Shown here: positions 1-64,000 of the stretch, one piece after another
Numbering within the stretch: the stretch's first letter is position 1
How the letters are laid out: each line of letters opens with the position of its first letter
DNA from: Straminergon stramineum
Lineage: Eukaryota > Streptophyta > Bryopsida > Hypnales > Calliergonaceae
Assembly (NCBI GenBank): GCA_963920665.1
Contig: OY987272.1
Coordinates: 1,307,001-1,371,000, forward strand
Length of the DNA: 64,000 nucleotides
Reading direction: 5' to 3'
Made by a program: the position numbers and the translations under genes
Notes under the pieces: generated by a model
Seen by the model: only the letters and a program-made list of their open reading frames with translations
What the model was told of the DNA's origin: nothing
Database searches by the model: none

Positions 1-1545
1 TAGTCTCGACCCATTCCTTGCTCATCCTTGCTCAGGGTTGGCAAGAGAACATAGGATGTGATATTAAAGAGGTTTGGAAGCATTGATTTCAAGTCTCTTT
101 AGCTAGTTGCTCATTCTGTGCATATCCATCAGATTGGACAAATTCTACCCATCAAGTTGAGAACAGATGTCACAGCACGTCTAGAAGCCCGCTTGTCCCT
201 CAAAGTAATCGGCAGGTTGAGGGGATTGAGTGTATGTATCTGTTACCTTGTTACGTTCAGAGATTAATATATGATCGATGCAACCTTGAGCTTTCCCAAA
301 AACTTCGTCACAGTTTGCAAACTTCACAAATAACTACTGTATGTCACTTGGAGTGCTCGGTACTTGAGTTTTCCCCAGCCTTTAAATTTAAATGGTACCA
401 GTGACAGATATCGATCCAGGTTGGGAATCGTACGTCATCAAACACAGGATCGATCAAGCTAGGTCGATTCCAGAAGATCAGCATAAAATTAAGAATTTCT
501 TGGTTTTGACGATATATGGCGGATCTCAGTAAAATTGGCGCAGTTTCAATCGCCTGACTGAGACTTCAGGCCAATACCATTCCATTGTTGAATGTTTAGT
601 GCTCAGTCTGGGTACTTGAACGTCACAAATTTGGCACTCCTAAACACATCAATATATATAGCGGCAACTTAACGGATGATTGACATTTTTTTTCAACTAG
701 AAATTAATTCATCCGAAAATCAAATATATATATATATATATATATGAATCATTCTGGATTTGCAACACTTGTTGTACCTGGATACATTTTATAGAATTCT
801 GATCGAGAGAAGTGAACATGCGGTACTAACTCTTGTTAAGTTTGAATAGAGTTCCGAAGTTGTACGCAGCTAATTGGGGTAACTGACATGATTAATATGT
901 GTAAAGGCTTAATATAGAGAGCTTTGGGTACCTCAACAACAATGGGGCATCTTTTCAAACGATTAAAATCGCGGTTGCGGCCACCAGGTAACAGACTCAA
1001 CTTATTTGCTCCTCATTTGATAGTGGACGCGATTGATATAATGTAATACACCACTATCCCATTGCAGGCAATTTTCGCTGTTGGTGACAAGTTTTCATTG
1101 GCAAAGAAAGGACAAGTTAAGATAGAGTTAAGCAACGGGTGTGGATTATGAATTCATATATCTTCGGATTCAGTAGCATTAAGCATGCACACAGTTGTAA
1201 TTCGTTGTTACTTGTATGACAAATTTGAGGTCTATGAGATTTCTTTAAGTAGACCCACAGTTCTTCTTCCGAATTGGTCTGCTTTGCCATTAACTAGTTC
1301 GATCATAACTACACTGCTTCATTGCAAGCTTGTTGTGTTGTGCGCTCGGTTGTGCGCGCGATCAGAAGTGTTACAGCGAATCTCTCGACAAGAGTTTGTA
1401 GTCAACACTAATTATGAAATGTCTAGTTCCAATCGACAAGTGAACGATTGGTGTACTGCGTTGATGACATTACAGGTAATGCGGTATACTTTGACATTTT
1501 TTTGCTTTCTACATGTTTTGTGTTCAATGTTAGGTGACTGTAAAT
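1..1545. other. Non-coding start of window, no supported gene
   Basis: I see no gene I can support here. A perfect (TA)n microsatellite of about 22 bases lies at 724-745. A 125-codon open frame at 1185-1562 has no recognisable motif and runs into the next MITE. A possible short ATG exon near 941 followed by a GTAACA donor does not continue in frame in the next plausible exon, so I do not call it. Confidence 0.5.
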
Positions 1546-1815
1546 ATGGTCAATTTCATTAAAATGGCGGCATTTCATGTGCCATTTTTCAGACAGCGCA
1601 CTCTAAACTGTGAAAGGGACATCTAGGATTTGTATAGATTTCGGGTTTAGGATAGTTGTAGATTTCAAAATCTACAACTGCTATAGATTCCAAACTGCAC
1701 AGTGTGAATCATCTAGGACGTATCGAGATTTAGATTTCAAGCATCTAGGACAATTTTAGATTCGTGACATCTAGGACAGATCTAGATTTCATACTATTTT
1801 AATGAAATTGACCAT
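1546..1815. mobile_element. MITE, family M (copy 1), GGTCAATTTCATT ends
   Basis: Terminal inverted repeats of about 20 bases are visible: TATGGTCAATTTCATTAAAA on the left and its reverse complement on the right (1796-1815). The interior has no coding capacity and repeats the motif CATCTAGGACA several times with 'tagattt' in between. Related copies lie at 13327-13660, 49776-50142 and 62996-63321. A TA duplication at the ends is possible but not certain. Confidence 0.8.
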
Positions 1816-4202
1816 AAATGTCAAAAAATAATGTAGATTGACCAGTATTTGTAATTGGTCTTGGAATAATCTAAAATGTCAATTTTGAATTACGAAGTGT
1901 TAGTTTGCCTGTTTTGTGGGTGTAAAAGTGTATGTGAAAGTAAATGTAGTGATGATGTAATTAAAGTGATACTCTCTATATCTTAAAATAAATTCATGGT
2001 CCTCCTATAATTTTGCACAAGAATCCTGGCATCAAGAACCCCTTTGTTCTATTCTCTAATAGAGAACTTCAAGCATGGATGAAAGAATAACATGGTTGCC
2101 TATGTGGCAGCACTTTTTGTCAAGGGAGTTCCCCAAAGGTCAAGTTTCTTGGCCAACTTCAACCTCCCAAACAAGAAACTTAGCCTATAGAAAATCTCAA
2201 CTTTATTAAAAAAAAATTCTTGTGATCTCTTTGAGTCATGTGATTGATTAATTTGAGCCTTTATGTATAAGATGTGCAATAGTTCAATCAATGCCAATGT
2301 ATCAACATGACAATAGTGGTGCTAGTAATTCTCTTGTGCAAATTTTGAGGTAATTAAGGTTAACGTCCAAAAGAATTGACATTTAGAGAAGAATGGAATT
2401 TCAAAATGGCCAAACATTCAGTTGAACTTAATTTAAAGCTAAAGGATTTTATGTTGGTGGAAATTTTAGTGGAAAATTGGTAGAGGAAAGAATCCGAGGA
2501 AAATTTTAATTATTGAACAATTAACCAACTCTAGAAGAATGCCAAGGACAGTTTGTGTCGTTGGGATGGTAAAATAGGCTTTGTGCACATTGAGAAACAA
2601 ACGATTTTCATCTTTTTATGTGTGAAACTTCTTTGATACTCTATCCACATGATTGAATTAAGTTCAAGACATTTTATTTGTTTTTGATTTTACATAGGGT
2701 CGTTTATAAAAAAAATGGTACACCATCCAATGCATTTCAATACTTTGAGGGTTTTTTCCATAAAACTTGATTTTGACATTCAACTTGCTTTTGAGTAAAA
2801 CTAACAAAATGAAACTTCAATAAGAGCTTGAAAACAGACATTGGATGAAGGAAAAACAAGCCTCAAAGTTGTAGTCATAAAAATGCACTTTGGTGAACTA
2901 AAATTGAACCTTGTGTACTTATATGATTCCCAAAAATTCAACATACACTAGATTGATTTCAAAATTTTATCATGCAAACTAGACAAGTAGACACATTTTT
3001 TACAACAAGTTTTATTGAATATGGGCACTGGATGCAAAAGTAATAACTTTTCAAAGTTCATTGCAACCACAAAACGTACAAAATATGTCTTCGGGGACCA
3101 TTAGTGATTTAGGTTTCTATTAAAGCTAGCCAAAACTCTTCTCTTATTGAAGTTGGCCAATAGAATTCAATTTGTAAAGTTGTTTGGAAGGCTTCTCCGG
3201 TTGGTGTTTACACTACAAATGGTCAAAACTTCTTAGGACCTAAGTTTTTTATAGTAGTGGTCTACAATTTGATGCACCTAAATGTAGGCCACTACTACAT
3301 AGTGTCATTTTTCTTAATTTTTTGGTTTACTATCCTAATCTTATATGTTTGAAACCGAGAGCCCAATAGATGGCATTAACAATGTGTGATATTTAGTGAT
3401 AGTGACTCGTATATTCAATGGAAGGAAATAGAGCACTTAATGATGAATACTATAAACAATGACAACACCCTATAAAAGAATTGTTTGGAAGAGAAAAAAT
3501 TTCAAACATGTTCATATAATACATGATGTTTTTGTACCACATATGATAGTCCTCCACAACTACTTCAAGATTCATCCAATAAAGGTATGAAGGATGAAAA
3601 ATGACTGATGAATGACTTGAAAGATGATGAGGACCAAGTGAGTGTCTCATGAATGACTTCACATGCCCTTTTGCTCTCTTGGAAAGCAGCCCCCCTAGTG
3701 TTGAAACTTTGCAATTGACTATTGAATTACAAATGAGTCAAAGTCTATAACTAGTCAAACTCCACCACGCATTGTACCCACTTTTCTCAAATTCAATGCC
3801 CAACCAACATTTCACACGAACCTGTCCAATTGGCCACCCAAAAGTTTTCTCTCACATTATAATTTAATTCTTTCCAACTATCTACAAGCAAATTATACCT
3901 CTACCAAAAAAAGAGAGAATCAAGGTAGATATATAACAACATTATGCATTTTTCACTATGAAAACAAAGAATGCACCTATTGGTCCAATAATCAAAGCAT
4001 TTAGGTGACTAAAGTAGGAGGTCCATAAAGCGCCCATCTAAGAGTTGAAACTGAATTTTTGGGAGGTGAAACTTCTTGAAATATTTTTCAGTAAACTTTT
4101 CTTCAAAGACAAGAGGAATTGACATCTAAACCCAAGTCGTTTTGTATTTTTTGGAGCTTTGTAGAATTAGTTATGAATTTTTGAAGTCGAAATGGTATAG
4201 GG
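1816..4202. other. AT-rich intergenic DNA with degenerate repeats
   Basis: No gene is supported. About 2750-3080 is a decayed relative of family D (see 53276-54242): both share phrases such as 'acattggatgaagga' and 'caacaagttttattgaa'. A small foldback with arms of about 17 bases built on GTAGTGGTCTACA lies at 3251-3301. Confidence 0.5.
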
Positions 4203-4310
4203 TTCTAAAACCGCGCACCTCCTCAAATGTACACTGTTGGTACATCCTTGTAAAGATGAATAAACCCCATGTACAAACAGTGTACATTTGAGGAGGTGTG
4301 CAATTTTAGA
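4203..4310. repeat. Short foldback, 36-base arms
   Basis: The left arm (4203-4238) and right arm (4276-4310) are near-perfect inverted copies around the core CCTCCTCAAATGTACACTGTT, separated by a 37-base loop. Transcription would give one stable hairpin. It may be a tiny MITE or a small-RNA precursor; the sequence alone does not decide. Confidence 0.7.
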
Positions 4311-4376
4311 GCTTGTGTGGATTTCGAGCCTCCTACCTTACCTTCAAGTTGTTTAGGAGGGTGCATCCTTCCACGA

Positions 4377-4605
4377 TTAACCCTTGAACGCTAGCTGGTG
4401 ACCATAGAAATCAAGCATTTTGGAACCTTGTGACATCATCTACTTATAAAAAATCAAAAATACTCATTGGGAGTCAAACTATTGTTGAAGATCTTCCCTT
4501 TCCACCCCTAATTCCGAGGATGAATAGTTGCACTTCTGTCCTATATACGAGAATTCCTTGTCATTCATCAGACGAAAAACATCCGCCTTGGCATTTAGGG
4601 GTTAA
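4377..4605 (+). mobile_element. TTAA-flanked MITE, family A (copy A1)
   Basis: The element is 221 bp between two TTAA sites (4377-4380 and 4602-4605). It starts CCCTTGAACG and ends CATTTAGGGG. The interior is shared with copies at 17500-17720, 29583-29817, 49864-50089, 51111-51332 (reverse) and 59470-59697, including the phrases 'gtgacatcatc' and 'tactcattgg'. It has no coding capacity, so it must be non-autonomous. Confidence 0.85.
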
Positions 4606-6187
4606 ATGGTTCTGAAAAAACTTGAAAAACACATACACGTATTTGTCCAATCAATGAATAATTGCATGGCTGATAAACACCGCAGGAATAAGGCACTCAC
4701 AGTCCCATATAAGCTTATGTTGCGTAGCAGGTTAGGTTATTTTTCTGTATTCGGTCCATCAAAAGAATTTTCTAAGTTCATACATTCATAGTACCCACCA
4801 GTAATAAATAAAATTAATAAGAATAAATGGACATTTAGTCCCATCCGACGTGGCAATCTAAAAGCTAAAATGCCAAAACCAAGGTCATAGAGTACCTTAT
4901 AATCTGCACCATTTATTTATTTTAAAACAACAAACATGCAACTAAATCAGAAGAAAACAAAACTGCACTGACTGGCAATGCCCTTTCAAGAGTCCGAATG
5001 GCATCATTCTTCTTCTACAAAGCCCGAGGGCTTTTTGAAAATTTCAAGGGGGGGGCGCTAACCTATGTTATTGGAATTTGCAAAGACCGAGGGCTTTTTT
5101 GGAAGATGTTAAGGATGCTAACTTATTAGAATTTGCCCCGAAGAACATAGGGGACAAGGAAATGGGCAAAATTCAATGATCATGGACTATTTCAAATGGG
5201 TTCATCTCTCAAGGAAAATCCATTTGAATGGCTCAAGACAAGGTGAAAGATTTATAAAAAAAAAAGTCTTCAACCAATTGGATGATTAGTGTAAACCTAC
5301 CATTTACCACACACATTCAAAAAATGGAAAACAACCATTGACATTTACCTAATAGCAACCACATGGTTCAACTTCCGATTCAATTGCAATAGGAACAAAA
5401 ATTTATATCATCATCCAATGACCATACATTATACGGCAGAGGGGTGCAAGGAATTTTTCAATTAGATTTAAGCTTCATGGCCTTTAAATTGCAATGAAAT
5501 TTGTAGGAAGAAATCTTTTTGCATTATGTTTTGGGGAGGTGAATCTTAACATGACATTTGATAATTGTGCCAAATTTCAAAATATGCAAGTCTCTATTGA
5601 TTTATGTGGAGAAGGATTTGAATTTTGTATGTGCGATGATTGGAAGGTTTACTCTATAGACTAACTTCCTTCATGTGATTGTTTTGGTGAAATCCCATCA
5701 AAATTGTAGTTTGAATATAGAGTGTTTTTGTTTTTGCCTACCTGAGAGTAGGGTAAGAGTGAAGATGTATTTTTTGAAAGAAAATTATGATTCATTTATA
5801 AATGAGGGAATAGACAAAATTCTTTGTACACATAAGTCTCTCTTAGCATATCAAAATAATCAAATTTAAAAAATAAATAAATTTGTAGCTCCACAATTTG
5901 ATATTGAAAAATTAAAAACTAAGTGAAAAAATTTACAATATTAATCAGAATAACATATACAACAAAGCTTCACACACAATGAATTATGATTGGGAGCTAA
6001 ATACAAAAGATTTCATGCAAAATCCAAGAATATAAAAATCACACACATTTGCACAAAATCTAAAGTAAATAGTTTGGGAATTAATCCTAGAAGGATACTA
6101 CAAACACTAAGTGTCCAATCCAATAGATGATAGTTTGTGGTCCTTTTAGGATGAAAGCATTCAAATTTGCCATGCTCCATTGATTAT
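4606..6187. other. AT-rich intergenic DNA
   Basis: I see no gene. Several open frames of 60-65 codons have low-complexity, AT-driven composition and no recognisable domain. A short direct repeat containing 'ccgagggcttttt' occurs at about 5025 and 5088. Confidence 0.4.
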
Positions 6188-7090
6188 GCTAAAACAACCT
6201 AAAGGACCAAACGACAATTTTTGCCAACATGGTGATTTGGGGTAGTTCTCTACGAATGGAATATTTGATTTTTTTTCCTTTGAAATTTTCACACAACATG
6301 GAGACAAAGAGTAGCTTCAAGGAGCAAACAATTATCATAACTTTTGACTACATGGTTAAAAAGTTATTCTATGATATGTAATTTTCATTGTTTGGAGGGC
6401 GGCCTAGGAAGCTCAAAAAAATTCTTAAGAAATCACTACTAAAAAAAATCAAAATTTGAAATTGATTTCCTAGATTTATACATATGTAAAAAGCTTAGAA
6501 TCAATCCATTTTGATTAATGAGATTAAAGTTATGAGGATTTTTAGTTTGTAGATACATGTGGAATCTCTACTCTAAAATAAACTTTAAAGTCATTTATTT
6601 AACTCAATTTTCAATGTTTTTTGAAAAAAATAAAATCATAGGATGTAGATTGTTTATTACAACATTACAACCATTGGAATTGGCATTTTTCAATTTCATA
6701 ACTAAATTCTTAACAATTTTGTATTTTGAATCATTCTCTAATTTTTTCCTACATGTTGTACAATTCCAAATGATTTGAAAATTTTCAAGCATGAATCCAA
6801 AGAAGCACCACCATTTTGGACATTTTTTCATACAAATGTGACCTCTTGAAGTCCAATTGCCCAAGTGTTTTTTGTACGGCTCCAAAAAGGATTTTTGTCA
6901 ATTCAAACACTAATATCTTGCAATCCGCGAGGTGGAAAATTCTGATTTTTTCTCCACATCTTCTCAAACCATCGTACTACAAGATCCTAAAACTTTACCT
7001 ATCCAAAAATGATTAATTTCTAAAATTTGGTACATGTATGCAAAATGGCAGTTTTGGAGCGTTTATGGCGAATACATAGTCAAAAACCTC
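6188..7090 (-). mobile_element. Family E MITE, degenerate reverse copy (E2)
   Basis: Read on the minus strand, this stretch follows the 922-bp element at 19398-20319 over most of its length, for example around the 'ccaaaatggtggtgcttc' phrase. The plus-strand end CCTAAAGGACC near 6196 matches the CCCCTAAAGG-type terminus. The ends have decayed, so the boundaries are approximate. Overlapping open frames on both strands here are by-products of the repeat. Confidence 0.65.
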
Positions 7091-7477
7091 TATGGTAGAA
7101 CCACCTATTCCCAATGTGGCCCCCACACAAACAATCTATAATTATTGAAAAATTCAATAGAAACTATGACCGATTTCCAATCATCATTTCTTGGTTTCCA
7201 ACTATCTTCTAACCATCAATGTCATGACACATGTGCTTGGTTTTGAGAGCCAAAGTAGTCTTTGAATGAGCAGTTATGGAAGATTGCATTGTGTATTGGG
7301 GATAGGTCCAAATCAACTTTTGACTTCCAAAATTCACAATAATTTCCATTTTAAAGCATAAAATTACCATAAAATTTGCTATCCCCTCGATTTCTATCTT
7401 CCTACAAGGTAAAATTTTTGTTTTGCCTTCTATGCCCAAAGTGCTTAAGTCGTTGGTAATGTTTGGTTCTACCATTA
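7091..7477 (-). mobile_element. Family F MITE (copy F2), empty-site copy
   Basis: The element is about 387 bp with ends TATGGTAGAACCACC and its inverted copy (GGTTCTACCATTA). On the minus strand it matches the family F copy at 19367-20651. At 7445-7448 it carries a single TTAA exactly where that copy holds the family E insertion, so it serves as the unoccupied reference. Confidence 0.8.
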
Positions 7478-8204
7478 ACTTATAGGGGGTAAAAGTTGGG
7501 TTAGTTCCACCCTTTTTCTTTACAGTGCCATGAATGCCGCCACTCCCACAGTGAGTGTCAAGTGCATCTGTCGGAATAACTTAGCATCAATAGAAAGTTC
7601 TTTAAGTTATTTGTAGTTATTTTTGGCAGCTCCGTCTTCACTCACCTGCGTCTAATAATAAGTTACCCGGATTTTTATTAAAAAAATTCGCTTTACTTTA
7701 TAGATTTCCAAAAATCTTTCAAATTTTTTCTTTTAGAAATTTCCATCAGCAGGGCAGCAGGCAATTGGAGCTTGTCTTATTACCTTATTAAGTTTATACT
7801 TGGATTGATTGATTGATACTTCTTCAGTGAAAGTGAAGAGTGAAGACTGCCTGGCTGGCTGGGTGCCTGCCGGGCCTGCCGAATCCGCCTTGAATGCTGT
7901 GCAACTGAATGGCTGGCGAAATTCTGTTGTCTGGGATGCAACAACAGTCCGCAAACCTTTTGTCTTCCGAATCGGAACAGTAACTTAATAAGTAATAACT
8001 GAAGTGAAGTTCAGTGAACAGCGGGGCTGGTGCTGCCAAGCCTGATTTCAGCACCGCTAATAAGTGATCCACACTAAGAATAATACTCCGTAGCTTTTCT
8101 TGTCCATCATTTTATAAAGGATTGTCAATTTCCAATTGTTGGGCTCCAAAATATGCTTCAGTTGTGAGTGGGTGGGAATTCATTTCTAGTGAATTTGCTT
8201 ATAG
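7478..8204. other. Intergenic DNA with a GC-richer patch
   Basis: No gene is supported. A patch at about 7840-8060 is richer in G and C than its surroundings ('gcctggctggctgggtgcctgcc') and has overlapping minus-strand frames of 73 and 82 codons. I recognise no motif in them, and no splice sites give a longer frame. It could be a decayed exon or regulatory DNA. Confidence 0.3.
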
Positions 8205-8388
8205 AATAGAACCTCTCTAAAGCAATAAGATTGGGATTGGTCTGACACAATAGATTAGAGAGGTTATTGTATTAGGGAGGGGCATGATCTTTGAATGTAG
8301 TTCATATTGTTAAGTGGGGACCAGCAATCAATGTGGTCTAACAGAACTTTATTGAATTAGAGAGTATTGACTTAGGGAGGTTCTATTG
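8205..8388. mobile_element. MITE with AGAACCTCTCTA-type ends
   Basis: Ends AATAGAACCTCTCTAA (left) and TTAGGGAGGTTCTATT (right) are inverted copies, and the interior again contains 'tagagaggtta'. MITEs with GAACCTCTCTA-like ends and T/A-rich interiors are widespread in plants. There is no coding capacity. Superfamily assignment is not possible from this copy alone. Confidence 0.65.
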
Positions 8389-8718
8389 TATTTAATGTGT
8401 TTACAAGGTTAATTTGTTTGGCTCAGAAATCCAAGTGGAGCCAAGGGTTTGAATTGGCAAAATTAAGCCAGCATCGTGTTGAAGTTTGAGTGAGGTAGGT
8501 ACCTCCCAAACCACCATTCTTTGCTATTATGCCTAGTCACTTATTCTTATTAGAGTGGTCAGATTTTTAGTTGATTTTTTTGTTGGCAAGTGAGAAGAGG
8601 TTCTAATGCACCAAAGAATGTGGCAGTTGGATACAATATGCAAAAGTTAGGACAGATTAAAGTTTTCTTTGGTAGATGTTTTAAAATTGTTTCTTCAACA
8701 TATGTACATATTGATTTG

Positions 8719-8956
8719 GGTTGGGTTGGATTGACCCCCTCACTCATCTCTAAGGGAAAACTCTGAAATTTTTTATTTGTCACGCATGATAAAATTAGCA
8801 AATTTTGAATTCATATTTGTAATCAGAGACCCCAAATCAACTAGGAGAGATTTTGAAGATAAATCTATGAGGCACAAAGTAGGGGGTCTTTTTTTTTCTA
8901 CATGCACCCTTAGATTGGCTTGGGGGGACGAGTGAGGGGGTCAATCCACCCCAACC
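8719..8956. mobile_element. MITE, family G (copy 1)
   Basis: Ends GGTTGGGTTGGATTGACCCC and the inverted copy GGGGTCAATCCACCCCAACC bracket 238 bp. The interior phrase 'aattttgaattcatatt' and 'gagaccccaaat' recurs in the copy at 41351-41584, which sits inside an intron of the kinase-ARM gene. Confidence 0.75.
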
Positions 8957-9864
8957 TTGATTGATTTGGGAGATGTACACAAAATGATGATGGCGGATTT
9001 CAGAAGGGTGTGATTTTGGTTGTACCTACCTTTTTACATTATTTGAAAAGTGAGATGGTGATGTAGGGATAGAGCCTCTAATAGTTTAGCTTCTTGTTAC
9101 ATTAATGTCATGACTATTAGTGTGTTTGACTTTGTATTATCAAAGTTATACTATTTTAAATTAGTTGTAGTTTAGATGTGAATACATTGTACGAGTTTCC
9201 AAAAAAAACATGATACTACAAAGATATTGATTTTGTATCTTCACCAATAAGATAATTTAACACTAATTATAGCTATGAGATAGTTCTAGGCATTTTTCTA
9301 ACTTTTGTCCCATATGTACCTTGGCTCTTTAGGAGTTAAACAATCTAAAGTATTAGAATTTTGTTAGTATTGAGATTTTGGGGGAGTCAATGTTGACAAT
9401 TTAGTAAATTGTATGTCTTTTGATCTCTTGATTTGTATCAAGACACTTGAATCATACCAATGAATTTACACAATTTGCTATCAAAATTACATATCACTTT
9501 CTAATTTGCTCATATCAATCATTGTACTTCCATACTCAACAGTGACATTAATTGTAGGTAAATGAAACTAACATGAAAATCACTAGGTAAGCTAGGATTG
9601 ATTATTCTCCATTGCTTGAAAAAACTATTTTTTCATCCAATACCACCTTTTACTTTATAAAATTGTAAAAGATGAGTATGATTTTTTTAGTGAAAATTTC
9701 TTTTATTGTATTCAAAATATATTTTCCAATAGTTTTAAATAATCAAATTGTTAAAAAAATATATACATCGATGAAGGTTTCAACCTTATTTTAGGTATTG
9801 ATACTTTGAAGCAATTTTTTATTTATTTTTATTTATTTTGGAAACATATGGACAATATTCTTTG
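8957..9864. other. AT-rich intergenic DNA
   Basis: I see no gene, RNA gene or clear repeat structure in this stretch. Confidence 0.4.
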
Positions 9865-10251
9865 CATTAGAGAAATTTTGGACTCTTCGTAGGGCTACCA
9901 AGGTTTGACAAGCCAATCTATTTTTGGAGCCTATTGAAGCTACTCAAAAGAGGGAATTTTCTGACAAAACAAAGATTCACTTTGTGTGAATATTTGGAGT
10001 TCCAAGAAGTATATTTCAATTTTCTATTCTGCAATCATTAGAGGAAGTTACTTTGGGGGTGCTTTCAAATATCAAAACAACACTTGTCACAACCCTAACT
10101 GATAGTACTTGAGGATGAATGCTCTAAAATTTGGAAGTGATGAAGTGCAGAAATAGGGGAAAAGTTCTTCAAGCAAAATAAATGTAATGCACCAAGGGTC
10201 CCTCTTGGCACTTCATGGCAGCTCTCTAGAGAATCCAAAATTTCCCTAGTG
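9865..10251. mobile_element. MITE, family H (copy 1)
   Basis: The element of about 387 bp begins CATTAGAGAAATTTTGGACTC and ends with a diverged inverted copy (AATTTCCCTAGTG). The interior follows the copies at 17254-17868 and 18419-18797, including 'ccaatctatttttggagcc'. No coding capacity. Confidence 0.8.
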
Positions 10252-10436
10252 AAAGGGGAAAGAGTACATAGAACTTGAAGGATAAGCCCTTGGCAATGAT
10301 TTTTACATTTTCAGCTAAATTTTCAGATTTTTACGATTTTGCAACCTGACAGAGAGTAGAGAGAAGAGCCAACAACGTTTTGAAGCACTTTTTGACCTCT
10401 AGGAGTGAAGCATGTATGCCTTTCCCTTGCCTACAT

Positions 10437-10438
10437 CA

Positions 10439-10469
<31 letters not shown>

Positions 10470-10502
10470 CTTTTGACACAAAATATTTTATCGCCATCCT
10501 CT
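10437..10502 (-). mobile_element. Very short retrotransposed tail with target duplication
   Basis: A 50-bp insertion made of a T run of about 26 and then CTTTTGACACAAAATATTTT is flanked by the 8-bp direct repeat CATCCTCT (10437-10444 and 10495-10502). Poly(A) (minus strand) plus a target duplication is the signature of reverse transcription primed at the target, so this is best read as an extremely 5'-truncated LINE or SINE. Confidence 0.65.
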
Positions 10503-10565
10503 CTTCGCACTGTAATCCAATTCTTCCATTATTCTACAAATTTAGTCATGTGATTCCACATAATG

Positions 10566-10842
10566 TTAACCTCTGAAGGACCGAATGACCCGTTGAACAT
10601 ATGCAACTAACCTCGTGTAGGTGCATATGATGTCATTATGGAATGGATGTTCTTCAAATTTTGATACACAGTGTGAACATATACCCCTGCCTTAAGTGAG
10701 AATGTAAGTTCTTTTCCGATTGGGTGCCCAGATCAAAAGTTTTGCCGCCCTAAACTTTTCAGGCAGCTCATGCAACTTTGGGTAGCATGTGCAAAACACC
10801 TCCTTCTACTTCTGAAATGTGCCTCCGTCCTTTACGGGTTAA
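10566..10842 (+). mobile_element. TTAA-flanked MITE, family B, internally deleted (B1)
   Basis: The element lies between TTAA sites 10566-10569 and 10839-10842, starting CCTCTGAAGGACC and ending GTCCTTTACGGG. It keeps both ends of family B but lacks the middle part seen in the next copy. It contains one uninterrupted TTAA at 10692-10695, which is the site occupied by a family A element in copy B3 (51107-51336). Confidence 0.85.
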
Positions 10843-11426
10843 CCCCTAAAGGACCAAGTGTTCGTTCAGTGTACGCAAGAAATCTCGGGTAGGCTCCTAT
10901 GAAGTCATTTGTAGTTGGATGTTCATGAAATTTGGGAATGTAGTGCATCTATGTATCCCCTTGCTGAAAATCTAATTTTTTTTTCCGATCGGGTGCCCGG
11001 ATCAAAAGTTGCACTGCCCTGAACTTTGCGGGCAGCTCGGGCAGCTTTGGGCAGCATGTGCAAAACTCTTCCTATGATTTTGAAATTTGGCATGTGTGTA
11101 GCTTACATGATCCAAGTTGAAAATGTCAAAAAAAATAACCCTATTCAGTGTAAGAATCTCATTCTAGAAGGAGTTAAAGTTTGCAAGCCATGTCCGGCAA
11201 GGTTGGAAATTTTTTTTTCGCCTAACTTCAAACGTTATAATCTTTCAATCCGTGTGGTCAAAGTTTCTAAAAAATTTTCCACATATTCCCAAAGAAGTCT
11301 AGTTCAAATTTGTACGGTTGAATTTTGAAAAAAAAACTTTTTTTTTCAATTTTTTCTTGCTGCCCTAAAAAGTGTCAGTTTTTGACAATTTCTGCCCGAA
11401 ATGTGCCTCGGTCCTTTAGGGGTTAA
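10839..11426 (+). mobile_element. TTAA-flanked MITE, family B, full copy (B2)
   Basis: The 580-bp element starts CCCCTAAAGGACC and ends GGTCCTTTAGGGG between TTAA 10839-10842 and TTAA 11423-11426. It shares its left TTAA with the preceding copy. Internal phrases 'ccggatcaaaagtt' and 'aatctttcaatcc' identify the other copies at 50986-52989 and 53180-54729. A 100-codon open frame inside it has no known motif. Confidence 0.9.
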
Positions 11427-11429
11427 ATT

Positions 11430-12310
11430 AGTTACATTCAGCCTTGAGATTCCACAGAATCTTAGTAACATTTCACCCCGATCAATCTTACTCTCAAGTA
11501 CTTCAAAAGTACAACGATAGATTTTTTTTTTTTTGGGAGAATAAATGAAACCGGAATTTCATTGCTGAGAAGAAAATACCAAGTCGCCAGCCGCAAGTGG
11601 CCTGGCAGACGAACCAAGAACAGACACGGACAAAACGACAGTCCCGACTTAATAGAAAACTAGGAAAGGGAGCAACGATAGATCTCAGCAGATCTAGGAA
11701 CTTACACTCGGTTTTGAAGGCGAATTGGGCAGATTTTGTTTTGTTGTACAGTACAAACCCAACCTACTGTTGATCTGAACTGAAAGGTCTTATTATTACT
11801 AGGATTCAAGAGATCACGAAAGATACATTGACTGAAAGTACTGGAATGTCAACATTGACATTCCCCCAATCGTGAAAAAACTAATACAAATTGGGTTTTT
11901 AAAACATTTGTTCGAATTCTTTTTCGTACCACAATATCTAACTTGCTCTCCCAAAACAGTTTGAGAGAGTACCACAGAACTTTAAGTTAGTTGTAACATT
12001 CAGTCCTGAGATCATTCCTCAGAATTTTAGTTACATTGGATCCCGGGCGATCAATCTTACTTTCAAGTACGTAAGAAGTACAACGATTGAACTTAGCAAA
12101 TCAAGGAAGTTACTGGCAGTGAGTACTGATGGCAAACTGAAAGTGCGTAGATTTTGTTCGTTCAAACCCGCCGAACCCATCACAAGATCTCCTTCTGCAC
12201 TTTTCATTGGTCTGTTCTATGAGTCTTATTATTAGGGTTCAAAAGATTACGAAAGATACAGTTTCACTCATTTGTCAACACTGATTTTGATTCCCCGAAT
12301 ACTCAAAATT
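11430..12310 (+). repeat. Tandem duplication, two diverged units
   Basis: Unit 1 (about 11430-11880) and unit 2 (about 11995-12310) share ordered blocks such as 'gatcaatcttact', 'agtacaacgat', 'agattttgtt' and 'cttattatta'. Unit 1 is longer mainly because of the retro-insertion at 11523-11672. I recognise no gene in either unit. Confidence 0.65.
11512..11683 (-). mobile_element. 5'-truncated non-LTR retrotransposon 3' end
   Basis: A 150-bp insertion (11523-11672) is flanked by the perfect 11-bp direct repeat CAACGATAGAT (11512-11522 and 11673-11683). On the minus strand it ends in 'gaaattccggtttcattt' followed by a run of about 13 A. This is typical of the 3' tail of plant L1-type LINEs, heavily 5'-truncated. 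It has no coding capacity left. Confidence 0.85.
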
Positions 12311-12670
12311 TGCGCAAAGTCTTCTGCAAAATTCAGTGCCGATAATGGTTGTCAGTGTCGGTAATAAGCGGGTACCGGTAGTTCGATTCAGTCCAGGTTC
12401 ATTCTTCTATTTAATACTATGAACCCCAACAAGTGGCACTGACTAGTCTCAAATTTATGCGAAACGTTGAAACCAGAAACCAGTCAACGAACCAATGTAA
12501 GAAAAAGTTCCGACTGCAGCAGAATCGAGTGCCTAAATTACCAATTCAAAGTTGCAACTCAAAGAAAAATCGAGTGAAATTTCAGAATATCAATCAGCTA
12601 GTTACAGTTGTTCTTGTTTCACACGGCAAAGGGGTGAAGCGCATTGCTGAACCTCTAGGAGAACTGGAAT

Positions 12671-13146
12671 CACTACTGCGAAACCCGTCGCTTTTCATTC
12701 CTTGAAATAGCGACAAAACGAGGGGTGAGTGAAAAAAGTCACAAGGGACAAATCGTGGATCCGACTTAGATACTAACAATAGATCATTTTCAGTGAGAAG
12801 CGACACAGCTCCAGATTTCCTCAATGAAAAACGACGGGTTTTGCTCTAGTGAATCCACTCGGGGGATAATGGACATTTTCAAATGAAACAGACCACGAGC
12901 ACCCAATTTTATAAAAAAGAAGAAGCAAATTTTTGTCAATTGTACAGCGATGTGACTACCTTGGCACTAGAGCGAACCCCATCGTTTTTCATCGAGGAGA
13001 TCCGGAGCTGTGTCGGCTTCTCACTGAAAATGATCTATTGTTAGTATCCAAGTCGGCCCCACGATTTGTCCCTTGTGACTTTTTTCACTCACCCCTCCTT
13101 TTGTTGCTATTTCAAGGAATGAAAAGCGACGGGTTTCGCAGTAGTG
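12671..13146. repeat. Large foldback, 181-base arms
   Basis: The left arm (12671-12851) and right arm (12965-13146) are inverted copies with a spacer of about 113 bases. The outer ends read CACTACTGCGAAACCCGTCG and its complement. Both arms encode the same apparent peptide on opposite strands (LLTENDLLLVSKS), which is simply the palindrome read twice. The transcript would fold into a long, nearly perfect duplex. It may be a foldback MITE or a dsRNA source. Confidence 0.85.
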
Positions 13147-13326
13147 TGGTCACTCCATGGCACCAAGTTACTGGAGGAAATTAAACCCATATGAACCTTT
13201 GGAACCATCCTACTGTAGCTTGGTGCCCAAAGACCTTCCTAGTTTCTACTAGTGGATACTTTTGTGTCCTTTGTCCACTTTTCTGGATTATGTCATGGGG
13301 AACAACGTAAAACTTGCAAAAGAATA

Positions 13327-13660
13327 GGTAATTTCATTAAAATGGCGCCATTCCATACACCATTTTCAGACTGTCAGTGGTCTAAACCGTAAAAGTGCCA
13401 TCTAAGACAAGTATCCATTTTAGACTGTTAGTGATCTTAAAAACTATAAAAGTGCCATCCAGGACAGGTATCCATTTTAGACTGCCACTGGTCTAAACTA
13501 TAAAAGTGCCATCTAGGATAGGTATCCATTTCCGCAGATAGATTGCCAACGGTCTAAACTGTAAAAGTGCCATGTAGGATAGGTATCCATTTCAGATTGC
13601 GCGATCTAAACCACAGAAGTGCCAAAATTGTGGTACGGCACCATTTTAACGAAATTCCCC
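13327..13660. mobile_element. MITE, family M (copy 2), with internal tandem repeats
   Basis: Ends GGTAATTTCATTAAAATGG and CCATTTTAACGAAATTCCCC are inverted copies related to family M. The interior (about 13372-13625) is four to five tandem units of 52-62 bp, each carrying 'taaaagtgccat' and 'aggtatccattt'. The repeats are not CRISPR-like: the units are contiguous, diverged and in plant nuclear DNA. Confidence 0.8.
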
Positions 13661-14431
13661 GTAATGAAATTTTCTATTCAGATTCTTATCAAGTCATGAT
13701 TTTTCTTGCATCTAAAGCTCTCACTGGATCTATATTCCCCGTCCTACCCCAAGGAAATCTAATGCAAAACAACCGGCACTTTTCCATTATAAATAGACCA
13801 GAGAAGCCAGTTAAAGCAACTGGCGACTGAGTGGTTGGTTACGGGTAATATAGCAAATTCCTTCCCGACTTTTCTCAAATATTCCGGGACACTGAACTGA
13901 AGGAACAATGCCTTTGACCACTCAGCTGACGGCCTGATACATTCTACCGAAGGGCGCCACAGTACAGTTAGTTGCAGACCCCTGGTATTCTTGGCACCCT
14001 CAGCAACAGTTCCATCTCTTCGTTTTCTGGCGCAAAATTTCCGAATAGAATAGAAATTTAATTCCTGTTGCAAGCGAGAACTCGGAGGAATCTCTCGATC
14101 GATGGCGCAGCACCAAATTTTCTGCGATTTCAGATTCTGTGCTTTGCCCTTGCAGGCAATTGTTTTATTGCCAAATAATGCTCGACTCATTCCGAGGTGA
14201 TGCCATCGTCCTTGGCATGGGCCCGGGGGGAGACTTTGACGTCACCTCATCCTGGTCCCGATTCTGCCGTGCTCGGATTTGTCGCTCTTGCGACGACATA
14301 TATATTACAGCCCGTCGCTAACGACGACGCTCTCATTGAAACAATTTTGATGCTCAATCGGAAAAGAAGAAGAAGACGACGAAGAAGAATTGAAGAACTG
14401 GACGAGGACTTCGTTTCTTGGAAACCGGTGG
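13661..14431. promoter_or_regulatory. Region upstream of the SABATH gene, probable promoter
   Basis: The region lies directly upstream of the SABATH methyltransferase. A TATA-like TATAAATA occurs at about 13790 and a TATATAT at about 14300. A purine-rich stretch of AGAAGA/GACGAC repeats lies at about 14360-14400. An 87-codon frame (14197-14460) with an eight-arginine run could be an upstream ORF, but nothing supports translation. No transcription start can be fixed from the sequence. Confidence 0.35.
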
Positions 14432-14729
14432 GAAGAATCACGAGTTTGTTTGTTTCTTGATTGAAGAGCATTTGTTTTGTGATTGGAGTTGAAGTCGAAG
14501 TTGAAGTCGAGCGAGTGATTTTAGCGGTGTGAAGAATCACGAGTTTGTTTGTTAATTTCTTGAACGAAGCCTATTATTTTGTTTTATGATTGGAGTTTCA
14601 AGTCGAAGTTAAGCGAGTGCTTTTAGCTGTGTTCAGTAAGAATCATGAGTTTGTTTGTTTCTTGATCGAAGCGCATCTGTTTTTTGATTGGAGTTTAAGT
14701 CGAAGTCGAGCGAGCGATATTAAGATAGT
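14432..14729 (+). repeat. Three tandem units in the SABATH leader
   Basis: Three consecutive units (14432-14530, 14531-14636, 14637-14729) of about 93-106 bp each start with GAATCACGAGTTTGTTTGTT or a close variant and contain 'gattggagtt' and 'gaagtcgagcgag'. The last unit ends ten bases before the start codon, so the repeats most likely form the 5' leader. Confidence 0.85.
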
Positions 14730-14738
14730 AAGTTCGAG

Positions 14739-16653
14739 ATGACAATCAAGCGGAGCTCCATGACGGAGGAGAAGGATATGACGAATGGCTTAGCAAAGGC
14801 GGTTTCGAAAATCGCCATTCCGGCGCGGTTCGACAGTTTCAAAGGGACAGTGTCGCCGGTAAGTACGACGGCGAGTCCCGTGACCGCGATTCTGCGCATG
14901 GAGGGCGGGGGCGACGCGAGCTACGTGAAATTCTCGTCCGGGCAGGCGAACATCAATGCGGAGCTCCGGCCGATGCTGGCGGACGCCATCCGGAAGTTCT
15001 CGAACTTTCCAGGCTCCGGGCCGATCCGCGTTGCGGATCTTGGCTGCTCCGTCGGCGCGAACGCCCTCGGATTCGCGGAGTGCATTACGAAGGCGGTGAG
15101 GGAGAAGTGCAAGGCGCTGTCGCGGCCGTGCCCGGAGGTTCAATACTATTTTTCTGACCTTCCGTCGAATGATTTCAACAACCTGTTCCAGTCGCTCGCT
15201 CCGCTTCTGTGTGGTGGCGACGTGGAGGACTGGAAGGTCGATAATGGTCATGTGCAGCCGAAGACGAGAAATTATTTCGCTGCCGCCGTGCCGGGCTCGT
15301 TTTATGATCGCTTGTTTCCGCAAGAGAGTCTTCACGTTGTTATGTCTGCGTGGTCCATGCATTGGCTTTCTCATGTAAGTGCTCCTATCATTGTCCCTCT
15401 TCGTGCCACTCCGATGTTCATTAACTTCGACAGTCGATATACTACAGAGTCAACTTTCCACATCATATTTTAAGATTGTCATTTATAATAGATATTTCGC
15501 CGAGGGGATCTGTTGTTGTGTGATGATATCCGAGTTGAGAATCTGCTGATACACATACACTAACTATCGTACTTCGAGCACCGATGAAACTTGACTTGAT
15601 TTGTCCTGTGTCTTGGAGTTTTTTTGGCGTTTGACGACTCTTGAGAATGATGCCATGCCACTCCTTGGGTTAATGCGAACTCGAATCAGCTGGAGAGAAG
15701 ACCATGTGTCCCGTAACTTTGTCAAAGGCTAAGTGCCGCGATTAATGGTGCTATAATCTAGGTGTCATTACTTCGTCAAATGCTTTTGAAGTGGTCCAAG
15801 TGGAAGTCCTGAATAGCGACAGTCGAGAACATTCAATGTTGAGCTGACGGTGTAATATTGCAGATTCCGGACTCTGTAACGGACAAGTCCTCCCCCTCAT
15901 ACAACAAGGGCAAGGTGTGGATAAACGAAGGGAATCCGCTTGTGGCAGAGGAGTATTCCAAGGTGTCGAAAGAGAATCTGAAATCCTTCTTCACCTATCG
16001 TGGGATGGAATTGGTATCTGGTGGCCTCCTATTCGTGATGATGATGAGCAGAAAAGATCCTAACAGGAAGGAGATTCAGTTCGGTCAACCCTTGGGGACA
16101 AGTTCACCTATCAGCGGCATGTTCGAGCTTGCCTGGAACGACCTGGTTACGGAGGTTTGTGAGACTTGCATCTATCAATGGTACTGTCGACTAGTATTTG
16201 GAATGTTTTGGATTTGACCATATTAGCTTAGTGCCGCAAGGATGATTGATGATTTGAGCTTTTTGTGTGCAGGGTGTGATAGACGAAGAAACGCGAGACT
16301 CTTTCAACATGCCAATCTACTGCCCGAGCGCGGACGAGATCAAGGAGGTCATAGACGAGACGTCGGCATTTCGCATCAAGAAGATGGAAATATGGGAAGA
16401 CATTGATTTTCTCCCTCGCGAATTGGCCGCCAAATTGGTGATGGATCCGGAGAAGTGGGGTGCCATGGCGATGAACATGGCCAGGACCATGATGCTTACG
16501 CTTGTGGAAACTCATGTTGGTCCTGACATTGCGGCGATTCTCTGGGACCGCCTCGAGAAACAAGTAGTTAACCACTGTAGAAGAACCAAGACTGTTTTCT
16601 GTGGAAACTCACCCGGGTGTAATGTCGCCTTAGCTGTCCTTGTCAAGAACTAG
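14739..16653 (+). CDS. SABATH-family carboxyl methyltransferase
   Basis: Three exons are predicted: 14739-15374, 15864-16154 and 16273-16653, all joined in phase 0, giving 435 residues (the family is usually 360-400; the excess is a roughly 50-residue N-terminal extension). SABATH enzymes transfer a methyl group from S-adenosylmethionine to a carboxyl (or ring nitrogen) of small acids such as salicylate, jasmonate, IAA or cinnamate, in the cytosol. Visible family marks are the SYxxxSxxQ substrate/SAM loop (residues 61-69), the SAM site VADLGCSVGANAL (98-110), SDLPSNDFNNLF (139-150), VPGSFYDRLFP (184-194) and SMHWLSH (206-212). The conserved Asn of the first loop is Phe here, so the substrate cannot be guessed. 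Exon 1 is much more GC-rich than the introns. The first Met is chosen because it opens the exon frame. Confidence 0.92.
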
Positions 16654-17253
16654 CGCAAAATGGACTAACCGTTACTCTCCATCCTATGAAACTCTTCAAC
16701 ACTGACTGTGCAGGATGGATAACTTGGACTAACCTGTTGATAACTGAGGTCCATGAATGATCGAGACTCTTCGAGCTTCATCCTCAGACAGTGACTGCAG
16801 ACCGTAGAGATTTCAGCAACTGTAATCCACATATCTTCTAAACGCAGTTTCTACTTGTTCAAATAGTGGGCACATAACAGGCCTTACGATCATCATATTC
16901 GTTAGAATGGCGATATTTCAAGAAATTGGAACGTTTCCCAACGCCCATCTCTGGAACCCTCAGTCTGATCCATAAGTTTTCCAACCCCAGTGCATTTGAA
17001 TGTCACAAGTTTGGCGCTTTGAAACATGCAATTTTAATGAATACGGTGGTACTGAACGTGCATGAAGCAACGGTTCATGAATTTGGGCGCTGTGATTTGT
17101 ATGAAATATCACAACAAGCAATCATGTAAAACCTGCTGTTGCATCTTTCTCAGTACCATAAACATCACTTTCGTTAATTTGGCGATATTTCACAAAACAA
17201 AAATTGAGACGTTTTCACAAATGTATAATTTGAGGCCACAAACTAGGACTTGT
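16654..17253. other. Downstream of SABATH gene, repeat fragments
   Basis: No gene is supported. Two short stretches, near 16900 and near 17172, read CGTTA(G/A)xxTGGCGATATTTCA and resemble one end of the family M MITEs, so this is probably a decayed insertion. The 67- and 89-codon frames here are not credible genes. Confidence 0.4.
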
Positions 17254-17868
17254 CATTATTTAGGGAAATTTTGGACTCTCCGGAGGGCCGCCAGGGTTCA
17301 ACAAGCCAGTCTATTTCTGGAGCCATACTAAGCTATTGAAAGAGTTGAATCTTTGACCAAAAAAAAGGTCCACCTTGTGTAAATATTAAGAGTGACAAAT
17401 ATTATATCTCCATTTCCTATACTGTTTCCTATTCCATAGTTGTCAAAAGAGGGTACTTACAATGCCTCCTCCATTTAAATACTAATACTCATGAATTAAC
17501 CCTTGAACGTTGGGCTAGTGACCATGGAAATCAGCCATTTTGGAATTGTGTGACATCATCCACTAAAAAAAATAAAAAATACTCATTGGGAGTCAAACTA
17601 TTGTAGAAGATCTCCCCTTTCCGCCCCTAATTCCAAGGATGAATACTTGCAATTTTGTCCTACAGAGGGGAATTCTTTGTTGTTCATCGGACAAAAAACG
17701 TCCGTTGTATCATTTAGGGATTAATGCTCTAGCATTTTCGTAAACCAATGAGGAACAATAATAGAGAAAAAGTTTTTGCATGGCCCAAATAAATGTAATG
17801 CTTGTAATCATGGGATCCCTTGCGACATTTCTTAACAACCTTTTAGAGAGACTAGATTTTCTCTAATG
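17254..17868 (+). mobile_element. MITE, family H (copy 2), split by a family A insertion
   Basis: Family H ends CATTATTTAGGGAAATTTTGG and TTTTCTCTAATG enclose about 615 bp, longer than other copies because of the family A element at 17500-17720. On both sides of that insertion the sequence follows the uninterrupted copies at 9865-10251 and 18419-18797. Confidence 0.8.
17496..17724 (+). mobile_element. TTAA-flanked MITE, family A (A2), nested in family H
   Basis: The 221-bp element starts CCCTTGAACG and ends CATTTAGGGA, between TTAA 17496-17499 and TTAA 17721-17724. The interior is close to copy A1. Confidence 0.88.
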
Positions 17869-18418
17869 TATAGATTTTGGGTTCAATCTGTCTAGCTTGA
17901 ACCACACCAAAGAAATGGAAAATCACCAATTTAATGGTTTAATTAGATTTAAAATTCATGAAATGTCATTTCAACAATTAGAGTGTGTCAAAATGGTTTA
18001 GTTTTGGAATGTAAATTATATGAAATTTCATTTAAAGTTTTTTCAAATTAATAGAAATTTTTCAAATACTGACATTATCAATTTTCATAGAAAACCATAA
18101 GAAGAAATGTCATTTTGAAAATTTTTAAACCAATATCTAAAAAGGAAAGAATTTTTTATTTGAAATTTAAATTTAGCAATTTGAAATTTCACAAAGAACT
18201 AAAAAGTTTCAAACAAGAATTTCTTTGTTTATTAGATATTGGTCTACAAATTTAACAAACTTTGAAAATGCTTTACAAAATTGACCTTCACCTACAACTA
18301 GGGTACTAGAAATGATGGCTCAAGTTGGCATAGCCAAAGCAACAGACCATTTATGAGTCCATACAACTCTATTACAATGTGGCAAGAAGATGAAAAAGCC
18401 TTGCCTAAGACCATTAGC

Positions 18419-18797
18419 CATTAGAGAAAGTTTGGACTCTCTAGAGGGCTACCAGGGTTTGACAAACCAATCTATTTCTGGAGCCTATTGAAGCTACTTA
18501 GGAGAGGGAATTTTCTGACAAAACAAAGATTCACCTTGTGTGAATATTAGGAGTTCCAAAAGTATATTTCAGTTTTTTATTCCACAATTGTCAAAGGGAG
18601 GTGCTTTGGGGGGGCTTTCAAATATCAAAACAACACTTGTGACTACCCTAAATAATAGTACTTCACAGTGAATGCTTTGGAAATGACAAAGTGTAGAAAT
18701 AGGGGAAAAATTCTTCAAGCAAAATAAATGTAATATAGTAAGGGTCCCTACTGGCACTTCTTGGTAGCCCTCCGGAGAGTCCAAACTTTCTCTAATG
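18419..18797. mobile_element. MITE, family H (copy 3), intact
   Basis: The best preserved family H copy, 379 bp, with long terminal inverted repeats of about 38 bases: CATTAGAGAAAGTTTGGACT on the left and AGTCCAAACTTTCTCTAATG on the right, continuing into GGGCTACCAGG/TGGTAGCCC. No coding capacity. Confidence 0.88.
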
Positions 18798-18939
18798 CCC
18801 CCTCCGGATGGTAAAAAACACAATTGTTGATTGAGATGAGAAAAAAAATACACCTTCCCTCTAATTCCGCCAATCTACTTTAGTGGAAAAAAAATGCAGC
18901 CATTAATTGTGTTGTCCTAAGAGATGATCTTGGCCATTG

Positions 18940-19170
18940 AGATTAGGGTTTATAATACATAATACAATACATTGAATATAATATTTATTGAATACAATAC
19001 ATAGAATACGACATATAATATATATGAAACATAGAATATTAATATGGATATATAAAATACACACAAATATAATGTATACTATACATATGGTATGGTATAT
19101 GAATATGGTATGATGTACATATGAAGATATTGATATGGGATATGGTGTACATTGATATCCCATATTGATT
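18940..19170. repeat. AT-rich microsatellite-like tract
   Basis: A tract of irregular ATAC/AATAC/TATGGTAT motifs of about 230 bp. The long minus-strand open frames over it (Ile/Tyr-rich) are products of the simple repeat, not genes. Confidence 0.7.
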
Positions 19171-19366
19171 ACAATCACAAGGAACTTCCAAAAATATATA
19201 AATAGGGGGGGGGGAATACAAAATGTATTTCATAGGCATAGTTAATTCATTCATTTTAGAAGTGTTTACTTAATTGGTAGATCATGATTGATATAATGTG
19301 CTCAAAAGATACAAACACTATAAATGTCCAAATCAAATCTTTCAAATCAATAATTGGAAGTGTGAT

Positions 19367-20651
19367 ATGGTAGAACCACCCATTAACAACCACTTAACCC
19401 CTAAAGTTCCTTGATTATATTATCACCAAAACCCCTAAAAAATTGTCATTTCTAATACAAGTATAATGGTTTTGAAAAATATCATTTTTGGACACATGTA
19501 ATGGTAGGATCTTGTAGTACACTAGATTGAGAAGATGTAGAAATTTTTTTGAAAATTCCACTATGTAGATTGCAAGATATTAGCATTTGAAGTGACAAAA
19601 ATCCTTTTTTGGGCCTTGTGAAGAAACGGGCAGCTATACTTCACAAGGTCTCATTTGTATGAAGAAATGTCCAAAATGGTGGTGCTTCTTTAGATTCATT
19701 CTTCAATGCAAGTTGGCTACATGCTTGAAAATTTTCAGATCGTTTGGAATTGTGTAACATATAGGAAAAAAATAGTAAGTAGAAAGATGTAGAGAATGAT
19801 TCAAAATACTAAATTATTAACAATTTATTAATGGAATTGAAAAATCCCAATCCAAAAGGTGGTAATGTTGTATTAAACAATATACACCTATTCTATTTAT
19901 TTTTTTCCAAAATATTGAATATTAAGTTAAATAAAGGACTTCAAAGTTTATTTTAGAGTAGAGAATCCATACTTGCCCGCAATCTAAAACATCTCATAAC
20001 TTTTGACTCATTGATCAAAATGGAATGATTCAAAGCTTTCTATGTATGCATAAATCTAGAATACCAATTTCAAATTTTTATTTTTGAAAAAAATGATTTT
20101 TTAAGATCTACCCAGACTGCCTAAGTTGAGAAATAAACTACATATTAGGCCATAACTTTTGACTCATATTTCCAAATGCTCTAAAATTTAGTGCATATGA
20201 AAATATTTCTTGTCCTCACCTTCTACTATATTTTGGGCCAAAAACATGGAAATCTCTAATCACATGTACCTACCCAAAATAGTTATGTTGCCCCCAAACA
20301 CACCTTGGTCTTTTAGGGGTTAAGCATTTTGTACATGATCTAGAGCAATAGAAGGCAATGTAAATTTTCTACCATGTAGAAAGATAGAGATAATGGAAAT
20401 TTCACTTTTTTGATAATTTTATGCCTTGAATTAAAATTACTATGAGTTTTGGAAGTCAAAAGTTGATGTGGACTCATACTCAACACATAGAGTCTTCTTT
20501 AACTATTCATTAAAACATTACTTTGGTTCTCAAAACCAAGCACATGTGTTTTGACAGTAATGGTTAGAAATTAGTCATAGTCTGTATTGAATTTTCTAGT
20601 ACCTATAGATTGCCCAGAGGATCATGGTCGGGAATGAGTGGTTCTACCATA
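19367..20651 (+). mobile_element. Family F MITE (copy F1) carrying a nested family E element
   Basis: Ends ATATGGTAGAACCACC and GGTTCTACCATA are inverted copies. Only about 27 bp of family F precede the nested element at 19398-20319; the rest (20324-20651) follows it. Removing the insertion restores the arrangement seen in copy F2 (7091-7477). Confidence 0.85.
19394..20323 (+). mobile_element. TTAA-flanked MITE, family E (E1), with proven TTAA duplication
   Basis: The 922-bp element starts CCCCTAAAGTTCC and ends GGTCTTTTAGGGG between TTAA 19394-19397 and TTAA 20320-20323. The paralogous copy of the host element (F2) has a single TTAA at the same point (7445-7448, minus strand), which shows that TTAA was duplicated. 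No open frame of transposase length is present, so the element is non-autonomous. Confidence 0.92.
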
Positions 20652-23600
20652 ATTTACTTTGTTCATCATCCATAATATGGACTTTAGAGCATTAAAGAAT
20701 TGATTAAATTAGCAATATCTTCCTACAATTGGCTAAAGGAAAAATGGTTCTTTTTTTATTCCCATCCCTTCTATTTTGTATAGGGCTATGTTGTAATTAA
20801 AGACTTTTTTTTTACTATGATTTCAAAACCCATAAATTGATAATCACCAACAAATAATTCATAATACTACAATAATCTATATATTAACATGTTGATGAAT
20901 TATGAAACTCAATTATGTTAATCTCTAACACAATCAACATCTACTAGGTGGATGATGATTGCTTTCAAAATCTTATCATGGGCGATACTCAAAATGAATA
21001 AAGTTCATCCAAGTATCCTAAAAATTTAATTTTTATGTGTTCTCCAATCTTGTATTAAGTCATATAATTAGCTTGGTCATGACTTGCTTCATGATTTTTG
21101 TACCTGTTATAATTCAATTAATGTCTATTTTTTTCAAAGTCATAAAATAATTTGCTTCAAAAGCTCTAAATTTTCATTCCCCCTACTTCTTGACTCTTGT
21201 AGTTGTTAACATCAAAACTCAACTCCAAGTTGTAAAGGTGCCTTATTGTTGTATCATCTCACTTTATTTCTAGATAATTTTGACAATTGGAATCTTTATT
21301 ACATATTATGTGTATAAAATGAGGAATTGTAAACATCCATTGAAAAATAAGAAGATCCTCAAATCATTCCCTTCTTCACTTGTCTACTCTTTGCCTTCAA
21401 GTAATACTTGACTATTTTTTTTATTCCAAAGCTTATAAAAAGACAAATTAATTTTTTGATTTTTGATTCAAACATGTTCAACTTTAACTCTTTAAGGACT
21501 TGGGGTAGTCCAAATTTCCAAAATTGTGAAGAAGTATCATAATATACAACTTAGAATAATAACTTAATGATGACTTTTAAACAATAGTTGAAAAATATGA
21601 TCTACAAATCATGTCCATATGGTTAGATCAATGAGAATAAAGTATAATATTTTGCAAATAAAATTTGAAGCTAAATATAGAAATCTACTTCTACAATCAA
21701 TTATAGATTGAATATTTGTGATTTTTACAAGAATTATTTTCCTTTGAGTTCAAAATATTATGTGATTTTTGAAGATTTTTCTATTCTTTTTTTAGTTGTT
21801 TTTAAAGGATAATTTTCTAACTTTTGTGTTTTAAAAAATAAATTTGAAGCTAGATCTACTACTAACCTGTGAATTATAGAATATTTGCAAAGCAAGTCTT
21901 TAGAATCTATACCGTACAAATATTAAAGAACTAACACAAAAATCTTCCAAAAAATTGATGGACGGAAAAATACATTTTTATTTACTTGGGATGTGTTTTC
22001 ATTCATCCATTGTTCAAATTTTTAACATCTAATCCTTCAAAGGTCAATATCTAAGAGGGTTTGGGAGAATGGTTGTAAACCCTAATTGAATCTTTTAACC
22101 TTGAAAGGTCTAGAAAGCCTAATTTTGGCCACATCTAATATATATTTTAAAAATTTTCATTTGCAATAGAACATGTATAAATTTAAGTTACATTTAGTGA
22201 CTAAATTTTGACTTCAAGATGAGTCTAATTTGATCCCGCATGACACTCCTAATTAAGATCATTATCCCCTAAAGGACCAAACTTTCAAATTTCAAGCAAA
22301 AGATGAATGCAAATTTACAAAATCTTCATTATTTCATCCATATAGATATTTGTAGATTATTGTGTTAATTTTATTACATATGTACAAGATAGATTTTCCT
22401 CCAAAACTATATGATTGGTCTAATCTATCATCAGAACTCCCAACAAATGCAAACTTCTCAACTTAAGGGAATGTGTTCATGAAGTAACCTTTTAAGGGCT
22501 AGTTGGCCTTTTCGATGGTTCTTAGATGCACAAACTTATTTTTCCTTATTTTCCACATGAAGAAAAATTGATGTAGAATTTGACTCAAGTGGTTTTATAT
22601 TTTTTGGAGCATTTTTGAATTACCTATGAATTTCTCAAGAATTCTGCCATAGGCACCTATTCTTGATCATAGGCCCTACAAAACCCACATACACTAGGTC
22701 TAAAAAAAGATATGGATTCATAAAAAACAAGCACTACAACATGCAAAAAGTAAGACAAGGTTCCTAAATGTGGCCTTTACTAAACTTCACTCCTAAAGGG
22801 CCAAGGCCTATTTTTAGACTAAAATCACTTAGAATTGCTACTTCTACTACGTTCATCCAAGAAAACAAAAAAACATTTAAAAAAATCTAGCCATAGGATC
22901 TTGTACTTTACTTGTATGAGATCATGTGATAAAAATTTGATGAAGTTTGACTGTACAAATTGGAAGATATTAGCATTCACAATGGGGGGAGGAAAAGTTT
23001 TTTTTAATACAAATAAACATTTCAAAAATAGACCCACCTTCGCTTTTATTAAGGTAGAAGCACCAATAGTTGATCATTTACGCAATTTTGAAGCAAATCA
23101 TGTAGAGTATGAGGTGGTGGAAATTTTTCTCATTTAGGAAGACATGAAATATGGAGATAGCAAAATTTTCAGAATTTTATTCCCAAAATTGAAATTACTG
23201 TGAATTTTGGGAGCCAAAAAGTACATTTCACTAGTAACCAATGTCTAAAGTCTTCCAATTCCAATCATTCAATTTTGCTCACTACTTAGAGACATGTGTC
23301 ATATCCTTATTAGTCCCAACCTAAAAAAGAACAAAAAAACATATTCCAATCTTGAATTTTAGCCTAAGGTTGGAAATAGTGCACCCTATAGGTTGGATAC
23401 TAGGTGTGGTTGACAATTGGTGCTTCTACCTTGCATCCACTAGCAAAGCATAAATGAACATTTGACAAATGTTAAACTGCTCTCACATCATTGACAAAAC
23501 ATTCAATGCGTAACACATATCGATTTCACAACCTCTTAATGTCCATTTCCAATCCTGGCTAGGGACGGTCTGAAGAAGAGGATTGGAATTAGTGCACACC
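20652..23600. other. AT-rich intergenic DNA, one decayed family E fragment
   Basis: No gene is supported in nearly 3 kb. CCCCTAAAGGACC at about 22266 and CTCCTAAAGGGCC at about 22791 look like isolated left ends of TTAA-type elements. The stretch 22890-23180 resembles family E ('aggatcttgta', 'agatattagcatt'), and 23170-23400 resembles the inner part of family F. Confidence 0.45.
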
Positions 23601-24170
23601 CCTTTAGTACTACAGAAGAACTCTATCTTGTACCGAGGACATCATAAAAAATAGTATGGGCATTTTGATTTTTCATCACTTGGGAAACAAGGGAAACTCC
23701 AAATGGATGGACAAAACGTATGTCATTCCCATCAAAGAACACTTGTCCAGGAATGTTTGCCACTGTGGGCAAAGAACGGCATCTAGTTATATATAAGGTA
23801 CGTAAGTTACATACCTTTGAATCACCAGCTAGAAAAATCACTGTACTTGGATAACCCCAGTTTGAGACAATCCACCTACACATTAAATCTTTGATAGCTC
23901 TGTGAACTAATTGCGTCATTTGTAGCATTTACCTAAACATGACACAGAAACTGACATGATATAGTCAATATGAACTACAAGCGTATGGTGTCACCAATAG
24001 CACTGGATAGTTCCAATTCCATTCTTGATCTGATGTAACCAAATACTTTCACTTGTACAGTACAGTACATCAGCAGAGCCCACTCTAGTTTGGAAGATGA
24101 TAGAAACACGGCATTGCCATGAATTCGACTAGACTGTGCATTAGCGTAGCAAGAATCCATAATTCATAAT
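23601..24170 (-). other. Probable 3' flank/UTR of the RPI4-like gene
   Basis: This lies just downstream (minus strand) of the RPI4-like stop codon. A 101-codon minus-strand frame at 23623-23928 shows no recognisable motif. I cannot place the poly(A) site. Confidence 0.35.
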
Positions 24171-26972
24171 TCATCCCTTTGAAGTGAAAGCAGATTTGAA
24201 CAAGGATGTTCTGATCTTCACCCCTTCTACACCAGCAATAGCTGCACCATACCTGCAGCAAGAAGGGCAAGAGGACAAAACAAATTTAAGCGATTAAGTC
24301 AAAGACGAGATTATATATGTACCTGATAGCAATGTATAGAACCATAACCCACGCATTCAATGAAAAAGAGCTGCGAGTTGTGGAAACTTACGCCACGTCC
24401 ATAACAAGACCATGCCCCACAACTCCAGGTATACTCTCCAAGTTCTCTACCACTTCAGCTGCAGCAACATGCCAAATTATTTGATGAGCAGCGCTCATAG
24501 GCTTTCAGTCTTAAACTTCATGACTTTCAGATTGGTATCGTTTGCAAATTTTGAAGTCCAAATTTGAGAAGATAGACAGACCTGCAGTTACAATAGGAGT
24601 CGTAAAAATCACATCCAACACAAAGTGGCCTTCAGGTGTTACAAGAGGATTGTCACCACCCAATGGCCCTGCTTCTCCAAAGCTTGGTCTTCTCCAGACC
24701 TGCGTAAGAAATAAATTAGGTTCGAAATTGAGCGCAGGGGTTCAACAAAGGCTTATAAAGGAGCAGGTCCTATCAAGAGGTTTATGATTGCAGAATATCT
24801 CAGAGATGAAAATTAGACCAGAACCAAAATATTAAAATAAAGCCTTGCTAGGATTGGGAATTTAACAAGTTATAAGCTTTGAAAACTAGCATTATTCTAC
24901 CTCCGCATCGCCTAGAAACATGTCATCGATTTCCTCTGCCACGTCAAGCCAGTTTTCCTGCAAGTTCCAGCTTTTCACGTTCAATAAGTTTCAGTGGAAC
25001 TCAATAAAATTTTCAGGTAAATTAGTTGCTACGTGAACTTCAATTTGCACGAGATATCGCAAACAAGTTCGTTGCTTCAATGAATAAATCAAGCACCTTT
25101 CAAAACTGTTGACAAAGGGGCTGAAGAGTACACACCTGTTGAATAAGAACAGGCACTGCACCATCTAACGTGCCAACGAACTGTTTCTCGTCAATGATGA
25201 AAACCATCTGTTTAGCTGCTTTCATTATAGCCTGTCCAAGCGAAACGCTCACAACCCACATTACAATCTCCAACGAAAACCGCGCCAAAGAATTTTTCAA
25301 ATTAACTCTAAGGCTACTTTTTGACAGTATACTAGACAGGAAAAATCCTCAGGCACACAGCATTGAGTTTCTCGCACAGGCTAGCTTCATGCACAAGGCC
25401 AGCCAATGGAGGAAGAGGGAAGGATCAGAAGTGAGGCCAGCACACCTTACTTTCTCCTTTAATATGGATTGACGGCCTTCGTCTCCTTTACGCCCAATGA
25501 TTGAAAAGAGAGTGCCCTCTTGTACCGTGTCTGCATCGTCAAACACGATATCCAGCTGGCGAAAGAGACCATACCACCTCGTTACTTTACTGTAATAGAG
25601 GACCACCGGCATCATTTGTTGTTTACCACTACTACTACAGAAGAAGGATTCAGTGACTTGCTAAATGAACGTATGAGATACCTGTGGCTGCTCTTCGAAT
25701 GTAGTGAGAGGCACACCTGCCTGAGCTGCTGCTGCAGCACTTGCACTTGACCTAAGAACCAACCACAATCAGTGAGCTACTCACAAGAGCGTTTATTTTT
25801 TCAACGCCAGATGATGATTTTAATGCAAATTCCAAGCACAAACGCAAAGATTATTGTACTCACATTGGCACACAAACAACGTCTCGAAGTGAACCCTTGC
25901 TGAGCTTTTCAGCGATATAGGCAATGGCCATGCCAGAAGCGTGCCCTGTTCCGAGGCCAACAGACATTCCGCTCTTCACAAAGTAGTCCACCTGCCCACA
26001 TCAAGAACTCATTGGATGTGAGTAATTTTTTGACGTGATACGATCCCTTTGGATAGGAACATTTCTAATAGACGACAAAAGCATATGCACAATACATATG
26101 CATATTCTGCATCCTGTGATGCGAAAGTATGTCACACCAACAAGAATCCAGGATGAGTCACTGATCGATGATATCACTTGCTTCACGTTGTCAGAATTCA
26201 GGAACCAGCATACAGGCCTCTAAAGAAAGTAAGTTCAGAGCTATCAAGCATATAATTTTATAACTTTTGTAAAGCTGATCTCTCCTGTGTCTGATCTCTC
26301 CTGTAAGAAAGCTGTAAACCTTGCGAAGTCAAGTAGCAATACTAGACACAATAGTACGAGGAGACACGTAAATTCATCTGACTTACTGAGTATTAAAGAG
26401 ATCTCAAGTATCCAAATCAAGATTCTTACAGTATGAACCTTACAGAGAGTCATTCAGCAATCTCAAACGCATCTGAGATGCAATCGTCATTCGAACAACC
26501 ATTGCTTCACACAAGCCTCAAATTATATTACATAAACCTAATACCAGTACCACACAATGCAACAGGAAATTCGAAAGAAACATTCGGAAATCCAGTCCAA
26601 TAATCCTCGAAGAAAACTACATTGCAATGAAAAAATGTTCTCCGGCCATTTCCAGAAAAAACAAGAAAAGCAACGCACCGTTTGCCTCGCAGCATCTTGC
26701 AGGGAATTCTGAGAAGATTGAACCTCTAATTCTCTCCCCTCCATTCTCCTGGCGCAAACCGTCACCCGTCTCTGACAAAGGAGCCCGCTCCCTCCTTTGA
26801 AGAATGTGGAAGCTCGCAAGCCAATTCTCCTACCCGAGGAAGACACTGATTTCGAAGGTCTGCCGGAGGAAGAAGCCAGGCAGACAGGAATGGCGTCGGG
26901 ATCCTTGGGACGCTGCGGGGCAGCGGTGACGACGGAGGGCAGGACGAGGGGAGGAAATCGAAGGAGCGCCAT
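24171..26972 (-). CDS. RPI4: Ribose-5-phosphate isomerase 4-like protein, chloroplast-targeted
   Basis: Nine minus-strand exons: 26972-26679, 25991-25864, 25751-25682, 25555-25451, 25231-25136, 24957-24901, 24699-24582, 24458-24392 and 24252-24171 (TGA). The phases agree and give 338 residues. RpiA enzymes interconvert ribose-5-P and ribulose-5-P in the pentose phosphate and Calvin cycles. The first about 80 residues ([10 protein letters not shown] onward, rich in Ser, Arg and Pro) look like a chloroplast transit peptide. The phosphate loop GLGTG is at 110-114 and FDDADTV at about 169-175 corresponds to the canonical FDGADEV. The glycine-rich KGGGG loop is replaced by KGDEG before ILKEK, as in the divergent plant RPI4 group, so catalytic competence is uncertain. 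LGDAEVWRRPS and DVIFTTPI are typical of that group. The upstream in-frame region lacks an ATG; overlapping out-of-frame ATG frames start near 27120. Confidence 0.9.
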
Positions 26973-27111
26973 AGCCAGGCTTCGCTGCGAGAGAAAAAGA
27001 GGCTGTCGACGGAGATGAGAAGGAGGCAGATAACAAACGCCCGCAAACGCCAACAGACGCAGGTAAACGAGGCGAAAAACGCGGAGGCCACATGGGCCGC
27101 GGTATTATCCT

Positions 27112-27172
27112 AGCTGGCATGCCATCTCAGCTCTTTATCTTGATTGTGTGGCTTCTTCTTCTTCAAATGGGA
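27112..27172 (+). repeat. Promoter-side direct repeat, copy near RPI4-like gene
   Basis: About 60 bp starting AGCTGGCATGCCATCTCA, then 'ctcttt' and 'cttcttcaaat', recurs at 29954-30014 in the same orientation at roughly 80 % identity by eye. It contains the palindrome TGGCATGCCA. This copy lies about 140 bp upstream of the RPI4-like start codon. Confidence 0.75.
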
Positions 27173-29281
27173 AGTTGTGGAATTATGAGGAAGCAACACC
27201 TAAATGCGTCCAAATAAGGATTTGAGAATAATTCTTGTAGTAGAATTGTAAAAGATTTTGTTGGGTCTTGTTGGTAGGTGCAAGGTAGTTTTAGATTCTC
27301 TTAGAATACTTTTTTTGGACTATCTATATAAAAATTATGAATTTTCAATGTATAGAAAATAGATGTATCTAAAATTGACCCTAAGCTATCATGTATATGG
27401 GTTGTACATTTAGGCAAGAATCTAAATGGGTGATTTTACAAACAAGTCACAATTAGATGTTCTTATCTTTTTCAAATCTAATTTCACATTTCTAGGAGTG
27501 TTTGTGCCTTATCCTCATTTACTTTTTATTGAAAAAATTAGTATTTGGATGAAAGAATACATGATGCATTTAGAAAAGAAGGCATGTTGTAGTGAAAGTA
27601 GACAATATCAACTAGAAGTAGAGGTATTCAATTCTAAAGTTCATTTCACTAGACAATGCACCAATAATTGACAATATAGTCATCCATGAATCAAGTATAC
27701 ATATGCCAAAAATATGTCATGAGCATCCAAATGGTGGATTTATATACTGATACATGTTTTTGTGACTTCTCCGAATGGCTTCTTTTAGTGACAATTTACC
27801 ATTGATGACTCTTTTTCCATTCAATATATGTTCGTATTGTTGGTGTTGAATGAGGCACAATTGATATATGGTATTTATAACTAACAACCACTAGTGAGGG
27901 ATTCTCACCTTTTACTAACGACTTATACATTGCAATTAAGCAAGAATTGGTTAGAATGTAGATGAAAGAATAAAGTGTGTTTTTTAGCAAATAGATGAAG
28001 AAGTGTATTGAAGTGAAAATCAAGAATTTCATCCGAAGAAATGTGAAGTATTCACTTTCGAAATTCATTTGAGCATAACAACAATTATTGAAAGTGGGGC
28101 ATCTATGAAGCAACTACAATATATTGTTGAAAAAACAAATTGAATTCCAAAATGGAAAATCCAATTTGCTCTTTATATGTTCTTGTAGGCTCATTGATAT
28201 TTTTAAGCCAAATCTTGAAAAATTCTTCACCAAGGACTAAAAACTAAATTCAATCTCAACCCATATTAACTCCATGTAACACTTGCAATTTTGTTGAAAA
28301 TGCTCAACTCCAATTGAAAAACTCAATCTCATCTCAACCCGATCCAATATATGAATAGCATTTTCCATAATAATAATAGGAATGTTGACCATTGTGAATG
28401 AAGGGTTTGGTGAAGGCCTTTTGATTTGCCATGGCTCATGGATATGAATATTAGAGGCAACCCTTCTTGCCTCCTTTCAAAAGTAAGGTAGGAGGTCCTA
28501 ATATAGACCAAGTTCTAAAATCATCTTCTAGTCTAGATGTGCATTTTGCTTTCTTCAATGCACTATCAATGTATATTGAAATAGGGTATGATATTCTTAT
28601 AAACCACCAATTGTAACATTCAAAGAAATTGCATAATATAAAATATAATTTGTATTTTTTCGCATGAGTAATTGATATTGCATTCTTACACAATCTCACT
28701 CAAGTATGTCAAATTTCAATTTCAAAAAATCAAAACTCCATTTCTTGTGAATTTTTTCCATAATTTTCATAGATTTAGATCTAAATTAATGAAAAGCATT
28801 GGTGATGAAATTTTTAACTTTGATTGTGTAGGTATGTAGGAAAAATCTATATATACATCTATAAATTACAAAAAATAATCTATAAAAGGTTCAATATTGA
28901 GGTGTCCCATATCAAATTTTATAAATAGATATTTGCATAATATAATTAGATTATTCTATTCAACCATCACACTATGACTAATTTTGTACATTGAGGCATG
29001 ATAGTCCAATTAATTGGTGAAAATTTAATTACAATTTAGAGATATCTAGGACCAAAATATAATAGACAGTTTGTATAAATATTGTAAATATTGTATCTTA
29101 CTGTCACATTTCAGAAGGTGGTTGGTTTTAGTGACTATAGTATTTCAACTTCAAAAATTCGCAACAAATTCCACAAAGCTCTCTAAAAATATGAAATGAC
29201 TTAGGTTCTATTTTTCTTTCTATAAATTTTTTGTGAAAAATAATTCAAGGAGTTTAGCTTCCACAAAAATGGAATCAATTC
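27173..29281. other. AT-rich intergenic DNA between two divergent genes
   Basis: No gene is supported. Open frames of 60-105 codons are AT-driven and show no domain. Confidence 0.4.
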
Positions 29282-29582
29282 TTAACCCCTAAAGGCCCAG
29301 GGCCTTTTGGGGTTTAAAAACATCATTGCTTTTGAAGTGTTATAGGTTTGAATGTCACTAAGGTATAGAAATCTCTAACATTAAATCTTGTAGTGTATTT
29401 GTTGTAGATGGTGTGAATCTAATTTGGAGTCATTTGACCATGTAGATTGCAATATAATAGATATCCTACAATTAGACATGCATATCTTTTTTGTTTGAAA
29501 GTTTGTACTCTTTGAACTAGAAATGGTAGTTTTGAGTGGGTCTTTATCCAAGAAAAAAAGACCGTGGGCATTTAGGAGTTCA
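29282..29582 (+). mobile_element. TTAA-flanked MITE, family D, deleted copy (D1)
   Basis: It starts CCCCTAAAGGCCC after TTAA 29282-29285 and follows the first about 180 bp of the full family D element (53276-54242), including 'aaaacatcattgcttttgaa'. It then jumps to the right end (CATTTAGGAG) and abuts the next element at a mutated TTAA (TTCA, 29579-29582). Confidence 0.75.
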
Positions 29583-29821
29583 CCCCTCCAAAATGGGTTG
29601 ATCACCATGGAATTCAACATTTTAGGTGCTATGTGAAACATTTGCTTAAGAATCCTAGAACATTCATTGAAAGTTAAACTCTACTATGCAAAATTCCCCT
29701 TTCCACACAAAATTCCAAGGATGAACATCTCCACTTCTGTCCTATATAGAAGGATTCTTTGTCATCCATCATACACTTAATCCATCAATCATTTAATGTC
29801 CATGGAGTCCTTCTAGGTTAA
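29579..29821 (+). mobile_element. TTAA-flanked MITE, family A, diverged (A3)
   Basis: It lies between TTCA 29579-29582 and TTAA 29818-29821, starting CCCCTCC and ending CCTTCTAGG. Interior phrases 'ttcccctttccacacaaaattcc' (in part) and 'ttctgtcctatata' identify family A. Confidence 0.75.
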
Positions 29822-29953
29822 ATGGGCACTTCATGAACCTCCTACCTTAGAGAGCTCCTCCTGTAGTTGCTTGGGTCGGTTTCCAAGCACTCAAATCTTC
29901 GTCCAAAGCCAAAAATGATTCTTATTTCAGCTCACAAATTTTTAAATACTCCG

Positions 29954-30014
29954 AGCTGGCATGCCATCTCACCTCTTTCTCTTGAAGACATGGCTTGTTC
30001 TCCTTCTTCAAATC
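29954..30014 (+). repeat. Promoter-side direct repeat, copy near FAHD1 gene
   Basis: Second copy of the segment at 27112-27172, again beginning AGCTGGCATGCCATCTCA. It lies about 315 bp upstream of the FAHD1 start codon. Confidence 0.75.
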
Positions 30015-30328
30015 CGTCAATGCTGAAAATCAATGCAAATCTACAAAATTAATAACAATTGTGATTTCCCCGCTCTGTTGTTTGGAATCCCGAACCCCGT
30101 TACCTTCGAAACCTGATGATTGCCAATGTCAGAGAACAATTTTGCATCTGTTGTGCGATCGCAACAGAAGAGTCTTGCCAGGAGAAGCATTCCCTTGCCC
30201 TTCATGTTCGAATTTCATGCATTCTTTCATTTACTAGAGCTTGCGGTTCTTCTGCAATCTGCACCCCTAAACCCATCACCGGAGTTTCTTACTTCGCTGT
30301 TCTTCTTTCTTGCACTGCTTCGTCCCTC

Positions 30329-33179
30329 ATGTCTGCTTCAAGTTTTCTGGGCAACAAACTGGTGCAAATGGGCACCAAGATTGTGGGCATAGGACGGAAC
30401 TATGCTGCGCATGCCAAAGAAATGGGTGCTGCCATTCCCAAGGTACCCTTCTGTCGAGCAAATTTTGGGTCGTAACCACAGAATGCGGCAGACTGATCTT
30501 CCCTTTTTTTTTTGGTACAGAAATACCCTGACGATTGTAGCGTGAATTTCATGTTTTGCGCCTTTCAAAACCTAATAGCAGGATCTGTTTGAGTTTCTGT
30601 TTTCCCTCATGTCTGGATCATGGTGATCAATGCCAAGGATCTGGGCAGGATTCTCTCTTCCTTCTAAAACCCAGGATAGGGTTTAGTGACAATCACGGTC
30701 TTTCGTTTTTGTGTGTTCGTAAACCTATGTCTCTGTTTTGAATGATTGACATGTCCTGGCATTATTTCAACTCGTAGGAAGATCTCAAATTGAACTCAAC
30801 TCTGCTTTTGTGTTTTCATCACTTTAGTATATGTCTGAAATTGATACAAGTGTCTTTTAATTTTGAAATTTAGGTCGGATGGGAGGCTGAGATTAATTTT
30901 GAGTGCGGTGCAGGAGCCTCTGATTTTTTTGAAGCCGACGTCATCGTATGTCAGAGAGGGATCGGCTGTTGAGATTCCGTCATCTTGTACATTTCTGGAC
31001 CACGAGGTGGAGCTTGGGGTTGTGATTGGCAAGAAAGGTCGGGACATTCCGGAATCGCTAGCTATGGATCATGTTTCCGGTATGGCAGCTGGCCATTCCC
31101 GCTTTGAGTTTCTGTATCTAGAGAGATATGGTAGGATTATCTAATAAGGCGCTATGATGAGTGATCCGACTTCATACTGTTGCTTCACGAAGCCATGAAT
31201 CATTTTTCTAGTAAAGACAATGAAAATGATAAGGAATGGAATTAGAACCATGCATTTTTTAGTGAAATATGGATTTGTTACGAATTGTTAAAATTGGCAA
31301 AAATTCCATCCATGACGGTGTTCTGATTCATATTTTCTGGCTACAATATTTAGCTCAGATCAACATAATGTTGAGACCTCATTGTTCTTTGCCAAAAATT
31401 CTACTATGGCCCTGCTCAAAGAGTACGAGGTTCTATTGTGGCCAATATGTCACTCCTTTACCATCGCTTGAAACTTTGATTAGTGCTACATTTACACCCC
31501 AGTGTGACTTAAAATCTTCATTATTGAAAAGCGATGGTTTTACATGGGCAAAATGAGACCCTGCAGTAGATGGCTACAATAGAAACATGGCTGCACTGAT
31601 CCGTCTGCAGTATATATGAGCCCGGTGACCATTGTGTATGAGCCCTGCTACATTTGCTTCCAGGTTATGCGTTAGCGCTGGACATGACTGCAAGAGAATT
31701 ACAAGCTGTCGCCAAGGTAATTATCCTCCTCTGCTAAGGATGATACTCATGAATTGTATTATGTGCTCACTTCCATGTGAATTTTCCTTACTATATCCCA
31801 TGGTACAAACTTTTTTTAGGGATCTTGATTACGTTATTTAACAGATCTATATTATGTGGGGTCCGTGTTTGCAGAAACAGGGGCTTCCGTGGACATTAGC
31901 GAAAGGATATGACACTTTCACACCGATTGGTAATTTTGTATGTATGCCCCCGTTTACTGCTCCCAGCACATTTTTCCCACTTTAGACTTTTCATGAGATT
32001 TACTGTACACCGGTGCTGCATGTAGCTTTGATCCGGGCAGTACCCCACACGGGGATTGATTTTTGTACTAGCACGGCTCTTGGTCTCCCCAACAAGACTG
32101 AGTGAAACTAGAATGCTGTTTTATGCATTTAGATGCAAGTTGGGCTCCAGGGTCTCTGTCTTGGTCTTTGATCAAGGCCAAGGGCTTCATACTGGTCAGC
32201 GCTTTGATTGCCTCCTGATTAGTGTCTGATCTACTTTTCCTTTCAGATTCCTAAAAAGCAGGTGCCAAATCTCAGTGACTTGGAGTTGTGGCTCGAGGTA
32301 TTTTTTAATATGTGGATTACCTCATTTTTCAAAAATATAAACTTGATTGGTTTATTGGGTTTATTCAGTGCAGCAGACAATCTCAACTTAGTTTTGAATG
32401 ATCTTCAGTATGTACTGTTGATTTCTTTGAAGGACCTCTGTGGAGCGATTAAGGTTTAAGCATTAGGTCTTGCAATCAGGATTAGTTCTTGAGGTTTGCT
32501 TTGTCTGGATGTTCAGGTGGATGGAAAGCTAAGGCAGAAAGGCAGCACGAATGACATGATTTTCAGCGTCCCAGTCCTTATTAGTTACATCAGCACCATC
32601 ATGACACTAAATGAAGGCGACGTTATTCTCACAGGTAAACAGTGGAACTTATCTTCATTCCTTTACCTTGCTTGAAATATGTTCTAGTTCTCCTGCGGTA
32701 TTGAATTCTTGTACGAACTACAAAACTACACCGTTCATTCTCTTTAATGTTCATACACTATTTTTGAACTCAAAAAGTTAATGACCAACCATCTAGCATC
32801 CATTTATTGAGAAGGAAATCAGTAAATGACAGTGCTTTCAAAGCTGATTGACATCTTGCACCTTTACATTATATTAGGGATGACACTGTATGAGTTTAGT
32901 TTGACTGAATAACCTATTTGTGCATTCTCAGTGTGTGCATAAGTTAGGTAATATTTTTTTGTGAAACGGTTCATAATCGGAAGTTTAACGTTGCCACTAG
33001 CTGGATTCATACATGCACGCACGTCATAAACTAATTCCAGGCTCTTTAATGTGTGAATGTTTTCAGGGACTCCTTCAGGTGTAGGCCCTGTCAAGGCAGG
33101 TCAACATATGAAGGCTGGCATCACAGGCCTAGCGGAGATGTCATTTGAAGTGAAGGCACGGAAGTCCGTACGTGTTTAG
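30329..33179 (+). CDS. FAHD1: FAHD1-type acylpyruvase / oxaloacetate decarboxylase
   Basis: Seven exons: 30329-30442, 30914-31079, 31664-31716, 31875-31937, 32247-32297, 32517-32634 and 33067-33179 (TAG). They total 678 nt, 225 residues, the normal length of the family. FAHD1 enzymes are Mg-dependent mitochondrial hydrolases of acylpyruvates that also decarboxylate oxaloacetate. The protein has [13 protein letters not shown] with the catalytic His at 28, FLKPTSSY (43-50), the metal ligands Glu69 and Glu71 in DHEVEL and Asp100 in [10 protein letters not shown], then [10 protein letters not shown] and the C-terminal [10 protein letters not shown]. All catalytic residues are present. An in-frame ATG at 30116 with no intervening stop would add 71 residues that could act as an organelle presequence; I chose 30329 because it fits the compact family start. 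Confidence 0.95.
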
Positions 33180-34775
33180 AATTTTGGGTGACATGACGCT
33201 GTGTGTATAACTAGTTAGTTTGCCATGATGAATGTTCTGACATGCAGCTCCTAGTAACCCACCTATATCCACTGTATGTTAGTGTAGTTATGGGTGAACA
33301 CCATGCTAATTGCATAGCATAAAATGAGAGTTGCAAATAAGTGATGGTTCACAACTTTAGGGAGTCTGAAACCTCATGTACTTGTGAAGGTTATAAGCTT
33401 TGTTAAGGCGTTGACATTCTGCAATGCTCCTGATTAGGTTGGGCAGGTTGTTGGCAAGTGTCTTCGAACACTCTATTAGTGGACGTTCTTCTTGGGATTA
33501 GTGGCAGGAAAATTTGACTGATTGTTGTCCTTCAGGATGTGGTGAATGCTTTTGTGAGCTCTTATTTACTTTCTAGCCTCACTTGCTGTCTTAGGAGTGC
33601 TTTGTGGTTATGGGAAACTACAACCATTCCAAATTTTGATGGATTTGTTCCACTGTTATGGGTTTGTTCATCGCTCTCCCAGTAGGAATCAAATTGTTTT
33701 TCCAAGAACGTCAGTCAAACAACCCTTGTCTAGATTTGCTCTGGATTTCTTCCTCCTTTCGAAAGTGTCTATGAGAGCCTAGTGTTGCTTTCTAGGTGCA
33801 TATACGTTATGTGGAAATGAAAAGCAAGTGAGAAGGAATGGTGACCAAGTAACTTGACTTGCTCATGAACAAGAGAACTGCATTTAATTTTTTCCGAAGA
33901 AGCCATTAAGCAATGTTCCTATTTTTGCTTGCTTGATTTTTTGTTTGATCTTGTTGGAAGTCAATAAAGTATTCTAGATTATTCTTCTTATGCATTTTTT
34001 GGACACCGAATGAATATACTATGAATTTTCCGAGTGCTGAAAATAGGTGTACCCCACAGTAATCTTAGGTTCTCATGAATAGAGTCAGTACATTGCAGGG
34101 AACAATCTATAGGGGACACAATTCGATGCAATTCCCTTATGTGTACGTGATGAGTACGTGGACCTTCAGTCGGAAGACCAAACAGGGGTGTGCACTTATC
34201 GGTACGGTACTACTGTTGCTTGCTCCTCTCTGTGTCGTCTTCCTTGCGCGGACTAAACCTTGTTTAGTTTTGAATCCATTGCTTTGTAGAGAGAGCTCTC
34301 TCGTGTTTCTTGCTGGAACCTCAGCGACAGCATTTGATCTGTATGAGCTTGATCACGAGGATACCTGTTCCGACTTTCTTTCTTTAGCCTTGGCAATTAC
34401 CTCGCGATTCTTCCCATTGAAAGAGTTGGTAGCAAATTGGAAGCTGTCGGTGTCGAGCAGAGTGTCGGTTATGGTGCTGCGTTTCTTGATGAGAACTGCT
34501 TCTTGAGATTCTTCTTATTTGCAATGGACGATCGTTGGAAAAGTGTCTCTAGAGGAAGTTAGGTGCTGTGGTTTTTGACGAGAGAATGGAGCTGTGTCTC
34601 TACGGTTAGGATGTTGGAAAGGTAGGATGTGGACAGTGGTGTCATCGGTCGTCATGTATTCTGATTTCCACTTTGTGTTAAGTGGTTGGAAGTAGAGCGA
34701 AGGGCTATGACCTTAGGGTTTTGTTTTTAGGCCCGCCTACCGACAAATTAGTATGCTTCGTCGGCATACTTCGAG
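33180..34775. other. Intergenic region between FAHD1 and the kinase-ARM gene
   Basis: The stretch probably holds the FAHD1 3' UTR and the next gene's promoter and leader. An AATAAA lies at about 33963. A 143-codon frame (34075-34506) has one hydrophobic segment of about 20 residues but no recognisable domain; I treat it as unsupported. Confidence 0.35.
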
Positions 34776-37700
34776 ATGACAGCGGTGAATGCATTTCAGC
34801 GGGTGGTGGACAAGCAGGCGAAGGTTTGGATGAGCTCGTTATGCACAGATTCTGATTGTAAGTCATAACCTTGCTGTGATTGTGAGGTTATTTTGAAACA
34901 GTTGAGGAGCTTTGAGATCTTTGGTAGTGTAGATTGTCGGTAAATTACCCAATTGTCGGTGGTTTGCTTTTGAACTAGTTCTCACCATTGCTGGTTCATC
35001 TCAAGATCGTGATGGAACGGCTTGCTCTGTGCAGTAGTCTGTTATTTTGCCCCGTTGTGTTTGATTTTCGAAATTTACTGTGAGAGTAGTCCAAAATGGC
35101 ATTACACACGGGTGTTGCAGGCTGAAGGATCTGGAATTGCGAGAGTTCGATTCTGGTAAGCTAGTACCATGAATCTTACGTTTTGCAACGTTGGCAGCGG
35201 ACCTCAGTTTCACCGCTTGTAGTGACATAGTGAAAGTTGTAGTTTGATTCAAAGAGTCATTAAATGAAATATCGAGAATATGTGTACGAGTAGGAGGCAC
35301 ATTTGAGCTTGTCATTGATATGACGAATATCATATTCAGTGGTAACGAGATTTGAGATATCAAGAACACAAGTCTTGGTAGTTTATCTAGCAATAAATAA
35401 TGAATCTGAGGAGCCTAATAACTAGTGTCGAGTTGAAGAGCAGCCGGCAATGATGATCTCTTTTCGAAGAGTACGGGCTTGTGTTCTCCCATCGAGAAGC
35501 TCTTAAATGTTGGCTTGTAGGTTTATATACTGAAGCAATGATAGAATCTAATGAATAATTGATACTAACCATGTGAACCGAAGGAGGTCATGTCTGTACC
35601 CGGTAGTTAAGAGTCCACTTGTGCTTCCTGCTCAGTATTGCAGGTTCAGGAGGAAGTTTTTATGCATATTTCTTTGAGAACGCAATAAGGAGTCGGTGCT
35701 TATTTGTTTTTGGTGCTCTCAACGTTCACCCACTTCCAACAAGAAAACAAGTGGACCTTTCATGACTTGAAGGAGCTTTCGAGAAGTGGGTGCAGATTAA
35801 GCACATGTCTTAGTCATGGCCTCGCGTATCTTGAAGACAACTTTGTCCAGGTTGTTTACGACTGAAGTTGGTAAGCCTCATGAGCCTTGAAAAATGTGGC
35901 AGAGAGTTTTCTGTTTGATTCTTGTTTGCATGGTTACTCCTGTGACATACATCGATTGGAGGATTTAATTGAAGCGTGCTTTCTTTCTACTCCTAATTCA
36001 GATATATTGTGTACCATATGTTTGTCTCTACAGCCTGACTTAACTTGACTTTGGCACAGTTGACTGACACGCATGCGTGGTGTTTGTTCACTTGCTTCAG
36101 TTGAAACCCCCGAGCTTTTCTTGAAGCTCACTAGAGAATGTATGGGGCAAGTGGATAGGCTGACCAGAAGTTCCACTGTGCTTAAGGTCAACCATGAGCA
36201 ATGTAAATATCTTGCTGACAAATTGAAGATGGCTGTTCAAAGCGCAGCCTCATTCTTAGAGCTCATCAGTGCATGGTACTCTCCATCCGTTTCAGCTGAG
36301 GACATGGTGCAGTCTCTGGAGATTTTCAAGTTGCTCCTTGCTTTGGGTAAGGAAGTTGAGAATTTAATCATTGGTTGTTGCAAAGATCCGTGGGTTCAAT
36401 CTGCGATCATGCTAACAAATGTGGCGGAGCACATTTTGTCCTTGGGTTTCAATTTGGAGTTGTGCTCGATCATCTTTTCTAACCGGAAGAAATTTGTAGC
36501 ACTACCAAGTGTGGAAGTTGCTCTTGTGAGGGACACTGAGGCTCAAATTGTCAAAGAGATGGCTAAACTGGATGAAACAAGGTTAGTTGCGGATGTGAGT
36601 TTCATGGTTGAGTCTAGCAGAACAAGCAGTATAGACTTACAGCTGGCTACATTTCTACGTGAAAGGTTGAAAAGCCCAAGGCAAATCCCCAATCCTGACT
36701 TGCTGGGATCAAACGAATCTGCTTATTTTGAGATTCTCGACCAGGGTCTAAATCAATTGCAGAAATTGGGCGGTGGTTCCTTTGGCACCGTGTTCAAAGC
36801 AACATGGTTGGGGGCTGATGTTGCCAAAAAGACTTTTCATGGGCCGAGTATTGAAGATTTGATCCAGGAGGTATCGATCTTAGAAGGATTGTGTCATCCC
36901 AATATTGTATCCTTGCTTTGGTATAGGAGGGATTTGCACAAATGTTACATCGTCATGGAACTGATGGACAGTGATCTTTCTACTCTCATCCAAGATAGAC
37001 TGGAAGGGTGTGCTGCGGATGATAATCCTTTCAGCATTTCCGAAGCGATGCACATCATCGCACAGGTGGCAGAAGGGGTTTATTTCCTCCACCAGAATAA
37101 GATTGTGCATAGAGATTTGAAATCGGGTAATATCCTGGTGAGACTTGTGAAAACGAAGGGAGTAGATGTTACCTGCATCCAGGTTAAGGTGGCAGATTTT
37201 GGGTTGTCGAGAACCAGGGAAAACAGCGCGACGGCTTCCAGTCTAACTCTAAACCGAGGTACCACGAGGTGGATGGCTCCGGAAATGATCAAACTCGCAA
37301 ATAACCATGATGAAATAGAGTTGTCAAAATGTGAGGAGCGTTTGCACTATCCATTCAAAGTTGATGTCTTCAGCTTTGGAATGTTGTGCTCCGAGGTTTT
37401 GAGCGGCAAAGTACCTTTTTCTTCCACTTCGAAGCCTAACGAAGTGAGAAGGAAGATACTGGCTGGTGATCGTCCACAATTACCAAATCAATGTCCGGAG
37501 GGCTTGAGGACTTTGATTAAGAAATGTTGGAACCCTGATCCCCGCCAACGCCCAAGTTTTGCTGACATCTGCGCGGAGTTGAGACATTTGCGATGCGGCT
37601 ATTTTATTACATGTTAGTATCTCCTTCTTTGGAACCTTGATTTCTTTTTCTTGTTTTGAGAATGCTCATTTATTCTCTGAGATATCCCGACTTTCTTTTT

Positions 37701-40700
37701 CTGAGTGTTCAAGTAAAGGAATATTTTTCAGCTGCGAATAGCCGCATGAATAGAAAGAGGTGTTTTCAACTGTTTGTCCTTTAAAATGAGTGTTCACTCC
37801 GGAGCAAGTGGTAGCGGATATAACTCTAATATATGCCAATTGTATCTGACTCGATTTGTGTTTCGCTTAGAAAATTTGATTGTGACGATTTATTTTGGAG
37901 TGTCATTGCTTCAGCTACATGGGCCAGAGCTCCTCGTTGCTTCAGTTTGGATGAGATCTGGAGAATGACAAACAAATTCAGAAAGGACAATTTGCTGAAT
38001 TGGAAAGCTCTCACTATGGTGTGTTATAAGTCTTTTTGGCTTTCTTGTATCGCATCGTGAAGTATGGTGGTGATAGATATCTTGCTCATGATGAAATCTA
38101 GTGGTTCAACTGAATAGTATCAGCATGGGTGGATAGGAATTGAATTGTGAAACTGCGCATAGTACTTGGCAACTCACCACAACTATTGTGAAAACATTCG
38201 ATATTTGACATGTGTGTGGATAGACAATTGGATAGCATTCATGACAACTGGTGATGTCTTTGGCAGGTATACAAGGGTGTTACAATTGACACAGGTGAGG
38301 CGGTTGCAGTAAAACGGATACTCGCAGAGAATTTTCAACACCTTGATGAGTTCAAGACTCAAATGGAGTTGTTAGCCGGCCTTCACCACAAGAATTTGGT
38401 GCGGACTGTGGGCTTTTGCTATGCGGTGGAGGAGGCTATACTTGTGTTCGAGTACATGCCAAATGATACCTTGGATACGTGGCTTTCTGGTTAGTCTGGG
38501 GTTAAGAAGAGGGATTTTCAGTAAACAAAAGTTACTTGAAAGCGTATGTTTTCATTAGTTATTAAATTGGTACTTTTCTTGACTGCTTAGTGATAGCTAA
38601 CTTTCAGTAGGGATTCTAACTTTCTGTTGGATGGATTTCACCAGAAGATGACCTGAATTTGACCTGGCCCGTACGCCGAAATATATGTCTGGGAGTGGCT
38701 AACGGCATTTATTATTTGCATTATCTGGCTCAACCAAGGATCATTCACCGCCACATAAGACGATGCAACGTAATGTTGGATCAGAATCTTGAGCCCAAAA
38801 TTGCAGGTTTGCAGTCAGCTTTATTATCTTGGAACACTATAAGCGAAATTCAGTCCCCACGACTGGGCGCCACCCCTCTGTAAGCTCTGTTCTATCATGT
38901 AGCGACTTCATGACTGAAGGTTTGATATGTAAGGATGAAGCAATCAATTAGTCATGTGGAACATTTGGTTTTCTGATGTCCGTCACTCTTTAGCTTGGAA
39001 TTGTGGTGTGTTGCGTTCTTTCTGGCATCTTCTGCCATCTTTGCAATCTTTGACATGTCAATTTTGGTCTGATCTATTGATGCTCGCATCAATCATGCAG
39101 AGGTTATTTAGCCCCCGAGTATGGAACTTCAGGAGAAGTATGTGAGAAAGTTGACGTCTACAGCTTTGGAGTCTTGCTTCTTGAGATTGTGAGTGGGAGA
39201 AGAAATTTCGACCCGAAGTTGCCTGAGGACCAGCGTGATCTTGGAGAGTGGGTAAGTTTCATTTGCATTCATGAATAACATGATTATTTTTGAAAATCAC
39301 TGTAATATTGGCTGATTTCTGGTTAAATATCCTAAGTACTTCAAGTTCGCCTTGTGTATCATCAGTAACTAACCAGGGAAGGTCTCTGTGATAATACTAG
39401 GCAAGGGAATTACACAGTCAAGGGAGTATAAAAGAGTTCATTGATCCAGCTCTTGACCTTCATGCAATCGAATGGACCGAGGCGTTGAGGACGATCCTGA
39501 TAGCCTTGCTGTGCATGCACACGGCAGTAGAGACACGACCGGAGATGAGCCTTGTGTTTGCGATGCTCCAAGGAAACCTGGATGAAGAGATATTGAGGCT
39601 GGGTCTTCAGTTTGACGAGGAGCTCTTTGGAATGTGTATTGATTCCTTTGGATCCTCTAGTGGAGACTTTGGGTCGTCGAGCCGCTGGAATTTGGATCAG
39701 TAAGTTATGTGTATAATCATGCAATTAAGGCTGCTGGATGAAGGGTTACAAAGTATGGTTGATGCTGAACGCTTGAACCCACGTAGATTTGAGCTTATTT
39801 CTATTGAATTAATGCGCTTATGCGAGTTCATATCGTAGTATCCAAGGTCGTCTCTAAGCTTTGGATTAACTCGGTGAGTGGGACGTTGGAGTAGTATCCT
39901 CTCTTGAATTAAAATGAAGTTTGAATATTGTGCTTTTGAAGTTTTCCCTTGTGTATGATTGGGTAGCATCATCAATTTTTCTGAAATCTGAAATCTGGCT
40001 GAAAAAGTTTTGAAAGGGCAGAAGGACGGCTGGCAGCAGAATGGTCTGCTGAACCGTCTGATTCAAGGGATAGCCCAGATTTGGAGAGAGAAGCGCAGAT
40101 CGGATTAGAATACCTGAGTTCAACGTCTTCACCAAAAATCCGGGAAGGTTTTTCTCATCTTATCAAGTGTGCATCCCGACCAGGTGGTCCGTCTGCAGTG
40201 TTGAGTGCAAATTACATTCTAGCCCCAGCGGCTCCGCCAGGTCTACCAATGGTTATAAAAGCCGTACCTGCAGCTCTAAAACTAGCAGGGGATACACAAT
40301 ATTCTAAGCTTGCGGTACGCACTCTTGTCAATGCATTTTTGTAGTTCTGAGTTACACCCTTATGTCTGTTTCGTGTTGGCAACAATGTTATGGGCACTGT
40401 AAGCATTGGAATGACAAGTAGATATTCGAAGTTGTTTCATGTGTGTCATTAAATGGACGAGAATCTTATACGAGCTCTGTTTCCTGGTGGATATCCATGT
40501 ATGACACGTTAATATATCTCTCTGCAGATGAAGTTAATGGTGGTCCTTACGTCTGATAAAGGAGTCGGGTCTGACGATAAAATCATTCTCGAAGTCTCTG
40601 ACGCGTTGGACGTCCTTATCTCGTTAATGAAGGGTGGGAGTCTTAACAGAATTTCTCTCCTAGCTGCTGAGACTGTTGGTAACATTTTGGTGAACAAACA

Positions 40701-43700
40701 GGTATTGCAAGTTCATTCAGTGTCATGATGCTTTGTTTTGTTGTCGAAATATATTTTTATAACTTCTACTTGCTAGGATCTGAGGGGTGTTGACTTGGCT
40801 GTTGCATCCTGGGATACCATGTCTAGGATTGAGCTGTACCTCACTCCATGCAATAAAATTTTGCTGTTCCACCATCTGACCCTCTACTCAGTCGAAGTAT
40901 CATTGTCGTGTAAGTCATTTTACGCCGCTGAAAATGTCACGTTTTGTTGCCATGCGCCAGGTTCGGAAGGCATTGTACAGCTATGACGGTTTTCTTCCCG
41001 TTTTGGGTGCATTTTGGAATTTGGATGCCTCGAGTGAGAGCATGAAGCATCTAGAAGGAGCGAATGATCTTGGTCTCAAAGTGTTGCAACGCCTGGCAAA
41101 GTGTTCCGAGAGCTCAGGCGATAAGGCTCAGTTGACTGTAGCAGCTTTGATAAAATTGTTGCGCAGAGGTGCGCATTTCCAAACCATATTCTGGTCTATT
41201 TGTCTGAGATTCTATACATTCTTCGATAATGACACCGTTGCAGAAATTTTTAGTGTTCAGAAGAAGATAAGTTGATGGCAATTGTGACATTGTAGAGAGA
41301 AACAGTGCCACTACTCGTAAATGAATGGGAGCATCTTCTGGGGGAATCCGGGCAGGGAGGATTTACCCCCTCATTGCCCCCGCTGTTTACCCCTGGCAGA
41401 GGAAAACACTGGAATTTTTGCCACCCATGATTAAATTTGGAAATTTTGAATTCATATTCGGAATCAGAGACCCCAAATTAACTAGGAGAGATGAAGAAAT
41501 ACAAAATTAATCAAGCTCAAAATAGGGGGCAATTTTTTATATTTAGCCTTGGCTTGGGCTATGAGGGGTCAATCCTCCCTGGCCGGGGGAGGCCATACTA
41601 CGGTAACCAAACGTGATTGCAACACGCATCTAAATGCGACACACTTCAGAATCTTGCTCAATAAACACATACTAATTTTGGAAACGTTAGTGCTTTTGTC
41701 AGTTTTACATCATCTACCAATAAAACTTTGAACTCTCATAAGATTTGCATATGTTATTTAATTATCCCATTATGTTGGTGTATTAAAATCCTCTTTGATT
41801 TGCTATCAAAAGTATTTTAGAATCTGTCCATTCTGAATGCAGAAACTATGCTCAGCGCTTAAGAGTGTCACAATTAGGTGTGGTTACCTTAATGTTCCAA
41901 GAAATTTCACGTACTCATTGAGTGCAAGTTGTGGTGTCAAGTACTGACCTTTGGTATTTGACCTGAAGGGCTCGGCGACACTGTCCTAAAGAATTTGGCG
42001 AAGGATACACTGGTTGCCTTGGACACTAAGGTCCTGGTGACGGACCGTCGCACTCCAACACTGGAGATCTCGTTGGAAGTTCGGAGGGAGTTGCTGGACC
42101 TTATGGTCACTGACGATCTCATTTCTCACACTACGATTCCTGGAAGGATGGCCATTCTGAGCTTGATGAACAAACTGTGTGACTCGTACAAAGAAGGTAT
42201 CACCGAAGGCTTGTTTTTGTACCTCTTGAAAATGATGAAAACGATTGTGCGCGAAGTCAAGCAGCTTCTGAATTTGGGGGAAAATGCGCAAAAAGTGAAT
42301 GATTTGAAGCAGATCCTGGATCTGGCTGTGAAGCTGTTTTGTCTTTTTGTGACTCGTGGAAAGGACACAGCGCAAGCTGTGCTCACCCAAAACGTTGCGG
42401 AGCGAAAATCTCTGGAAGTCATGTTGGAGGAGCAAAACCCAGGAATTCTGGATGAGTCTAAACTAGAGATTCTGGAGATTTTTTATAAGATTGACATGCC
42501 AAGCAGCAGTCCAGTTCGTACGGCTGTTGAAGAGCTTGCAGTTCTGGTCAAGATGGCTAAGTCCCCATCTCCAGGTTGTCGAGTGCAAGTAGCCAGCAGG
42601 TTGCTGAAATTCGTGAAGGAAAAGCTGGACGAAACTGAGATGGAAGAGGCAGGAGGCATAAATGCACTTATGGTTTGTCAATCAATCCTTGCTACTGTAT
42701 TTTCTTTGTGGGCAAATGAATTTTGTCACATTTGTTTTTTAATTTTTTTTCTACACTTTTATAATATGACAAAATGTTGTGAGCAAAACTAGCCTAATAG
42801 CCAGACTCTTGGTGGGTGCATTGGTTTGATAGGCACATTGTGCCAGGTTTGAATTCTTGAAGTATGTCATTGGTGGGATGAAATTTCATGAATTTCTGTC
42901 TTTTTCCTTTTTTAAATTAATTAGTGGGGAATTCTACCACGACCTACTGCACACACACTCATAATAGAGGAATGCTTTCTGTTCACAAATGTTAGGTCAT
43001 ATGCAATGGTTTCTTGTGGGTTGATTAATTCATCCAAGTTATACCCTCTCAAATTTGTACTGTTGGATGAATCAACGAAATATCCCAGTCATCTATTTTT
43101 GTTTCTACTTCCAAATTTGTATGTGAAGTAAAATCTATCTATCACTTCCTGCAGGATTTGTTGAATGACGAGGAAGTGGACTGCCAAAAAGATGCTCTGC
43201 TTGCATTGTATCGCTTATCTCCAAGTATTGCGATCCAGACGGAGGAGCTGCCTCTTAGGATCATTCTCGGTTTCCTTCATCCAAAGTGGCCAAGCGATGT
43301 AAGAGATGCAGCTTCTGGGTTTCTGGACTTGATGGTCAAAGAGAATGCATCAAGTGCCAAGAAGTTTATGAAGACACCAGCAGCATTGAAGTCTGTACTC
43401 CTTTGCTTAGACAGAGACGCTGAAAATCATAACTGTCAAAAATCTGTTTCTGCGCTGCTCATTATGGCAACAGAAGCGGACGACGATGTCCGCTTTGGAA
43501 TTGCCGGTGCTGGTCTGAGTATTCTTGTCAAATTTGTGCAAAGGCTTGGTACGATTGAACACAAGAATTTGCTGACTATCATGCTGGGTCTGCTTTGCAA
43601 AAGTGGGACTGACTGTGAGGTATGTATTTATTTGCAGTTGTGAGAATCTTTCTGTGCTAAAAAACGTCTGGATTCCTTTCTCAAGGTTGTTGAGACAGAT

Positions 43701-46700
43701 CCTCCATTCTAGACTCTTTTTAATCGACTCTACTGCAATTTTGGTGTTTTGCTATGTGCAGGAAGCGGTGACCAGAGCTGATGGTCACACCTTTCTTTTA
43801 ATATCTCTTCAAGAAAAAATTGCAATGGATGCAGCGGCACAAGGCTTGCTGAGTCTTTTAGACCATGCCCGGACTCGAGGCGATGTGCTAAAAGCTGGGT
43901 TTGTGGAAATAGCAATGGGAAGCATTGACCGGGAGAATGCCAGTACTGAAATGGCCCTTGGTTTGGCTAGCGTCAGCTCTACTCCTGATGGACTGGATCA
44001 GATCGTTGCTTGCTCTCGTAGCGTTGGAGCGCTGTTGATCCTTCTAGAGGGTTGTCCTACATTTGATGGGAAGGGAGCTGCTGCAGCAGTTATTGCAAAC
44101 TTGTACCCGCGGCTCAATTCCAATGAGGATTTAAGACGACAGAGCGAAATGACAGATGCCTGCTACCATTTGATCAAATATCTTGATCATAACGGCAGGT
44201 TACAACGCCAGGAGTTTTTGAAGGCTCTAGCAGCTTTTGCTACTGGAAAGAAGGGGCGGCAAATTATTCATGAAGAGCGGGGTCAAATACCTCTCATACG
44301 ATTTCTGAAGGATTGGGAAATTGACACTCAGGCAAGGGATTTTTCTCTTCATACTAGACCTTCCTTCAGAATACCCTTGTAGAGGCTGCTTAGTTAGCAA
44401 ATAATTATTTTTCAATTATTTTAATGAGTTTGTCTTGACCAAGAAGGGAGGATTCAAAACTGTCCACAGCGAGAACGTTCACAAGTCAGTTTATTCTTTC
44501 GTCTCGTTCTTGGTTTCCCATAATTTTCTCTCGAAAATATGGGTTTTTTTTGTCAAAAAGTGACTTATCTCACCCCATGTGTACATGTTTCAACCAAGAG
44601 AGGTTCTATTAATCGGTAGTTCCTGTCTATTCTGCAGCGTTAATCACAGGATCTTTTGTGCATATAGTAACACTTATTCGTCACTGGAGGTTTACTGAGA
44701 TAATTTTATTATTCAATTCATACATTTTTGGTAGTGATTATGTCATGGCATTAGTCACTGATACGCAATTTTGCAACAGGTGCGGGATCTGGTGCTGCAA
44801 ATTTTGGCGGAGATGAGTAGTGTCTTTCCAGATGGAGTTACGAATCGAGATTCCAGTTATCATAAGATCCTGAATGTGTTTTTGGACAACAGGATTGGTG
44901 TTTTGCTATGTGAGCTTCCCAGAAACGAAGAATTCTGGGAGAACAAGGAGAGTATGAAGAATATGCTTATTCTTATCAGAAACCTGAGCCTTGCTGGTCC
45001 GTTCCTCCTCCTCATCTTTTTTGCCGCTTTAAACCAGTGTTACGAGTTCCATTCAGTTCCGAAGTAGTCGACCATCCATGTGTCAAATAGGCATACACTC
45101 AGCAAGATTTCAGAATCCTTGCTAATAAGTTTAGTTTTTTTGTCATTTCATATACAGTATCTTTTATCGTGAAATACAACACTAAGGAATTAAGAGTCTT
45201 GAGGACCACATTACTTTTTTCTAATGGTTCAGTTTGTTAAATCCAAGCGATGAGAAGCAAGAAAGTACTGGTGCTTCATACGGTGAATCCATTTTTTAGT
45301 TGTGTGCTTTTCCAATTAATTTTGCTAATTGTTAAATACTTCAAGAGTAGGTGACTGCAAGAAAGACTGGTCTTATTTATCGTCCCCTTGTCTTTGGATG
45401 GGTGTTTTTTTGCTTAGAACTTTTGCATCATTTTTTTGTTTGGCATGAAATTTGAAATTAAGGTACATGCAATAGTTGCACACATTGAGTAATTTTTTAA
45501 GAATTTTAAAAATTAGTTTATTATTTCAAAATCGCCCCAATTGGATGTCTACATTGGTCATTTTGGAGGTTTTTAGTCCTATTTTTGACCCAAAAATGCA
45601 AATTTGAAGTCACAAATTGGACATGTTGGAGGTCTATTAATATTACAAGGACTAACAATGAGTTTTTATGAAAATAGTAACATGTTGATTGCACACATGG
45701 GGTCAAAGTGACCTTCCTTTGTGTGAAGGCTATGAAGAGGGAAAAAAAAATTTACATGAATTTTTTGATGCAATGCAAACTGAATCTTCTCTAGCAAAAT
45801 GGCTTTTTTGGAGAATTTTTTTTAATTACGAAAAATGAAAAAATTCACAAAACCCTATTCTGCTATTTTCTGCTCATAGTGGCTTCTAGAGTACCCCACA
45901 ACACCACAACAGACTCTAATACTTCATAGTACTACATAGTATCGAATCGACAGTTCAGATTTGCTAGCGCATTGACATACAATATTAATAGTTTTGCATA
46001 GTACTATCAGTCCAATGACCAAAAACTGCATTTTTGAATAAAAAACATGAAGTGTTTTTTTCAATCACCTGAGTATGAAAAAGGACCTAATTAGTTGCAA
46101 TTCTTATCTCTGTCCTTTGCACAAGATGAAGACTCCAATTGCTGTATTAATATTGTAAGAAGTTCTCCTTGTCGTGAATGGATTTGAAGACTTGCAAAAT
46201 GATTGTGCTAAGCTTAATGTGTTACTTTGTATTCAGGGCCAGCCACTCGTAGTCATCTATCCGATACTGGGGTTGTTAATCTGCTGCTGAAGGTGCTTTC
46301 AGATCACCGCAGTTCGTTGTCACCGGTGACTGAGCTTGCTGTTAAGGCACTCGTGAATTTAATGGATGATCCCGACGGTAAAAGAGCGATTCTCAGTGGA
46401 GGAATTGAATCTCTAGTCTCTATTTTAATGTTCGATTCCGAGTCGTCTGATATCAGGAATCTTACGATCATAATTCTGGTTAGTTTATCCTCACCACTGA
46501 TGCTCGTGTGAGGATCTAGAACCTTGTCTTCCTTCCTTTGCTTCCTGGTTTTTTGACCTTTGAATTTTTTTCTCTCTGGACTGAAAGGGGCATAGCATTT
46601 GCAAGAAGTTGTGAGAACTTATCCTTCAATTCTTCACTGTTCATGGTAACTAAAAACTAGATTCAGAAGTCTGACATTCATTGTGGAGAGCACATTTGGC

Positions 46701-47704
46701 ACATAGTAAGTGGCCAAAGCCTATCTTCTTCCAGTAGCTTTTGGTGCCTCCACCTGCGATGAGCTCAAGATTGTGTACGAAAAGAATCTAGAGTCCGTTT
46801 TCAAGGGTATGTTGAATAATTTCATACCGGTTGATATTAGCGACATACTCTTCACATTTTGTACATTTTCTTCTTGGCTTGTGGGAATACTGGGTTGTGT
46901 CCTGAGTTTTTCGTTAGAGACTTCCCAAAAATAAAATCATGATGTTCTTTTTTAATAATCTGGTTTTCTTTTGGATGTATTGGCACCTTTTAATGGGTTT
47001 GTTTGTCTCTGTAACGGGGAGCAGGCATCGGTCGCTCAAGATCCAAGAACCTCTAAAGTTGCTTGCGCTGCAATCTTTAAATGCAACATATTACAAGCTT
47101 TAAATAATATGATGTACGTTGGTGAGACGAGCAGTATCAAATTGCAAGCTGCAGTTTTGATGAAGCTATTGGTCACGAATGGGCCAACAAAGCAAGTATG
47201 TGCTGCTCTTTATGACGTCGGTGCTCTGGACGCTCTCATCTATTTGCGTGTTGAGAAAGACTGCGAGGAGGTAGGTCCTGCACCCGTGTCCTCCTTGCTA
47301 ATGCTAATTTTGTATCTTAGATCCTTTAATCTTTTAAGCAAATCAATTTTTATTCTCATGAATAGCTATTGCTCTAAATTTACACTCTTATAACTTCTTT
47401 ATCAGCGGAGAGGATGCATCCTCGTCAATGTTGGAATGGGATGATCGAAAGACTCTGAGTTGTCCAAGGCTTCGTTGCTTTTCATTCACTGTTACATACG
47501 AGTGTTAGTTTTTCGACTCACATGAAGTCTTATCATCGTAAGGATGATTTTGATTCCAAGGTGCCAAGACCCCAGTCTAAAGATTGTTATGCTGACGCTC
47601 TGTGCTTTCTCTGACAGATTGCAAATGAAGTCCTGAAATTTGTGAGAGGGAAAAATAGTGATTGCAGAAAATACATCGACGAGAGGTCAAAGAAATCGAA
47701 ATAA
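34776..47704 (+). CDS. Tandem kinase-pseudokinase-ARM repeat protein (fusion gene model)
   Basis: Seventeen exons are predicted: 34776-34857, 36101-37612, 37915-38018, 38267-38489, 38645-38879, 39101-39251, 39401-39699, 40017-40314, 40528-40701, 40961-41168, 41969-42672, 43155-43619, 43762-44331, 44780-44996, 46237-46478, 47025-47270, 47618-47704. All junction phases match and the sum is 5817 nt, 1938 residues. Order: helical bundle (1-230, resembling the HeLo/MCAfunc-type N-termini of plant TKL kinases), active-looking TKL kinase (248-526), RLK/Pelle pseudokinase (about 540-840), ARM-like repeats (about 869-1938). No signal peptide or membrane segment is seen, so it is likely cytosolic. A signalling scaffold or immune sensor role is inference. 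The weakest links are exon 1, the junction 37612/37915 and the acceptor at 40016. Alternatively there are two or three adjacent genes; the module entries below stand in either case. Confidence 0.6.
36101..37612 (+). other. Module 1: helical bundle plus intact TKL protein kinase
   Basis: This single long exon encodes about 504 residues. The first about 200 are alpha-helical with [16 protein letters not shown], like the N-terminal bundles of moss and other plant TKL kinases and MLKL-like proteins. The kinase keeps GGGSFGTV (251-258 in the fused numbering), the VAxK lysine 271, alpha-C Glu 284, HRDLKSGN with Asp366, DFG with Asp393, and GTTRWMAPE. It is therefore predicted to be catalytically competent. 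If the intron at 37613 is retained, translation stops at TAG 37615-37617 to give a separate single-kinase protein; an ATG at 36073 offers an alternative start. Confidence 0.9.
37915..39699 (+). other. Module 2: RLK/Pelle-type pseudokinase
   Basis: Five exons encode a receptor-like-kinase-type domain that opens with the juxtamembrane phrase [13 protein letters not shown] and has no ectodomain. The ATP loop, normally GxGxFGxV, reads NWKALTMV at the same spacing before YKG. The alpha-C Glu is Gln (FKTQMELL), the HRD Asp is His (HRHIRRCN, residue 677), and DFG is GLQ (695-697). The VAVK lysine (582), the catalytic-loop Asn (682), APE and DVYSFG remain. ATP binding and catalysis are therefore predicted lost while the fold is kept. 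Confidence 0.85.
41351..41584. mobile_element. MITE, family G (copy 2), inside an intron
   Basis: Ends GGCAGGGAGGATTTACCCCC and the inverted AATCCTCCCTGGCC bracket 234 bp in the intron 41169-41968. The interior matches the copy at 8719-8956 ('aattttgaattcatatt', 'gagaccccaaat'). Confidence 0.78.
44332..44779 (+). other. GC-AG intron in the ARM module
   Basis: The upstream exon ends CACTCAG and the intron starts GCAAGG, with acceptor TTGCAACAG before GTGCGGGATC. The phase is 0 on both sides. A later GT donor at 44382 would shift the next exon into an early stop, so the GC donor is preferred. CAG|GCAAG is the consensus of plant GC-AG introns. Confidence 0.65.
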
Positions 47705-49775
47705 TCCAGTATGCTTGGATGTTTTCATCATCTGAACATCATCATTCCCTCCCAAAACATTTAGACTTCCATCTGAGGACTTGGGCAAACAGAAGCGGAA
47801 TCAATCCTCCAGCTGTGGACCTCTCAACCAGAAGCAGGATTCATTTCCAGTTAGGTGTACAAAAAAAGCAGAGCATTTGCTGCAGGATCAGCCCCACATA
47901 CTCAGAGAAGGCATGTGCAGTTCAGTTCAGTGATTCTGCTTTTTACGTTGAAGATCATGAAGGTGACACTGAAGGTGATACTGTCAAAACGCTCGCCCGT
48001 GGTTTGCAATGCTCCCACAGTATCCTGCAAAGGGAAGAGGAAAGCATATTAGAGTTTTCCTCAAAGTCATTCAAAGTGGGGGTGCTCACGTTGTTCATTG
48101 AAAACTAGGGGTGAATGTGATGAATAATTTGCTGAATTTGTGTTGCCAAGCCTTTTTTTAGCGGTTTAATCGCAAATCTAAAATAGCACCAACTCTAATG
48201 CCAAGTCTGGTTTTCAATGTAACCCTACCGGTATCATTAGCTAGTCTGTCATTCCTTTGCACTGCCTCATAACCATTTCATTCCGGTCCTTCGTTGCAGC
48301 GAGAGAGACTGTTTGCTGATCAAGGATGGTATTATTTGCAGATAGTTTACTATTTGCGTCACTTTAAGCGTGTCTGTAGGCGTGTGATGCCGGGGAGATG
48401 AATAGAGCTGTGAAGAGATCCCTCTGGGGACACGAGCGAATCTGTTGGGATCAAATTTTTATCACAATATATGAATTTGAAAGCTATTTTTTTGCCAAAC
48501 ATGAGTCTGACTAAGTTATGCTCAGGCTTCAGTTTGTTAGTATCTTCTAGATATAATCTGCATCGTGTGCTTGCAAATTGTGATGTCAAGCTCAAACTGA
48601 AAGGTATCAATAGAGGAAATCAGGAAAGTAACTATGTCGATTAAGCACCTCTAGGTAGCTGCTAATTCTAAAGTTTGCTGTTCCGTCTCTGCTAAACAAA
48701 ATCACAGTGAAAGTACACCCTTTTGTCAAAATACTGCACTCCCCTGCACTAGACAGTTAGTTATCTCTTATTCGTTGATGTCCTTGATTGGTTGCTGTTT
48801 TGTGTAAGAATTAATCACCAAATTCATGGGAAATTTTGTTACAATGGTAGCATTTCCTTCTTTGATTGTAAGGTACAGACCTGATGGGAGCCACTAACAA
48901 TGCGAGCAAGATGAACAGGGCACAAAAGTCATGCCCGTATCCACAATCCGAGCAAAGGCCCGTGGAGCTAGCTGGGTGAGCCGATGTACTGTACACCGTG
49001 GTTGTGTAGTAGCTAGAGGACGGTCAAAACCCTAACCCTTGGTTAACGCTACATCGTGGATCCAATTCTCATGAGAGTTTCAGTACCAAATGATCGTAAT
49101 CTGAAAGCAATCTTCAAATTGAAATGAAGCACAGAAGAGTTACCTATGACAGGCAAGGTCATTTGACAATTTGGTGCGCACATCAATCGTTCCGTTGTTC
49201 GACGTGGAAACTAAGGCTCTTGTACTGGTACTAATACCAAAGATGTTTGTATTCATTGTCAAATGTGGCTGGGTTCTGGTGATTTCAAAAGGGTTGATAC
49301 TAAGTTAGTGTAAGTTAACGGTCTGTATTCTGAATGGAAAGAAGCTGAAACTTGCAAAGTGGCTATGTTACTCCATAATTCACTCCCTGCACTCCAACAT
49401 GAAGTCTCTTCCTGAGGTCGATCTGTGTGACTTCCTCCAATTGCTCAATCAATCAAACTTCCGAAAACTTTGATTGGAGTACAATACAATTTCTAGCAAT
49501 TCACAACAAAATTTGCAACAAAGTTCAGATGGGCTTATAGCTACAGTAGATATCTGTTGATATTTGTTGATATCTAGTGACACTGACATTCAACCCAAAG
49601 AGGAATGGGTGTGTCTTAGGAGTCCAACCAACTTGGCTGATTTTGGTCATGGCCACCCAAGTGGCAATTATCACGGGATGGAATACTAGGCCATATTTTG
49701 TACAGATGTCTAAGTTTACACAAGTGTAGAACAATTGTGATTCACGGCCTTCAACTGCAGAGGAGAAATGCATAT
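47705..49775. other. Downstream of the kinase-ARM gene; one weak minus-strand exon candidate
   Basis: No gene is firmly supported. A 148-codon plus frame (47662-48108) is the out-of-frame 3' region of the preceding gene. On the minus strand, 49012-48881 could be an exon (acceptor TCTAG, donor CAG|GTCTGT) encoding CGYGHDFCALFILLALLV with a Ser/Thr/Tyr-rich lead; I do not recognise the family. Confidence 0.3.
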
Positions 49776-50142
49776 GGGAAATTTCGTTAAAATAGCATAC
49801 GAAATCCACCATTTTTTCATTCGTTTTCTACGTCAGGTATAGATTTCAGACCAGATGGTTTAACCCTTAAAGGACGGACTGGTGACTGTGGAAATCAACC
49901 CTTTTAGAACCGTGTGACATCATCTACATTGAAAAAATAAAAAGTACTCATTGGAGGTCAAAGTACTGTAGAAGATCTCCCCTTTCCGCACAAAATTCGA
50001 AGGATGATCAAATAGTTGTAGTTTTGTCCTACATAGAGAGATTCTTTGTCATTTATCGGACACAAAACATCCACTTTGATGTTTAAGGGTTAAATGGAAA
50101 AGCACCAAGTTTGTGGAATACTGCCATTTCAATGAAAAACCC
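49776..50142 (+). mobile_element. MITE, family M (copy 4), split by a family A insertion
   Basis: Ends GGGAAATTTCGTTAAAATAGC and GCCATTTCAATGAAAAACCC are inverted copies of the family M type. Most of the interior is the nested family A element at 49864-50089. Confidence 0.75.
49860..50093 (+). mobile_element. TTAA-flanked MITE, family A (A4), nested
   Basis: The 226-bp element starts CCCTTAAAGGACGG and ends GTTTAAGGG between TTAA 49860-49863 and TTAA 50090-50093. Of the family A copies it has the terminus closest to the CCCCTAAAGGACC end of families B and E, which links the families. Confidence 0.88.
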
Positions 50143-50254
50143 ATTGGCATGTAGGTATGGTGTGCATCTCTTTATGCATCTCCACTGTGAGCTTTTTGTT
50201 CTCTTTTTCTTTTTCTTTGACTGTGTGACTTTTCTAAACTAATCAAGTTTACAT

Positions 50255-50406
50255 GGTACTAAGGTAGTATGCTCTGAAAGCGACCATTTAAGCCTACCTA
50301 ACTCATCATTGCTAGTAATAGATATTTCAAGGAATATGTCACCCATTCTTAGATAGGGGTCACATTTAGAACATGGTCGCTTATACAGCATGCTACCTTA
50401 GTGCTC
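50255..50406. mobile_element. Small MITE with GGTACTAAGGTAG ends
   Basis: Arms GGTACTAAGGTAGTATGCTC...GCGACCAT (50255-50287) and ATGGTCGC...GCTACCTTAGTGCTC (50373-50406) are inverted copies around about 85 bp. No other copy is seen in the window. Confidence 0.65.
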
Positions 50407-51106
50407 ATTTTATCCTAAAAATTCCCCTGTAAAGACTGTGATTCGTATCTCTAATTGGTCAATTTTGGGGGAGGATTTCAACATACCATATTATACTGTG
50501 CATCATGACTGGGGGCAAACAAATTTGTAATATTAAGGCTAAATTCAGCCACCAAAAGTCTGGAAGGACATGTCATTATGATTTACAGTTTCAGTGTATC
50601 TCACTCAAGTGTGCAATTTGTTTGTGCAAGCTTTTACTTCCCACCTAGAAATTTCCCTTTGTGTATGCTTCTGAAATACATTTTCCTTGACCCAATAACG
50701 CACAAAACTCAAGTCAATGCTCACAATGCAGCTGTGTCTCTTTGACTGATCCCTACAGTGATGGTGGGGGTGGGTTGAAACCACTACGTGCTAGTGCGCT
50801 AGTTGGAGCACACCTTGCACCTTGGCCACTCTCCCACAGTCATAGGTCCACCGTAATAGGGCTAAAATTTGACTATTCATAGAACTATTTTGAAATATCT
50901 CCACTTTTCTCTCTATTGGTCTCAAAAATTTGCAACTTTTTCCATAGTTGACACTCACAACTTGCAAGGGGTATGCTAACAGTTCTTAACCCCTAAAGGA
51001 CCGAATGACCATTGAACGCATGGAAGTAATCTCGGGTAGGTTTGTATGAAGTCATTTTCTAACAAATGTTCATCAAATTTTGACATAAGGTGTGAACATG
51101 TATCTC

Positions 51107-51336
51107 TTAACCCAATAAGGACGCTATGGACTAGAGTGGTCCAATGGATAACAAAGAACTCTCGCATGTGAGACAGAAGTGCCATTGTTCATGTTTGGGA
51201 TTTTGTGCAATAAGGAGGAAGTCTTGCATAGTAGTATGACCTCCAATGATTACTTTCGGGTTTTTTAAAGTAGATGATTCACACTGTTTCAAAAAACAAG
51301 ATTTCCATGGTGACCAACCCATCCTTACAGAGTTAA
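51107..51336 (-). mobile_element. TTAA-flanked MITE, family A, reverse (A5), nested in B3
   Basis: The 222-bp element lies between TTAA 51107-51110 and TTAA 51333-51336. Copy B1 has a single TTAA at the matching position (10692-10695), followed by the same GTGxGAATGTAA, so the duplication of TTAA is visible directly. Confidence 0.92.
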
Positions 51337-51467
51337 GTGGGAATGTAATTTTTTTTCTGATCGGATGCCTGGATCAAAAGTTATGTTGCCCTAAACTTTT
51401 CAGGCTACTCAGGTGGCATGTGCAAAACACCTCCTCTACTTCTGAAATTTGGTAGGTATGTAACTTA

Positions 51468-52663
51468 CATGATATAACAACGGTGCTATTTTGTGAGCCT
51501 GTGAGCATGAGCCTATGAGCATTGAGTAGGGATTATGTGAGCGTTGAGCTTAGAAATTTGAAAAAGCATTAGAAACTTATTGATATTTCAAAAAATAGAT
51601 TCCATCTTAAAATTTGGATCAAAATTTATTATTTGTAGTAAATTTTAGTACCTACTACCATGGACCTATTACCGTGGGTATATAGAATTCAAATGAAAAT
51701 TATAATTTTGAATCTTATCTAGTAGTATACATTATGAAGATGAAGAATCCAATTTATGTGAAAGATGAATGGATATGGAAATAAGTTTACTTAGAATATT
51801 GGTTGATCATTGTCCTATAAGAATATGGACCCTCCCGGGGTCAATGGGAACACACCAATAATTTTTTCTTGATGTGCTATTATTGAATTTTTTTAGATTT
51901 TTTTTAAATTGTTGATAAGATTTCATTACATGTGTCGAAAGAACTTAGCCTCACCAAGTTTTATTTTTGTTGATCACTATCTTATAGTAGGATGGATCTT
52001 CTTAGGACCGTTGGAGGTAGTACCTTCGCTTATGTCTTAATGTGTTGGTAATTAGACTTATTAACATTTTAGAAAAATATTGTTAAGATTGTTAAGATTT
52101 TAAGAAAATATTTGGTTGATAGGGATTATTTGTATAAGGAATGAACTGAGTTTCACCCAAATGTTGATTAGTTGATCATTGTCTTCTTGTAGGACCTCTT
52201 GGGTATCAAATTCTTCTATCTTGATCAAATTGTTGTTTAATTGACCACTCCCCTCTCAGTGCTTGGTACCTCTCAGTGCCAAGGGGAGCCACCCACCTAC
52301 CCACATGAATTTTGAAAAAAAAAAAAAAAAAAAACTTTTTTTTTTTTTTTCAAATTCACGATGGGAGGGCTCCCCTCGGCCCCGAGGGGTACCAAGTAGA
52401 AAGAGGGGAGTGATCATAAAAAATTAATTCTCAATGGAACAACCATATTTGATTTCAAAAGAATCCTAATTAATTATCAATTTTTTTCTTCTTAAAATCT
52501 AGTGAAGTCCAACGAATGGTACATCAAGGTTGTTCAAGGGACCATGGTAATAGGTATTAATAAAATTTATTAAAAATAGGATATTTTAACCAAAATTTTA
52601 CATGGAATCTCTAAAAAGTTGTATGCTCACAAGCTCATAAAATAGAAACCTTGCATGATATAA
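51468..52663. mobile_element. 1.18-kb element with 10-bp target duplication, MULE-like
   Basis: The insertion at 51478-52653 is flanked by the perfect 10-bp direct repeat CATGATATAA (51468-51477 and 52654-52663). Its ends CAACGGTGCTATTTTGTGAGC and CAAGGTTTCTATTTTATGAGC (reverse) match at 17 of 21 positions. A 9-11-bp duplication suggests a Mutator-like non-autonomous element. No transposase frame is seen. Confidence 0.75.
52243..52415. mobile_element. Near-palindromic MITE nested in the 1.18-kb element
   Basis: Outer arms GACCACTCCCCTCTC and GAGGGGAGTGATC, then GGTACC and AGGGGAGCC with their complements, fold back on a core of about 20 A followed by about 14 T (52316-52350). The whole 173 bp is nearly self-complementary. 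Confidence 0.75.
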
Positions 52664-53179
52664 GACACAAATGTCTAAAACAATAACCATGTGTAGTGTA
52701 AAAATCTTACTTTAGGAGGAGTTAAAGGTTGCTAGCCCTATCAGGCAAGGTCATAAAAAACCTTTTTCCCCTAACTTCAAACGTTGTAATCTTTCAATCC
52801 GTACAATCAAAGTTTCTAAAAAAATTTCCACACATTCTTCCACACATTTTTCCATAGTAGTCTAGTACATATTTGTATGGTTGAGTTTTGAAAAAAAACT
52901 TTTTTTTTCATTTTTTTCTCACTACCCTAAAAGAAGGCAGTTTTTTCACAATTGGTGTCTAAAATGTGCCTCGGTCCTTTAGGGGTTAAGCTCACATTTT
53001 GAGGCTCAAAAACTAACATCATTGGAAAAGAGATTCTTCAAGATAGCATTGGTGTACTAGGATACTTGCAATTGGTTGGAAGTTAATATAGCAATTTGTA
53101 CAAATAGGATAAATAAGTCATCCATCCTCTAACTAAACAACCTTGTTTTTCTTTGATTCAATTTTGTTGCATTAAATTA

Positions 53180-54729
53180 TTAACTCTTGGAGACAATTGT
53201 TCATTAAATTGACAATTGGAAATTCAAGTAAGTTCTTGCAAAGTCAATTTTAAATGGATGTTTTTGAAGTCTTAACCCCTCATTGCCTAAGGCTTGAACA
53301 GGTTCGAAAACATCATTGCTTTTGAAGTGTTATAGATCTATATGTCACTCGATTATAGGGATCTTAACCATAAAATCTTGTAGTGTGCATGTTGTAGATG
53401 ATGTGAATCAAATTTGGAGTCATTTGGCCATATAGATTGTAAGATTATAATATTTTAGTGTTGAAAAAGGATATTGAAATTTTCCTAGAAACACATTTGG
53501 AGGTGAAATTCGATTTCTAAACCTACTCAAATTAAAAACTTTATACTATATAGTGATTCAAAACCAACAAATAAAACACATTGGTGAAAAAAATATCATT
53601 CAATTGACTCATTGTGTCTGCAAAATGGCTTTGAAATGTAAAAAATTAGCAAGAAAAGTTGCAAAAAACACATCTGAAGCTACACCTCCTTCTACTAAAA
53701 TGCTTCTCAATCACTCATAACTTTTTTGATTGATATGGAATTTTATCCACACAAACTAGACTACTATATGCAACTTTTCCGAAAAATAGTATTAAAAACA
53801 AACATTGTACAAAGAAGAAACAAGCCACCAAAGTTCACCATAATCCAAAAATATCCAGATTTTGAACTTTGAATTGCTCCCAAGCATTCAAAGCAACTTG
53901 GAATGACATGAAAATTTTACCACAATAACTAGACTTCAAGGAGAACACAACCCAATAAGTTTTAAAGAAAACAAACATTGGATGAAGGAGATAGAAGCCC
54001 CTGAAGTTGCAACCATCAAATACAGTTTGTTGAACTCAAATTGAACCCTTGAACTTCAATTGGCTTCTACAAAATAAGTACATCTTGGATTGATCTGAAA
54101 ATTTTACAACACAATCTAGAAGAGAGTACAAATTTTTCAACAAGTTTTATTGAAATTCGGACATTAGATGCAAAAATTAAAGCACTTTGAATTGGACTTG
54201 AAACTATGTGAGGACAATTTGGTACCCTTCAACGATGAGGGTTAACACAAGGTGTGTAATCCCTTTGTGGGAATATAATTGCTATAATTCTAATTTGGTG
54301 TCCGGATCAAAAGTTATGATATCTAAAGTTTTTGGAGCAAGTTGGACAACTTTGGGCAAAATATGCAAAATTCCTCCTCTCATTCTATAATTAGGTAAGT
54401 ATATATTGAACATGATATAGGATGCAACTATCTAGAAAATTTATGTGTAGTGCAAAATTTTTACTCCAATAGGAGTTTATGCCTAATAATCTTGTTAGGC
54501 AAGGTAGAAAAAAAAACTTTTTATTTAGTCTAACTTCAAATTGTATAATCTTTCAATCTCTATTGTTAAAGTTTATGAATTTTTTTCCATACATTCCCAT
54601 GGAAGTTGAGTAAAACTTGAAAATATGGTTGAAATTCTTAAAAATAACAATTTTTTTTGTTACTATCCTAAAAATGGTAACTATTTTGGCAATTTCTATT
54701 GGAGATGTAGCTTGTCCTTGAGGGGTTAA
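53180..54729 (+). mobile_element. Family B MITE, old copy (B4), host of a nested family D element
   Basis: The flanks are TTAA 53180-53183 and TTAA 54726-54729, with ends CTCTTGGAGAC and CCTTGAGGGG. Its left about 90 bp (53184-53271) and its right part (from 54247) follow family B, and the D2 element sits between them at TTAA. Confidence 0.75.
53272..54246 (+). mobile_element. TTAA-flanked MITE, family D, full copy (D2)
   Basis: The 967-bp element starts CCCCTCATTGCC and ends CAACGATGAGGG between TTAA 53272-53275 and TTAA 54243-54246. The interior is shared with the copy at 58497-59465 ('aacatcattgcttttgaa', 'attcaattgactcattgtg'). No coding capacity. Confidence 0.88.
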
Positions 54730-57700
54730 GTTGATTTCATAAAACTACATTATTTAGATTAACCGTAGAATGACAAGGCAAAATGTCATTTTTATGAACT
54801 AAAAATGAAATGAATACATGGTAAAGTACTTTTTCCAACCATTGCCTTGACACCATAACATTGTATGACCAGGCAATACACCTCTCCATGCTAGGATGAT
54901 ATCATGCTTTGCTTGATACTTGGGAGGGACTTCCTACTTAATTCAAGAATTGATGTTGACTAAGGAGCAATATAAGACAATTTTGTTCACCTTAAATGTT
55001 GCCCTATCAAAGATGCAAAATGGACCCGTGCCTCATTGGTAGACAATGTTATAACAATGACATGCATCAAATTTTGCTCACCTCAGAGAATGTGTTTATC
55101 AAATTCTAGCAATGAAGAAAATTCTTGATGCTCCTTTGAGGATAAAAAAATGGACTAGCAACCAAATTTGATTCAATTGAATTTACATGTGGCCTTGAAT
55201 ATGATCTCTTTTGCATTTGATGGAGGTGAACAATTGAAAAGTAGTTAACTATGTACCAAAAAGATGCAAACACCTCTTGGTGTTTGTATTAGTTACCCCC
55301 CCTTCCAATGCCAAAAATCATAGGTTGTTGTTGTTTTTTAAAAATGCTTCCTCCTTGAATGTCGGCGATAGCTTAAATAATCACAAGTTGTTGATCTTTA
55401 AGATATGATCTGAGCTATCCAAATAGAAAATACAAAATATAATATTAGATACAATACAATTATAGATACGATATAGATACAGTACATATTATGGATACGA
55501 TATGTATAGATTACATATACATATATAGATATAGACCAAAGATATAACCCATATTGTTTGGGGAGAGGGTACACTCTAAAAATCTAAGCAAGGAGGGGAG
55601 AGGGATAACTAACAAGGGGGGGGGCAAAGCAACCAAAGAGGGGGGAGATAACACATGTTCTAAAAAAAGTTAACTACAAATCTCAAGAAGACATGTGTAC
55701 CTTCCATATTTAAATATGAATTTTTCAAGAAGGTGCAACTTTTGTGTCACTATCCACCCAAAAGACAGTACACACCTCTAGGAAGGTACAATGTCTGATT
55801 TGTAACATGCTTTGAATTGAGTAATTTATATTGCACCTTGAAGTGTAGGTAATATTGCACGGTGTACTTATTTTCTAAATATAGATTGATACAAAATTTT
55901 GGAGAACTTTATGATATTCTTCACTCTATGGAAAATGTATGGTAAGAAAAAAAATTTAATTGATTTTTGGAGTATGTTTTGTATTTGACATTGTTTTTTT
56001 TTTAAATATTCTTCAAGATACTCTAAAATTTCTAAGAAAATCTCAAAAGTGAACAATGCATAGAAGACAAGTGATTTCATGTACGAAAAAAAAAAAATGT
56101 TTACGTAATCCAATACGGAAATAAGGAATGTGAATCCACAATCATACTATCCAAAATCTGACACCTACATTTGGACCATAAATCAACACTAAAATCTAGA
56201 TTTTGATGATATAAGATATACACAATCAAAATATGAGAGCCTACAAGGCTGTAAGAGTCTTTTGTCAATTTTTTCTACACCTACAAACAATACTCACATT
56301 GTAAGGTGTTACTCCTCTTTCAAATGTCAAGAAAAATCTAATCAATTTTTTTAATATTTTACAATTGTAACTCTTCTCAATTACTATTAGTGTTGATTAT
56401 GGGTGCACTTATATTGAAGCATACAAATTGAGGATTATTTATACTATTAAAAATAAATTGCATGGATTTCTAGAGCTTGCCTTCATAACATTCTTGAATG
56501 TGAACAAAGTAGAAAGAATATACTTGTGCTTGTTAATTCAAGAAAATTCTCTTACTCAAGAAATATACAATAGTTTAAGTAAAAATACCTAGTGTCATAC
56601 TCAATTTGGAGTGCAAATTTACTTAGTTATAACCATATGTCCTACATTTTTAGCTATAAGAATGCAAATTGAGGAAGAAAAAGTAACAAAAGGGCCCTTC
56701 CATATTTTGTTGTGTGCATCAATGTGCAAAATTTCAGCCACAAGATTAAAGAATTAGTATTCTAATTGCTTGCCAATAGTTGAATAAACTCTAAAGGTTT
56801 TCAGCGCCAAACACTAATTCAAAATATTGTTATCCAAAGCAAGGCCAAAATTTTCACCTATTTTTTTTCCTTTAATACATCCATCCACATAATCTTTTAG
56901 TTAATTTGGTCAAACATATCTTTTTATATTTTTAAATTGAAAGCCTTCATTAATTGCAAGATTGATGTGCCTAAACTTCAATAGGTAGGTTTTCATAGGG
57001 TTAAAAAAGAAAAAGTTTTTTTTCTAAATTAGGAAAAAACTTGTGTATATAAATTATGCATTTTAGTTAAAATATGGTATTGGAAAATGGGTTGAGGACA
57101 ATTAAGAAAAAATTTAATCAAATTTTTTTTATTCATCTTTAAAAATAGAAGGTAGTAGTTAATGAAAGAATAACCTCAATCACTAATAGCTTTCACAAGA
57201 AATGGAGAATTGTAAATTCCAAAAGTGAGAATGTTCTACATAACAATATATATATATATATACTCAATTTCAGTTTTTAATTGACAATTTTCAGAATTGT
57301 ATTCAAAAAGTGACTTTAAATGTTTCTTCTACCTTCATTGCTTGCAAAGTAAAACTCCTTATAACTTTCACCTCATTACTTGGAATTGAATGGTCCAAAT
57401 GTTAATGTATTGGTATCAATATATACAATCAAATCAAATTAATTGATGATCTTTTAGAATATGTTTTTAGCTAGCAAATTTATCATTGAAATTAAATCCC
57501 AAGGTTCTTTAATGTTTAGAGGCCAAAATAAGCTTCAAAATACGAATTTGCAAAGCAAGGCCAAAATCTTCAATCATTTTGTATACTTTTATAAATCCAA
57601 CTACTTGTTCTTTTTTTGAAAATTTTCAAGTATATCTTCCCAAAATTTCTAGAGTGCAAATTGATATTAGTTGCAAGATTATAATGCCTACACTCCAAAA

Positions 57701-58492
57701 AAATAGTTTTTTCTACTCCTTAGAGGTGACTTTTGTCTTCCAATATTTTTAGGAAAAGAAATGTACCCTAATACTTGTACACTGTATTCCAACATTCCAT
57801 ATGCTGAAATTGGGTTGAAAATATATGAAAAAATTTAACAAAAAATAATGATATATATGTTTTAAAATAAATTACTAAGTGGAAGGTGGTACATAATGAA
57901 AGAGAAACCTAAATCACTAACAACTTTGGAATAAAATTCAAATTTTGTCAATCTCAATCATGATGGAAGTGTTTTAGTAAGTAACATATATCCAATGTTG
58001 TTATTTATTTGAAACTTCTTCTTATTGTGTTCAAAAAACAACTTCACTACTTGTAACATAAAAGTTCTCATAACTTTCATTTCATCACTTAGAATAGGAT
58101 GATATAATTTTTTTGGAGAAAGTATTACTCAATCAAATTATATGGATTTTTAAAAAATGTATCATTTTAGATACCCATTTTGACATTGAAATCACATATG
58201 TCCTTCTAACTTAGGCAATATTAATCCAAATAACATGAAACATAGTTTTACATGTAGAGTATGATGATTAGGACCTATCCTAATAATTTCATGCAAAGTT
58301 TCAAATTTTGAAGTCAAAATAACACATTGCAAATATTTATCAAACATGCAAGAAACAAATCTTTGTAAATAGTCATGTAGATTATGGTGATCAACATCCA
58401 TATTAAAGATTTCATGCAAAAACTTCAAATCATAAAGTCAATACAATGTGCCCAAGTTTGGAAAGAAACCCAAGTGCTCTCTCTAATTCCTA
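54730..58492. other. AT-rich intergenic DNA
   Basis: No gene is supported in 3.8 kb. A degenerate ATAGATAC/ATACAAT tract lies at about 55425-55550 and G-rich runs at about 55560-55650. A (TA)n tract lies at about 57246-57261. Two stretches near 56820 and 57540 share phrases such as 'caaagcaaggccaaaat', pointing to an old repeat. Confidence 0.4.
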
Positions 58493-59469
58493 AAGGTCCA
58501 AGGTCTTTTGGGTTTAAAAACATCATTGCTTTTGAAGTGTTATAGGTTTAAATGTCATTAAGGTGTAGAAATCTCAACCTTACAATCTTGTAGTGTATGT
58601 GTTGTAGACGACAAGAATCAAATTTGAAGTCATTTGGCCACATAGATTGCAAGATTATATGTTTTAGTGTTGATAAAGGATGCTAAAATTTTCCTTGTAA
58701 CACATTTGGAAGTGAAATTTGATTTCAAAACCTACTCAAATGAAGAAAATTTAAATAATAAAGCACTTAAAAACCAATACCCAAAATATTGATGTAAGAA
58801 AATATTATTCAATTGACTCATTGTGTCTGCAAAATGACTTTGAAATGTTGAAAAATAGCAAAAAAAAGTTGCAAAAAACACATCCATGGTTAAATCCCTT
58901 CTACCAAAATGCTTCTTAGTCACTCATATTAATTTCTTGGATTGAGATGAAATTTTAATTACACAAACAAGACTAGTAAGTGCAACTTCCCCCCCAAAAG
59001 TTATTGGAAGTGGTCATTGTATGAAGAAGAAACAAGCGCAGCAATTAACCATAATCTAAAAATGTCTGATGTTTAAACTTTCAATTGCTTCCAAATATTT
59101 AAAACAACTTTAATTGACATGGAAATTTTACCACAACAACTAGACTTCAAAGGGAATACAACCCAAAATTTTTTTTATTGAAAACGAACATTGGATGAAG
59201 GATATACAAGCCCCCAAAGTTGTGACCATTGAAAATGGAATTTGGTGAACTCAAATTGACCCCATGAACTTCAAATGGCTTTCAAAACACCAGTTCATCT
59301 TGGACTGATCTGAAAATTTTACCACTCAAACTAGAAGAGAGAGCCCACATTTACCAACAAGTTTAATTAAATCCAGACATCAGATGCAAAAGTTACAACA
59401 CTTCAAGTTGCACTTCCAAGTATGCAAGGACACTTAAAATTTTGGTCCCCTAGGGCACTCAGGGATTAA
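58493..59469 (+). mobile_element. TTAA-type MITE, family D (D3)
   Basis: About 969 bp follow copy D2 along the full length. The left flank is mutated (CTAA 58493-58496, start TTCCTAAAGG) and the right flank is TTAA 59466-59469, after GGGCACTCAGGGA. Confidence 0.82.
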
Positions 59470-59701
59470 CCCTCAAATGTGAGGTTGATCACCATGGAAA
59501 TCATCTTTTTTGATACCAAGAGAATTATCCCTTTCAAAAACACCCAAGAGCACTCATTGGAGGCCCAACTATTGTGCAAGACCTCCCCTTTCCACACAAC
59601 ATTCTCACAATGACCACTTGCACTTTCTGTCTTTTTTTACATAGAAGGATTCTCTACCATCCATCAAACACTTTTGGGCCGTAGTGTCCTTCCAGGGTTC
59701 A
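59466..59701 (+). mobile_element. TTAA-type MITE, family A, diverged (A6)
   Basis: It begins CCCTCAAATG directly after TTAA 59466-59469, which it shares with the preceding family D element, and ends TTCCAGGG before TTCA 59698-59701. Family A phrases 'tcaccatggaaatc' and 'gcactcattgg' are present. Confidence 0.8.
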
Positions 59702-59939
59702 TCCTGAAGGACTCAGCAATGCACAATCCATGCCCCAATTTGTATTGTAAACAACAATCACACTATCAGGTGTAGTTACCTGATAGGATTTGAGAACACA
59801 TGCTGCTTTCTGTCCAACAGCCTCAAACCTCCATTTGTTGCATGTGTTTCTCAAGCACTATCCAAGCAAGTACATGGTTTTTCAAATAGCCATCCATTTG
59901 TATCCATTCCATTGAACAAAGGGATGGATTGCTCTAAGC

Positions 59940-60016
59940 TTAAATTAAATTAAAATTAAAATTAAATTAAAAATTAATGCCTTTAAAAAGTTGTAAAAAG
60001 TTGTAAAAAGTTGTCA
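59940..60016. repeat. Low-complexity tract
   Basis: Repeats of TAAAATTAAA followed by three units of AAAAAGTTGT. It has no coding meaning. Confidence 0.8.
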
Positions 60017-60792
60017 CAAAGGATTTGGGGAGATACATCTGGGGGCCTCCAAATACTCTTAAACTTAACTTATTATGGCCATGATGACTGACTATCCCTA
60101 TGGTCAACTTCTTTCCCCTTTCTGCCCATACTCGTCGAGGTTTATACCGTCCATGCAGATCAATTCATATCGGGTATTAAATGTAATGTGTGGAAAACAT
60201 GGGTTTTTTGCCATTCAATTGGTGTCCTCACCTAGCCCAAAGCTTATCTTACTTAGGCCAATCTGACTCCCTATGGGTTTTATGCTTGGGAAAAAATAAC
60301 ATAAAAAATGACTATTTTCGGGGAAGATGGAGTACCACTTCCTTATCCCCAAGCTCTTCTTAGAACTTTTGGGGGTTGGCAAGCCCACCTTTGTTTTATC
60401 TGTCAACCCAACATGCCATCAAAACTCAAAAGCTTTTGCATTCAATGCAAATCATTATTTTATGTTACTTTTTGTTTTAATAACTTTTTTTCTTTTTTTT
60501 TTGGTTATATGTATATTTCTTCCTTCATAGTTCATGTGTGATAATATTTGTAGAGGGGTTTTGTTCTTGAAGAGATGTTGGAGTTCCTATTACTTGAGGT
60601 CAAACAAAGTTATTATAAGATAGGATAAGATGGCCCTATGTACACCTCAGCCCAATTGCAATCCTTGGTTGAAGGAGTTGATTTTGCTTTGTTCCAATTT
60701 GATGTCATCAAAATTATATTATCATCCTTTCTCTGTAATGAGAGAGTGTCTCAGTACAACAAACTAAAAAATTGTACTTTATGTGTGGAATA
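60017..60792. other. Intergenic DNA, no supported gene
   Basis: Open frames of 60-77 codons occur at 60075-60541 on both strands but show no recognisable domain and no splice continuation. Confidence 0.35.
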
Positions 60793-61210
60793 GGCTCTGC
60801 AAGGGTTTGAATTTGGCTAGCTAGGTGGAGTCATAAGATATATTGACACATGGCTAGAGATGCACCTAGTTCACTACAATAAAAAATAAGGTATGCTTTT
60901 GGATTTTCATTGGAACAATCAAGGGAATTAGGCTCTACATGGGTTTGAATTTGGCTAGCTAGGTGGAGTTATAAGATGTATTGAAACATGGCTAGAGATG
61001 CGCCTAGTTCACTACAATAAAAAAATAAGGGATGCTTTATAGATGATTTTCATTGGAACAATCAAGGGAATTAGGCTCTACAAGGGTTTGAATTTGGCTA
61101 GCTAGGTGGAGTCATGAGATATATTGACACATTTCTATAGATACACCTAGTTCACTACAACAAAAAATAAGGGATGCTTTATGATTTTCATTGGAACAAT
61201 CGAGGGAATG
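60793..61210 (+). repeat. Tandem repeat, three units of about 140 bp
   Basis: Units at 60793-60930, 60931-61073 and 61074-61210 each start GGCTCTxCAxGGGTTTGAAT and contain 'ggctagctaggtggagt' and 'cctagttcactacaa'. Identity is high (above 90 % by eye), so the expansion is recent. Confidence 0.9.
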
Positions 61211-62995
61211 AAAAGAGTCACATTAGCATCCAAACAGACAAAAATCAGTCCACCTAGATGGTGTCCAATAGAAAGTTGTCATGAGTGTCCTAAAGCTTCA
61301 ATTTTGAATAGAGCAAGAATGTCATTCCAAGAAGATCCTAAGTTTGATGACTTTTGTCAAATTGGGTTCAAGTAAACTTTTTAACTCAATTTTAGTTATT
61401 AGAAAGAATTTTGCAATCTATGTAAAGATGTGGTTAAATAAAAAATTTCAAAATAATTTTTCTCTCAACAAAATCTATCTTCTTTATGACTCCATTGGTA
61501 GGTTCCATACCTTCTATAAAGAGCTTGAATGTTATTCAATTTTTTAAAATCATCATATAGATAAATGAGGTGTCATTTCATAGAAAACCTTTAACTTGTT
61601 TGGAATTACAATCAATTTTATCTTATTAGCATGTGTTGGTGGATTATATGAAAAGAATAACGTAGTTGTATGTAGGTGAAGAGATATAATAAATTGTTTG
61701 ATTTACTAAATATTTCAATTCTATAATTTGCTTTTGGAGCACATAAATAATTACTTATGAAGGATGCTACCATCTTGTTGAAAATTTGAGCTACCTAGTA
61801 GTATTCAATGAGGATGCTATAACGTATTCATAATTATGGATGATGCAATAGTAAACAATGAAGATATTAAAAAACCTAGTGTCAAAACTGAAATTGAAAC
61901 AAAATGAGACTTGACTATAACTTTTATTTAATATTTATTTACTTAGAATGAAAAATCATATGTTATTTTTCATGAAAACCTTGATTGAGATTATGGATGA
62001 TGAAAATTATCCATCATAAACAATAGAAGAAGACAAATAGAGGATGTTGCAACTCCAATTTCCTACAACAAGATTTCAATAGCAAGTTTGAGCCTACAAA
62101 AATTCTAAAATTTCATGTTAAAATATTCATAATTTAATTGGCATTGGAAATAATGCAAGAGCAAAAGGGAAGAAGCTTTGCTCAAACAAATGCTACATAA
62201 TTATATAAAGAAGATTGAATGAGACCTTAATAAATGGTACAAAGTTTCATTTGAAAAAAATTCAGCCCTTTTGAGGGACATTTGATTGCATGCAAGTATG
62301 CAAATGGAGAAAAAATCTATCCAATCTTGTCATAGAGAATCTTGCCAATTTGAATCAACTTGTGTGCCCCATTAGATTGGCAATTAAATTTTTATCTTAT
62401 TTTATTGTATTGTATTTGTACATTGGCTAAAAGTCAAATGACCCTCTACAGGTCCTTAATTTTCTCTAATGTCTTATAGCATAGCTAATTAATATCTTTG
62501 AGTTGTCTTTTTGGAGGAAGATGCTAATTTGAAGCTCATGTGAAACATTTAAATTCATTATTCATCCTAAGTTTACATCTCATTAAGGATAAAATTTAGT
62601 ATGTAGCTAGTGTGTAAATATTATGTATAAGTTTTAAAAGATAGAATGTTCCAATTAAATCTATTGACAATATTATTGACTACATCTTCAGTCATGCTTT
62701 TGATTCTAGCTTTCACAAATCCTCCATTTTCAAAGCAAAATTTCTTGTAACATTTTCAAACGGACTATTGTTCATTCAAATGTCTTTGAAAGAAATCTTT
62801 ATTGCACTTCAATATAGATAACTTACATTGTTTAAAAATACACTTTCTTAACTCTTGCTACAATAGTGGACTTCTATATACAAAAAATAGCCAAATTTTA
62901 AGAAAAGACAAAAGAAATTATTAACTTATATATATATAAGTGTGCAATATTTGCATCAAAATTGTAAGTCAAGAAATTTTAGAGAATGGTTTGAT
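61211..62995. other. AT-rich intergenic DNA
   Basis: I see no gene or clear repeat apart from short TA runs near 62929. Confidence 0.4.
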
Positions 62996-63321
62996 GGTCA
63001 ATTTCATTAAAATGGTGGCATTTCAATAAATTGGCAGTATTCTAGTAAATTAGTAGTTCATTTTACTACTTTGGTATGGTCTAAAATCTAAACTTGTCCT
63101 AAATGTTATAAATCTAGATCTGTTCTAGATGTCTAAAATCTAAAAATGTCATAGATAGTTTAGACTACATGGTTTGAAATCTATGCCATGTCTAGATTTC
63201 TGCAATCTATAAGTTTTCTAGATGTTAAAATTCTATAACAATCTTAGATGTTACTTTTACAATTCAAATTGCATGGTTTGAAAAATAGCATTTGAATACC
63301 ACCATTTTAATGAAATTGACC
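62996..63321. mobile_element. MITE, family M (copy 3)
   Basis: Ends GGTCAATTTCATTAAAATGG and CCATTTTAATGAAATTGACC are perfect 20-base inverted copies around 326 bp. The interior carries repeated 'tctagatgt' and 'aaatcta' motifs like copy 1. Confidence 0.9.
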
Positions 63322-64000
63322 ATTTTGTGAAAAGTGGAGGGAGAGAAATGTTTGGCAATCTAACATCTTGGAAACTATTTTTCACATTAAAATTGAACTT
63401 TTAGTTTGATAAACAAGGCCAAGGTACTTCTAAGATGTATTTTCTTCCTAATATCTACATAGAAGTGGAAACATCATAAAACTTAGCAAAGGTAATTCGG
63501 GCTCTCGAAAACTCAAAAATAATTTTTCAAATTCTAATACAATATGAAAAATTGTTCTAAATTCTCTCAATATGTAAGGAAGAGGACTTCACATTGTTAA
63601 AATAGCTTCAATAATTTCCTTGTATTGAGGGGAAGACTTACTCACTCCATTGAACAAGTGTAAGGTTCTTCAACAAGTTCAATGAAACCTTCTTAGTAAC
63701 CCACTCATCTTCTTCCACTTGCATTCTTTCATTGAGTTGGGGGAATTATTGAAGGCTTCCTACTATCAATAATATGACTATCTATTAACCTTTAAATTTT
63801 TGGTGAATATTTGCCAAAATCTTTTGTAGATGTGGTAGCATTTGGCTACAATATATATACTAAAAAGAAGATTTTCTTGGACAAAATCACCAAAAACATC
63901 TCCAAGAAATATTAGATTTGTCAAATTTTGGATGAAGTTTACTTATTTTAAAGAATAATTTGGATCAAAATACATATCATGCAAAGGGATGTAAAAAAAA
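63322..64000. other. AT-rich end of window
   Basis: I see no supported feature. Confidence 0.4.

Follow-up and report, generated by a model that had tools for sequence, protein, structure and literature searches.

Do the two kinase domains and the long ARM repeat region that follow one another in this stretch of moss DNA belong to a single gene, and if so, what kind of protein would it encode? We examined these questions in a 64,000-nucleotide window (C10:1307001-1371000), searching also the genome it comes from (326 Mb in 59 contigs) and Ceratodon proteins. We take the DNA to be that of a moss from its Ceratodon relatives and its kinase-NLRs.

Gene model and domain junctions

Rebuilding the gene from its splice sites gave a predicted forward-strand gene at 34776-47704, with 17 exons that sum to 5817 nt and encode 1938 amino acids, phases that match at 16/16 junctions, and the terminal stop codon as the sole stop. 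This independent rebuild equals the model of an earlier note on the same DNA in span, exon number, length, phase agreement and lack of internal stops, and the observation of a joined gene model is thereby confirmed at the level of sequence. An 18-exon version with a further phase-compatible exon (40777-40896, 120 nt) was rejected because that exon is absent from Ceratodon P0002, which joins exon 9 to exon 10.

Exon 1 (34776-34857) supplies the ATG and the start of the N-terminal domain (residues 1-27) and ends at the donor ATT|GTAAGT; it is the weakest-supported exon, with the Ceratodon match beginning at residue 23. The first part of exon 2 (36101-36723) encodes a predicted MLKL-like helical bundle and brace, to residue 235, and the rest (36724-37612) a TKL kinase, K1 (Pfam match at residues 245-521), up to the donor CAT|GTTAGT at 37613. 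A linker and the start of an RLK-like pseudokinase, K2, occupy exon 3 (37915-38018), followed by the K2 N-lobe (exon 4, 38267-38489), a degenerate catalytic-loop region in which DFG is replaced (exon 5, 38645-38879), the APE region (exon 6, 39101-39251), and the C-lobe and tail (exon 7, 39401-39699; donor TCA|GTAAGT, phase 2). Exon 8 (40017-40314) carries a linker and the first ARM sequence, which continues through exons 9 (40528-40701), 10 (40961-41168), 11 (41969-42672), 12 (43155-43619), 13 (43762-44331), 14 (44780-44996), 15 (46237-46478) and 16 (47025-47270) to its end at a TAA stop in exon 17 (47618-47704). The intron after exon 13 (44332-44779) is of the GC-AG type (CAG|GCAAGG), the homologous site of a C7 paralogue being GTAAGG. 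A weak point of the model is the exon-8 acceptor, which is pyrimidine-poor (0.35).

At the junction between the two kinases, the frame of exon 2 stays open to 37614, and retention of the intron would end K1 at an in-frame TAG (37615-37617). The earlier note had put the gap between this stop and the next exon at under 300 bp, and we measured 297 bp (intron 2 itself is 302 bp). Within the gap, shortly after a stop at 37827, lies an in-frame ATG at 37833 that could begin a separate K2 gene. Together with the stop at 37617, this ATG would suit two or three adjacent genes, an MLKL-like kinase ending at that TAG and a K2-ARM gene starting at 37833 or further in, as would the annotation of Ceratodon P0002 without K1 and a window donor, GTTAGT, that is weaker than those of the paralogues. 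However, this donor is homologous to a consensus kinase-end donor, T|GTAAGT, found in 5/5 inspected C8 paralogues (A, B1, B2, D1 and D2; sites located through that very string), paralogue A runs into K2 through an intron that agrees in phase, the annotation of Ceratodon P0001 fuses K1 and K2, and the distance from stop to exon 3 is short. We consider separate genes quite unlikely.

The homology of this junction extends to its flanks. The tails of the five paralogues (LMTCK, LLTCK, LLTCK, LWRCK and LQICK, respectively) align with FITC in the window, and the next exon of paralogue A, starting SVGVKVPRYFSSKEIRKMTNEF, aligns with the start of exon 3 in the same phase, placing the K1-K2 intron at a common position and phase in both genes. 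In paralogue A an ARM part was not found. Two incomplete Ceratodon counterparts match the model beyond chance: P0001 (1496 aa) covers the N-terminal domain, K1, K2 and part of the ARM region, with 56% identity to model residues 23-856 (845 alignment columns) and then 44% to the C-terminal ARM part of the model; P0002 (1363 aa) covers part of K2 and the ARM region, matching residues 599-1938 at 47% over 1384 columns. Neither protein was among the matches listed by the protein search with the ARM query, which, like the full-length search, scored only candidates sharing most words.

Alternatively, intron 2 might be retained in some transcripts, such that one locus yields the long fusion and, in addition, a short MLKL-like kinase whose last residues are GYFITC. 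The open frame with its immediate stop and the presence of GTTAGT where paralogues carry GTAAGT are consistent with such an arrangement, whereas the identical donor recurs at introns 4 and 15 of this 17-exon model. We regard dual output as an outside but real chance.

At the K2-ARM junction, exon 7 ends and exon 8 starts in phase 2, and the same phase-2 start occurs in a U-box-like ARM gene at a C5 locus, where the intron enters the ARM part at the aligned residue from a U-box-like exon. The first in-frame ATG (40249) lies inside exon 8, bearing out the claim that the first exon of the ARM region lacks its own start codon. Judged from both junctions, one gene is the best reading of the locus, and the joined gene proposed earlier, with a TKL kinase of intact motifs, an RLK-type pseudokinase and an ARM scaffold, is supported by its junctions, domains and motifs.

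Domains and their origins

A Pfam scan of the 18-exon version (1978 aa) returned PK_Tyr_Ser-Thr at 276.8 bits in two stretches, and the RLK-like part scanned alone scored 110.2 bits. By sequence, the catalytic motifs of K1 are intact. The two best PDB sequences for the N-terminal half and K1 were 6ka4 (AtMLKL3) and 6lba, which we take to be AtMLKL2; the bundle itself is collinear with AtMLKL at 7.8 bits, a weak homology. AF2 gave weak models for both the exon-2 protein and the N-terminal domain alone. The 50 Foldseek matches listed for the exon-2 model were all kinases, and AtMLKL3 alone among 50 structures listed aligned over bundle and kinase together (406 residues, low-confidence model). 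For the weak model of the N-terminal domain alone, Foldseek returned nothing at E 0.001 and VIA-align returned generic helical bundles, and a bundle-only profile found nothing credible among PDB sequences. For the N-terminal helical bundle of the earlier note, the PDB sequences and the AtMLKL3 alignment speak for a HeLo/DUF1221 four-helix bundle as in MLKLs, and the bundle-only profile and the VIA-align result speak against it; taken as a unit, bundle and K1 look plant-MLKL-like.

K2 is an RLK-derived pseudokinase with degenerate motifs. Its best PDB relatives were 2qkw (a plant 'Protein kinase', presumably Pto; 163 bits) and BAK1 (159 bits). The glycine loop is replaced, and HRHIRRCN and AGLQ stand at the catalytic motifs; the Ceratodon counterparts read HRNINASN and TGFR in P0001, and HGHLRPSN with DFG absent in P0002. 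What can be read directly from the DNA comprises the kinase domains and the ARM region in their order, the homologous introns where they join, and the intact motifs of K1 as against the degenerate ones of K2.

In the ARM part, one repeat only exceeded the Pfam Arm cut-off (24.9 bits versus 20.6; 1978-aa version), and the same scan found neither a U-box nor an NB-ARC domain at E 0.1. The ARM part is 49-51% identical to Ceratodon P0041 and P0040 (51% for P0040). P0040 contains a U-box-like stretch at 18.3 bits, under the Pfam cut-off of 21.4, and P0041 has no such stretch. In its own genome the ARM query gave 28 matches, in the window, at C7:15.937-15.944 Mb, at C5:8.222-8.229 Mb and in a broken C1 piece. 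The C5 locus resembles P0040 from the N-terminus via the U-box-like stretch to the end (at E 0.01, a scan of the C5 piece found no U-box), and the C7 locus resembles P0041. These resemblances relate the ARM part to an ARM protein of U-box-like type.

Part of this region appears to have been exchanged with the C7 locus. A putative gene-conversion stretch at 41856-45349 (forward strand) shares 92.3% identity, across introns as well as exons, with C7:15938639-15942134, with weaker matches at 46071-46815 (83%) and 46887-48246 (81%). For exons 8-10, the nucleotide comparison with C7 yielded nothing, while C5 could be matched to portions of exons 9 and 10 at 72-73%; exons 8-10 are nearer to P0040 (60%) and P0002 (54%) than to P0041 (37%). 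Further downstream, the four blocks of exons 11-15 match P0041 best (exon 11 by one bit only) and exons 16-17 match P0040 best. In the C7 gene, P0041 is best in 7/8 blocks, including three that lie upstream of the shared part; P0040 is best in exons 16-17. From these block affinities, the window was probably the recipient of the exchange, its 3' ARM half having probably been overwritten by gene conversion.

Such an event raises the question of whether the gene is decaying, its 3' half overwritten by the C7 copy and the fusion now non-functional. Between the window and C7, dN/dS is 0.78 in exons 11-14 and 0.85 in exons 15-17, and exons 11, 12 and 14 (94.6-95.4% identical) are less similar than introns 11-13 (96.5-96.9% over aligned bases), exon 13 being slightly more similar (97.7%); these values speak for decay. 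Against it, all 1938 codons are free of internal stops with phases kept, and 156 random substitutions in exons 11-17 would be expected to create 3.9-4.6 stops where 0 are observed (P 0.007-0.021), or 2.2 if 83 substitutions are counted (P 0.09). We find decay improbable, more so than any other alternative considered here.

Related units and a proposed mechanism

Searching the genome with the bundle gave 54 matches, two of which fall in the window, and we inspected downstream content at 10 loci beyond the window. ARM-like repeats were recognised by eye at 4/10 of these (B1, B2, D1 and D2); D2, the one of the four that was scored, reached 47.2 bits for ARM_PUB (cut-off 33), the kinase frame of D1 is broken, and the ARM stretch of B2 is spread over several frames. 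Elsewhere, K2 follows the unit at 1/10 loci (paralogue A), a TKL pseudokinase-like domain lies in the same frame at L035 (IPHMNLTPRK), and a WD40 exon, perhaps of a separate gene, lies ~0.3 kb away at L038; nothing was recognised by eye within ~3 kb downstream at L034, L036 and L037. In Ceratodon P0046, a WRKY domain stands ahead of the bundle-kinase unit.

A kinase-NLR at C7:22.516 Mb has an N-terminal domain alignable to the bundle, followed by an NB-ARC domain (129.7 bits). Comparing ten bundle with three NLR sequences, hhalign gave a probability of 46% (E 2e-4, score 34.4), the best of 20 column-shuffled controls scoring 17.3. In a tree of 12 bundle-kinase sequences, the window grouped with P0042 and P0001 (support 0.97) and two kinase-NLRs sat on a long branch. 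The 126 NB-ARC places scored, out of 361 first-look candidates, all lie more than 20 kb from the 54 bundle matches, the nearest at 89 kb. Related units elsewhere in the genome are followed by PUB-type ARM repeats, by a TKL pseudokinase and perhaps by WD40, and a more distant one by NB-ARC. On our preferred reading, the window gene is one of a family of moss bundle-kinase units to which different C-terminal parts have been added repeatedly.

How might such a protein act? HeLo-type domains oligomerise at the membrane and trigger Ca2+ influx or cell death. In the mechanism we propose, the ARM scaffold and K2 of the 1938-residue protein, which is probably cytoplasmic, form a platform, as bait or for regulation, that engages either a pathogen effector or a host protein under guard. 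Displacement of ARM/K2 would free or activate K1, which would then phosphorylate partners or the brace, and the freed bundle would oligomerise at the membrane, leading to Ca2+ influx or cell death. We hold it somewhat better than an even bet that one gene encodes the MLKL-like four-helix bundle, brace, K1 with its intact motifs, pseudokinase K2 and ~1070-residue ARM region and acts by this release mechanism.

The immune role of the window gene is itself something we infer. ARM repeats and RLK kinases serve in diverse processes, and the fusion could instead be a signalling scaffold outside immunity, for example in development or abiotic stress, like some ARM/RLK proteins; however, the MLKL-like unit, the large clustered paralogue family, the varying C-terminal parts and the gene conversion resemble immune families, and we see a non-immune scaffold as possible yet rather unlikely. 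If the proposed mechanism is true, a plant immune sensor would have a new layout, with a cell-death-type kinase, a dead RLK and a long scaffold in one protein, and the sensor, switch and executor of one gene would be separable as pieces. More tentatively, the MLKL-like bundle-kinase unit may be a general moss immune executor, often joined to NB-ARC, an RLK or TKL pseudokinase, two kinds of ARM and perhaps WD40/WRKY. The window gene, with part of its ARM platform exchanged by conversion, would be the most elaborate example found here, and a common ancestor would underlie kinase-NLRs and MLKL-like kinases.

Comparison with known plant proteins

Moss kinase-NLRs (Pkn-NLR or PRK-NBS-LRR) resemble the window protein in having a kinase behind an N-terminal helical domain that can be aligned with its own, but NB-ARC comes next in them, the domain that marks NLRs and was not found in the window protein at E 0.1. 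The kinase of a P. patens kinase-NLR is described as eliciting a response in N. benthamiana that was modest and variable (PMC11218826). Plant MLKLs, the best PDB relatives of the N-terminal half, have the order of bundle, brace and kinase that is predicted here, and K1 is closest to AtMLKL. Nevertheless, the AtMLKLs are pseudokinases whereas K1 is not catalytically dead by its motifs, and K2 and the ARM region are extra. AtMLKLs act in immunity (PMC9950082), and wheat Pm13, a catalytic MLKL variant, likewise retains kinase residues (PMC10951266). If the proposed reading is true, it would tie kinase fusion proteins and kinase-type NLRs directly to MLKL-like cell-death kinases, in an early-diverging lineage of land plants.

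The earlier note had likened the gene to tandem kinases such as WTK1/Yr15. This holds for the kinase-pseudokinase tandem, which lies in one predicted protein as the 2018 definition asks, but is incomplete: the window pairs TKL and RLK families, has an MLKL-like N-terminal half and carries two extra domains, whereas the 92 tandem kinase proteins of 2018 are described as having no additional conserved domains (PMC6170490). An extra fused domain does occur in Lr9, a vWA domain to judge by the name WTK6-vWA (PMC10260399). Kinase fusion proteins, defined as an apparently functional kinase joined to a second kinase or other domain (PMC10951266), would include the window protein with its predicted functional K1. 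Within that group its layout is, by sequence, a real and new variation. No kinase-ARM fusion of this kind appeared among the top-ranked literature matches listed, and the claim that no protein of this order had been described stands for the papers listed, except that P0001 and P0002 are public as hypothetical proteins or generic kinases.

Compared with plant U-box ARM proteins, the window protein has the ARM repeat region without the U-box, and its kinases occupy the place of the U-box at the same phase-2 intron. If the proposed reading is true, U-box-type ARM scaffolds would seem to have been taken up to serve as baits, much in the way that NLRs take up integrated domains. ARM without a U-box, as in the window protein, is also found in rice Ptr, a resistance protein (PMC5966436).

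A 120-nt open stretch in the window gene

Positions 40777-40896, lying between exons 9 and 10, form an open, phase-compatible stretch of 120 nt that has no counterpart in P0002, the Ceratodon protein matching part of pseudokinase K2 and the ARM scaffold. This stretch is more likely intronic, though it may perhaps be a cassette exon.

Related pieces elsewhere in the genome

On contig C6 (8.25-8.61 Mb), we found a cluster of RLK exons with 39-47% identity to K2, and a 70-residue piece on C8 (21253415-21253624) is 61% identical to it; both are possible relatives of the source of K2. A broken ARM fragment (L022/L013; C1:30087021-30087806) carries nine stops within the match, where its protein identity is 57%; its DNA is 79% identical to window 41857-42676.

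Helical domains and kinases with other downstream parts

The MLKL-like bundle and kinase unit also precedes other parts. At L035 (C1:22.635 Mb), a single open frame encodes this unit followed by a second, TKL pseudokinase-like domain, and at L038 (C2:20.25 Mb) WD40 exons lie ~0.3 kb beyond it, as either a fused part or a neighbouring gene. Kinase-NLRs, in which a helical domain and kinase precede NB-ARC, have N-termini at L039 (C7:22.516 Mb), L040, L041 and L042 (C8:8.949, 2.871 and 8.984 Mb, respectively). In the three of these four that were compared, the helical domain could be aligned with the MLKL-like domain of the window gene, and the kinases of L039 and L041, the two kinase-NLRs in the motif table, carry HLDLKPDN and DYG.

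An upstream gene and an open frame in the window

The open frame at 30065-30475, which matched no Pfam family at E 0.01, resembles the N-terminus of an FAHD1-type hydrolase. Further upstream lies a SABATH-type carboxyl methyltransferase gene (14724-16653), with Pfam Methyltransf_7 detected in two open frames (136.1 and 67.7 bits).
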